From a virus, in IMG/VR virus record IMGVR_UViG_3300025132_000100, positions 1-39,334 of that record: a stretch of 39,334 nt of DNA. One strand, written 5' to 3'. Under the pieces are notes generated by a model. The model made no database searches. It was not told the origin of the DNA and saw only the letters and a list, made by a program, of their open reading frames with translations. Position numbers and translations under genes: made by a program. Of the stretch, positions 1 through 39,334 are shown piece after piece. Position 1 is the stretch's first letter. Every line of letters begins with the position of its first letter.

Positions 1-1
1 A

Positions 2-88
2 AGGTCAATTGCTAAGATGCAAGTCTTAGGTACTATGGCTGTGGTCAGCTTACCAATAATAATAAACGTACTAATGAGGTTAATATAA
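2..88 (+). CDS. C-terminal fragment of a hydrophobic protein (possible holin)
   Basis: The window opens inside an open frame that runs to a TAA overlapping the next start codon (TAATG). The visible 28 residues end in a hydrophobic stretch (VLGTMAVVSLPIIINVLM) that could be a membrane segment. It lies two genes upstream of the endolysin, where many phages keep a holin. The holin role is inference from position and hydrophobicity only; the N-terminus is outside the window. Confidence 0.4.
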   Translation, partial: RSIAKMQVLGTMAVVSLPIIINVLMRLI

Positions 89-264
89 TGTTAGCAAAGT
101 TAATAGCAGATGACTTGTTGTCAGATGAGAATGGTAAAGAGATAATTGCAGAAATAAACAAGGCTGTAGATATTCCTATCATTAATGAAAAAACAGAAGA
201 AGCTGTTCTTCAAGCTTTGTGGAAGGTAATTAAAGTAGTTCTACTTAAAAAAATTGGTATGTAA
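88..264 (+). CDS. Small protein of the lysis cassette, 58 aa
   Basis: A 58-residue frame starts at an ATG sharing one base with the upstream stop and ends at a TAA sharing one base with the endolysin ATG, so three genes are translationally coupled. The sequence begins MLAKLIADDLLSDENGKEII, is acidic in the middle, and ends in a basic, hydrophobic tail (VIKVVLLKKIGM). No family is recognised. Position between a hydrophobic remnant and the endolysin suggests a lysis accessory or small virion protein. Confidence 0.55.
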   Translation: MLAKLIADDLLSDENGKEIIAEINKAVDIPIINEKTEEAVLQALWKVIKVVLLKKIGM

Positions 265-662
265 TGCCAAAGTTTGGTAAGAGAAGTAAGCAAAGACTAA
301 AAGGCGTTGATACTAGACTTGTCAATGTTCTTAATGAAGTTGTTAAGTATTTTGACATTACTGTTATAGAAGGTCTTAGGACTCAAGAAAGACAAAACGA
401 ATTGGTTGCTAAAGGTTTAAGCAAAACTAAGTTTGGTAAACATGTACAAGGTAAGGCAGTTGATATTTCGCCATATCCTATAGATTGGGATGCTAGAGAT
501 GACTTCCATTACCTTGGTGGTTTTGTGCTTGCTACGGCAGCTTCTATGGGCGTTAAGATACGTTGGGGAGGAGATTGGAATGCTTCTTCTCTCTATAAAG
601 GTAAACGTACAACTAAAGATAACAAGTTTGATGACTTAGTTCATTTTGAGATACTTGATTAA
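264..662 (+). CDS. Endolysin, M15-family L-alanyl-D-glutamate-type peptidase
   Basis: At 132 residues this matches the compact single-domain M15 (VanY/VanX-like) phage endolysins such as that of T5. The zinc site is visible: His60 and Asp67 in GKHVQGKAVD, and His127 in DDLVHFEI, with Asp124 placed like the catalytic acid. The segment EGLRTQERQNELVAKGLSKT (about 36-55) is also typical. Enzymes of this family cut the peptide stem of peptidoglycan, so the product should degrade the cell wall at lysis. There is no signal peptide, so release would need a holin. It is coupled to the upstream gene by TAATG and directly abuts the phosphoesterase. Confidence 0.88.
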   Translation: MPKFGKRSKQRLKGVDTRLVNVLNEVVKYFDITVIEGLRTQERQNELVAKGLSKTKFGKHVQGKAVDISPYPIDWDARDDFHYLGGFVLATAASMGVKIRWGGDWNASSLYKGKRTTKDNKFDDLVHFEILD

Positions 663-1424
663 ATGAAAAGAGCTATAGTCATACCAGATCAACATTTTCC
701 TATTCATGATGAAAAAGCAGTAGATATAACTCTACAAGCTATAGAATATGTTAAACCTGATATATTTATTAATCTTGGTGATGTAGGAGAATGGGAAAGT
801 GTGTCTGCTTGGAGATTTAAAGGTAAGCGACTTCCTAATCTTGAACATCAATTACTAGACGTTGATAAGGAAATTAAACAAGTCAATGAAGGGATTGACA
901 TGTTTGATAAAGTATTAGATAAAATAAACTGTAAAGAACGCTATATACTTGCAGGAAACCACGATGAATGGTTAGATCATTTTGTTAATAAACATCCTTA
1001 TTTAAAAGGTTACAATTTTAAAGATGCATGCAATTGGAAAGAGAGAGGTTATAAATACTATCCATATAATAAACCATTAAAACTTGGTAAGGTTAATTTT
1101 ATTCATGGTGCTTATGCTACCACGTACCATGCTAAAAAACATTTAGAAGCTTATGGCTCTAATATTGTCTATGGACATACTCACGATATTCAAAGACATA
1201 GCCTTACTAAGTTAGATTCTGGAACTATAGCAGCTTGGTCTATGGGATGCTTAAAAAACATGACACCAAAAAAGAATAAATGGCTAAAAGGAAGATTACA
1301 TAACTGGAATCATTGTTTTGGTATTATCAGTTTTTTTGATAAGCCAAAAGGGAATTTTCAAATAGAGCAAGTAGAAATATTAAATGGACAATGTTCATTT
1401 TGGGGTAAGCAGTTTAATGCCTAA
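663..1424 (+). CDS. Calcineurin-like metallophosphoesterase
   Basis: This 253-residue protein has the ordered metallophosphoesterase motifs: D9-x-H11 near the start (IPDQHF), G39-D40 (NLGDVGE), G98-N-H-D-E (AGNHDE), a lone His148 (IHGAY) and G171-H-T-H (YGHTHD). These residues bind a two-metal centre that hydrolyses phosphomono- or diesters. The substrate cannot be told from sequence. Its ATG follows the endolysin stop without a gap. Such enzymes are common in phages, but here it sits between lysis and tail genes rather than with DNA metabolism, so a virion or late role is possible. Confidence 0.85.
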   Translation: MKRAIVIPDQHFPIHDEKAVDITLQAIEYVKPDIFINLGDVGEWESVSAWRFKGKRLPNLEHQLLDVDKEIKQVNEGIDMFDKVLDKINCKERYILAGNHDEWLDHFVNKHPYLKGYNFKDACNWKERGYKYYPYNKPLKLGKVNFIHGAYATTYHAKKHLEAYGSNIVYGHTHDIQRHSLTKLDSGTIAAWSMGCLKNMTPKKNKWLKGRLHNWNHCFGIISFFDKPKGNFQIEQVEILNGQCSFWGKQFNA

Positions 1425-4158
1425 AAATTTATATCAATTAAATGATTTTAGTGGAGGAATAAATACATTAAAAGATTCTTCGGATATAGCAGATAATGAA
1501 TTTAATAATGCTCAAAATCTTATGTTTAATATTCAAGGTTCAGTACAACCTGCATATAGTTTAGCAAATGATACAAATAATAAAATATCTGCATATGTTA
1601 ATGGTTCTATTACTACTGTTCAACCGGGATATGGATTAGGGTATTTTGAAACAGATCACAATAGAGATCCTGTTGTTGTAACTCAAACTAGCAGTATAGC
1701 AGGCGTGTACAATATAAGCGATGGAAGTATTAATGGAGGAACTGCAAGAACTGGATTTGCTATATATAAACACAATACAAATAGTAAATACAGAGAAATA
1801 GAACAAAGAATAGATAATTCTCAACGAAATCTTGCATCTAGTTTTCCCGTTGGTACACTACTAAGAATTGAAGGAAATAATCTTTCTGGAGCTGGTCTTG
1901 CAATAGATGGTCAAGGTATTTATTATGTTATTGAACATAATGGAAACAATATAATTGTAGATAGGGATATATCAATAACAATTGAATCTACTACTTCAAA
2001 TTTTTGGGGTGGAACTTTAACAGGTAATACAAGTGGAGATAAACTTATTTTACTTTCCAATCCTGCAGACCATAAAATAGATATTTATTCTATAAATACA
2101 TCAGGTTCTAATTGGACTCAAGATGCAATAAGTCTTCGCTCATCATCTAATGATATTGCTTCTAAAATAAAATATTATAAAATTGAAGACGAAATAAGAT
2201 GTTGTGATACTGCAGAAGGTAATGATTGTAAAATTCAATGGTATGGCTGGATACAAAGAAGGCATTTTGAGGGGTGTGATAGAAATCCAGATTCCAATAC
2301 TTACACATCTTACTTTACTAAAGACAATACTTTAGCAAAGCCTACTAGAGGCTGGGTTAGTTCAAACGCTTCAACTCAAGGAGTTTTATCAAAGTATACA
2401 TTAACTTCATCAAGTACAGATACAGGTTTAATTGCTGGGTCTGGTTTTAATATATCTATTACAACAGAAACTGATGAAGTTGGAGTTATATCTAAAGGCA
2501 CATATGAATTAGCACAAACTTTTATTTACGATAGCAATCAAGAATCATTACCAAAAGTTTACGAAGAAACTCATACAGTAGCTGATGCTCAAGATTTAAA
2601 AAGTCTTTCAATTGGTATTAGTACCAGAGGGCCGTATGACCCAAGAATTTCTGGTGGTAGAATATACATAAGAGAACAAAATAAAGACCAAGAATGGACT
2701 ATGTTATTAGATATTGATTTAACCAAAGGAGCTAGATTAAAACTGTCTGATGATTATTTACCTTGGGAAAATGTGTATTATGCTCCTACTGGAAATATAG
2801 TTAATGGTAGTAATGTTGTTTCAAACGTTAGTTCTTTAACAAATATAACGGCTGGAATGACTATTTCTGGTGGTTTTATTCCATCAGGTACTACAATTGC
2901 AAGTCACGATAATAGCAGTACTATTCAATTAAGTCAAAATACTACAGGTGCAGGTACTGATATTGGTGTAACATTGCAAATACAAGGTTCTTTTTATGCG
3001 TGCCCTGATTACAATCAATCTGATAATCATTTTCGTTTAAGAGAATTCGGCTTATTAACATATGAAGTATTAAACGGTTTTTCATCAAGTATATTTAGTC
3101 ATACCATAGGAGAACATGGAGAGTATTGGAAAGATTCTGTTATTGCAAATAATAGAGTTTTTATATGCAACGTTAGAATTAAAGATGAAAATACAGGATT
3201 GGATAAAGAAAATTCTACTATTAAACATTACCCAGATAGAATCATGTATTCAATGCCTAATAGATATGATACTTTCCCTTCTACAAATTATATAGAAGCA
3301 GCTAAAGGAGATGCTGATGTATATACAGCAATAGAATCTCATGCAGATAGATTACTTGCTTTTAAAAGAAAAAGTTTAGATATAATAAATATATCAGGAG
3401 ATGAACGTAATTGGTTTTTAGAAGATAGTAAAAGATACCAAGGATTGTTTCATCCAGAAGCAGTAAAGAAAACTCAATACGGAGTTGTTTGGGTTAATAA
3501 ACAAGGTTTATTCATATATGATGGTTCATCAATACGCAATTTAACAGAAAATAAAATAAGCGATAGCGATTGGGATTCACATGTAGGTACGTTAACTGGA
3601 ATCATTTACGATGAACAAGAATCTATGGTGTTCGTAATTAAAAGCTTTGATAACAACGGTGATGCTTATATGTGCGACCTTAAAAAAGGTAATTTTACTT
3701 ATATAAAAGATTTTGTTCTTGATACCTATGACGGATTAACAAATTCAGTAGACACCGATAGTAATAATACGCTTATAGCCCATGACAGTAATACTCAAAT
3801 TGATATATACCAGTTAAACAGAACTCCTGTTGCACATACAGGAACTAGAATAACAACTAAAATGTTGGATTTTGGAAGTATCCATAGGATTAAAAAAGTA
3901 TACGCTGTTCATATTACATACAAATCTGATGTTGCTTTAACAGGGTTATTTACTTTAAAAGATGAATCAGGTACTATTACGGCTTTATCTGGAACTATTT
4001 CGTCTGCTGCTAATTGGTCAAGAGTAAAAATAACTCCTTCATCTCCAATTACCTGTAGTAAGATTTCTTTGATTTTAAATACAAGTACAACTTCAGCAAA
4101 AGTATATCTTAATGATATATCATTTGAATATAGAATACTTAGCAAGAGAGGTGTGTAA
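1417..4158 (+). CDS. Large tail/virion structural protein, 913 aa
   Basis: The N-terminus (LNDFSGGINTLKDSSDIADN) is typical of phage tail and stabilisation proteins that begin with a GG(I/L)NT...ADNE signature, as in P22 gp10-like and related podovirus tail-hub proteins. The body is rich in Ser, Thr and Gly and looks all-beta. Residues about 459-526 resemble an inserted beta-sandwich repeat (GTTIASHDNSSTIQLSQNTT) seen in many virion proteins. The ATG at 1417 is chosen over an in-frame ATG at 1384 because the latter would overlap the previous gene by 41 bases; 1417 overlaps by only 8. Role as tail hub or nozzle is inferred from order and N-terminus. Confidence 0.7.
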   Translation: MPKNLYQLNDFSGGINTLKDSSDIADNEFNNAQNLMFNIQGSVQPAYSLANDTNNKISAYVNGSITTVQPGYGLGYFETDHNRDPVVVTQTSSIAGVYNISDGSINGGTARTGFAIYKHNTNSKYREIEQRIDNSQRNLASSFPVGTLLRIEGNNLSGAGLAIDGQGIYYVIEHNGNNIIVDRDISITIESTTSNFWGGTLTGNTSGDKLILLSNPADHKIDIYSINTSGSNWTQDAISLRSSSNDIASKIKYYKIEDEIRCCDTAEGNDCKIQWYGWIQRRHFEGCDRNPDSNTYTSYFTKDNTLAKPTRGWVSSNASTQGVLSKYTLTSSSTDTGLIAGSGFNISITTETDEVGVISKGTYELAQTFIYDSNQESLPKVYEETHTVADAQDLKSLSIGISTRGPYDPRISGGRIYIREQNKDQEWTMLLDIDLTKGARLKLSDDYLPWENVYYAPTGNIVNGSNVVSNVSSLTNITAGMTISGGFIPSGTTIASHDNSSTIQLSQNTTGAGTDIGVTLQIQGSFYACPDYNQSDNHFRLREFGLLTYEVLNGFSSSIFSHTIGEHGEYWKDSVIANNRVFICNVRIKDENTGLDKENSTIKHYPDRIMYSMPNRYDTFPSTNYIEAAKGDADVYTAIESHADRLLAFKRKSLDIINISGDERNWFLEDSKRYQGLFHPEAVKKTQYGVVWVNKQGLFIYDGSSIRNLTENKISDSDWDSHVGTLTGIIYDEQESMVFVIKSFDNNGDAYMCDLKKGNFTYIKDFVLDTYDGLTNSVDTDSNNTLIAHDSNTQIDIYQLNRTPVAHTGTRITTKMLDFGSIHRIKKVYAVHITYKSDVALTGLFTLKDESGTITALSGTISSAANWSRVKITPSSPITCSKISLILNTSTTSAKVYLNDISFEYRILSKRGV

Positions 4159-4346
4159 TGGATAGAACATCAAGATTTATTAATAATAAAAAACAAGATA
4201 AGATACGTGTAGTTAATTCTCAACCATCTATACAGTCTATGAGAGACGGAGAAGAAGTTTTATTCTTTACTAAAGATGGTAAACTTTCTAGATATAGAAA
4301 AGAACGTGGTCAATTATGGCGGTCTGAAATGATTAAAGCAGGATAG
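4158..4346 (+). CDS. Small basic protein in the tail operon, 62 aa
   Basis: Starts one base before the end of the upstream stop (TAATG) and ends 8 bases before the next gene. The sequence is polar and basic, with a segment resembling a short beta motif (GEEVLFFTKDGKLSRYRKER). This pattern recurs in small phage proteins between tail genes, but no named family is recognised. It is probably a minor virion component given its tight coupling to structural genes on both sides. Confidence 0.6.
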   Translation: MDRTSRFINNKKQDKIRVVNSQPSIQSMRDGEEVLFFTKDGKLSRYRKERGQLWRSEMIKAG

Positions 4347-4354
4347 GAGTAATT

Positions 4355-5227
4355 ATGTCATTATCAAATTTATATTTAACACAACAAATGAGAGAAACCG
4401 ATAGGAATCTTAAAAATGTTATGGACGATGAACTAGAAAGACGTAAAAAAGGCGGTCTTTTTAGTTCAATATTTGGAGGTGTAGGAGGTGTTCTAGGTGG
4501 ATTAGGAGCTACTGCATTAGGTACAGCTTTAGCACCAATAACTGGTGGAATGAGTTTACTTGCAAGTTCTGCTTTAACAGGTGCAGGTGCTTTAGCAGGG
4601 TCACTTGCTGGTTCAAGAGTAGGTGCAGACGTTGGTGGAGGTAGGCGTTCTGATGCTGTTGATTTAGGTATGAATACAGATGTTGTAACTGGAAATAAGA
4701 AAGAATTTGGTAGCGATGTAAAAGATAGATATAGAAGAGATATAAACAATTTTCAAGATACATTAAACAATAGAATATTATCATCAGCTATAAATACTGG
4801 TATAAAATCAGCAGCTTTTGCTTATGCTGGTGGTTTATCAAAACCTACTATGCCAGAAGGAACAATTATAGATGCTTCTGGTAATGCTGTAGAAATACCA
4901 CAAGCTGATATTGCTGGAGCACAAGCATTTCAAGATGCTGGGTATAGTAATGCATTAATTAACCCAGCTAGAAGTTTGCAAGCTCCAATGCAAGGGCCTC
5001 AACCTTTATTTGGGCCAGCAGTTCCAAATATAGCTCCAGTTGCAAATGTAGCTCCAAATCCTATGAGTGGATTAAGTCCGTTATCTAATGAATATCTGGA
5101 TGCAAATAATCTTTTAAACGTTGTTAATGAATCTAGTAATCCATTTTTTCCAAGCAGTATAAACAATCTTGGAACACCACAAAGATTTGCTGGAGTTTCT
5201 GGTCAACCTTATCAACCTTTTAATTAG
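4355..5227 (+). CDS. Ejection-type virion protein with Gly/Ala-rich hydrophobic segment, 290 aa
   Basis: Start is supported by a Shine-Dalgarno GGAG 6-7 bases upstream. Residues about 27-100 form a Gly/Ala/Leu-rich stretch (VGGVLGGLGATALGTALAPI and onward) of the kind found in phage internal proteins that insert into the host envelope. A basic ERRKKGG precedes it, and the C-terminal half is Pro- and Asn-rich. It starts a run of five small genes leading to the giant protein, an arrangement matching ejection-protein cassettes of podoviruses. Function is inferred from composition and place; no named family is recognised. Confidence 0.6.
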   Translation: MSLSNLYLTQQMRETDRNLKNVMDDELERRKKGGLFSSIFGGVGGVLGGLGATALGTALAPITGGMSLLASSALTGAGALAGSLAGSRVGADVGGGRRSDAVDLGMNTDVVTGNKKEFGSDVKDRYRRDINNFQDTLNNRILSSAINTGIKSAAFAYAGGLSKPTMPEGTIIDASGNAVEIPQADIAGAQAFQDAGYSNALINPARSLQAPMQGPQPLFGPAVPNIAPVANVAPNPMSGLSPLSNEYLDANNLLNVVNESSNPFFPSSINNLGTPQRFAGVSGQPYQPFN

Positions 5228-5236
5228 GAGTAATTA

Positions 5237-5863
5237 ATGGCACATACACCTTATCACTTTGATTGGAATCAAACACCTGCTGGTGGTCAACCACCTGCAA
5301 GTACTTCTAGTCCTAATGCATTTTTACGAGATTTTTCCAATGTAAATATTTCTGGGTTAGACGATACTGCTAAAATATTTTTACCAGACACAGGTCAAAT
5401 GGTAAACAACATTGCTATGGCTCGTCAAAATTTTAACAATAATGCATATGCACAACAATTAGCTGGTCAAAATAATTTATTTAACATGACAGGTGGCATG
5501 GGATTAAACAGTATGTCAGAAGGTTTTGGTAGAAGACAATCTAATATAACATCGGGTTTAAGGAATCTAAATCAACAATATCAAACAGGACTGCAACAAA
5601 ATATGGCAAGTTTTAGAGCAGATGTTCTTGGAGAACAATTTAAATATCAAGATGCACTAACAGGTGCAATAAGCAATTTAATTCAATCTGGTGAATACGA
5701 AGATTTACAAATAAGTCCATATGAAGCGAATGACGCACTCAAAAGAAGAAGAAGAAACTATGAAAGTTGGAATCCTCCGGGATATACTGGAACTCCTACG
5801 GAAGGAGAAGTTTTTCAAGTTGGAGATACGCAATGGACATTTAGTAATGGACAATGGGTATAA
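5237..5863 (+). CDS. Putative virion/ejection protein, Asn/Gln-rich, 208 aa
   Basis: Preceded by TTAGGAGTAATTA, a good ribosome site. The protein is rich in Asn, Gln and Gly (LAGQNNLFNMTGGMGLNSMS), with a helical middle (about 100-150) and a C-terminus carrying Arg clusters (KRRRRN) and then a short beta motif ending QWTFSNGQWV. That ending looks like a small binding or packaging tag common at the C-terminus of virion proteins. It lies 9 bases after the previous gene. No family recognised; a structural role is inferred. Confidence 0.55.
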   Translation: MAHTPYHFDWNQTPAGGQPPASTSSPNAFLRDFSNVNISGLDDTAKIFLPDTGQMVNNIAMARQNFNNNAYAQQLAGQNNLFNMTGGMGLNSMSEGFGRRQSNITSGLRNLNQQYQTGLQQNMASFRADVLGEQFKYQDALTGAISNLIQSGEYEDLQISPYEANDALKRRRRNYESWNPPGYTGTPTEGEVFQVGDTQWTFSNGQWV

Positions 5864-5879
5864 TTAAAAGGAGTTTAAA

Positions 5880-6569
5880 ATGGCAATAGATCCAGCATTA
5901 GTAGGCTTTGATGCAGTAAACACATTACAAGATACATTACTTAATTACGTAATGCAAAATAGAATGATGCAAGCAAGAGATAGGCAGTTCAATACACAGA
6001 TGCAATTAGAACGTGATAGATTTGAAGAAGATCGCAGAAGATATGATACTAATTTTCTTGAAGATCAAAAAAGGTATGATACAGATCTTGGTTTTAAGAA
6101 AAGAGACGAGTCTCGTTTAATTAAAGATAGAGCTGATTATAAATTAAAAGAAAAAGCAGGAGCAGATACTTTTAGAGATATTCAAAGTATAGAAAAACAA
6201 AAAGCAGATATAGCTAAATACGATAGAGATTTTATTGAGTTTAAAAATAAATATCGTTTACCACATGGCCTAATGGATTATATTCCGGGATTTAGAAAAA
6301 GATCAGATAAAAATTTAAAGTTAGCTTTTGAGCAAGGTGCTGAACAAAATCCAGCATGGATGCGAGGAATAACTCATTATCAAGAACCAAAAGATTATCA
6401 ATGGAAATCTTATGGCGTAAGACCTGAGTTAAAAGTACCAGAGTTAGGAAATTATAATTTTGTACCTCAATACGCACCAGAGTTATTAGAAGCTCAAAAA
6501 TTATATAACACAGAAAATTTACTTAACATAAGAAATGAATCAATGTTAAATAATATTTTAAATAAATAA
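5880..6569 (+). CDS. Coiled-coil internal virion protein, 229 aa
   Basis: The ribosome site is AAAAGGAG ending 7 bases before ATG. Residues about 25-135 are strongly charged and helical with repeating Arg/Asp/Glu patterns (RDRFEEDRRRYDTNFLEDQK), a likely long coiled coil; the sequence RYDT...LEDQKRYDT repeats locally. The C-terminus is polar with Pro and Tyr. Such proteins often form the inner tube or scaffold for DNA ejection. It shares the word IDPALV near its start with the next gene (MDPALV). Function is inferred from context. Confidence 0.55.
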   Translation: MAIDPALVGFDAVNTLQDTLLNYVMQNRMMQARDRQFNTQMQLERDRFEEDRRRYDTNFLEDQKRYDTDLGFKKRDESRLIKDRADYKLKEKAGADTFRDIQSIEKQKADIAKYDRDFIEFKNKYRLPHGLMDYIPGFRKRSDKNLKLAFEQGAEQNPAWMRGITHYQEPKDYQWKSYGVRPELKVPELGNYNFVPQYAPELLEAQKLYNTENLLNIRNESMLNNILNK

Positions 6570-6579
6570 GAGGTTTGTT

Positions 6580-7224
6580 ATGGATCCTGCTTTAGTAGTT
6601 GAATTAATAGAAAAATATAATAGAAATCCAGATAGATACACAGATGAAGAAGCAGAGTTTATTGCGTCTTTATCTCAAGCTCTAGGAAGAAATTTTAACA
6701 GAGAGAGTAAACCTATTGGTAAAGGATTATTTGACCTTGTTGATAGTGCTACATTAGGACTTGTTCCTGATAGTTTAAGACCTGTATCAAGAGGTGAAAG
6801 TGTTTATGGAGAATCTGATGAAGAAAAGTTTGCTGGGTTTCTTGGAGAAATGGCTGGAGGTACTGCGTTAGGTGCTGGAATAGGTTATGGTGCTATAAGA
6901 GGAGCTAGAGGTATTGCCTCTAAATTCAGAGGCGGTGTAAAAAGTGGGGGTACAGGAAGTCAATCTAACAATTTACTTAACCTGACATCTGGAACTAAAA
7001 ATAAATCTGTTAAACGTTTAAATCCATATTCTAATAGAGATATAGATATAGAAATAAGAAGATTGGAAAATATGGCTGACATGGGAGACTATTATGCTTA
7101 TGAAGCATTAGATGATTTATACAAGTATCGAAATGGTTTTTCTGGAAATATCGACTACAGAAAAAGATTTAACTTTGGTCGATATGATAATATTGATCGC
7201 AGACCAGATGAGCTACCTTTTTAA
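6580..7224 (+). CDS. Small virion protein sharing an N-terminal module with the giant protein, 214 aa
   Basis: Residues about 6-100 line up with the first hundred residues of the next gene: both have an E-L-(I/V)-x2-Y-x3-P-x3-(Y/F)-T-D start, then a helix, an A-x-x-x-G-x-x-F-x-R segment, a G-x3-G/F-D stretch, and a GE...G-(E/H)-(M/L)-x-G-(G/F) hydrophobic segment. Here the hydrophobic part is GGTALGAGIGYGAIRGARG. The remainder is polar and basic. The likely reading is a co-packaged ejection protein whose N-terminal module is a shared virion-targeting or membrane-entry unit. No named family is recognised. Confidence 0.55.
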   Translation: MDPALVVELIEKYNRNPDRYTDEEAEFIASLSQALGRNFNRESKPIGKGLFDLVDSATLGLVPDSLRPVSRGESVYGESDEEKFAGFLGEMAGGTALGAGIGYGAIRGARGIASKFRGGVKSGGTGSQSNNLLNLTSGTKNKSVKRLNPYSNRDIDIEIRRLENMADMGDYYAYEALDDLYKYRNGFSGNIDYRKRFNFGRYDNIDRRPDELPF

Positions 7225-7228
7225 ATAA

Positions 7229-10200
7229 ATGGCATCACAATACGAATCTTATAAAGTACGTGAGTTAGTAACAGCGTATAGGTCAGACCCTACCATGTTC
7301 ACCGATGACCAGTTAGATAAACTGGAAGCATTGGCCTATGATAATGGTATCTCATTTAAAAGAATCAATAGTGAGTTTAATCTAAATAGAGCTGTAAGGC
7401 AGGCATTTGCTGGAGCAGTAGAAGGTTTTACCACATTTGATTTAATGACTGAGAAGCCTCGTAATACAGGCGAGGCTATATTCAGACAAATTGGACACTT
7501 AGTAGGCTTTGCTCCGGGGATTGCTAAAGCTCCTATACTTGCTGGTTCTAAGATAGCTCAAAGAGTTACTGGTAGGGAAACACGTAATCGCTTTACTCAA
7601 GCTGCGTTAGACCATATAGATGTATTCCATGCTAAGTCAATACCTATGCAATTTAGTAAAGCAGGTAAACTAGGTCTTGATGATATCCTTACTAAAACAG
7701 GAGCAGAGTCAGTTAGTTTTTTAAAACGAGGCACAGCAGGTAGGCAAATAGCAGATGAGGCTGTAGGTCTAGCATTTGCAAGCGGTGTAAGTAATATATG
7801 GAAAGGTGAAGATGCAGTATTGGATGGTTTTATTGGTGGTGCAATTGCAGGGGGAGCCTTTGGTGGTATTGGTAATTTTGTCTCTGTAGGTAATTTATAT
7901 AAAGGTTCTCCTCAACAAGTAGAAAGAGCCAATCAAATACTACGTGCAGGAGTAGGCTCAATGGTAACTGGTCTTCCTAGTACACTTGCAGATGAACCTA
8001 CAGAAATGCAGATTTATAATTATCTATTAGGTGGATTTTTTGGATACAATTCAAGACCTGCAGTAGATAAAGAATCTTCTAAATGGTATAATAAAAATAG
8101 AGACCCTAAAGAAAACTTTAGACCAGAAGAGTCTAGAGACTTTAATGACATAAGTAAAGAAGCACAAGATTATATACGTTATGAACATCCAATGGGATAT
8201 GAATCTAGTCAAGGCCAAGCAGGTGGAAGTGCTGGAGTAGCTTTAAAGTATTTAAATAATAAAGCAAAACAAAACGGTCAAAATATAGACTTTAGACAAG
8301 AAGCTATTAATCATTTTGAACGTAATAAGTTAGATTATAATGAAAGAGATATATTTGATTTTTATCGTTCTAAGGCAATGGAATTGTATGAGATTGGAAG
8401 AAACGATATAAAAAATGCAGTTACATTTAAAATTAATGCATATAACAATGAACAAGTTGACCAGATGGATACTGTTCAACGTGACTTGTTTAGTTTAAGA
8501 GATACTTCAAAGAAGATATTTAATAAGACAGATAAATTTGAAACAAGTGTTGATATTGCTCAAACTATTAAAAATACATTTGAACAATCTAATAATGATA
8601 TAGAGATATTTCGTGAAAATATTAAAAATGCATTTGGGAATGCCGTTGATAGGTCTACTGAAAAAGCATTAACTCAATATTTTATAGACAGTTCTAATAT
8701 AATGCAGCCTATTGAATTACCTTATTTAACAGGTAAGAATGCACGTTTAAGATTAGTAGACAATGAAAGAATAGGCGATGTTACTGTTAGAGAAAAAGCT
8801 CCTATGTTGCCTATTCAAAAATTTCTTCCTAATGCAAATATTAAATATATGACACATGCTGTACTTCCTTCTATGGGTGGTAATAGAGCAGTTAAGATAC
8901 TCGGTCAAAAATTAGAAGATGGTAAAATAACATATGACTTAAATCAGGGTGATTTAGGATTACTGAATGACCTTCTTGCAAGTAAGAATAGATATATTTA
9001 CGGAGCTAACAAAGATAAGCTTAATGTATTTAATAGTGATTTTAGAGACGACAATTACACACTTGATGATATTTTTAATATACTTTCTAGATCTGGAAGA
9101 AGCATAGAGGAGATACAAAAAGATTATGATGCTGCACTTCAATTAGAATATGAGATATTTGGTGAGAATGAAAACGTAGCCAACATATTTAGAAGAAAGT
9201 TTATTTCAAATATCGTTAATGATACTGAGATAGAAGGTTTGCCTGTAGAAGAAGCTTACAGGTTTTTACAGAAAGATTCTCCTTATTATAAAGATGTAGT
9301 TGATTTTAACAAACGTATTCAATTAGCAACGACTAGAATGTTTTATATGACACCTTCTAGTTTTAAAGATGTTGCAGATACCAACCAAGGTCAAACATAT
9401 AATATTATACTTACAAACGATAAAGATGTAGCTAATACTGATGGTGGTGCACTTGTAAGAAATGATTTTATGGATGCTAGAAATAATAGCATGGCACTTA
9501 ATTCTAAAGTTACTGGTGCTGATAAGCCTGTTACATTTCATAAAACACCTAATGGTGTATTTGCTCAAAAATCAGCAGGGTTTAGAGCATATCCTTCTAT
9601 GCAGGAGTTTATGAAGAAGAATAAGATACACGAAGTAGTGTACACATCTTCTTCTAAACGTAAAGGTACATTGCCTTTAACAGAATTATCTTATGGTAAA
9701 GATGGTAAGTGGTCTTCTGATAATGTACAACTAATAACTATTCCTATTACAAGTTTGCAAATAAGCTCTGGTACTTATGAGAATACAAATAAGGACACTA
9801 AGAAAGGTCAAGATATACCTATTCAATTCTATGGGCAAATAAACAATACTCAAGCACAGGGTTATGTAAAAAAATATTTTGAAGAAATCTTAGATCCTTC
9901 TCTTAAAGGTTCAAAAGAATCAATAGAATTAGTTAATAAGTTTGAGAATAAAGAATTAGATGTAGAAGGCTTTGCAAAGGAATTTATTGATAATAAGATA
10001 GACCTTTTTGAATTGCCTATAAAATTTGTAGCAGATAAACTAATTAATAATCCTTCTAATCCTGAATCCATATTTTTAATGGATAGGTTAATGAAAGCAG
10101 ATAGCAAATATGAGTTAGATGAAGATGTTAATGAAACATTTGATTTTGACAACGACTCATCTTATGCTGATTTTCACTCTGAAAATGAATCAATGGCATA

Positions 10201-13200
10201 TGCTACAAGAGGTACTCATGTACCTAGAACTACGTTAAGCTTTATAAAAAATAACTATCAAAATGCTTTAAGAAAGTATTTTACAAAACGTATCACTAAT
10301 CCAAGATATAAATATGCTAGTAAAAGTTGGATAGAACCGTATGAATCTAAAGAAGTAGTTCAATATATTGAGTTTGACCCTTTAAAAAAGGGAGATAGGT
10401 CAATTAAATATGAGGAAATATATTTTAATGATGGTCATAGACAAATGCCTGTGGTATTTAGGAACAAGGAATACACTCTTGGCGAACTTTGGAGTAAGTA
10501 TACTAGGGCACTCTCCGAAGGACTTTCCAAAAAGGAGCTTGCTGAGTATGATGAAGCTCTTACTTTTCTTATTATACGTACACCTGCTGATTCAGTTAGT
10601 GGTATACGTGCAGTTCGTCTTAGAGGTTGGACGAATCAGAAAGGTACAGGATCGTTATTACACCCCAAAGACAAAGAATACTCTGGTGGTGCAGACCACG
10701 ACTCCGATAGTGTTAAAATATTTCAAGGTTTAAGCAATGAATTTATGGATTACTATAAGAGAAATGCAGATGAGCGTTCTCGTTGGGTAACAGATACAGA
10801 GTATTTAGATGAACTTAATAATCTTTTTACAAATAAAGATATGCCTCAAGAATTGAAAGATGGATTTAATAATAAGTTTAATATCTTTTCTCCATCACAT
10901 CGTTTTCTTGCTGGAAGAAACTCTAGTACTGGAAAAGATGGATTAGGATTTGGTCTTTCTGGTAAAGGTTATTTAATGAACTTATATGATTATGTTGTTT
11001 CTAATGGTGGCACTATTAAAGATGGTGCTTTAACTATAACAGCCAAAGATAAGGATTCTTTTAGAAAATTTTTAGACCAAGGCACTATGGTTGTTAATAA
11101 ATCTGCAGATTCTAGTAAAGACCCTACTGTATTACAATACAATAAACATAGAGATATACTTTTTAATAGTTTGTTTGACGTTACTCACAAAAAAAATAAT
11201 ACTAAGATAGAATCTTATCACGATTTAATGAAGAATACTTCTCCTAAAATTGAAAAAGATGAAAGAGCAAACAAAGTAGCAGCTATAGTAAATACTGTAA
11301 GACTTAGTAAGCCTAGGCAAACAGCATACAATGAAGATGGTACAAGTCGAGCTAAGGGTTTATTTGAGTATATAAAAGAATTGCATGAAGTAAATAAAGT
11401 ACTAGAAGACTCTGCTCTAGATCAAGTATATCCTTCAGTACATAAAGAGATATATAAAGTATTTGAAAATGGTTTATCTTTTGGTGAATTAAATAAAGTT
11501 CAACAAGCACTTTATAGAAAGACAAAACAAAATTATATAAACAATACTTCTGGTAAACTGGAAGAAGGTAAACCTAAACAATTCTTAACCAAGAGTAAGC
11601 TGTCTGAGTATTTAGAAAAACACTTTGATATATTAGCTAAAGAATTATCTTTTTCACCTGAAAAATCTTTTTATAATACTTTAAAGACAAACCCTAACCA
11701 AGCATTAGATATGTTTGGTAAGGATATGGGTCAGTATGCTACTATGGAATTATTAACTAAACAATTTGTTGATATACAGAATGCTTTTACAGATAAAGGA
11801 AGAATTGTTAATGTAGTAGATGATGTATTTCCTAATGTAAAAGAGAAAGCATTTGCAATTAAAGAACAAGTATCTGAAGTGATGAATCATCCAGAACGTG
11901 ACAATGCTATGAACCTTGATATAGAAGGTAGAATACAAAGCGTCTTAGGTAGACTTCAAGATATGGAAAGAGCAAATGGTATACAGGAAGGATTGTTGCA
12001 AGATTATTTTTCATATTGGTTATTAAGTCCTATACGAAGAAATCTTAGTCCTAACGAACCTGCAAAGCCACAGTTTTATAAGATGCTGCATTCATCTAGG
12101 TCTATTCCTATGAGACCTAAAAGAAATTTCTATAATAAGATGGATGAGATATATAATAGAGCTAATGCAGAAGACGATAAGCCTATTAGAATTGGTAATA
12201 TAAAAAAAGTTTCTAACGAAATATTGCAAACAAATTCAAAGCCATTTGAAACAATGAATGCTTTAGTCAAAAAAGGTGCTTTAGAAAAGATTGCTCTTAC
12301 AGATAAAGACCTTGTAGAAGTAAGAAAACTACAAGACATTATTAAAACAAACCCTGCTGGAGTTGATTTTAATAACTGGTTTATAAATTATACATCAGCA
12401 TTGGAAGGTGCTCCTAGAGATGCAACAACAATTACAATGACTGATGTGATGAATATTAATAAGCATTTAAAAGAAATAGATTCCGTGAAAGCGTTACCTG
12501 TTTATTTAAGACATTGGCATACATCTCCAATGACCATTGAAAGAGAAATGGTAAAGATGAATTTCTTAACTAGAGCTAAAAAAGTTACAAGGATTGTTGA
12601 TACAGCTAGAGGTAAAAGAAATATGGAATTCTATAAAGTTATGAGTCCTATGGAATCTATTAGAAATGCTGTAAATGATATGGATATAAGCATAAATGCT
12701 TTTAATAATAAAAAATTAAAGACAATTGAACCTTTAGAACGGGTATTAAATAATATTTCAGCAAGACCGAATATTAAAAATAATTACATAGAGAATTTAA
12801 TTGAATTCCGTGAAGGAAGATTAATGCTAGATCAAATAGATAAAAGTATTAATAAAGATAAGTTTTTAAAACTTAATAGTGCTGTAACAGAATTCTTTAA
12901 GAAGTCTTGGAATGATTTTGTAGCAACAAAAGATATATCAGGTAGAGATATTCAGTGGGATAGAATTGATAAAGAGCATGATTATGGAAAATTAAATAAT
13001 TATATACAATATGATAAGAATGGAAAGTTTAACATAAAGCTCTTTGAAGATAAAGTAATGAATGCTAAACAGACTGAACAGTTAGTTAGAGCTGTTGGTA
13101 TAGATGGTTTGATGAGATATAATTATGAATATCGTTTAGAACAATTAGTTAAAGATAAAAACCCTAAAGACCCTAAGAAATTTAGAGAATCAAGAAGAGC

Positions 13201-15241
13201 ATCAAATCCATTTGTTCCTCGTAGAAAAAGAGATTTTGATACTTATGTACACCATAGTATTCGTAATGTAAATGAAAAAATATTACTTGAACAAGCAAGG
13301 TGGATGAATAAGCAAATTGATTTAGATAAAAATTTTGGTAAAGGTAAGAAGATTCCTAGAGACCTTGCTTTAGACAATCCATTTTTTAATATTAACGATA
13401 GAATAGCCATTGGTGAAGATTATGAGATTGCTTTTGAAAAGTCTAGTGGTTCTTATGCCTCTCCATTAAAAAAGCGTGGAGATGATCCTATACCATTTAA
13501 AAAGAATACTGAGATATTTAATGATTATCAAGATGCTTTAATAAAAGGATACTTTAGAAATCTAACCAAGTTTAAAGCACAAGGTGATTTAGATGCATTT
13601 TTGATGAATATGAAAGACTATGTACCATCAAGAAATGAAAAAAAGAAATTTGTAAAGTTATACAAAGGTGTATCACTAACAGAAATACCAGCTAAACAAA
13701 GATATAATAATTATGTAGATGTATGGGCAGACTTATTAAGGACATATGCTGAAACAGCTATGGGTTATCAGACTACTTTTTCATCTAAACAGATGACACC
13801 TCAAGGTAAAAAGTTATTACACTTAAATAAATACAATTTATTCTATATTACTTCAGACCAGTTTGTAGCTGGCAAACTTGAAAGAATGTATAAGAGTAAA
13901 CTATTTGCTGGAAAAGATACTATTCCATTTTTAGATAAAAAATTAATACCTAAAGATCCAGAGACTAGGCAGTTGTATTATTATAACTTGATAAGAAATT
14001 TTGGAGCAATGGAAGCAAAGTATCAGTTAATGTCATTGTTATTTAATACAGGTTCTTATGCAACTAATATATTTGGTGGAACTGCACAAACAACAGCATA
14101 TGCTGGATTTGAGAATGTAAAAGACTCTGGAGATATAAAAGCAGTAACCGAGCTTTTACTTACAGATAGTAAAGGAGTTAATAAAGTCTTTTTAAATAAT
14201 GGTAAGCCAGTTACTACTATGAAAGAAATAAGTACTTGGCTTGAAGAAAATGGTTATTATGATAATTACCTTCAAAATGAATTTGATTTTAATCCTGAAT
14301 TAAAGACAAGACTTAAAGATCTTGGTCATAATTTTAGAGATTTTAAGCGAGATATGCTTTATGCTTTGAAAACCAAAAAAGGCAATCGTGATGAAAGCGT
14401 AAAAGATGTTATGAAAAAATATGGAGTTAAAGAAACTCTTGAAAAAACTGGTGGATTCTTTATGCAGGAATCTGAACGTTTTAATCGTAAAAAAGCATTT
14501 TTAGCTAGTGCTATGCAGTATGTAAAAGGAGTTGGTCGACTTGGTAAAGATTTAACTATAGCAGATGACCAAGTAATTGAACATGCAATAAACGGTATAA
14601 GAATGTCTCAATATATGTATCAAAACTCTGAAAGACCTTTATTTATGGCTACATCTACAGGTAAAGTATTCAGTAGGTTTAAACTCTTTGCATTCAATAG
14701 CGTAAGAATACGTAAAGAATTTTACAGACAAGCTAAAGAACTAGGAATGAATCCTAATACAGAAGAGTATAGAAGATTTGAAAGACAAGCAGTTATAGAT
14801 TTATGGATGTACATGCTAGGTGCAGCATTTATGTTTAGTTTATTTGACACGGCTTTACCTCCACCATATGATTGGATACAATCTTTATCTGATTATGTTT
14901 TTGGAACAAAGAACCAAAAAGAGATGGCTTATTTTAATGACCCATTAGGGCCACTTAGTATATTAAAGCCACCTATAGCAAGAATACCTGAAGCAGCAGG
15001 TGAATTACTAACAGGTAATTTTGATGAGTTTACTGATTATACTATGTATACCTTGCTACCATTCGGCAGAGGAATAAGACAAGCTGTTCAATTATCTGAT
15101 GATAGAGTAGGTAGAGGACTTGAACGTGCTCCAGAAATATTATTTAGAATACCTTATAATAAATTCTTAAATAGAATTGAAAAAGCTAAAAAAGACAAGA
15201 GAAGAGCATCTCTTGTTGATGAACTATTAGAAGCATCCTAA
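7229..15241 (+). CDS. Giant virion protein with two-barrel (DPBB) RNA polymerase signature, 2670 aa
   Basis: Seen: residues 1-100 share a module with the previous protein. Around residue 1117 comes IIRTPADSVSGIRAVRLRGW, then SLLHPKDKEYSGGADHDSDS with Asp1156, 1158 and 1160 forming DxDxD. Upstream, NTDGGALVRNDF (Asp738) and SSKRKGTL (Lys810, Lys812) could be the first barrel. Known: multisubunit beta' (NRAP...NADFDGD), QDE-1-like and crAss-like virion polymerases share an R-x-P to DxDxD spacing of about 35-45; here it is 39. The middle Gly of DxDGD is Ser here. The C-terminal third is helical with a hydrophobic LWMYMLGAAFMFSLFDTALP, like large polyvalent injected proteins. Inference: a virion-packaged RNA polymerase injected with DNA to transcribe early genes. 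It ends the late operon; no strong ribosome site is seen at 7229, 4 bases after the previous stop. Alternative: a large inert ejection protein with chance motifs. Confidence 0.72.
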   Translation: MASQYESYKVRELVTAYRSDPTMFTDDQLDKLEALAYDNGISFKRINSEFNLNRAVRQAFAGAVEGFTTFDLMTEKPRNTGEAIFRQIGHLVGFAPGIAKAPILAGSKIAQRVTGRETRNRFTQAALDHIDVFHAKSIPMQFSKAGKLGLDDILTKTGAESVSFLKRGTAGRQIADEAVGLAFASGVSNIWKGEDAVLDGFIGGAIAGGAFGGIGNFVSVGNLYKGSPQQVERANQILRAGVGSMVTGLPSTLADEPTEMQIYNYLLGGFFGYNSRPAVDKESSKWYNKNRDPKENFRPEESRDFNDISKEAQDYIRYEHPMGYESSQGQAGGSAGVALKYLNNKAKQNGQNIDFRQEAINHFERNKLDYNERDIFDFYRSKAMELYEIGRNDIKNAVTFKINAYNNEQVDQMDTVQRDLFSLRDTSKKIFNKTDKFETSVDIAQTIKNTFEQSNNDIEIFRENIKNAFGNAVDRSTEKALTQYFIDSSNIMQPIELPYLTGKNARLRLVDNERIGDVTVREKAPMLPIQKFLPNANIKYMTHAVLPSMGGNRAVKILGQKLEDGKITYDLNQGDLGLLNDLLASKNRYIYGANKDKLNVFNSDFRDDNYTLDDIFNILSRSGRSIEEIQKDYDAALQLEYEIFGENENVANIFRRKFISNIVNDTEIEGLPVEEAYRFLQKDSPYYKDVVDFNKRIQLATTRMFYMTPSSFKDVADTNQGQTYNIILTNDKDVANTDGGALVRNDFMDARNNSMALNSKVTGADKPVTFHKTPNGVFAQKSAGFRAYPSMQEFMKKNKIHEVVYTSSSKRKGTLPLTELSYGKDGKWSSDNVQLITIPITSLQISSGTYENTNKDTKKGQDIPIQFYGQINNTQAQGYVKKYFEEILDPSLKGSKESIELVNKFENKELDVEGFAKEFIDNKIDLFELPIKFVADKLINNPSNPESIFLMDRLMKADSKYELDEDVNETFDFDNDSSYADFHSENESMAYATRGTHVPRTTLSFIKNNYQNALRKYFTKRITNPRYKYASKSWIEPYESKEVVQYIEFDPLKKGDRSIKYEEIYFNDGHRQMPVVFRNKEYTLGELWSKYTRALSEGLSKKELAEYDEALTFLIIRTPADSVSGIRAVRLRGWTNQKGTGSLLHPKDKEYSGGADHDSDSVKIFQGLSNEFMDYYKRNADERSRWVTDTEYLDELNNLFTNKDMPQELKDGFNNKFNIFSPSHRFLAGRNSSTGKDGLGFGLSGKGYLMNLYDYVVSNGGTIKDGALTITAKDKDSFRKFLDQGTMVVNKSADSSKDPTVLQYNKHRDILFNSLFDVTHKKNNTKIESYHDLMKNTSPKIEKDERANKVAAIVNTVRLSKPRQTAYNEDGTSRAKGLFEYIKELHEVNKVLEDSALDQVYPSVHKEIYKVFENGLSFGELNKVQQALYRKTKQNYINNTSGKLEEGKPKQFLTKSKLSEYLEKHFDILAKELSFSPEKSFYNTLKTNPNQALDMFGKDMGQYATMELLTKQFVDIQNAFTDKGRIVNVVDDVFPNVKEKAFAIKEQVSEVMNHPERDNAMNLDIEGRIQSVLGRLQDMERANGIQEGLLQDYFSYWLLSPIRRNLSPNEPAKPQFYKMLHSSRSIPMRPKRNFYNKMDEIYNRANAEDDKPIRIGNIKKVSNEILQTNSKPFETMNALVKKGALEKIALTDKDLVEVRKLQDIIKTNPAGVDFNNWFINYTSALEGAPRDATTITMTDVMNINKHLKEIDSVKALPVYLRHWHTSPMTIEREMVKMNFLTRAKKVTRIVDTARGKRNMEFYKVMSPMESIRNAVNDMDISINAFNNKKLKTIEPLERVLNNISARPNIKNNYIENLIEFREGRLMLDQIDKSINKDKFLKLNSAVTEFFKKSWNDFVATKDISGRDIQWDRIDKEHDYGKLNNYIQYDKNGKFNIKLFEDKVMNAKQTEQLVRAVGIDGLMRYNYEYRLEQLVKDKNPKDPKKFRESRRASNPFVPRRKRDFDTYVHHSIRNVNEKILLEQARWMNKQIDLDKNFGKGKKIPRDLALDNPFFNINDRIAIGEDYEIAFEKSSGSYASPLKKRGDDPIPFKKNTEIFNDYQDALIKGYFRNLTKFKAQGDLDAFLMNMKDYVPSRNEKKKFVKLYKGVSLTEIPAKQRYNNYVDVWADLLRTYAETAMGYQTTFSSKQMTPQGKKLLHLNKYNLFYITSDQFVAGKLERMYKSKLFAGKDTIPFLDKKLIPKDPETRQLYYYNLIRNFGAMEAKYQLMSLLFNTGSYATNIFGGTAQTTAYAGFENVKDSGDIKAVTELLLTDSKGVNKVFLNNGKPVTTMKEISTWLEENGYYDNYLQNEFDFNPELKTRLKDLGHNFRDFKRDMLYALKTKKGNRDESVKDVMKKYGVKETLEKTGGFFMQESERFNRKKAFLASAMQYVKGVGRLGKDLTIADDQVIEHAINGIRMSQYMYQNSERPLFMATSTGKVFSRFKLFAFNSVRIRKEFYRQAKELGMNPNTEEYRRFERQAVIDLWMYMLGAAFMFSLFDTALPPPYDWIQSLSDYVFGTKNQKEMAYFNDPLGPLSILKPPIARIPEAAGELLTGNFDEFTDYTMYTLLPFGRGIRQAVQLSDDRVGRGLERAPEILFRIPYNKFLNRIEKAKKDKRRASLVDELLEAS

Positions 15242-15313
15242 ATTAGGCAGTAAATAACGCACAAATAATGCTGTCAAATAGTACCTATTCATATATGTTT
15301 TCTCTCACTCAAG

Positions 15314-15361
15314 TCACGTTGACATCGTAGAGGTCGGCGGTTCGACTCCGTCATCGCCCAC
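15314..15361 (+). other. attP: 3' half of a tRNA-Val(GAC) gene
   Basis: The segment folds as the 3' half of a tRNA: anticodon stem TCACG/CGTAG with loop TTGACAT (anticodon GAC), variable loop AGGTC, T-arm GGCGG-TTCGACT-CCGTC, acceptor strand ATCGCCC and discriminator A. No matching 5' half (a GGGCGAT start and D-arm) is present upstream, so it is not a working tRNA gene. A tRNA 3' end beside an integrase is the classic phage attachment core: recombination with the host tRNA-Val gene would restore the tRNA. Exact crossover limits cannot be set without the host sequence. Confidence 0.8.
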
Positions 15362-15425
15362 TTGACGACAAATTAGTTTTACTTGTGTGTTCGTTTTTTT
15401 AACGGAGACAAATAGGAGACAAATA

Positions 15426-16301
15426 ATGTCGTCAATCTTTAAACATAGAGGTGTTTACTATTTACAATTGACTCTTAATTATAATACAATAAGAAGATCA
15501 CTTCGTACTAAAGACAAACGTACTGCTAAAAAAAGAGCAAAGGATTTAGAGCCTACTTTATATAGTCAATTAGTTAATCCTAATACTGAAAAGTATATTC
15601 CATTCAATGACCTTATTAAATTGTATTTACAAGATGATGAACATGAATGGTCTAATGCTACAAAATTGACCAATATACAGATATTAAAAAAGTATAAGAA
15701 AGGAATTCCTTTACCTAGTAATGAAGCTACTAAGATAGGAGTACAAGGACGTATAAATGCGGTGATTAACTGGGGCAAATCTCACGGTTTTGTGACGAAC
15801 AGAGATAAGTATCGACTCAAGAAAAAGCCAGCCAGAAATAGAGTATTTTCTGATATAGAATTAATAAAAATATTTAAGTATTCTACTAATTCTGACTTTA
15901 AAAGATTTGTTCAATTTGCTTATTATACTGGTGCAAGGCGTGGTGAGCTTTGCAATATGAAAGAGAATGACATTCATGATAAATATTTTAAAACCATTGG
16001 TAAGACAGGAGAGAGACTTGTTCGTTTAAATAGTCAGGCAAAAAGCATATTAGAAAAACAAGGTTGTCTATGGCATTACAATACTGATTACGTAACTCAT
16101 CACTTTAAAAAAAACCTACGCAGGATGAAAATAGCAAAGGGATGCTTTCATGACCTACGTAGGACTTTTGGGTTAAACCTTATTAAAGCAGGTATGCCAA
16201 TATATCAAGTAAGTAAATTACTAGGACATACTAGCATAGCTACTACAGAATCACATTATGCTCCGTTATTAATAACAGACATAGATGATTTTACATTATG
16301 A
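15426..16301 (+). CDS. int: Tyrosine-recombinase integrase, 291 aa
   Basis: Catalytic residues are in order: Arg171 (TGARRGEL), Lys193 (GKTGERLVRL), His242-x-x-Arg245 (FHDLRRTF), His268 (LLGHTSI) and nucleophile Tyr278 (ESHYAPL). The N-terminal 60 residues are basic (YLQLTLNYNTIRRSLRTKDK), like arm-binding or SAM-like DNA-binding domains. The start at 15426 has GGAG at 15415-15418; an in-frame ATG at 15387 has no such site. It lies 65 bases from the tRNA-Val fragment, which it should use as attP. It meets the minus-strand early genes tail to tail with a 6-base overlap. Confidence 0.93.
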   Translation: MSSIFKHRGVYYLQLTLNYNTIRRSLRTKDKRTAKKRAKDLEPTLYSQLVNPNTEKYIPFNDLIKLYLQDDEHEWSNATKLTNIQILKKYKKGIPLPSNEATKIGVQGRINAVINWGKSHGFVTNRDKYRLKKKPARNRVFSDIELIKIFKYSTNSDFKRFVQFAYYTGARRGELCNMKENDIHDKYFKTIGKTGERLVRLNSQAKSILEKQGCLWHYNTDYVTHHFKKNLRRMKIAKGCFHDLRRTFGLNLIKAGMPIYQVSKLLGHTSIATTESHYAPLLITDIDDFTL

Positions 16302-16550
16302 GTATTCAGCTTCAGCTATAAGTATTTGACTAACTTTTCCAACAACTCGTTTTGATGGATGATGGCCTCCTTTATTTACTCTTTTGCGTTCACACCATGC
16401 TGAAAAGTTTTCTTTTCCATTAAAATGATGTGTGATTTCGAGTGAACCATTTATGTTATACCATTCTCCATCAGTTAGATAAATACTTTTTATATCTTCA
16501 ATAGGAACATTGAATAGTTTATTTTTATAAATCTCTTTTAATAATTTCAT
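16296..16550 (-). CDS. Hypothetical protein, 84 aa
   Basis: Starts after TAGGAGTTATA, a variant of the leader seen before other early genes. It overlaps the end of the upstream zinc-ribbon gene by 26 bases and the integrase end by 6. The sequence has an N-terminal region MKLLKEIYKNKLFNVPIEDI, then a short beta pattern with His and Gly, and a C-terminal helix. No family is recognised. As the last gene of the leftward early block, it may be a host-takeover or regulatory factor, which is unproven. Confidence 0.55.
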   Translation of the reverse strand: MKLLKEIYKNKLFNVPIEDIKSIYLTDGEWYNINGSLEITHHFNGKENFSAWCERKRVNKGGHHPSKRVVGKVSQILIAEAEYS

Positions 16551-16734
16551 TATAACTCCTACTACTGTAAAAGGTTTTAGGGTTTAAGTCGTTTTTTATT
16601 ATTTCTACTACTGAAACATCATTTAAGCCAAAACAATATTTACAAGATAGTACACTACCTTGAAGACCAACACTATCAATAAAGCGATAGTCTTTTATTT
16701 TGACTTTATGTTTATTGCATATGCGGCATTTCAT
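16525..16734 (-). CDS. Small zinc-ribbon protein, 69 aa
   Basis: Begins MKCRICNKHKVKIKDYRF with CxxC at residues 3-6 and a second pair in LSCKYCFG, giving a four-Cys zinc ribbon. The start at 16734 is chosen over an in-frame ATG 12 bases upstream because GGAGG lies 5 bases before it. Zinc ribbons of this size bind nucleic acid or act as small adaptors; no partner is evident. Confidence 0.6.
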   Translation of the reverse strand: MKCRICNKHKVKIKDYRFIDSVGLQGSVLSCKYCFGLNDVSVVEIIKNDLNPKTFYSSRSYNEIIKRDL

Positions 16735-16798
16735 TATAACCTCCATTTAGTAAAAAACCTGAGATAAATCCCCTTTTATTAGGGATATATCCCCTTAT

Positions 16799-16990
16799 TT
16801 ATTTTGTTACTATTGATTCAATTTTAAGAGTCCAGTCTAAATAAATCATCATAGCATCAAATCCACTTAATTTAAAAGCATTAGCTATATAGCTGTCTAT
16901 ATCTTCAGGTTTTACTTTATTTGTTTTAAAGTTCTCTTCAAGCCAAAGGTATATTTCATTTCTCAAATGTTTATCTATATTTATTTTCAT
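16799..16990 (-). CDS. Hypothetical helical protein, 63 aa
   Basis: Acidic and helical (KHLRNEIYLWLEENFKTNKV), ending with DAMMIYLDWTLKIESIVTK. It overlaps the end of the upstream gene by 4 bases, so the two are translationally coupled. No family is recognised. Confidence 0.55.
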   Translation of the reverse strand: MKINIDKHLRNEIYLWLEENFKTNKVKPEDIDSYIANAFKLSGFDAMMIYLDWTLKIESIVTK

Positions 16991-17202
16991 TCTTTTTCCT
17001 TTTTACAATAATGACAAGTTTTTCTAGTTAATTTGTACGTTGGAAAGTTTTTGTACTTATGACAAGTTGCAGTATGATGAACAAATTCCCATACCATTTG
17101 ACATTGTTCACAGAACTTTAGTCTTCTTGAATCTGTTTTATATTTTACTCTACTGTCAGTTCGTACAAAATCTTTTACAGGTTCTAAATACCAATTACTC
17201 AT
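16987..17202 (-). CDS. Zinc-finger-like protein of the CEQC...FPTY family, 71 aa
   Basis: Carries KFCEQCQMVWEF then KNFPTYKLTRKTCHYCKKE. The two CxxC pairs should bind zinc. The same pattern, CEQC-x3-WE...FPTY...R-x-x-C-x2-C-K, recurs in the protein at 18224-18463, so the phage carries two diverged copies. Short proteins with this architecture occur in other marine phages; their function is not known to me. Start is the only Met near the N-terminus. Confidence 0.62.
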   Translation of the reverse strand: MSNWYLEPVKDFVRTDSRVKYKTDSRRLKFCEQCQMVWEFVHHTATCHKYKNFPTYKLTRKTCHYCKKEKE

Positions 17203-17203
17203 T

Positions 17204-17350
17204 TTATTCTTCCTCTTCGTTTTCTTCTTGTTCTAATTGGTCTAAAACTGCTTCAATTGATGGAGAATCAGGTATTTGAAAGTCTTCTAGACATTCATAT
17301 TCACCATCACTCCATTTATATTGAACAGTCCAATGAACTATAGTTCTCAT
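17204..17350 (-). CDS. Small acidic protein, 48 aa
   Basis: A 48-residue frame begins MRTIVHWTVQYKWSDGEYEC and ends in a Glu-rich tail (LEQEENEEEE). AGGAG stands about 9 bases before the start, and the start shares one base with the stop of the upstream gene (TAATG). It ends next to the following ATG. Coding appearance is good; function unknown. Acidic-tailed miniproteins can be DNA mimics, but nothing specific supports that here. Confidence 0.6.
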   Translation of the reverse strand: MRTIVHWTVQYKWSDGEYECLEDFQIPDSPSIEAVLDQLEQEENEEEE

Positions 17351-17706
17351 TATATATTCTCCTTTTTATAAAATAATTTTATATACCATTTAGACTTTAA
17401 AGACTCTAATTCATTTTTAGTTTTTTTTAATTTTCGTCTTAAATGTTTACTGGTTTTTTCATAGTAATACAAACTTTTCCTAACGTGGAATAAAGTTTTT
17501 TTTGTTTCTTCTAATTTTGATTCTAGCTCTTTACTATCATTATTATTTTTTAATAATTCATTAAGTTCTTTATTTACTAGACGGAGTTCTGCGTTTTCTT
17601 CTGCTGTTTCTCCTTCTAGAATTATTCCATAATGGTCATAGCAATACTCAAAACCTTTTCTATACATAGGGTTTTCCATTAATGTTTCATGTTCAAATAT
17701 TTTCAT
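17350..17706 (-). CDS. Coiled-coil protein, 118 aa
   Basis: Residues about 45-105 are an almost uninterrupted heptad-rich coiled coil (KELESKLEETKKTLFHVRKS). The C-terminus reads KSKWYIKLFYKKENI. The early protein at 27404-27733 has the same plan: coiled coil followed by PWYVKLKDK. The two may be distant paralogues. The N-terminal 40 residues are acidic and could be a separate binding region. No family is recognised. Confidence 0.6.
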   Translation of the reverse strand: MKIFEHETLMENPMYRKGFEYCYDHYGIILEGETAEENAELRLVNKELNELLKNNNDSKELESKLEETKKTLFHVRKSLYYYEKTSKHLRRKLKKTKNELESLKSKWYIKLFYKKENI

Positions 17707-17708
17707 AT

Positions 17709-17984
17709 CTACTTCTTTCCAATTTTATAGTGATGATCTTCATCCCATCCTGAGTAATCAGAATGCAAATGATCAATAGGTAGATTATCTGATTCTAAGT
17801 TTTCATGTGCGTAATAGTATTTTCGCATATAAAACTTTAGTTCACCAAACGCATTATCATTTTCTAGAATATCTATAACAATTTGGTCTAACAAATCATT
17901 AAATGAAGTTTGGTATTTATCTGAATAAATCTTTATTTCTGTTATGTCAGTTGTTTTAGAGCCATCTGGCTTTATGTATTCCAT
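17709..17984 (-). CDS. Hypothetical acidic protein, 91 aa
   Basis: Starts after AGGAAAAACA. The N-terminal half contains a beta-like MEYIKPDGSKTTDITEIKIY and then a helix with Asp/Glu; the C-terminus is rich in His, Asp and Tyr (HLHSDYSGWDEDHHYK), possibly metal-binding. Its start lies directly downstream of the structured intergenic segment 18010-18209, so that RNA could be its 5' leader. Function unknown. Confidence 0.58.
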   Translation of the reverse strand: MEYIKPDGSKTTDITEIKIYSDKYQTSFNDLLDQIVIDILENDNAFGELKFYMRKYYYAHENLESDNLPIDHLHSDYSGWDEDHHYKIGKK

Positions 17985-18009
17985 TGTTTTTCCTGTATTT
18001 CTAGAAGCG

Positions 18010-18209
18010 AAGGGATAGGATACCTACCGATAGGATTTTTACTTTATATCCAAGCGTTACCAAGGTTTCGAGTTTCCGACATATAGTCGTCCATTCCCTA
18101 ACAATCGTCATTGTAACTATCCCTTGCCTCTTTAGTTTATAAACGTCAGCAGGAAAGGTCGAGGCGGTATGCTTGTGCACTAGCCCTCTACACTCTACTG
18201 TTTCCTGCT
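18010..18209 (-). ncRNA. Candidate structured RNA or 5' leader
   Basis: This 200-base gap has more GC than the flanking genes and two long closing stems. One pairs 18010-18018 (AAGGGATAG) with 18117-18125 (CTATCCCTT) and encloses hairpins 18023-18034, 18077-18089 and 18101-18114. The other pairs 18148-18156 (AGCAGGAAA) with 18201-18209. The 8-mer GATAGGAT occurs at 18014 and 18029, so two mutually exclusive pairings with the 18117 strand are possible. It lies between a minus gene stop (18224) and a minus start (17984). A 92-codon frame crosses it, but that frame looks like chance. Confidence 0.45.
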
Positions 18210-18223
18210 TTGGTTTATTTAAA

Positions 18224-18463
18224 TTATTTACATCTTGGGCATATTTCTCTTTTCTTTCCATAAGTAGGAAAGTCTTCATAGTAGTGATAAATATTTCTTT
18301 TTAATGAAATATTATTACCTTGTTTACTTAGATATTTATCTAGCTCCCAGCAGCAATCACATTGTTCACAATACTTTATATTTTCGTCAGTTCTTTTACC
18401 TTCTACTTTTGAGGCATCGTATCCTTTAGTAGTCGGCTCCCCAAACACCCAATCTTCTAGCAT
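18224..18463 (-). CDS. Zinc-finger-like protein of the CEQC...FPTY family, 79 aa
   Basis: Contains IKYCEQCDCCWELDKYLSKQ, then YYEDFPTYGKKREICPRCK at the C-terminus, giving two CxxC zinc pairs. It is a paralogue in pattern of 16987-17202. AGGAA precedes the start by 8 bases. It overlaps the end of the upstream gene by 38 bases, which is long but compatible with the dense early region. Function unknown. Confidence 0.6.
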   Translation of the reverse strand: MLEDWVFGEPTTKGYDASKVEGKRTDENIKYCEQCDCCWELDKYLSKQGNNISLKRNIYHYYEDFPTYGKKREICPRCK

Positions 18464-18626
18464 TCTGCAGTTCCTTATCCATTTTTTCTATTAATGTTCT
18501 AAGTTTTTTAACATCTTCATAACAATGGAATGCAACTATACTATCGGATATACTTATCATATCTTTCATTATAGTAATCTTTTTTGTCAGATTGTCTAAT
18601 GTTTCGTATATTTCATTAGCATTCAT
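18426..18626 (-). CDS. Small coiled-coil protein, 66 aa
   Basis: Helical with heptad-like spacing (LDNLTKKITIMKDMISISDS and KKLRTLIEKMDKELQNARRL). The start is preceded by the full leader AACGTAGGAGTTA, shared with several other early genes and the major capsid gene. It is the first gene after a strong hairpin terminator, so it probably opens a transcript. Function unknown. Confidence 0.6.
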   Translation of the reverse strand: MNANEIYETLDNLTKKITIMKDMISISDSIVAFHCYEDVKKLRTLIEKMDKELQNARRLGVWGADY

Positions 18627-18628
18627 TG

Positions 18629-18641
18629 TAACTCCTACGTT
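18629..18641 (-). promoter_or_regulatory. Leader element AACGTAGGAGTTA (copy G)
   Basis: Exact 13-base leader holding the ribosome site of the 66-residue protein. Same words occur before the genes starting at 23112, 25929, 27331 and 35660, and with one mismatch before 28090. Confidence 0.65.
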
Positions 18642-18654
18642 ATGATTATGCTTT

Positions 18655-18700
18655 AAAAGGGGAAGTGGTCAAGCCAGACCAATAATCTTCCCCTTTTTTT
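18655..18700. terminator. Strong bidirectional terminator hairpin
   Basis: Stem AAAAGGGGAAG (18655-18665) pairs perfectly with CTTCCCCTTTT (18687-18697), with an inner stem TGGTC/GACCA, followed by more T on the plus side. On the minus strand it separates the nuclease gene from the 66-residue gene. A second hairpin, TGTAGTGG/CCACTACA, lies at 18707-18738. The rest of the gap up to 18804 shows no gene. Confidence 0.65.
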
Positions 18701-18804
18701 AATTCTTGTAGTGGCCTAACGCCAACCAGACCACTACATTGTCATCCTCTTTCTTCTTCAAACCAACTTTTCCTATGGAAAATCCAATGTTCAGACAAAG
18801 AGGT

Positions 18805-19137
18805 TTATCCTGCTAACATTTTAAAAATGTTCAACAAGTCTTTATACCGTATTGTAACTAACGCTTCTTTACGGTCTTCTTTAAGAATTTGTCCAAATAC
18901 TTCATCGCATGGTTTTAAATAATCAGCTATAGCTTTACGACCTTTAACTTGAAATTTTAAAGGGTTTAACTTTTCCATGTTGTTACATTCTATAGTCATA
19001 TCTACTTCTTCATGCCAGCCTAGTGACCTGCCATCAGATCCCCAAGCACGTTTAGACTTAAAGCCATATTCTTTAGCTAGGTTTACACATTCTCTTTCGA
19101 TTCTGTTACCTTTTTGTTTTGGTGCTTTACCACTCAT
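18805..19137 (-). CDS. Holliday-junction-resolvase-like PDDEXK nuclease, 110 aa
   Basis: The order KQKGNRIERECVNLAKEYGF, then RAWGSDGRSLG, EEVDMTIEC and FQVKGRKA follows archaeal Hjc-type and phage PDDEXK resolvases: Glu14 in the first helix, Asp46 and Lys65 at the metal site. The usual Glu of ExK is Gln63 here (QVK), a known kind of variation but worth noting. It would cut branched recombination or replication intermediates, and is encoded near the primase-helicase and ERF genes. The start has AAAGGTAAAG upstream. It overlaps the previous gene by one base. Confidence 0.72.
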   Translation of the reverse strand: MSGKAPKQKGNRIERECVNLAKEYGFKSKRAWGSDGRSLGWHEEVDMTIECNNMEKLNPLKFQVKGRKAIADYLKPCDEVFGQILKEDRKEALVTIRYKDLLNIFKMLAG

Positions 19138-19367
19138 TATACTTTACCTTTAGATTTATTATTTATTTCTTTATCTATAAACTCTAGTTGCTCTTCTTCT
19201 GATGGTAATTCGCTAAAAGTAGGTAAGCCTAGTAGTTTCCATATTTCATCTAGGTAATGTTTACCATCACTTGACATTCGTTGTCTATCTACGTGTTCTA
19301 GGTCTGATAAATTCTGTATTAACTTTTTAGTTTTATCTGTTGCTATGTTTAGTGTTACTTTTTTCAT
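19137..19367 (-). CDS. Hypothetical protein, 76 aa
   Basis: The start at 19367 (MKKVTLNIATDKTKKLIQNL) is preferred because GGAG lies 8 bases before it; a longer in-frame start at 19391 lacks this. The N-terminus looks like a beta strand plus helix, and the C-terminus is acidic then basic. No family is recognised. One-base overlap with the nuclease gene suggests co-translation. Confidence 0.58.
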   Translation of the reverse strand: MKKVTLNIATDKTKKLIQNLSDLEHVDRQRMSSDGKHYLDEIWKLLGLPTFSELPSEEEQLEFIDKEINNKSKGKV

Positions 19368-19368
19368 A

Positions 19369-19617
19369 TTATTGCTCCGTATGGTTATCAAGACATGTAT
19401 TAGCTACATACATCCATTCTTTTTTATTTCTAGGAGTTACTTTTTCCTGTATATGATAACTAAAGGTAGTAATAGTGTCACCCTCTAGTGCATCTTCATA
19501 CAAAGCATTTTGTCTTTCATGTCTTTTGCCATGTTTTATTGCTCTTTCTTTATTAGAATAAATTTGGGAAAGAACTAAATGATGTTCGTCTTCCCATAGA
19601 GTTAATATGTATATCAT
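19369..19617 (-). CDS. Hypothetical protein, 82 aa
   Basis: Start MIYILTLWEDEHHLVLSQIY is supported by AGGTGG about 10 bases upstream; an in-frame ATG 12 bases earlier is less well placed. The pattern of a beta strand, then 'SNKERAIKHGKRH', resembles small phage proteins that report on activity of a helix-capped beta sheet, but no function is known. It overlaps the neighbour by one base. Confidence 0.55.
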   Translation of the reverse strand: MIYILTLWEDEHHLVLSQIYSNKERAIKHGKRHERQNALYEDALEGDTITTFSYHIQEKVTPRNKKEWMYVANTCLDNHTEQ

Positions 19618-19838
19618 TATAATACCCACCTATTTGATACGTTAAATCCAATGAATATTCTTAGAGGTAAGAACTCAATAGATATACCTACAGCTCCTTT
19701 CATGGATTCGTTAATTGAAAAAGATAATCCTAAAGCATTTAAGACTACTATTTTATATCCCTTCATAGGGTAGCCATCAATTTTTCTCAATTGGACTAAC
19801 TTCATTGATATTATGTCTAATATTCGTAGTGTTGTCAT
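19617..19838 (-). CDS. Hypothetical protein with hydrophobic segments, 73 aa
   Basis: AGGAAGAAG lies before ATG at 19838, which overlaps the upstream gene by 62 bases; a later Met (MKLVQLRKIDGYPM) would lessen the overlap but has no ribosome site. Residues about 28-70 are hydrophobic (YKIVVLNALGLSFS and VGISIEFLPLRIFIGF), possibly membrane-associated. Function unknown and start uncertain. Confidence 0.45.
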   Translation of the reverse strand: MTTLRILDIISMKLVQLRKIDGYPMKGYKIVVLNALGLSFSINESMKGAVGISIEFLPLRIFIGFNVSNRWVL

Positions 19839-19971
19839 AAACTTCTTCCTGTTTTTTAAAAATCATAGTTGTGGTTTCTTCTATATCATGGTCATGAACA
19901 AGTACATATGTACCATGACCCTCTATTTTTTGTATTTCATTATTTTTAATATGTATTTCTACTACTGGCAT
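19777..19971 (-). CDS. Hypothetical protein, 64 aa
   Basis: Start at 19971 (MPVVEIHIKNNEIQKIEGHG) has AGGAG 6-7 bases upstream; the longer frame to 20007 would run through a terminator hairpin. The N-terminal half is beta-like and the protein contains HDHDIEETTTM, which may bind metal. It is the first gene after the primase-helicase terminator. Confidence 0.58.
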   Translation of the reverse strand: MPVVEIHIKNNEIQKIEGHGTYVLVHDHDIEETTTMIFKKQEEVYDNTTNIRHNINEVSPIEKN

Positions 19972-19995
19972 GTGAACTCCTATTTGTTTTGTACC

Positions 19996-20025
19996 AAAAG
20001 GGCACAAATAAAGGAATCTGTGCCC
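19996..20025 (-). terminator. Intrinsic terminator after the primase-helicase gene
   Basis: On the minus strand GGGCACA (20025-20019) pairs with TGTGCCC (20006-20000) and is followed by TTTT. It lies 7 bases beyond the primase-helicase stop. The loop contains GATTCCTTTATT, similar to the repeated early element. Confidence 0.7.
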
Positions 20026-20031
20026 TCATGA

Positions 20032-21873
20032 TTAACTTCGTTTAGTAAATGTGAACGTTTCATAGTCAAATTGTAATGCTATTTCAAACATTGACTCATC
20101 TCTAGCTTTTAAAGACGTTACTGTTCTTAGTTTAGACTTTGGATTACGTATAATATCAGGATTTTCAAAAGCTAAGTACTGGTCTGATTTTTGTTCTATA
20201 GCTGAGTTACCTTTACCGCTATGCACATCTAATTTCTGTCCTTCACTCAATCTTGTTGATGAGTATTTAGAAATATGATGTATTGCAATTACTATTACAT
20301 CTAAATCCATTGCCATATCTTTTAAAGCATTAGCTATGGTTTCTTGCCTAACAAGGTCATCGTTTCTTACATACTTTGCAGGTATTCTATCAATGGTGTC
20401 TACAACAACTATTTTAGCTTTACTGTCTTCTACATAATTTGGTAAATCTTGTATATCAGGTGATTTACAAGTCAATTGTATGTGGTCAACAGATTTTTCT
20501 GCCTCAAGCATTAACTCTGTGTCTTTATTCTTAAATGCTAAAGCTATTTCTTGTTTAGTCATATTAAGACCAGCTTGTACAAAACGTCTTTCAATAGTTT
20601 CTTCATCAACTTCTAAAGACATAAATAAACATTTTAGTGATGGTATCCTCATTATGAGATACTGCACAAATGCTGTTTTACCTAGTCCTGTATCACCAAT
20701 TAAAGTGATAAGTTGACCTGTTGTGAAATAATGTGATTTATTCATGAATGTAAATACATTTTTCAAATCAAAAGAACGTTCTTCCCAGTCTATTTGATAA
20801 TACTCTGCTAGATTTTCTATCATGCTTTTAGCATTTAAAATATCAGCAGTATCATCAAGGTCTTTATACTTGTATTTAAAACACTTGCTATCGCAGTAGG
20901 GTACAAGGGTAGGATGATTACAACCGTGATTGTATTCTCTTCTCATTTGGTCTACTACAATACGATTTACTTCTTCCATTGGTAATGGATTATCCATTTG
21001 TTCCATATAAGCTCGTGCATTGTGTAAACATTGCTGCTTACCATAGCCTAACTTTTTATTCCATATAGCTACCAATGCTTGTAAGTGTAAATGACGTTTC
21101 TTTTCAACATATCCAGCATTGTAGATATGTTGTGCACAAGTAATTATTCTTGTTGTAGATGCATTAGTGTCTTCAAATACTTTTCGTACTTCATTAGTAT
21201 TTTTTCTACTAACATCCATTGGCTCAAGACCAATGATCATTTCTTGATTTATTTTGGTTGGGTATTTGTTTTCAGGGTCTTTAGAATACTCTAGTATAGA
21301 ATCGTAATCCATCGTGTCTAAATATTCTAACGGAATAGGCACTTTGTATGTTTTTGATTTACTATTGTAACTATATCCTGCTCTTATCAACCTTCTAGAA
21401 TCGTAAATATGATCAATTGCTGTTCCAAAATCACGTTGCATTGTACTACGAACTTGATAAGCTAAATCTTTACTAAGCTTATCTTTAAATCCGTAAACGT
21501 TTGCTAAATGTATGTGAAATCCAGTACCAGAAAACCATAGATTAAAATGATTTTCTTGAATTCCCATTTCCTGCATGATAGCAATAACATCCTTAACGTT
21601 ATTAATAGTCATTGTACCTGCAGTTATTTTATCTGGTGATTTTGCATGGTCTATGTCGATGACAAGCTTGTCCACAGATTGCATACCATTAAATCCAACA
21701 ACGGTGTTGTTTTCTTTTAAATAAGGTATGATAGTTTCATCATAGAGATACATACTTCTATATATCTCTTTTCCTAAATTATCATTTACAGTCTGTGAAA
21801 AAGCATTGACATCCATTACCTGATTACGATTGAATACATTTCCTATTGCATATTCTATGTACCATGTTTCCAT
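20032..21873 (-). CDS. AEP primase fused to DnaB/RecA-like helicase, 613 aa
   Basis: Residues 1-190 look like an archaeo-eukaryotic primase domain: D73-x-D75 in LVIDIDH and S115-G-T-G-F-H-I-H for metal and nucleotide binding. Residues about 375-600 form a RecA-fold ATPase: Walker A GDTGLGKT (Lys399) and Walker B VVVDTID (Asp492), followed by an IAIHHIS motif like DnaB. A Cys/His-containing middle (CQ..., CDSKCFKYK) may be a zinc module. It would unwind and prime the phage DNA; no DNA polymerase is seen in the window, so the host enzyme is probably used. AAGGAA precedes the start. Confidence 0.87.
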   Translation of the reverse strand: METWYIEYAIGNVFNRNQVMDVNAFSQTVNDNLGKEIYRSMYLYDETIIPYLKENNTVVGFNGMQSVDKLVIDIDHAKSPDKITAGTMTINNVKDVIAIMQEMGIQENHFNLWFSGTGFHIHLANVYGFKDKLSKDLAYQVRSTMQRDFGTAIDHIYDSRRLIRAGYSYNSKSKTYKVPIPLEYLDTMDYDSILEYSKDPENKYPTKINQEMIIGLEPMDVSRKNTNEVRKVFEDTNASTTRIITCAQHIYNAGYVEKKRHLHLQALVAIWNKKLGYGKQQCLHNARAYMEQMDNPLPMEEVNRIVVDQMRREYNHGCNHPTLVPYCDSKCFKYKYKDLDDTADILNAKSMIENLAEYYQIDWEERSFDLKNVFTFMNKSHYFTTGQLITLIGDTGLGKTAFVQYLIMRIPSLKCLFMSLEVDEETIERRFVQAGLNMTKQEIALAFKNKDTELMLEAEKSVDHIQLTCKSPDIQDLPNYVEDSKAKIVVVDTIDRIPAKYVRNDDLVRQETIANALKDMAMDLDVIVIAIHHISKYSSTRLSEGQKLDVHSGKGNSAIEQKSDQYLAFENPDIIRNPKSKLRTVTSLKARDESMFEIALQFDYETFTFTKRS

Positions 21874-21886
21874 CGTATTCCTTTTT

Positions 21887-22429
21887 TTAGAGATCTACGT
21901 CTGCTAGTTGTAGTTCAGGTTTCTTTGTGTATTCTTTATTTGTAGTAGTAGAATTGTTATCAGAATCGTTATAATTCTTTATAAATCCTTTTTCTACAGA
22001 ATCCATTACCATTTTCTTTAGTGTACCACTAGGTGCACCTGCAGATGTTACTCTGTCAAAGTTATTCCAATATGGACTACCAGAATCTTTGAGTTTATTA
22101 GTAGGGTAGGAGCACATTGTTATTTGTCTACCAACAACATCTCTTAACCATTCATCTGGGATAGAATAGTCTGGTGATACTAGAAGATTCTTTTTAGTTA
22201 ATGCAGATTCAAAGAATTCTGCTATCTTAAAAGCACTTCCCCAAGCTTTTCTATCTTCAAGAGGCAGTTCTTTCTTAAAACTACCAAAGATTGTTAATTG
22301 ATCTTCCCAATCATGTCTTACTTGTGCAGTAAGAAAGATATCTGGAACATATTTCATCCAATCTTGTTTTACTTCGTATTGTACATCAACAGATAATATT
22401 GTTGCTGTTCTTTCCATTCCGCCTGCCAT
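21887..22429 (-). CDS. Putative single-stranded-DNA-binding protein, 180 aa
   Basis: Lies between the ERF gene (4-base overlap region ATGA) and the primase-helicase. The middle is beta-rich (VPDIFLTAQVRHDWEDQLTI), and the C-terminus is a polar linker ending in an acidic hydrophobic tail (LQLADVDL), the layout of phage and bacterial SSBs. No signature proves the fold. SSB is an inference from tail and neighbours; another recombination accessory is possible. Confidence 0.45.
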   Translation of the reverse strand: MAGGMERTATILSVDVQYEVKQDWMKYVPDIFLTAQVRHDWEDQLTIFGSFKKELPLEDRKAWGSAFKIAEFFESALTKKNLLVSPDYSIPDEWLRDVVGRQITMCSYPTNKLKDSGSPYWNNFDRVTSAGAPSGTLKKMVMDSVEKGFIKNYNDSDNNSTTTNKEYTKKPELQLADVDL

Positions 22430-23112
22430 TATGCAGCCTCCTTTTTATTTTCTTGTTCTTCTTTAAACCCTATTTCAAGGTCTTTTAACTTTATGTATTT
22501 TTCCATTACTTTATCCTCGGTACGTTCCTCACTTAAACCTTCAGCAATTAATTCACGTAACCATTGTTCAACTCCTGCTTCAATAGTTAAACCTTTTTTA
22601 GTTTTAGCACCTTTGAAGTGTACTGAGTTTGACAATCTTTTTAGCTTAACCATGCTATCTGTTCTGACTATTACTTCGCCTTTTGTATTAGCTCTTAATT
22701 GACTAAGATGGTCACGATTATCCATACTATCAGCATCTGCTGTATCGTCTATTGCAAATAAACCATTACATGCATATTTACGAGCATAAGAAGAAGCAGC
22801 TCCAGTTATTTGACTGTCGTCCATACCTTTTTTAGTTACAGATTCTCTTGCCCACCCATAAGCTGCTATTTCATTTCCTTCATGGTCTGCAAATACAGCA
22901 GTAGCTTTTATATAATTACTACCGCCTACTTCCACCATTTCATCTGTTACTACTAGTGTACAACTAGTTTCAGCTAAATATGGTTTTACAGCTTCAAAGA
23001 TGTCTGCTAGGTTTCTGTAATTATAATTACCAAAGTTATTCTTGTGGCCTTTTTCTACTTTCATAGAGGTTTGCACAATATTCAACTTTTCGTGAATGTT
23101 TAGTTCTTTCAT
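22429..23112 (-). CDS. erf: ERF-family single-strand annealing protein, 227 aa
   Basis: Residues about 1-135 match the ERF pattern: a start helix, KNNFGNYNYRNLADIFEAVK, LVVTDEMV, ATAVFADHEGNEIAAYGWAR, and the signature DSQITGAASSYARKYACNGL followed by DDTADAD. ERF proteins form rings that anneal complementary strands in recombination-dependent replication. The C-terminal helix region is charged. Its leader is AACGTAGGAGTTA and element A lies further upstream, so it probably starts a transcript including the SSB-like protein and primase. Confidence 0.88.
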   Translation of the reverse strand: MKELNIHEKLNIVQTSMKVEKGHKNNFGNYNYRNLADIFEAVKPYLAETSCTLVVTDEMVEVGGSNYIKATAVFADHEGNEIAAYGWARESVTKKGMDDSQITGAASSYARKYACNGLFAIDDTADADSMDNRDHLSQLRANTKGEVIVRTDSMVKLKRLSNSVHFKGAKTKKGLTIEAGVEQWLRELIAEGLSEERTEDKVMEKYIKLKDLEIGFKEEQENKKEAA

Positions 23113-23118
23113 GTATCT

Positions 23119-23162
23119 TAACTCCTACGTTATTATTATTTAATCTTTAATAAAGGAAACGG
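23119..23162 (-). promoter_or_regulatory. Early element A plus leader
   Basis: Leader AACGTAGGAGTTA occupies 23119-23131 and the 18-base element 23145-23162 (minus: CCGTTTCCTTTATTAAAG). It matches copy B at 14 of 18 positions. It lies about 32 bases upstream of the ERF start. Confidence 0.5.
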
Positions 23163-23276
23163 TGCCAATCAAAACAGCTCAGATGCGGAGGAGGACTGTT
23201 TTTTATATTGTAGTTGTGAATTGACACCATTGTCCTTTAGGTCTTTAGGGATATCCGGCTTTGTAAAGTTTCCTTT
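23152..23276. ncRNA. Structured intergenic segment with terminator-like hairpin
   Basis: AAAGGAAAC (23152-23160) can pair with GTTTCCTTT (23268-23276) over 108 bases, enclosing GGTG/CACC and a terminator-like hairpin AAAACAG/CTGTTTT at 23171-23202 followed by T on both strands. This gap separates the DUF932 gene from the ERF gene. It could be a terminator plus leader or a separate small RNA; the strand is undecided. Confidence 0.4.
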
Positions 23277-23319
23277 GCACACAGACGGTTTTATTTCTGT
23301 TGGCTTTAATCCCCATTAT

Positions 23320-24048
23320 TTAACTGATACCAAACTCGTTTAACGTTCTATCGTGTAAATCAATATGACGTTCTAGTATTTTGTTTGGTGGCGTACTCTT
23401 TAAAGATTCTGTACATGCATTATATAATGACCATACAGATTTATCCATAAATTCAGCATAAGGTGGATTATTCCAATGACGTATAGCATCACTAGCTTGT
23501 CTAGCACCTAATGTTTTATATCCAAATGCACGACCAATAAAGCTAAAAGCATCATCAGTAGTTATTTCGATATCTTTCATGCTATCTGCATCTTTTACAA
23601 TGTTTGAGAACTTGTCTTTACTTTTATAAAGAACACTTACTAGTTTGTCTTGTAAATCATCAAAGACGTTCTTAGTATGTTTTCTCATGTAGGTGACTTC
23701 ACCTGTAAATGACATATTATCACAAACAAATACAGTACTACCTGCACAAAAGCCATTTGACATGCTCTTGTCGTGACTGCTACGAATACCTATAGCTTGA
23801 CCCATTTCATCGTTGTTTGGGTCTTTGTATTGCAGTAGTCCAAAGAATCGTTGTTCATTTTTACTTACTGCTAATTTTTGATCTACGAACTCTAGATTCA
23901 ATAGATCGTCACAGATACGTCTTGTATTCATCAGTAAGTCTGTAAAAGCTACTGGTTCGTATGTATCTGTTCTTTCTGGTAGTGGTATAGCTGCTAGTTC
24001 AGCAACGTTTACTTGTTTACCACCACAATGTATCATAAATGTGCTCAT
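23320..24048 (-). CDS. DUF932-like protein, 242 aa
   Basis: Begins MIHCGGKQVNVAELAAIPLP ERT, with the H-C-G-(G/A) and later T-x-T-(W/Y)-x-P start typical of the phage/plasmid DUF932 family, and continues with the family's SSHDKS...G.TVFVCDNMSF core (about residues 85-105). The function of DUF932 is not established; it is often found beside recombination and replication genes, as here. AGGGG precedes the start, which overlaps the upstream stop by ATGA. Confidence 0.72.
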   Translation of the reverse strand: MSTFMIHCGGKQVNVAELAAIPLPERTDTYEPVAFTDLLMNTRRICDDLLNLEFVDQKLAVSKNEQRFFGLLQYKDPNNDEMGQAIGIRSSHDKSMSNGFCAGSTVFVCDNMSFTGEVTYMRKHTKNVFDDLQDKLVSVLYKSKDKFSNIVKDADSMKDIEITTDDAFSFIGRAFGYKTLGARQASDAIRHWNNPPYAEFMDKSVWSLYNACTESLKSTPPNKILERHIDLHDRTLNEFGIS

Positions 24049-24320
24049 ACTAATTCCCCTTGTTGTTCTAACATTATTTTTGTGTGACTATCTTCTAATT
24101 CATCACACAAATACACGTAAGCTTCTCCCCAATGAAATCTCTCAACTTTGTGAGCCTCATTAGGAGATACAAAATACCTGTTAGGGTATAATCTATTGCC
24201 GTGTCTATCTTTTTGAAGTATTTCTACAAATGCACCATTAGGCGGTACTCTACTTGTTTTGACACTAATACTTCGTTGTCCAAACTGTGCCCAGTTCACT
24301 TTATTGATCTTGATACTCAT
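24045..24320 (-). CDS. Hypothetical protein, 91 aa
   Basis: Basic, beta-rich N-terminus (MSIKINKVNWAQFGQRSISV) with PPNGAFVEILQKDRHGNRLY and a C-terminal acidic helix. Coupled by ATGA overlaps to both the gene before and the gene after. No family is recognised. Confidence 0.58.
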   Translation of the reverse strand: MSIKINKVNWAQFGQRSISVKTSRVPPNGAFVEILQKDRHGNRLYPNRYFVSPNEAHKVERFHWGEAYVYLCDELEDSHTKIMLEQQGELV

Positions 24321-24505
24321 TTTTTCTCCAGTTGTGTTTTCATGTTGTTTAAAGCATTACAAATAACATTAGCATGTTTTATAACTGTAGCTACAGTTTC
24401 ATTTGATGTACCTGAATAGCATTCTCCTATGAAATAACTATGTTTTTCATTTTCTACGTATACTTCACAGCCTTGTTTTCGTGTATTTACAGTAAACATA
24501 TTCAT
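24317..24505 (-). CDS. Hypothetical protein, 62 aa
   Basis: Short mixed protein (MNMFTVNTRKQGCEVYVENE) with a helical C-terminus (TVIKHANVICNALNNMKTQL). The start shares one base with the upstream stop. No family is recognised. Confidence 0.56.
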   Translation of the reverse strand: MNMFTVNTRKQGCEVYVENEKHSYFIGECYSGTSNETVATVIKHANVICNALNNMKTQLEKK

Positions 24506-24693
24506 TATGTCCTTCCTAATGCTATATGAAATAGCTGTGGAGTTAATGTTTTGTACGTGCCTAAACCGTTCTTTGACCTCTTAGCCAGTTTTTTTACATG
24601 AAGGTATAGTTCTTCTTGTATTAAGTCTATAGTGCCTTTAGCAAGTCTTAGATCTTCTTGCTTAAATAGTTTTTTTATTTCTTTTTGTGTCAT
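24505..24693 (-). CDS. Hypothetical helical protein, 62 aa
   Basis: Mostly helical and basic (EIKKLFKQEDLRLAKGTIDL), ending PQLFHIALGRT. It starts one base after the stop of the 58-residue gene. No family is recognised. Confidence 0.56.
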   Translation of the reverse strand: MTQKEIKKLFKQEDLRLAKGTIDLIQEELYLHVKKLAKRSKNGLGTYKTLTPQLFHIALGRT

Positions 24694-24694
24694 G

Positions 24695-24871
24695 TTATTC
24701 CCCTTTAAACATTTCTAGCACCTTTTCATACGTATCTATCATTTTTAAGAAATAACTATTCAATCCTTCGTCATCTCTATATTTTTTCAATGCTGCTATT
24801 GTCATTAATACTTCTTGTTTATTGTCAAATGCTATAGCAGGTCGTTTATCTGGTGCTGTTGCTGTTTTCAT
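24695..24871 (-). CDS. Small helical protein, 58 aa
   Basis: Begins MKTATAPDKRPAIAFDNKQE and ends with a charged helix (MIDTYEKVLEMFKGE). AGGAA precedes the start by 7 bases. It is the first gene after the candidate structured RNA 24890-25005, which would lie in its 5' leader. The end is next to the following ATG. Function unknown. Confidence 0.6.
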   Translation of the reverse strand: MKTATAPDKRPAIAFDNKQEVLMTIAALKKYRDDEGLNSYFLKMIDTYEKVLEMFKGE

Positions 24872-24889
24872 TATATTCCTTTATGTTTA

Positions 24890-25005
24890 GTGATTACCAG
24901 AGTCGCTTTGTTTTGTCTTTGTCGCATGCTATCCACGCAGACCCTCGGTGTGTTCCGAGACAACTATCGGGTTCTAGACCGTTTGTTGTTGACTCTGGTT
25001 TTCAC
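24890..25005 (-). ncRNA. Candidate multibranched structured RNA
   Basis: The gap between two minus genes folds as a closed multi-arm structure. Closing stem ACCAGAGTC (24896-24904) with GACTCTGGT (24991-24999), extended across a two-base internal loop by GTGA (24890-24893) with TCAC (25002-25005). Inside are ACAAC/GTTGT (24960-24964/24985-24989), CTCGG/CCGAG (24944-24948/24955-24959), and GCATG/CACGC extended by GTC/GAC (24921-24942). One pair in the last hairpin is G-U only if the minus strand is the RNA. GC exceeds that of the flanking genes. A leader element of the 58-residue gene or an independent RNA. Confidence 0.62.
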
Positions 25006-25031
25006 TTTTCTTTACTAACCAATAAATGGAG

Positions 25032-25295
25032 TTAATCCATTTCTGTTACTATCAACTGAGATATACCTAGTTTGCTTGAAGCGTTCATGATACTTTGTAT
25101 TTTTTTAGTACTACAATTATCAAGCGTTCTTATGGTCGCACCATCAACGATTATTTCGACCTTATATCGTCTTCTGTCCAACACTACATCTGATGCTTTA
25201 TTAGCCATTTTAGATGTGATGTTAAGAATGCCATTAGCTGTCATTGTTAGGTATCCCAATATTCGAGTAAATTTTAATGCTGAAGCTGTATTCAT
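25032..25295 (-). CDS. Hypothetical protein, 87 aa
   Basis: Contains a possible hydrophobic first helix (ALKFTRILGYLTMTANGILN) and then a charged beta/alpha part (RRRYKVEIIVDGATIRTLDN and SIMNASSKLGISQLIVTEMD). GGAG precedes the start, which overlaps the upstream stop by 4 bases. No family is recognised. Confidence 0.57.
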   Translation of the reverse strand: MNTASALKFTRILGYLTMTANGILNITSKMANKASDVVLDRRRYKVEIIVDGATIRTLDNCSTKKIQSIMNASSKLGISQLIVTEMD

Positions 25296-25489
25296 AATTC
25301 ACGCTCCTTTTTTATTAACCAGCTATCTTTTAGTTTTTCTATCATACTATCTGATAGTTGGTGATTGTCTTGCAAGTGAGATAATTCTTCAACTAGCATA
25401 TCATCAAGTATTGGAAATACTATTTCTACCATTTCATCAAAGAATGCATCATTATTTATTTCTTCAATATTATCAATTAGTAAAGGCAT
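25292..25489 (-). CDS. Hypothetical acidic protein, 65 aa
   Basis: Start MPLLIDNIEEINNDAFFDEM has GGAGG 7 bases upstream, so it is preferred over an in-frame ATG 30 bases earlier. The protein is acidic and helical throughout. No family is recognised. Confidence 0.57.
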   Translation of the reverse strand: MPLLIDNIEEINNDAFFDEMVEIVFPILDDMLVEELSHLQDNHQLSDSMIEKLKDSWLIKKEREL

Positions 25490-25688
25490 GTATTTCCTCC
25501 TTTGTATGCAAGTTTTCATGAACTTTATTTAATCTCATAGCAACATCGTGTAATAGCATTAATGATGTTTTATTAGAATTATAATCTGATTCTTTAAGAT
25601 TAATTTCTACATCGTCAATTATCATCATAACTTGTTCTAGTTCTGATTTTAATTGTTTGTTAGTGAGGTCTTTATTTAGTATTTCCAT
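25473..25688 (-). CDS. Hypothetical coiled-coil-like protein, 71 aa
   Basis: Helical, with KQLKSELEQVMMIIDDVEIN in the middle and LHDVAMRLNKVHENLHTKEE at the end. GAGAGG lies 5 bases before the start. It overlaps both neighbours by about 17 bases, as elsewhere in this block. Function unknown. Confidence 0.57.
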   Translation of the reverse strand: MEILNKDLTNKQLKSELEQVMMIIDDVEINLKESDYNSNKTSLMLLHDVAMRLNKVHENLHTKEEIHAFTN

Positions 25689-25929
25689 ACAAACCTCTCT
25701 TTGCTATTAGTGAATCAATATGAGAATCCACTTGTGATTCTAAGTGGTCTTGTTCAGTTTGTTCTATTTTGGGATTGTATACACCTGTCTTTTCTAGTTT
25801 TTCAAAACAATCAGGACATACAGGCATTTCACGATGTAATCGTACTAATTCGCCTGTAAATGGGTGTTTTTTATAGTCTGTGACTTCTTCAAAATAAATC
25901 ACAGCAGTTGGATGATATGTGCATCTCAT
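25672..25929 (-). CDS. Small zinc-binding-like protein, 85 aa
   Basis: Begins MRCTYHPTAVIYFEEVTDYK and has PVCPDCFEKL, so a C-x2-H and C-x2-C could form a zinc knuckle. The C-terminus is helical. Its leader AACGTAGGAGTTA and element B lie just upstream, so it opens the block 25929-25032. Function unknown. Confidence 0.6.
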   Translation of the reverse strand: MRCTYHPTAVIYFEEVTDYKKHPFTGELVRLHREMPVCPDCFEKLEKTGVYNPKIEQTEQDHLESQVDSHIDSLIAKRGLYGNTK

Positions 25930-25932
25930 ATT

Positions 25933-25975
25933 TAACTCCTACGTTAGTTTTATATATCATAGATAAAGGAAACAG
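25933..25975 (-). promoter_or_regulatory. Early element B plus leader
   Basis: Leader AACGTAGGAGTTA at 25933-25945; 18-base element CTGTTTCCTTTATCTATG at 25958-25975 (minus). A hairpin CAGTAG/CTACTG directly precedes the element on the minus strand, so it also resembles a terminator for the upstream gene. Confidence 0.6.
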
Positions 25976-26021
25976 TAGAGCCACTACTGCTATTTATTTA
26001 CGATGTGTTATTTATTTTAAA

Positions 26022-26744
26022 TCAAATCAAAAACTCAGATTTAGTTAATATCTTTTTTGGTGAACTTTTCCAGTCTAACAAAATAGAACACATGGTATTA
26101 ATTTGTTTGTCTTTGTATTTGTAAATGACTGGAAAACTCATGTAATGATCTCCAACTACAAATTTGAATGATTCAAATAATGATGGTAAAGTATTTGATA
26201 TTTTCTTCAATAGTTTTTTTGAAGAATTATCTATTATTTCATCAATAGGATGACTATCCATATGATACCATCTGGAATTATCAAAGTAGTTGTGATTTTT
26301 AGGTAAGCCTAATAGTTTTTCTAGTTTTTTAGAATCTTTGGTAATGTTTATTTTACGCTCCATCTTTTTAAAACTAAGAACATTTCTAACATGAACAGTA
26401 GATGTCATATCTGCATTAATGTCTTCCCATTGCAATTTTTGAATAGGTTGATTTGTTAAATAAGATTTAAAAGTTTCAAGCATTACTTCTTGTTGTTCTA
26501 TTTTATCTTTTTGCAGTTTAATGATATATTTACTATCCAATTCCATTTTACTTCCGCTAATTTCAACAGTATTGTTAATTTCATTAAAATAACGTTTTTC
26601 TATTTTCATTAGATTTGATTCATTAGGCTTTTCTCCATTCAACCAATTATATAAAGTTCTTCTGGATACTCCTGTATTAGTAGAGACTTTAGAAAGTGGT
26701 ATATCTGTAGATTTAAGCCATTTTATTACTCTTATTTCGTTCAT
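26022..26744 (-). CDS. HTH transcription regulator (possible repressor), 240 aa
   Basis: Residues about 12-38 form a helix-turn-helix: LSKVSTNTGVSRRTLYNWLN, with the XRE-like 'GVS..TL.NWLNG' recognition part. The rest is helical and charged, of unknown fold, possibly for oligomerisation. GGGG lies 5-6 bases before the start at 26744; a longer frame to 26819 lacks it. In a temperate phage with an integrase this is the best repressor candidate, but no LexA-type cleavage motif is visible. It faces a 254-base control region. Confidence 0.68.
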   Translation of the reverse strand: MNEIRVIKWLKSTDIPLSKVSTNTGVSRRTLYNWLNGEKPNESNLMKIEKRYFNEINNTVEISGSKMELDSKYIIKLQKDKIEQQEVMLETFKSYLTNQPIQKLQWEDINADMTSTVHVRNVLSFKKMERKINITKDSKKLEKLLGLPKNHNYFDNSRWYHMDSHPIDEIIDNSSKKLLKKISNTLPSLFESFKFVVGDHYMSFPVIYKYKDKQINTMCSILLDWKSSPKKILTKSEFLI

Positions 26745-26763
26745 ATTATCCCCTTTTGAACGT

Positions 26764-26850
26764 GTGTAATATATAATTATTGTTGCACATAACCTAGCAA
26801 TATTTGCTTTTATATGCACATATTACGGCATTTGTTTGTTTGTATTACAC
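26764..26850. promoter_or_regulatory. Possible operator region upstream of the HTH gene
   Basis: Contains TGCACATA twice (26784-26791, 26815-26822) and an inverted pair GTGTAATA (26764-26771) / TATTACAC (26843-26850). Repeats next to a regulator's start are typical operators. No clear consensus promoter is visible. The region 26745-26998 has no gene I can support. Confidence 0.4.
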
Positions 26851-26886
26851 AATTATTATCTTGTTAAACTGACTCCTAGCTTGTTG

Positions 26887-26949
26887 CTCCTCTTTAAAAT
26901 AAAAGAGGGAGTTGACATAAAAAATAAAGGGTACGAAGTACTCCTTTTT
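26887..26949 (+). terminator. Competing hairpins, attenuator-like
   Basis: AAGAGGGAGT (26903-26912) can pair upstream with CTCCTCTTT (26887-26895) or downstream with ACTCCTTTTT (26940-26949); the second arm ends in T. A hairpin GGGTAC-GAA-GTACTC also spans 26929-26943. The G-U pairs favour a plus-strand RNA starting in the control region. Confidence 0.4.
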
Positions 26950-26984
26950 AATAAAAGACTACCCAAGATAAACTCAGGTAGTCT
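26950..26984 (-). terminator. Intrinsic terminator of the 110-residue gene
   Basis: AGACTACC pairs with GGTAGTCT (26956-26963/26977-26984). On the minus strand the stem is followed by TTTATT. It lies 15 bases past the stop at 26999. Confidence 0.65.
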
Positions 26985-26998
26985 AATATTATCAAACG

Positions 26999-27331
26999 TT
27001 AGTTGTTCAATGGTCTTGCTATCATAAAGCGTACTGATTTACCATCTTTTGATAGATTTTCAGTATCTTCAAGAATACGCAAGTTGTTTGGAACTAGATG
27101 TTCTTCTATAAAACTACTAAGTTCTTTAGCAGAACTATCTTTTAATGTCATCCAAAGATTAAAGAACATATTATCATCTTTACAGTTTAAGATGTCTGAT
27201 ATTGTAGCCTTATCATTTTCCCACACACCATCATCATTTTTCTTAGACCATTGTATCCAAAAAGATGACTTATTAGCATTGTTCTTTATAACCTCACGAA
27301 CATCCTTTAATACACTTTTTAGTTTTTTCAT
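26999..27331 (-). CDS. Hypothetical protein, 110 aa
   Basis: Basic helical N-terminus (MKKLKSVLKDVREVIKNNAN), then SSFWIQWSKKNDDGVWENDK and a C-terminal region with LVPNNLRILEDTENL. It has its own leader, identical over 19 bases to the major capsid leader, and a terminator after it, so it is a one-gene transcript. Function unknown. Confidence 0.6.
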   Translation of the reverse strand: MKKLKSVLKDVREVIKNNANKSSFWIQWSKKNDDGVWENDKATISDILNCKDDNMFFNLWMTLKDSSAKELSSFIEEHLVPNNLRILEDTENLSKDGKSVRFMIARPLNN

Positions 27332-27334
27332 TTG

Positions 27335-27386
27335 TAACTCCTACGTTGGTTAGTTTTGGCAGAATTGCCAAAGATTAAGGAAGCAG
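27335..27386 (-). promoter_or_regulatory. Early element C plus leader
   Basis: Leader 27335-27347, hairpin TTTGGCA/TGCCAAA 27355-27372, element CTGCTTCCTTAATCTTTG 27369-27386. The minus-strand leader plus start is AACGTAGGAGTTACAAATG, identical to that before the capsid gene at 35660. Confidence 0.6.
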
Positions 27387-27403
27387 TAAATACTACTTAT
27401 TTG

Positions 27404-27733
27404 TTAGTCTTGCATCAGATAAAATGGGTTTCTGATACCAAGTTTTGGTAGTTTATCTTTTAGTTTAACATACCAAGGTGTAGTAGCCTCGATAAGTTTA
27501 TCTTCCATATCGTGTCTTTCTCTTCTGTATTCTCCGTTTAACTCAGAAAGATGCTTTACATCCTTTAACAATCTTTTTTTTGTATCTCGCAATTGTTTGT
27601 TTTCTTCAAGTACTTTTTTAATATCTCTTGATAGGTTGTTATTACTCATAGTTAGTTGTTTATATGAATCTATAAAACCATCAATATTGTTTTTAATTAC
27701 ACTTCTAGTATCTGAAGGCTCTGCTATTTTCAT
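27404..27733 (-). CDS. Coiled-coil protein, 109 aa
   Basis: Residues about 25-88 are a coiled coil (KKVLEENKQLRDTKKRLLKD). The end TPWYVKLKDKLPKLGIRNPF parallels KSKWYIKLFYKKENI of the coiled-coil protein at 17350-17706. GGAG is 6 bases before the start. Function unknown; a dimeric regulator or takeover factor is possible. Confidence 0.6.
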   Translation of the reverse strand: MKIAEPSDTRSVIKNNIDGFIDSYKQLTMSNNNLSRDIKKVLEENKQLRDTKKRLLKDVKHLSELNGEYRRERHDMEDKLIEATTPWYVKLKDKLPKLGIRNPFYLMQD

Positions 27734-27755
27734 TATTTACTCCGATTGATTAATT

Positions 27756-27773
27756 CATAGATTTAGGATACAG
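27756..27773 (-). promoter_or_regulatory. Early element D
   Basis: CTGTATCCTAAATCTATG on the minus strand, 22 bases before the start of the coiled-coil gene. The usual leader is reduced to CGGAGTAAATA. A hairpin GCTCC-TTATA-GGAGC lies just upstream (27784-27798). Confidence 0.55.
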
Positions 27774-27777
27774 TAGT

Positions 27778-27852
27778 CTAACCAGCTCCTATAAGGAGCC
27801 AGATAGACATACTTATTCCAATTATAAATGATGCAGTTAGAAAACTACACAT
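27778..27852 (-). CDS. Possible 24-residue membrane miniprotein
   Basis: A short frame MCSFLTASFIIGISMSIWLL, ending IGAG, is entirely hydrophobic and could span a membrane. It follows the 73-residue gene by 16 bases, with no clear ribosome site. It overlaps the hairpin of element D, so it may be chance. Confidence 0.3.
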   Translation of the reverse strand: MCSFLTASFIIGISMSIWLLIGAG

Positions 27853-27868
27853 TACAATGATGATTATA

Positions 27869-28090
27869 TCATGCAGCAGTTTCAATATTTGGTTCATTGG
27901 ATTTCCTCATATTATTGATACTGTTACGGATGTTTTGACAATGATATCTCACTAATTCTTGTGGTACATCATTATCTATTTCTTCTTTGATTGCTTTAGC
28001 ACTATCAACAGTTTTCTCAACTGCTATTGCTGTTACACCAAGTGTTAACCAACCAGCTATCTTTACAGATTCTGTAAGTTTTTCTAACAT
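27869..28090 (-). CDS. Hypothetical protein with one hydrophobic helix, 73 aa
   Basis: Residues about 10-26 (KIAGWLTLGVTAIAVEKT) form an amphipathic or membrane helix, followed by an acidic stretch and a Lys/Arg C-terminus. It has leader E (AACGTAGGAGTAA) and element E, and is the first gene leftward of the divergent control region, so it should be the earliest expressed. Function unknown. Confidence 0.58.
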   Translation of the reverse strand: MLEKLTESVKIAGWLTLGVTAIAVEKTVDSAKAIKEEIDNDVPQELVRYHCQNIRNSINNMRKSNEPNIETAA

Positions 28091-28093
28091 GAT

Positions 28094-28146
28094 TTACTCC
28101 TACGTTGATTAGTAATTAGGCACAATGCCATAGATGGAGGAAGCAG
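28094..28146 (-). promoter_or_regulatory. Early element E plus leader
   Basis: Leader at 28094-28106 (AACGTAGGAGTAA, one mismatch), hairpin GGCA-TTG-TGCC at 28119-28129, element CTGCTTCCTCCATCTATG at 28129-28146. Order and spacing match copy C. Confidence 0.6.
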
Positions 28147-28186
28147 TAGTACTATCTAGTTGTGTAGGGATTAGTATATGTATGGG

Positions 28187-28192
28187 TATAAT
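28187..28192 (+). promoter_or_regulatory. Possible -10 box (TATAAT)
   Basis: A perfect TATAAT. The best -35-like word, TTGTGT at 28160-28165, is 21 bases away, longer than usual. If used, transcription would begin near 28199, just before the structured block. Confidence 0.4.
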
Positions 28193-28211
28193 AGTGATGT
28201 ATATAGTTAGA

Positions 28212-28401
28212 GGTACTGAGTCGTAGACTCCTATGATTACTCATCTTGAGCGGGTGTGTGAGCGAAGCTTACACAGGGTTAGCTCGAAGAGTAATCGGGT
28301 GGGTTAACTAAGTGGGTGAACATAGTGAACACCTTGTAGTCAACGGATGATTTGAACTCAACGGTTTCAACCCTTGGTAACCCAAATCAATGGGGGGTAC
28401 C
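28212..28401 (+). ncRNA. Candidate large structured RNA in the divergent control region
   Basis: A GC-rich block inside the 420-base gene-free gap 28091-28510. Stems seen: GGTAC/GTACC closing (28212/28397); GAGTC-GTA-GACTC (28218-28230); a 62-base hairpin from GATTACTC/GAGTAATC (28235/28289), TTGAGC/GCTC-AA and GTGTGAGC-GAA-GCTTACAC (28256-28274); GGGTTA/TAACCC (28301/28378); GGTG/CACC (28315/28330). A G-U pair favours the plus strand. TCAACGG recurs at 28340 and 28358, so an origin is an alternative. Confidence 0.5.
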
Positions 28402-28510
28402 ACTAACATGTTTCTCTCACTCACATTCTAGATACATTTTTAAGCAGAGTACTGGAACTAAATAACTTTGTAGATGTTAAATATATATGTTAAGTTAAAG
28501 TATTACTTAA

Positions 28511-28717
28511 ATGGAATCTAAATTAAAAAGAAAATACGAAATATTCGATGTCCAGACAGGCAAATGGGAGGAGAAAATCATGACTGATGAGGAATTTGAA
28601 CATTTTAAAAGTCAAATGACTCAATCCCATGAAGAAATGGATGCTGAATATGAGATAATATCAAAGATAGTAGCTCAAAAGTTAGGATACGATCTAGATG
28701 ATGAGAGTAGGGATTAA
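28511..28717 (+). CDS. Hypothetical acidic protein, 68 aa
   Basis: First rightward gene. Reads RKYEIFDVQTGKWEEKIMTD then EEFEHFKSQMTQSHEEMDAE, a beta strand plus helix, like small phage proteins upstream of terminase. The ATG at 28511 has no ribosome site; an in-frame ATG at 28580 has GGGAGGAG 7 bases before it and gives 45 residues. The longer form is kept because its N-terminus looks coding. Function unknown. Confidence 0.5.
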   Translation: MESKLKRKYEIFDVQTGKWEEKIMTDEEFEHFKSQMTQSHEEMDAEYEIISKIVAQKLGYDLDDESRD

Positions 28718-28752
28718 ATAGTAGTGTATAGTTATCTATATAAAGTTATAAG

Positions 28753-28794
28753 ACTACTAATTAGTAGTGGATTACTAATTAGTAGTAGTTTTTT
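28753..28794 (+). terminator. Terminator between the 68-residue gene and terminase
   Basis: ACTACTAATTAGTA (28753-28766) pairs perfectly with TACTAATTAGTAGT (28773-28786) across loop GTGGAT, then a T tract at 28789-28794. Both arms contain the palindrome ACTAATTAGT. Confidence 0.7.
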
Positions 28795-28806
28795 ATTATA
28801 TAGTTA

Positions 28807-28820
28807 TAACTAATTAGTTA
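28807..28820. promoter_or_regulatory. Palindrome at the small-terminase start (possible operator)
   Basis: TAACTAATTAGTTA, a perfect 14-base palindrome, overlaps the first base of the ATG. Its core ACTAATTAGT is also at 28756 and 28774. No Shine-Dalgarno is visible here, so a bound protein or RNA fold could control the start. Confidence 0.45.
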
Positions 28821-29596
28821 TGATCAAGATAAAACGCAGGATTGATGGAAAAACAGCTTATTATGAGATACAAACAGAAGAAGAGGCACGTAAGAATAAA
28901 GTTGAATACGTGCATTGGAAGCATGCAGAGGTTGGTGAGTATGCAAATACCGATGATGGATACGTTGCTTTATGCTATAATAGGAAAGGTTACACAGATA
29001 AGAATGGAAAACTTAAAACCTTTGTTAAACTTACCTGTGGAGTTGGCTGGGTAACTCCATCTGCAAAAATAGAATTCTTAAAGAATCATGAACATGGAGT
29101 ATATAGCAAAACAAACCCTGCAAGAAAGTGGGATGAAGAAGAAGCTGGAAGAATGCGTTCTAAAGATACTGTTACCGCCTATGCACAAATGCTCATTAAT
29201 GATGGAAAAGTGGACTTTCACGCTCTTAGCAAGATATATAGACCTGACCAGAAAGAGCCAGTTGCAACAGTACGCAGATTCCTTAAACAGAAGGTAGCGA
29301 AAAAGATGGTTGAAGAAAAATTAAAAGAAATATTATCCAAAAAGAGTATTTCTAAAGAGTTTGCAGTAGACAACATAGTCGTTGCACTCAAAATGGCAGA
29401 AGAAAAAGGTGACGTAAACAATTTTTTAAAGGCAAATGACTATTTAATGGATTTGCTGGAGATGAAACCTAATAAAAAGATGATAACGGACACGATACAA
29501 GTAGATATGACACAGCAAATAGCCGATACTATAGCAAGAGAGGATAAAAGGCTTACTTTGCAAAGGAAAAGTGAAGAAAATGAAACGAGAGAATGA
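28820..29596 (+). CDS. Putative terminase small subunit, 258 aa
   Basis: Placed directly upstream of the large terminase. The C-terminal half is helical with KKSISKEFAVDNIVVALKMA then EKGDVNNFLKANDYLMDLLE, the helix-turn pattern of DNA-recognising small terminase subunits. The N-terminal part (residues about 1-90) has beta strands with Trp/Cys and an extra region of unknown role. Assignment rests on position and helix pattern, not on a firm motif. The gene ends with a 17-base overlap into the next. Confidence 0.62.
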   Translation: MIKIKRRIDGKTAYYEIQTEEEARKNKVEYVHWKHAEVGEYANTDDGYVALCYNRKGYTDKNGKLKTFVKLTCGVGWVTPSAKIEFLKNHEHGVYSKTNPARKWDEEEAGRMRSKDTVTAYAQMLINDGKVDFHALSKIYRPDQKEPVATVRRFLKQKVAKKMVEEKLKEILSKKSISKEFAVDNIVVALKMAEEKGDVNNFLKANDYLMDLLEMKPNKKMITDTIQVDMTQQIADTIAREDKRLTLQRKSEENETRE

Positions 29597-29795
29597 GACT
29601 GAATTAGATTATCAGGGAATAACAGAAGAAATACTAGTATCAGAGCAATTAGATGCTGCAATACGTGCTTTACACGTTATAGCAGTTCTGAAAGAAAGTA
29701 GTATAGAGATGCTAAACGCTTACGCTCTGGAGGCTTTAAAAGAGATAGAAACGCTGGGATACCATTACGATATGCATAAGCAATCTTTTAACTAA
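29580..29795 (+). CDS. Small protein between terminase genes, 71 aa
   Basis: Acidic helical protein (LDYQGITEEILVSEQLDAAI) ending in HKQSFN. The ATG at 29580 is used; a GTG nine bases earlier is possible. It overlaps the small terminase by 17 bases and ends one base before the large terminase start. No family is recognised; a packaging accessory is likely from position. Confidence 0.55.
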   Translation: MKRENETELDYQGITEEILVSEQLDAAIRALHVIAVLKESSIEMLNAYALEALKEIETLGYHYDMHKQSFN

Positions 29796-29796
29796 T

Positions 29797-31272
29797 ATGA
29801 AAGATAATGTTAAATACATTAAAGATAAATTAAAAAACAATATGATTATGTTCGGTAAGGTCATTATGCCGAATATGTTTTCCGTTCCTTCTCCGGAGTT
29901 CCACTACAAGATAGCAGAGGCTATCGTTAATGACGATAATAAACAAATAAATATTATTGCTCCCCGTGGTCACGCCAAGTCTTCTATCGTTGGCGGTGTT
30001 TATCCCCTTTTTCATATTATGAACCACGGTGGAGCAAAGCTTATTGTGCTGGTTTCACGTACACAAGACCATGCAATTAAATTGCTTGGAACCATAAAAG
30101 ACACCCTAGAGTACAGCAATTCTTTCCGACAGATTTATGGGTACTGGGGTCAGCACAATGCTAGGCAATGGGCAAAGAGTGAGATAGAATTAAAGGATGG
30201 TACGGTCATTATATGTAAAGGTACAGGCCAACAGCTACGTGGTATTAAGGTAGGCAGTCAAAGACCTACGCTTATTATAGTAGATGACCCTGAAGATGAG
30301 AATAATACCAAGACTGCAGAAGCTATGGAACAAAACCTTCGATGGTTGTTACAGAGTGCTGTTCCATCACTTGACCCAAAGAAAGGGAAGATCATTGTTA
30401 TTGGTACTCCACAGCATCAGCGATGTATGGTAGAGATACTTAAAGAAATGAAAGGCTGGAAGAACATGCATTTTAATCCAGACCTAAAAAAGAATATTGC
30501 ATTATGGGAAGAATGGCAGCCTATAAAAAAATTAAAACAAAAAAAAGAAGAATTAGAGTCCATAGGACGTAGTAGTGTATTTTATAGAGAGTACATGTGT
30601 CAGATCATTGGAGATGAAGACCAGTTATTTAAACTAGAGTATATACAATATCATGACTATGAACTTGAAATAGATGAATTAGGAAAACACTATTTATTAA
30701 AAAACGGCAAACGAATGCCTGTGAATGTATTCATGGGGGTTGACCCAGCTTCTTCAGTCCGTAAGACAGCAGATTACTCTGTAATTATGCCAGTAGCGGT
30801 AGATGAACAAAATAACAGGTATATTCTCCAGTATTACCGTAATAGGGCAACTCCCATGCAACTTGCTGAAAGCATCATAGAGTACTTTAAGTTATTTAAA
30901 CCTGTAAAGGTGCGTGTAGAGAGTGTAGGATATCAGGAAATGCTGAGAGAATACTTGAGGCAACGATGCGATGAAGAGAATATCTTTATATCTGGTCTAG
31001 AAATAAAAGAAAACCCTAGAACCAGTAAATCTTCAAGATTGGAGACCATGCAACCTTATTTTGCACAAAAGAAAGTACATATATTAGAAACTATGGAAGA
31101 ATTAAAGGACGAGCTTCTATTGTATCCTCGTGGTAAACATGATGACCTTCTAGACGGACTCTATTACGCTACTAAAAAATGTTATCCACCTGTCCATCAA
31201 GAAACTGAAATAAAAAACAAAAAAGTCGTTGACGACAATTACATAGATGACATAAGTTGGAAAGTTGCATAA
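29797..31272 (+). CDS. terL: Terminase large subunit, 491 aa
   Basis: ATPase: Walker A variant APRGHAKSS (residues 55-63) and Walker B LIIVDDPE (159-166) with the following acid. Motor C-motif region IIVIGTP. Nuclease: Asp316 in MGVDPASS, a middle acidic site near VRVESVGY, and the final DDLLDGLYY (Asp449, 450, 453). The protein cuts concatemeric DNA and pumps it into the prohead through the portal. Length is normal for the family. The start follows the previous stop by one base with no strong ribosome site, so coupling is likely. Confidence 0.93.
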   Translation: MKDNVKYIKDKLKNNMIMFGKVIMPNMFSVPSPEFHYKIAEAIVNDDNKQINIIAPRGHAKSSIVGGVYPLFHIMNHGGAKLIVLVSRTQDHAIKLLGTIKDTLEYSNSFRQIYGYWGQHNARQWAKSEIELKDGTVIICKGTGQQLRGIKVGSQRPTLIIVDDPEDENNTKTAEAMEQNLRWLLQSAVPSLDPKKGKIIVIGTPQHQRCMVEILKEMKGWKNMHFNPDLKKNIALWEEWQPIKKLKQKKEELESIGRSSVFYREYMCQIIGDEDQLFKLEYIQYHDYELEIDELGKHYLLKNGKRMPVNVFMGVDPASSVRKTADYSVIMPVAVDEQNNRYILQYYRNRATPMQLAESIIEYFKLFKPVKVRVESVGYQEMLREYLRQRCDEENIFISGLEIKENPRTSKSSRLETMQPYFAQKKVHILETMEELKDELLLYPRGKHDDLLDGLYYATKKCYPPVHQETEIKNKKVVDDNYIDDISWKVA

Positions 31273-31325
31273 TCTTGGAACTTTTACTTAAAGTAAAGGT
31301 TTAAGTAGATAATGCTCCTTTCTAT

Positions 31326-33545
31326 ATGCAAGATAACTTAGTTAAGACAGAATCAGTACAGCTAACCCAAGATTTACTATCAGAATACTCATCTGCTAGA
31401 CAAAACTGGGCAAAACAAGCCGTAGAGGATAATGAATTCCGTAACGGCAAGCAATGGACTGATGATCAGGTTCAAGCATTACGTAAACGTGCTCAAGAGC
31501 CATTAGTTGTTAATGTAGTATATTCAGCAGTAGAGCAGGCAAAAGCTATGCTCACTTCAAACTCACCTAAATTTCAATCTACTGCCAGAGAAACATCCGA
31601 TGCTAAAGTTGGTAGGATGTTTTCTGATATCATGGCTTACATATGGGATAACTCTAATGGTAACGTAGAGTTAAAACAAGCTGTTGATGATTATTACGTT
31701 AAGGGCATGGGAGCTATGATGGCTTATATAGACCCTGATGCAGACTTTGGAACTGGAGAAGTAAAGCTAAAATCAATAGACCCATTAGAATTATTTATAG
31801 ACCCTTCGTCAAAAGACCCATTTTGCAGAGATGCTGCTCATATCATCATTGGTAAGATAGTATCGGAAACTGCTTTAATAGAACATTATCCAGAATTTGC
31901 AGAACATATAAAAGAAACTGCAGAAACTAGTTACATTAACACTACGGCTGAATCTAGATACGGATTAAGGAATGAAGATGTAACCAATAAACGAAGATTG
32001 ACTGGAACTCAGATTACTGGAGAAAGAGAACTTGAGTTATTTGAAAGATATACAAAAGTTAAAAGTCCTTATTTTAAAATATACGACCCTTTAAGCGATG
32101 ACCAGAGAGTATTAGACGAACCACAATACGAAGAATATAAACAGGAGCCTATTGTTGTATTGACCAATGCAGAAGGTCAATCCGTATTTACAGATAAAGC
32201 CAATGTAAATACCTATATGGAGATGGCAGAAAAAATAGGAAAGACCTTTCATTTAATGTTAGATCCAGCAACAGGACAACCTGTTCCAATGGAAGGAGAA
32301 GAACACGCTGGTTCTATACCAAATAGTACATCTACAATTGATATTTTGACCAAAGCTCACTTAATAGAAGATGGTGGAATCATGGTCAATGAAATAGAGC
32401 TTACTCAAATTAAACAATGTGTAAGTACTGGAGATACAGAGTTATTTAGTGTAGTACTACCAATAGAAGAATATCCTATTGTTCCTTTTATGAATGGATT
32501 CAATCGCAATCCATATCCTTTATCGGATGTAAGACTTGTTAAAGGATTGCAAGAGTACATAAATAAGATACGTAGTCTTATTGTAGCTCATGCTAGTAGC
32601 TCTACGAATGTAAAGCTTTTAATTCCTAGAGGAAGTATGGATAAAGCTCATTTAGAAGCTGAATGGGGAAAAGCAGGTACAGCAGTTATAGAGTTCGACC
32701 CTGAATTAGGTCAACCTATTGTAGCTGGCCCTGTACCACTTCCTAATGAACTATATAAGAACGAAGCAGATGCTAAAGCAGATATAGAACGCATACTAGG
32801 TATCTATGCATTAATGCAGGGAGACCAAGGAGCTGCTCCTCAAACTTTTAAAGGAACAGTAGCTCTAGATGAGTATGGACAAAGAAGAATTAAATCTAAG
32901 AAAGACGATGTTGAGGAATGCATCAATCAATTGGCAAAAGTGGTAGTGGGATTAGTTCAATATGTGTATACGGGGCAGAAAGTCATGCGATTGATGCAAC
33001 CCAACAATAGACCGATAGAGATACCGATTAATAGTCCTATGTATGACAATGTGGGTAATGAAGTAGGCAAGATCAACGATATAACGGTTGGAAAATACGA
33101 TGTTATCGTTTTATCAGGGTCTACGTTGCCTTCTAATAGATTCGCTCGATTTGAGTACTATATGCAGCTTTATCAAGCAGGTCTAATAGACCAGTTAGAA
33201 GTATTAAAGCAGACCGATGTAGCAGATATGGAAGGAGTACTTGAACGTGCAGGTCAAATGCAGAAAATGCAACAACAGATGCAACAGCAAGAAGAAGAGA
33301 TTAAGAAACTACGTGGCGATCTTCAGACAGCACAGCGAGAGTCCTTACATGATAGAAAGCGTGTAGAAGTAAAAGAATTTGAAAAGAAACTGGCAAAGGC
33401 AGAAGCTAAAGTTGAAATGGCATCCCAACTTTATAAATCTCGTTTGGCAGACGAGCTAAAAATGGCTAAAGAGGATATACAGGAGTTTAACGAACCTAAT
33501 CCTACTAGAGAGATAAATGAAGAGATGCTAATGTTGGATGAATAA
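31326..33545 (+). CDS. Portal protein, 739 aa
   Basis: Begins with the typical podovirus portal pattern: ARQNWAKQAVEDNEFRNGKQ, then PLVVNVVYSAVEQAKAMLTS and YYVKGMGAMMAYIDPDADFG with SIDPLELFIDPSSKDPFCRD (P22-like portals). The C-terminus (about 630-720) is a Gln-rich coiled coil (KMQQQMQQQEEEIKKLRGDL), like the long barrel extension of P22-type portals. It forms the dodecameric DNA gate. No clear ribosome site precedes the ATG. It lies between the large terminase and the metallopeptidase-scaffold genes. Confidence 0.9.
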   Translation: MQDNLVKTESVQLTQDLLSEYSSARQNWAKQAVEDNEFRNGKQWTDDQVQALRKRAQEPLVVNVVYSAVEQAKAMLTSNSPKFQSTARETSDAKVGRMFSDIMAYIWDNSNGNVELKQAVDDYYVKGMGAMMAYIDPDADFGTGEVKLKSIDPLELFIDPSSKDPFCRDAAHIIIGKIVSETALIEHYPEFAEHIKETAETSYINTTAESRYGLRNEDVTNKRRLTGTQITGERELELFERYTKVKSPYFKIYDPLSDDQRVLDEPQYEEYKQEPIVVLTNAEGQSVFTDKANVNTYMEMAEKIGKTFHLMLDPATGQPVPMEGEEHAGSIPNSTSTIDILTKAHLIEDGGIMVNEIELTQIKQCVSTGDTELFSVVLPIEEYPIVPFMNGFNRNPYPLSDVRLVKGLQEYINKIRSLIVAHASSSTNVKLLIPRGSMDKAHLEAEWGKAGTAVIEFDPELGQPIVAGPVPLPNELYKNEADAKADIERILGIYALMQGDQGAAPQTFKGTVALDEYGQRRIKSKKDDVEECINQLAKVVVGLVQYVYTGQKVMRLMQPNNRPIEIPINSPMYDNVGNEVGKINDITVGKYDVIVLSGSTLPSNRFARFEYYMQLYQAGLIDQLEVLKQTDVADMEGVLERAGQMQKMQQQMQQQEEEIKKLRGDLQTAQRESLHDRKRVEVKEFEKKLAKAEAKVEMASQLYKSRLADELKMAKEDIQEFNEPNPTREINEEMLMLDE

Positions 33546-33988
33546 TGAGTTTAGGTAAATATGCTATTCCAATAGGATTGGGATACTTGGGTAGTTTGGC
33601 ATTAGAAGGTAAAAATCAAGATAGTCAAGTAGAAAAGTTTTTAAACGATATCAAAGTTAAATTAAAAAACGGAGAGCCTATACCAGATGAAATGCGTGGA
33701 GTGCTGTCAGGAGTACAAAGTACTTGGGGTGATTTAGATATAAATAATGATCTTTTATACGAAGCTAATTTAATTAATGATTATCTAAATGGAGAATTTA
33801 AGCAAAGAGAAGATGGTAGATATAAATATAAATCTTTACTACTAAAAGATCAAGAAATGCCAGAAGATTTTATTTTAAGCAATTTTCCTGTTGATAAATT
33901 TTTAGAAGCTGATAAAGGTTATCACGATAATCCTTTTACAAAAGAATTACCTTCTGGCGATACTATGGGTGCTGAGGATTTTAGATAA
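33545..33988 (+). CDS. Hypothetical head-operon protein, 147 aa
   Basis: Coupled by TAATG at both ends, between portal and metallopeptidase. Starts hydrophobic (YAIPIGLGYLGSLALEGKNQ) then becomes acidic and helical; the C-terminus ends SGDTMGAEDFR. A head-assembly role is inferred only from place. Confidence 0.55.
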   Translation: MSLGKYAIPIGLGYLGSLALEGKNQDSQVEKFLNDIKVKLKNGEPIPDEMRGVLSGVQSTWGDLDINNDLLYEANLINDYLNGEFKQREDGRYKYKSLLLKDQEMPEDFILSNFPVDKFLEADKGYHDNPFTKELPSGDTMGAEDFR

Positions 33989-34710
33989 TGGCTACTTATC
34001 ATCCAGATGGCAATAGAGATTTCAGAAGGTGGCTAGAGAGTGGTATACCTAATGCTGGTGTGATGGGTGGTGGTGCTTTAGCTATGTATGGAGCATCTAA
34101 ATTTGGTGGATCTAATAAAGCTTTAGCTACTGCATTAATGAATGAGTCTATTAAAAAAGACCCTAGATTAAAATTTACTCATTCTAGCATGAGTAATCTT
34201 TATCGAAATATGGGATTTCAGATGCCTGAATGGACAGATACTATGTCTGCTCATTACAATCCAAAAACCAATACAGTTAATGCACCTCGCAGTAATTATG
34301 GAATATTAGCTCATGAGTTAGGTCATGCAGAGCAGTATAAAAATGCTTTATACAGAAAAACTATAGCTCCTATGTCAAAAATTGGAAGATTAGCAGGTAA
34401 GTTTGGAGCACTTGCTCCGATATTTACTGATAACGAGCAAGAAGCAAAAAGAAATGCTACAATTGCAGGAGTTATGCAAGTACCTACTTTAATAGAAGAA
34501 ATAGATGCATCACGAAGAGGTTCAAGAATTTTAAACAATCAAATAAAGAACAAGCCAGTTGCTATGGGAACTAAGGCAAGTAAATTGGGTCAAGCTTTAA
34601 TGAAGATGAGACCATATGCAGGAGTTCCAAGTTATTTATTAGCTGCAACAGCTCCATATTTATTTTATAAATATTTTAAAGGTAGAGGTATGTATGAAGG
34701 TACATATTAA
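33988..34710 (+). CDS. YugP-like zinc metallopeptidase, 240 aa
   Basis: The zincin motif H109-E-L-G-H113 sits in GILAHELGHAEQY, and residues 170-177 read EEIDASRR. The pair HE(L/V)GHA-x-Q plus E-x-(N/D)-ASRR is the pattern of the YugP-type neutral zinc peptidases (Zn_peptidase_2); the second motif supplies the third ligand region. A hydrophobic N-terminal stretch (GVMGGGALAMYGASKFG) and a C-terminal one (YLLAATAPYLFYKYF) could be membrane or core helices. Located between portal and scaffold, where other phages keep the prohead protease, it may cleave scaffold or capsid; that role is inference. Confidence 0.72.
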   Translation: MATYHPDGNRDFRRWLESGIPNAGVMGGGALAMYGASKFGGSNKALATALMNESIKKDPRLKFTHSSMSNLYRNMGFQMPEWTDTMSAHYNPKTNTVNAPRSNYGILAHELGHAEQYKNALYRKTIAPMSKIGRLAGKFGALAPIFTDNEQEAKRNATIAGVMQVPTLIEEIDASRRGSRILNNQIKNKPVAMGTKASKLGQALMKMRPYAGVPSYLLAATAPYLFYKYFKGRGMYEGTY

Positions 34711-34762
34711 AGAATTGAAGAAAGCGGTTGCTGGAAATAACCAAATCGCAAAGGAAAAGTAA
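34694..34762 (+). CDS. Possible 22-residue miniprotein coupled to scaffold
   Basis: MKVHIKELKKAVAGNNQIAK followed by EK and a stop that forms TAATG with the scaffold start. AGAGG lies 8 bases upstream. It overlaps the end of the metallopeptidase gene in another frame. Either a true leader peptide coupling translation or chance. Confidence 0.4.
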   Translation: MKVHIKELKKAVAGNNQIAKEK

Positions 34763-35595
34763 TGGAGAATATCATAGAAACACGTAATGCTGATCAGGCA
34801 CCACAAGAGGATGCAATGCTCAATGTAGAGCAACCTGCAATACCTAACGGGGAAATACCAGTAAATACTGGTGTGCCTGAATCAATTACGGAAGAAACAC
34901 AAGAAGTTTCCCCAAGAGACGACTCAACTCGTTTTGAATATTGGCAATCACAAGCTGACAAAGCCAAGGGAGAACTTAATGCAATACGTCAAGAATTAGA
35001 TTATTATCGTAATAATCCAAATCAAGACATGCAGAGTTCTGCCTCCAACGGACAACCTCAACCATACCCTGAACAAGGATTGCAAGAGAATTCATTGAAG
35101 GAGCCATCAGCACCTGAAAGACCACATTCGTACAATGAGGTCGATGCTTATAATGATCCACAAAGTGATTCGTTTAAGTATCGAGTAGCTAAAGAAGCCT
35201 ATAGAGACCAGTACATGGATTTTCTAAAAGAAAAAGACCAAGTACGTGAACAGGAACTACAACAACAATACCAAGTTCAAATGCAACAGCAACAAGCACA
35301 GATGGTACAGCAACAGGCTATGAGCCATGCTGTAAATAATTTCGGATGGGAGCAAGGTAAAGCAATGGAGTTTGTAAGGTGGTCGCAGAATCCTGAAAAT
35401 CTCACATTAGACAATTTAGCTAAGTTGTTTGAATTAAGGACTAACCCTAATCCAGTAGTAAAGCAAAGAACTCAAGAAATGCAACAACAGGCTAATCGTT
35501 TGAATGTGCCTAGAACTGCAGCAGTTCAAACTGGTCAGGCAGAACAGCCTAGGTCAGATGAACAAGTTTTTAGTGATGCTTTACTGGGTAGGTAA
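34762..35595 (+). CDS. Scaffold protein, 277 aa
   Basis: Acidic N-terminal half with many Glu/Pro/Asn, then a Gln-rich helical segment (QQQYQVQMQQQQAQMVQQQA) and a C-terminus with PRSDEQVFSDALLGR. This composition and its place just before the capsid gene are typical of scaffolds that build the prohead and leave or are degraded. Translationally coupled to the miniprotein at 34694. No protease domain of its own is seen, so the neighbouring metallopeptidase is a candidate for its removal. Confidence 0.78.
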   Translation: MENIIETRNADQAPQEDAMLNVEQPAIPNGEIPVNTGVPESITEETQEVSPRDDSTRFEYWQSQADKAKGELNAIRQELDYYRNNPNQDMQSSASNGQPQPYPEQGLQENSLKEPSAPERPHSYNEVDAYNDPQSDSFKYRVAKEAYRDQYMDFLKEKDQVREQELQQQYQVQMQQQQAQMVQQQAMSHAVNNFGWEQGKAMEFVRWSQNPENLTLDNLAKLFELRTNPNPVVKQRTQEMQQQANRLNVPRTAAVQTGQAEQPRSDEQVFSDALLGR

Positions 35596-35618
35596 GTCGT
35601 AAAGTAAACTAGAACACC

Positions 35619-35656
35619 TATTCGTTGGCTACGAATGGGTATAAACGTAGGAGTTA
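35619..35656 (+). promoter_or_regulatory. Hairpin and leader of the major capsid gene
   Basis: ACCTATTCGT and ACGAATGGGT flank TGGCT and make a 10-bp stem including a G-U pair, just upstream of AACGTAGGAGTTA at 35644-35656. Such 5' hairpins can stabilise messages for abundant proteins. The leader equals that of several early genes. Confidence 0.55.
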
Positions 35657-35659
35657 CAA

Positions 35660-37000
35660 ATGGCAGCTACAGAAAAGCAGCTAATGCAAGGAGCTTCTGG
35701 TGTACTTTATACGGATAGACGGAATTTTTACGTAGATCCGCAGGTCACTAAGGAGCTATGGACAGACGTTGCACCTTTTACTACAATGATTAGTAATCAG
35801 GAAATGCGAAATGTCCCAGACCCAGTTTTTAAGATGTTTGAACATCGTAATCCTTGGGTAAAACAATCTTTCAAGGCAGGTGCAAGTTCCGCTACATCAA
35901 TAGCTGATAATGATGTAGCAGTAGCAATTGACACCATAACTGAAATAAAAGGCCTACCACCCTGTGATGATTCATGGATTGGATTGGTGGCTGAATGTTG
36001 GAATGCCGCTGAAGATACTAAGCTAGGAGTTGTGGTAGTTAAAGGAGTTACAGATACAAGTCATGTGACAGTTGTATCTTTAAGTGGAGCTTTTAGCCCA
36101 ACAACTAGTAGTGTTTATCATGTAATTGGTAATGCACATGGTGAAGGTGGTTCAGCTCCAGAAGCATGGGCAGACGAACTAGACGTTGTTTACAATTCTT
36201 GTCAGATTTTTAAAACTCCTCTTCAAGTTACTGGTACGCTAGAAGCAGCAGTACTTCGTGGAGAGTCATCTGAATTAGCTAGACTTCGTAGACAAAAAGC
36301 TCAAGAACACAAAATGCAGAAAGAAAAAGCATTTCTTTTTGGTTCTCGAGTTGGTGGTACGGGTTTACAAGAAGCATCTTATGGTGCTGGTAATAACGAC
36401 ACTAACAACGATGAAACATTTGCAGATGGTGGAAGAGTTGATTCAAATGGAAATCTAATTCGTTCAACATACGGAATAATTTCAGCATTAGAAAAATATG
36501 GCGAGACCACATCGACACACGATGCTCAAAACATATTTACTGTTGATAGTTCATATGCTTACAGCAATTTTGTAGACGATATGGAAAAAGTATTCCAGTA
36601 TATCCCAGAAGCAGGTGTAAAACGTGCTTTTGTAGGTGCTGGTGCTTTAGGATATTGGTCTAAAATGGCTGGTGCTTCAGGTATGGCTGGAAACTCAGGT
36701 TGGACAGTTGCTCTTGGAGATATGAAACGTGACTCTCTTGGTTTTAACTATAGAGTACTTGAAACACCTCATGGAATGTTGCAGTTAATTCCAACTCCAG
36801 CATTAAGAGGGCCTTACAACAAGTACATGGCTGTAGTATCTGATGAGAATCTATTCCATGCAGTTTATCGTCCATCTATGTATCAGACAAACATTAAGAC
36901 CGATAATGCCTTTGATGGTGTTAAAGATCAATACATGTCTGATGAAGGTGTTGGTATACAGCTAATTGAAAGTCATCACTTGTTTAAAATCACAGCGTAA
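35660..37000 (+). CDS. Major capsid protein, 446 aa
   Basis: Position after scaffold, length, and a pattern of an N-terminal arm (YTDRRNFYVDPQVTKELWTD), long spine helix region (SSELARLRRQKAQEHKMQKE) and a C-terminal P-domain-like part (GFNYRVLETPHGMLQLIPTP) fit the HK97-type fold capsids of podoviruses. It should form the shell. The strong leader and hairpin before it suit the most abundant virion protein. No cleaved delta domain is apparent. Confidence 0.85.
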   Translation: MAATEKQLMQGASGVLYTDRRNFYVDPQVTKELWTDVAPFTTMISNQEMRNVPDPVFKMFEHRNPWVKQSFKAGASSATSIADNDVAVAIDTITEIKGLPPCDDSWIGLVAECWNAAEDTKLGVVVVKGVTDTSHVTVVSLSGAFSPTTSSVYHVIGNAHGEGGSAPEAWADELDVVYNSCQIFKTPLQVTGTLEAAVLRGESSELARLRRQKAQEHKMQKEKAFLFGSRVGGTGLQEASYGAGNNDTNNDETFADGGRVDSNGNLIRSTYGIISALEKYGETTSTHDAQNIFTVDSSYAYSNFVDDMEKVFQYIPEAGVKRAFVGAGALGYWSKMAGASGMAGNSGWTVALGDMKRDSLGFNYRVLETPHGMLQLIPTPALRGPYNKYMAVVSDENLFHAVYRPSMYQTNIKTDNAFDGVKDQYMSDEGVGIQLIESHHLFKITA

Positions 37001-37012
37001 GGGAGGCTTATT

Positions 37013-37459
37013 ATGGCTAGACCTTATTTAGGTGGTTCAAGTGCAGGTGTTGGGTCAATTACATCAGCAACTACTATTACTAGTTCAGATCACGGTAAGG
37101 TGTTTATGGTATCTTACCCAGCAGGTAGTGATTTAGGTTCTTATCAAATTACTATACCTACTCCAGCAAATGCTGGTATTGGATTTAGTTGCAAATTTAT
37201 TGTTAGTTCTGCGACTATTGCTGATGAGGCTGGTGAAGACGTTGTTATAAACGATGGTACAGATGATTCTATGGTTATTCATTACATTGATGCAGGTGAT
37301 ACTGGTACTGTTTCTGTTGTGGATGATGCAGCTGCAGATACTGTAGGTTTTGATCATACCGCTGTAAAAGGTGATTGGATTGAAATCTTTACAGATGGAA
37401 CAACGTGGTATTGTAACGCACAAAGTGGTGTTGACGGGGGAATCCTAGTAGCAACATAA
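37013..37459 (+). CDS. Putative capsid decoration/minor head protein, 148 aa
   Basis: Follows the capsid gene after GGGAGG. Almost all beta, low in charge, with many Thr/Ala/Gly (VVINDGTDDSMVIHYIDAGD), ending WYCNAQSGVDGGILVAT. Beta-rich small proteins here are commonly decoration or head-fibre proteins. Identity is inferred from position and composition. Confidence 0.6.
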   Translation: MARPYLGGSSAGVGSITSATTITSSDHGKVFMVSYPAGSDLGSYQITIPTPANAGIGFSCKFIVSSATIADEAGEDVVINDGTDDSMVIHYIDAGDTGTVSVVDDAAADTVGFDHTAVKGDWIEIFTDGTTWYCNAQSGVDGGILVAT

Positions 37460-37468
37460 ACAAATAAC

Positions 37469-37494
37469 GAAGGGGGAGTTTCGGCTCCCCCTTC
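37469..37494 (+). terminator. Hairpin after the decoration gene
   Basis: GAAGGGGGAG pairs perfectly with CTCCCCCTTC over loop TTTCGG. The following TGTAAT lacks a T tract, so it may act mainly as a 3' stabiliser or partial terminator limiting read-through past the abundant capsid genes. Confidence 0.6.
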
Positions 37495-37511
37495 TGTAAT
37501 AAGGAAATATT

Positions 37512-37745
37512 ATGGGATTACAAGATTTTACAGTAAAGGAAAGTATAGCTCCTTACCATAAAGCTGTTGTAAGTGACGGCTCTACTCCAGTTGATGAGTG
37601 TAGAGGTATACATATGAAAGGAGCATCGACTGACGTTAATCTAACAATTAACGGAACAGTAGTTGCTTTTCATTTATTAAAAGGACATACTTATCCAATA
37701 GCTTGCACATTGTCAAGTTCTAGTGACGTAGTTCATTTGTATTAA
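37512..37745 (+). CDS. Small beta-rich structural protein, 77 aa
   Basis: Resembles a compact beta domain (VNLTINGTVVAFHLLKGHTY) of the kind found in phage head or tail trimming proteins of 70-90 residues that stud the capsid. AAGGAA precedes it. The following gene starts at its stop (TAATG). Function inferred. Confidence 0.55.
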   Translation: MGLQDFTVKESIAPYHKAVVSDGSTPVDECRGIHMKGASTDVNLTINGTVVAFHLLKGHTYPIACTLSSSSDVVHLY

Positions 37746-38350
37746 TGGCAACGTTTAAAAGCAAAATGGAGAATTTGGTAGGAACAATAGATTCTTCTGT
37801 TTCCGATTCTGATCTAACTGTATTTCTAACAAATAGTGCTTATCAAGTATTAGATATGATACCAAGTAAAATAGCAATTAGATATACAGCAGATAATGAA
37901 CAAGCAGATAGTAGCGGTTTTAATAGTGTTAATCATAGAGTTTTAGGAGTTATAAGAAATGGATTTGAAGCACAAGAAGTATCTATAGGTTTAAGTACTC
38001 AAATTGAAGATGCTGATTCAATACATTATAGAAGTGAAAGAACTCCAGTATATTATTTTAATAACGGTACAGTTGTTGTAAAGCCAGATCCAACAGGTAG
38101 CCAAAAAGCACAAATAAAAACAATAGCTTATCCAACTGTTGCATATAGTGCCGAAGACATTGCTAGTTTTCCAGACACTGCTGAATACGCAGTTGTTTTA
38201 GGTGCGTGTGTAAAATATTTACACGATGTATTAAATACTGCTATAAACGTTGATGAAGACATTGAATTAGCTCAAGCAATAAAAATACAAGTAGATAGTA
38301 TAAATCAATTACATCAACAAGAATTAAAAAGGATTAGTGCAATTAAATGA
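37745..38350 (+). CDS. Putative head-tail connector protein, 201 aa
   Basis: Starts MATFKSKMENLVGTIDSSVS; middle beta pattern with PVYYFNNGTVVVKPDPTGSQ; end helical (YAVVLGACVKYLHDVLNTAI). This is the build of adaptor-like proteins in the head-tail joint of podoviruses. It lies at the usual place, after the capsid proteins and before tail genes. Assignment by context and general pattern only. Confidence 0.55.
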   Translation: MATFKSKMENLVGTIDSSVSDSDLTVFLTNSAYQVLDMIPSKIAIRYTADNEQADSSGFNSVNHRVLGVIRNGFEAQEVSIGLSTQIEDADSIHYRSERTPVYYFNNGTVVVKPDPTGSQKAQIKTIAYPTVAYSAEDIASFPDTAEYAVVLGACVKYLHDVLNTAINVDEDIELAQAIKIQVDSINQLHQQELKRISAIK

Positions 38351-38610
38351 AACAAAAACAATTACACGAATTAATCCAATCGCATCACCCTGAAATGAAA
38401 GAAGGTGAAATAAGATTACGTCTTAATAATGCATTAAAAGAATTTTGTAGAAAAACAAGAATATTAAAAGGGGCATTCAAGTTTACTACTGAAGTAGATA
38501 AACGTTATTATGGTTTAGATGAAAAAATAATTGAAATAACTAACGTTGATTATGATGGTAAAACTATAGAAAGATTATCAGGAAGACCTGATGAAAGAGA
38601 TTTGGTATGA
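38347..38610 (+). CDS. Head-tail adaptor, N-terminal part-like, 87 aa
   Basis: Reads LHELIQSHHPEMKEGEIRLR then RKTRILKGAFKFTTEVDKRY YGLDEKIIEITNVDYDG, which matches the start of phage adaptor proteins (helix, then a YxLp-type beta segment). It stops at 38610 and the next gene continues with the kind of sequence expected next. Overlaps by ATGA at both ends. Confidence 0.5.
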   Translation: MKQKQLHELIQSHHPEMKEGEIRLRLNNALKEFCRKTRILKGAFKFTTEVDKRYYGLDEKIIEITNVDYDGKTIERLSGRPDERDLV

Positions 38611-38972
38611 AAGTTTATTGGATTGAAAGAGATGCTATTGCCATTGCAGAAACAAGTGACAGACAAACTTTTACAAGCCCTACTGAAGCAAAAGGAATTA
38701 CTTTATTTTGCACAAAAGAAGATGAAGAGTTTGTATCAGATAATACTTCTTCTAGTGGCATAGGAATGAATGAAGCACCAAATATAGCTGATGAATTCCA
38801 TGAAGCATTAGCTTATAAAGTTATACAACAAGGATACGAAAGAAAACCTGAAGAAATACAATTGGCTGCATATTTCAAACAACAGTTTAATGAAATAATT
38901 AGAGAAGCTAAAAAATCTTCTAATAAGAATTATGATGGAACTGGATTTTCAATTAGAGGTCATGATTATTAA
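38607..38972 (+). CDS. Head-tail adaptor, C-terminal part-like, 121 aa
   Basis: Starts MKVYWIERDAIAIAETSDRQ and ends with the helical FHEALAYKVIQQGYERKPEE, both typical of the second half of an adaptor protein. Together with 38347-38610 it looks like one ~200-residue protein divided in two. A true split gene or normal two-gene arrangement cannot be told here. Confidence 0.5.
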   Translation: MKVYWIERDAIAIAETSDRQTFTSPTEAKGITLFCTKEDEEFVSDNTSSSGIGMNEAPNIADEFHEALAYKVIQQGYERKPEEIQLAAYFKQQFNEIIREAKKSSNKNYDGTGFSIRGHDY

Positions 38973-39220
38973 TGAGCTATGTATCTAAAAAAGCAAAAAC
39001 AAATAATAGTATTGGAGATTCGACTTGGCAGAACGTATCTCAAGAATGGCGAGACATAGAAGCAATTACAAAAGATGGTCTTGATTTTAAAATAGATGAA
39101 TATGCTCTTACACAAAAATTATTATCGTATGATAAACCTACATATGTGATTCCATCTGAATATACAGCTCCAACAAGAAATGAAGTGTCAATATCAACAA
39201 CAACAATGACGAGTGTATAA
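38972..39220 (+). CDS. Hypothetical tail-region protein, 82 aa
   Basis: MSYVSKKAKTNNSIGDSTWQ then WRDIEAITKDGLDFKIDEYA and a Thr-rich end (STTTMTSV). The W-x-x-I (STWQN...) word is seen in small tail proteins. Coupled by TAATG at both ends. Function unknown. Confidence 0.55.
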   Translation: MSYVSKKAKTNNSIGDSTWQNVSQEWRDIEAITKDGLDFKIDEYALTQKLLSYDKPTYVIPSEYTAPTRNEVSISTTTMTSV

Positions 39221-39334
39221 TGTCAACTTTATATGATAAAAAAGTAAAAGAAACATTTGGAGATTTACTAACTGTATTAGGCAGTACTAATGGCGAGGGA
39301 TTAACAAGCTCTGTAAAAAGAATATTTGACGGAG
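39220..39334 (+). CDS. Start of a probable tail-fibre or spike gene (cut by window end)
   Basis: The 38 visible residues, MSTLYDKKVKETFGDLLTVL then GSTNGEGLTSSVKRIFDG, have the pattern of the N-terminal attachment region of phage tail fibres ('...K.F.DLL.......G......V..G'). The rest is outside the window. Confidence 0.5.
   Translation, partial: MSTLYDKKVKETFGDLLTVLGSTNGEGLTSSVKRIFDG

Follow-up and report, generated by a model that had tools for sequence, protein, structure and literature searches.

A giant protein of a small podovirus outside Crassvirales is probably a variant of the crAss-type virion RNA polymerase

In crAss-like phages, an RNA polymerase is packaged in the virion, is injected, and drives rifampicin-resistant early transcription (PMC10136315, citing the phi14:2 study). 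In the Thermus phage P23-45, gp96 is described as a two-barrel polymerase that is fused to the tape measure protein, and it is described as transcribing the pre-early genes from AT-rich promoters (PMC10770324). The giant protein that we describe here would be a third case of this kind, from a small podovirus in which the polymerase is fused to a part that resembles ejection core proteins.

The protein is encoded in the IMG/VR virus record IMGVR_UViG_3300025132_000100, a contig of 39,334 bases. (We refer to this whole stretch of DNA as the window.) We think that it is very probably a virion RNA polymerase of the two-double-psi-barrel kind, which would start early transcription on the incoming genome. 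The gene and the parts of its product are as follows.

7229-15241, plus strand: gene for the 2670-residue giant protein, in which ejection-type parts at both ends flank the proposed virion RNA polymerase (58 full-length relatives)
7229-8725, plus strand: residues 1-499, N-terminal part, conserved, with hydrophobic stretches rich in Gly at about 88-110 and 196-220
8726-12088, plus strand: residues 500-1620, predicted single-chain two-barrel RNA polymerase region (AlphaFold2, Foldseek, VIA)
9242-9946, plus strand: residues 672-906, predicted first barrel (DPBB-B) region with the invariant D738, G739, K766, K781, and K810
10550-10726, plus strand: residues 1108-1166, predicted core of the second barrel (DPBB-A), R1117 ... 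G1153-G1154 ... D1156/D1158/D1160
10694-10708, plus strand: putative DxDxD metal-binding motif, DHDSD, residues 1156-1160
12026-15238, plus strand: residues 1600-2670, C-terminal half, predicted to be helical, with a weak resemblance to ejection core proteins of the T7 type (AlphaFold2, VIA, hhalign)

A sequence-only reading of the window had singled out this gene and proposed that its product is a two-barrel RNA polymerase. Its description of the second barrel was exact: the open reading frame at 7229-15241 on the plus strand encodes 2670 amino acids, and the segment RTPADSVSGIRAVRLRGW ... LLHP ... GGADHDSDS, which ends in the GADHDSDS of that reading, corresponds to residues 1117-1161. LHP lies at residues 1144-1146, the three aspartates are D1156, D1158, and D1160, and 39 residues separate R1117 from the first of them.

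Searching the giant protein directly against Pfam, PHROGs, PDB sequences, and 50,697 named phage records gave no relative, and profile searches with its family did not match any PDB sequence. We gathered relatives by stepwise scans of viral contigs, which gave 3 close full-length proteins and then others that were 25-32% identical. The last scan gave 150 matching stretches, of which 80 were kept. We extracted 58 related open reading frames of at least 2400 residues; these are 18-67% identical to the window's protein over residues 500-1620. (Some are near-identical to each other, and 44 were left at below 93% identity in the polymerase region.) The giant protein founds a family without previous annotation, with 59 full-length members including the window's protein. 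We found no description of this family in the literature that we searched, although the supplementary survey of PMC10770324 may list a member.

Some members of the family have unusual features. In the polymerase region of one relative (L070), a stretch inserted at residues 805-922 of its own giant protein matches phrog_9995, whose function is unknown (E = 1.6e-36). Another relative (alignment A6) has an inserted domain in its C-terminal half that matches the alkylated-DNA-repair family phrog_21963 (E = 7.6e-23). In locus L064, at 6448-16179, the polymerase gene is broken into three overlapping frames, by a frameshift or an assembly error. A further member (L033) lies on a 46-kb contig of the Prochlorococcus single-cell genome AG-436-M02, which is either a hint about the host or a phage that was sorted along with the cell.

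We then compared residues across the family. D738, G739, K766, K781, K810, R1117, P1119, S1124, G1125, G1153, G1154, D1156, D1158, D1160, and D1294 are identical in 59/59 members. In particular, R-x-P followed by the DxDxD metal-binding motif of the second barrel is present in every member, and its retention in all 58 other full-length relatives rules out a chance origin. The distance from the R of R-x-P to the first aspartate is 39 residues in all 59 members and also in 10/10 crAss-like RNA polymerases. LHP is partly conserved (H1145 in 47/59 and P1146 in 17/59). For the first barrel, the sequence-only reading had suggested D738-G739 together with K810 and K812. D738-G739 and K810 are indeed invariant, but K812 is absent from the invariant lists of the wider alignments, and the second invariant lysine of this barrel is more likely to be K781.

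To compare these proteins with known enzymes, we used ten crAss-like or related RNA polymerases, including AGO48955 of phi14:2, as well as gp64 and gp96 of P23-45. (AGO48955 has 2180 residues, and from its size we take it to be gp66 of PDB 6VR4.) In profile-profile alignments with hhalign, residues 672-906 matched the first-barrel region of the crAss-like enzymes (P = 2.1e-10). Residues 1108-1166 matched their second-barrel region (P = 3.2e-5) over 59 gapless columns that place DHDSD on DFDID. When the barrels were swapped, when N- and C-terminal parts of the family were compared instead, or when the crAss profiles were reversed, these controls gave P = 0.08-0.76. Only the crAss profile matched: hhalign found no match between the family and the single sequences of phi14:2, P23-45 gp64, or gp96. 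In a tblastn search with the L086 motif region, the top ranks went to crAss "putative RNA polymerase" genes, but E was about 1, which makes this a weak, though independent, hint. K781 and K810 of the first barrel may contact the substrate. As for polymerases of the T7-like single-subunit type, no such domain in the giant protein was matched by Pfam or PHROGs, and N4 is absent among the matches listed by VIA for the polymerase region.

The predicted structure agrees with the profile matches. We modelled residues 500-1620 with AlphaFold2 and the 44-sequence alignment (mean pLDDT 87.2, pTM 0.84). With Foldseek, the best match among solved structures was the crAss-like virion RNA polymerase (6VR4, E = 2.8e-11); QDE-1 came next (about 1e-6), and multisubunit polymerases gave weaker matches. 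VIA gave its highest score to QDE-1 (Z = 14.7 over 640 residues), with 6VR4 at Z = 13.1 over 787 residues, P74 gp62 at Z = 12.9 over 463 residues, and gp64-type structures at Z = 11-13. The structural alignment extends to residue 918 of the model (residue 1417 of the protein) and covers, as a whole, the region where a bridge helix and trigger loop would be expected. In a library of viral structures, the model matched several A0A516 entries (the best at 1.4e-25) as well as crAss-like proteins, so relatives of the giant protein already sit in public databases, without a visible name. Thus, the two-barrel assignment of the sequence-only reading stands: the region is predicted to fold like 6VR4 and QDE-1, both barrels match those of crAss-like enzymes by profile, and the catalytic residues, including the three aspartates, are kept throughout the family. 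Neither a lack of the double-psi barrel nor homologues without the aspartates, which would have counted against the assignment, came to light.

Could the fold have been kept while the activity was lost or changed? The protein might, for instance, be an ejection scaffold that binds DNA, or it might copy RNA templates as QDE-1 does. In the structural comparison, QDE-1 and plant RDR2 reach or exceed the score of 6VR4, and the glycine of DxDGD varies. (Position 1159 is Ser in 37 of the 59 members, Ala in 12, Ile in 8, and Gly in 2; the two with glycine are L026, with GGADKDGDS, and L086, with GGADLDGDK.) However, the three aspartates and both lysines are invariant in 59 members at 18-67% identity, which would be unexpected for a decayed active site, and on this basis we rejected a decayed polymerase. 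The crAss-like enzymes have Ile or Val in place of the glycine, and the phi14:2 enzyme is reported to be active despite its Ile (PMC10136315). Also, the phage's genome is double-stranded DNA, and the nearest profile match is a DNA-dependent enzyme from a phage. We consider a loss or change of activity to be quite improbable. The serine at position 1159 had been seen as a reason to doubt the activity of the giant protein; given the residues at this position in the crAss-like enzymes and in L026 and L086, that doubt is removed.

We also considered the remainder of the protein and its genomic context. The neighboring genes are:

6580-7224, plus strand: 214-residue protein directly upstream of the polymerase gene, a conserved neighbor
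4355-6569, plus strand: three more small genes (290, 208, and 229 residues), presumably of the ejection operon

As the sequence-only reading had proposed, the polymerase gene ends this operon: it is the last gene of a conserved late operon of structural and ejection genes. In 51 of the 58 full-length loci, the 214-residue neighbor precedes the polymerase gene, mostly within 1 kb. The first 500 residues of the giant protein are conserved, according to the conservation profile, and hydrophobicity analysis shows their Gly-rich hydrophobic stretches. This N-terminal part has a weak similarity to the 214-residue neighbor (21% identity over 118 residues, BLASTP E = 0.009). Elsewhere in the window, between the first rightward gene and the late operon, is a terminator-like 15-pair inverted repeat followed by a run of T (28753-28786).

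The C-terminal half (residues 1600-2670) is predicted by AlphaFold2 to be nearly all helical, at a lower confidence than the polymerase region (pLDDT 72.8, pTM 0.74). Foldseek found no significant match to it in the PDB (none below 1e-3). With VIA, the only matches above Z = 3 are three T7-type ejection core proteins, namely the T7 core (Z = 6.5), the E1004 core (Z = 5.7), and the PhiM1 ejectosome (Z = 5.5), and the next is at 2.9; scores of 5.5-6.5 are within the range of common helical arrangements. A profile of the gp16 family, built from three sequences, aligns near the C-terminus of the giant protein (hhalign P = 0.009, versus 0.56 for the reversed control). This weak resemblance to T7-type ejection core proteins is only suggestive. 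Together with the position of the gene in the operon, it points indirectly to injection of the giant protein along with the phage DNA.

Alternatively, the protein could be a genuine RNA polymerase that is made in the cell and not packaged, like the non-virion gp64 of P23-45, and that transcribes middle or late genes. P23-45 is described as having genes for both virion and non-virion kinds (PMC10770324). But the polymerase gene of the window closes the structural and ejection operon and adjoins the conserved 214-residue partner, and the polymerase is fused to over 1000 residues that resemble ejection core proteins. Fusion to large proteins is described for the virion RNA polymerases of crAss-like, N4-related, and P23-45 phages (PMC10770324). 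An unpackaged polymerase therefore seems very improbable, even more so than a loss of activity, and we favor a virion RNA polymerase.

What kind of phage is this? The window's portal is P22-like, its capsid belongs to the SU10 family, and its large terminase subunit (TerL) is nearest to those of a Vibrio phage and of N4-group phages, at about 26%. These features indicate a podovirus outside Crassvirales, and none of TerL, portal, or capsid places it within that group. The phage also encodes an endolysin, Erf, and a DnaB-type helicase/primase, and it has a pair of lysogeny genes:

15387-16301 and 26022-26819: integrase and HTH repressor genes

The sequence-only reading had called it a small temperate podovirus. 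For the window, the P22-like portal and the lysogeny genes agree with this, but temperate life may not extend to the group as a whole. The integrase and the HTH repressor are found in just 3 of 13 records (the window and 2 of the 12 others), always together, so phages of this group seem to acquire or lose the two genes jointly. The 10 records that lack them either look lytic or are incomplete. Just upstream of the integrase is a sequence that resembles the 3' end of a tRNA (GAGGTCGGCGGTTCGACTCCGTCATCGCCCA, 15330-15365). It may be the phage attachment site; we looked for it in 150 cyanobacterial genomes and did not find it.

If the giant protein transcribes the incoming genome, then which promoters does it use? 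From repeats in the window, we traced an element, TACTGCTTCCTTTATCTATGA, that lies about 20-40 bases before the start codons of five early genes that run leftward, Erf among them:

28128-28148, minus strand: candidate early promoter motif, TACTGCTTCCTCCATCTATGG
27755-27775, minus strand: candidate early promoter motif (diverged), TACTGTATCCTAAATCTATGA
27368-27388, minus strand: candidate early promoter motif, TACTGCTTCCTTAATCTTTGG
25957-25977, minus strand: candidate early promoter motif, TACTGTTTCCTTTATCTATGA
23144-23164, minus strand: candidate early promoter motif upstream of the Erf gene, CACCGTTTCCTTTATTAAAGA

A promoter matrix that was iterated at a low threshold drifted, so we used strict patterns instead. 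The pattern CTGNTTCCTTNAT has 38 matches in 16 of 17 related virus records, and all 38 are on the strand opposite the polymerase gene. About 0.5 matches would be expected by chance in 700 kb, and the reversed pattern has 0 matches in the related records. (Nor is there a copy of CTGNTTCCTTNAT in a 1.5-Mb Prochlorococcus assembly.) Among distinct sites, 21 of 27 are intergenic, while intergenic bases make up 10%. Across 2.9 million viral contigs, a stricter pattern matched 45 contigs, 26 of which are from the window's phage group, as are 12/12 contigs with at least 2 copies. The polymerase was found on 7 of the group's contigs with this strict motif; most of the others are fragments.

The simplest reading is that TACTGCTTCCTTTATCTATGA is an early promoter used by the injected polymerase, and we regard it as a candidate. 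Instead, it might be an operator for the lysogeny repressor or a promoter for the host's RNA polymerase, with no relation to the phage polymerase. It does lie in intergenic regions of the early strand and near the repressor gene. However, the motif is present in all 13 of the records that we examined for lysogeny genes, and because 10 of these lack the integrase and repressor, a lysogeny operator is unlikely. The motif is not a palindrome, either, and sigma-70-like sites in the early region show no excess over chance (55 versus 66.5 expected). Taken together, an operator or a host promoter is the less likely explanation, though by no means a remote one. It is possible that TACTGCTTCCTTTATCTATGA is a host promoter that depends on an unusual sigma factor or a phage activator. 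The motif could be read by the host's RNA polymerase with a phage factor instead of by the giant protein.

Other elements are also repeated in these genomes. The early element has a second form, a hairpin at 20002-20022 on the minus strand, GGGCACAGATTCCTTTATTTGTGCCC, whose loop region contains TTCCTTTAT. In many relatives, this hairpin stands in front of the same small gene, and it is reminiscent of the promoters of phage N4, which are hairpins too. Ahead of several early genes is an extended ribosome-binding sequence, AACGTAGGAGTTAA (18628-18652, 23118-23142, and 25932-25956); the major capsid gene at 35660 has it as well.

We propose that the giant protein is made late, with the ejection proteins, is packaged, and is delivered into the cell with the DNA or ahead of it. 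The C-terminal half and the Gly-rich N-terminal part probably help the protein to be packaged and to cross the envelope. Between them, about residues 500-1420 would form a single-chain DNA-dependent RNA polymerase of the crAss-like/QDE-1 kind, in which D1156, D1158, and D1160 hold the catalytic magnesium ion and the first barrel turns K781 and K810 toward the active center. Transcription of the incoming genome would begin on the strand opposite to that of the polymerase gene, from promoters of the TTCCTTTAT type. The leftward early genes, including those for the Erf recombinase and the DnaB-type helicase, would thus be expressed before the host's RNA polymerase acts, or without it. (The conservation in the family, the profile matches, the fold, and the spread of the motif come from the computations themselves; that the protein is catalytic, is carried in the virion, is injected, and recognizes the motif are steps that we infer.) A more specific proposal, which we offer tentatively and do not favor over its alternatives, is that a large and hitherto unrecognized group of small marine podoviruses, both lytic and temperate, has its own crAss-type polymerase fused to a T7 gp16-like ejection protein, and that this one protein helps to form the entry channel and transcribes the entering DNA from a set of dedicated TTCCTTTAT promoters. 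If true, phages with genomes of only some 40 kb would couple genome entry to transcription.

If the giant protein is a virion RNA polymerase, then two-barrel enzymes of this kind extend beyond crAss-like phages and one group of Thermus phages to widespread small marine podoviruses, some of them temperate. Because a candidate promoter comes with the polymerase, promoter recognition by the two-barrel class would be directly testable. These phages would also offer a compact model in which to study the passage of an injected polymerase through the tail and a possible coupling of entry to transcription. And the diverse family sequences, natural DxDGD and DxDSD active sites among them, add to the sampling of a poorly known clade that includes the RNA-interference enzymes.

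How does the giant protein compare with known systems? It shares its predicted fold class with QDE-1 and the other RDR polymerases of eukaryotic RNA interference, but those are cellular enzymes that use RNA and DNA templates, and their sequences are about 10% identical to it. T7 gp16-type ejection core proteins are likewise large and helical and are encoded at the end of the ejection operon, and they are ejected, as we propose for the giant protein. T7 gp16, however, carries an endolysin domain and lacks an RNA polymerase, and the fold score of the window's C-terminal half against this group is weak. Phage N4 is a podovirus with a giant injected protein that contains an RNA polymerase, which is also what we propose for the window's phage, but the virion RNA polymerase of N4 is a T7-type single-subunit polymerase without double-psi barrels. 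Like the window's phage, as we interpret it, P23-45 is described as having a two-barrel RNA polymerase domain in a giant injected protein (gp96) and AT-rich early promoters. P23-45 is a long-tailed siphovirus, however, and its polymerase is fused to a tape measure protein and is near the N-terminus instead of being central.

The closest known enzyme is that of the crAss-like phages (AGO48955), which is the best match by both sequence profile and Foldseek. It too is a very large protein encoded among structural genes, and it too has DPBB-B and then DPBB-A in a single chain, with R-x-P and a spacing of 39 residues to DxDxD. Nevertheless, the relation in sequence is undetectable without profiles, and the giant protein has DHDSD where the crAss-like enzyme has DFDID. 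The phages differ as well: the window's is a podovirus of roughly 40 kb with a P22-like portal, an N4-group TerL, and an SU10-type capsid, and its relatives are sometimes temperate. Also, the window's polymerase is joined to a C-terminal half that resembles ejection core proteins. Judging from its sequence and its modelled structure, we conclude that the giant protein is probably a variant form of the virion RNA polymerase of the crAss type, here in a small podovirus that is not crAss-like.
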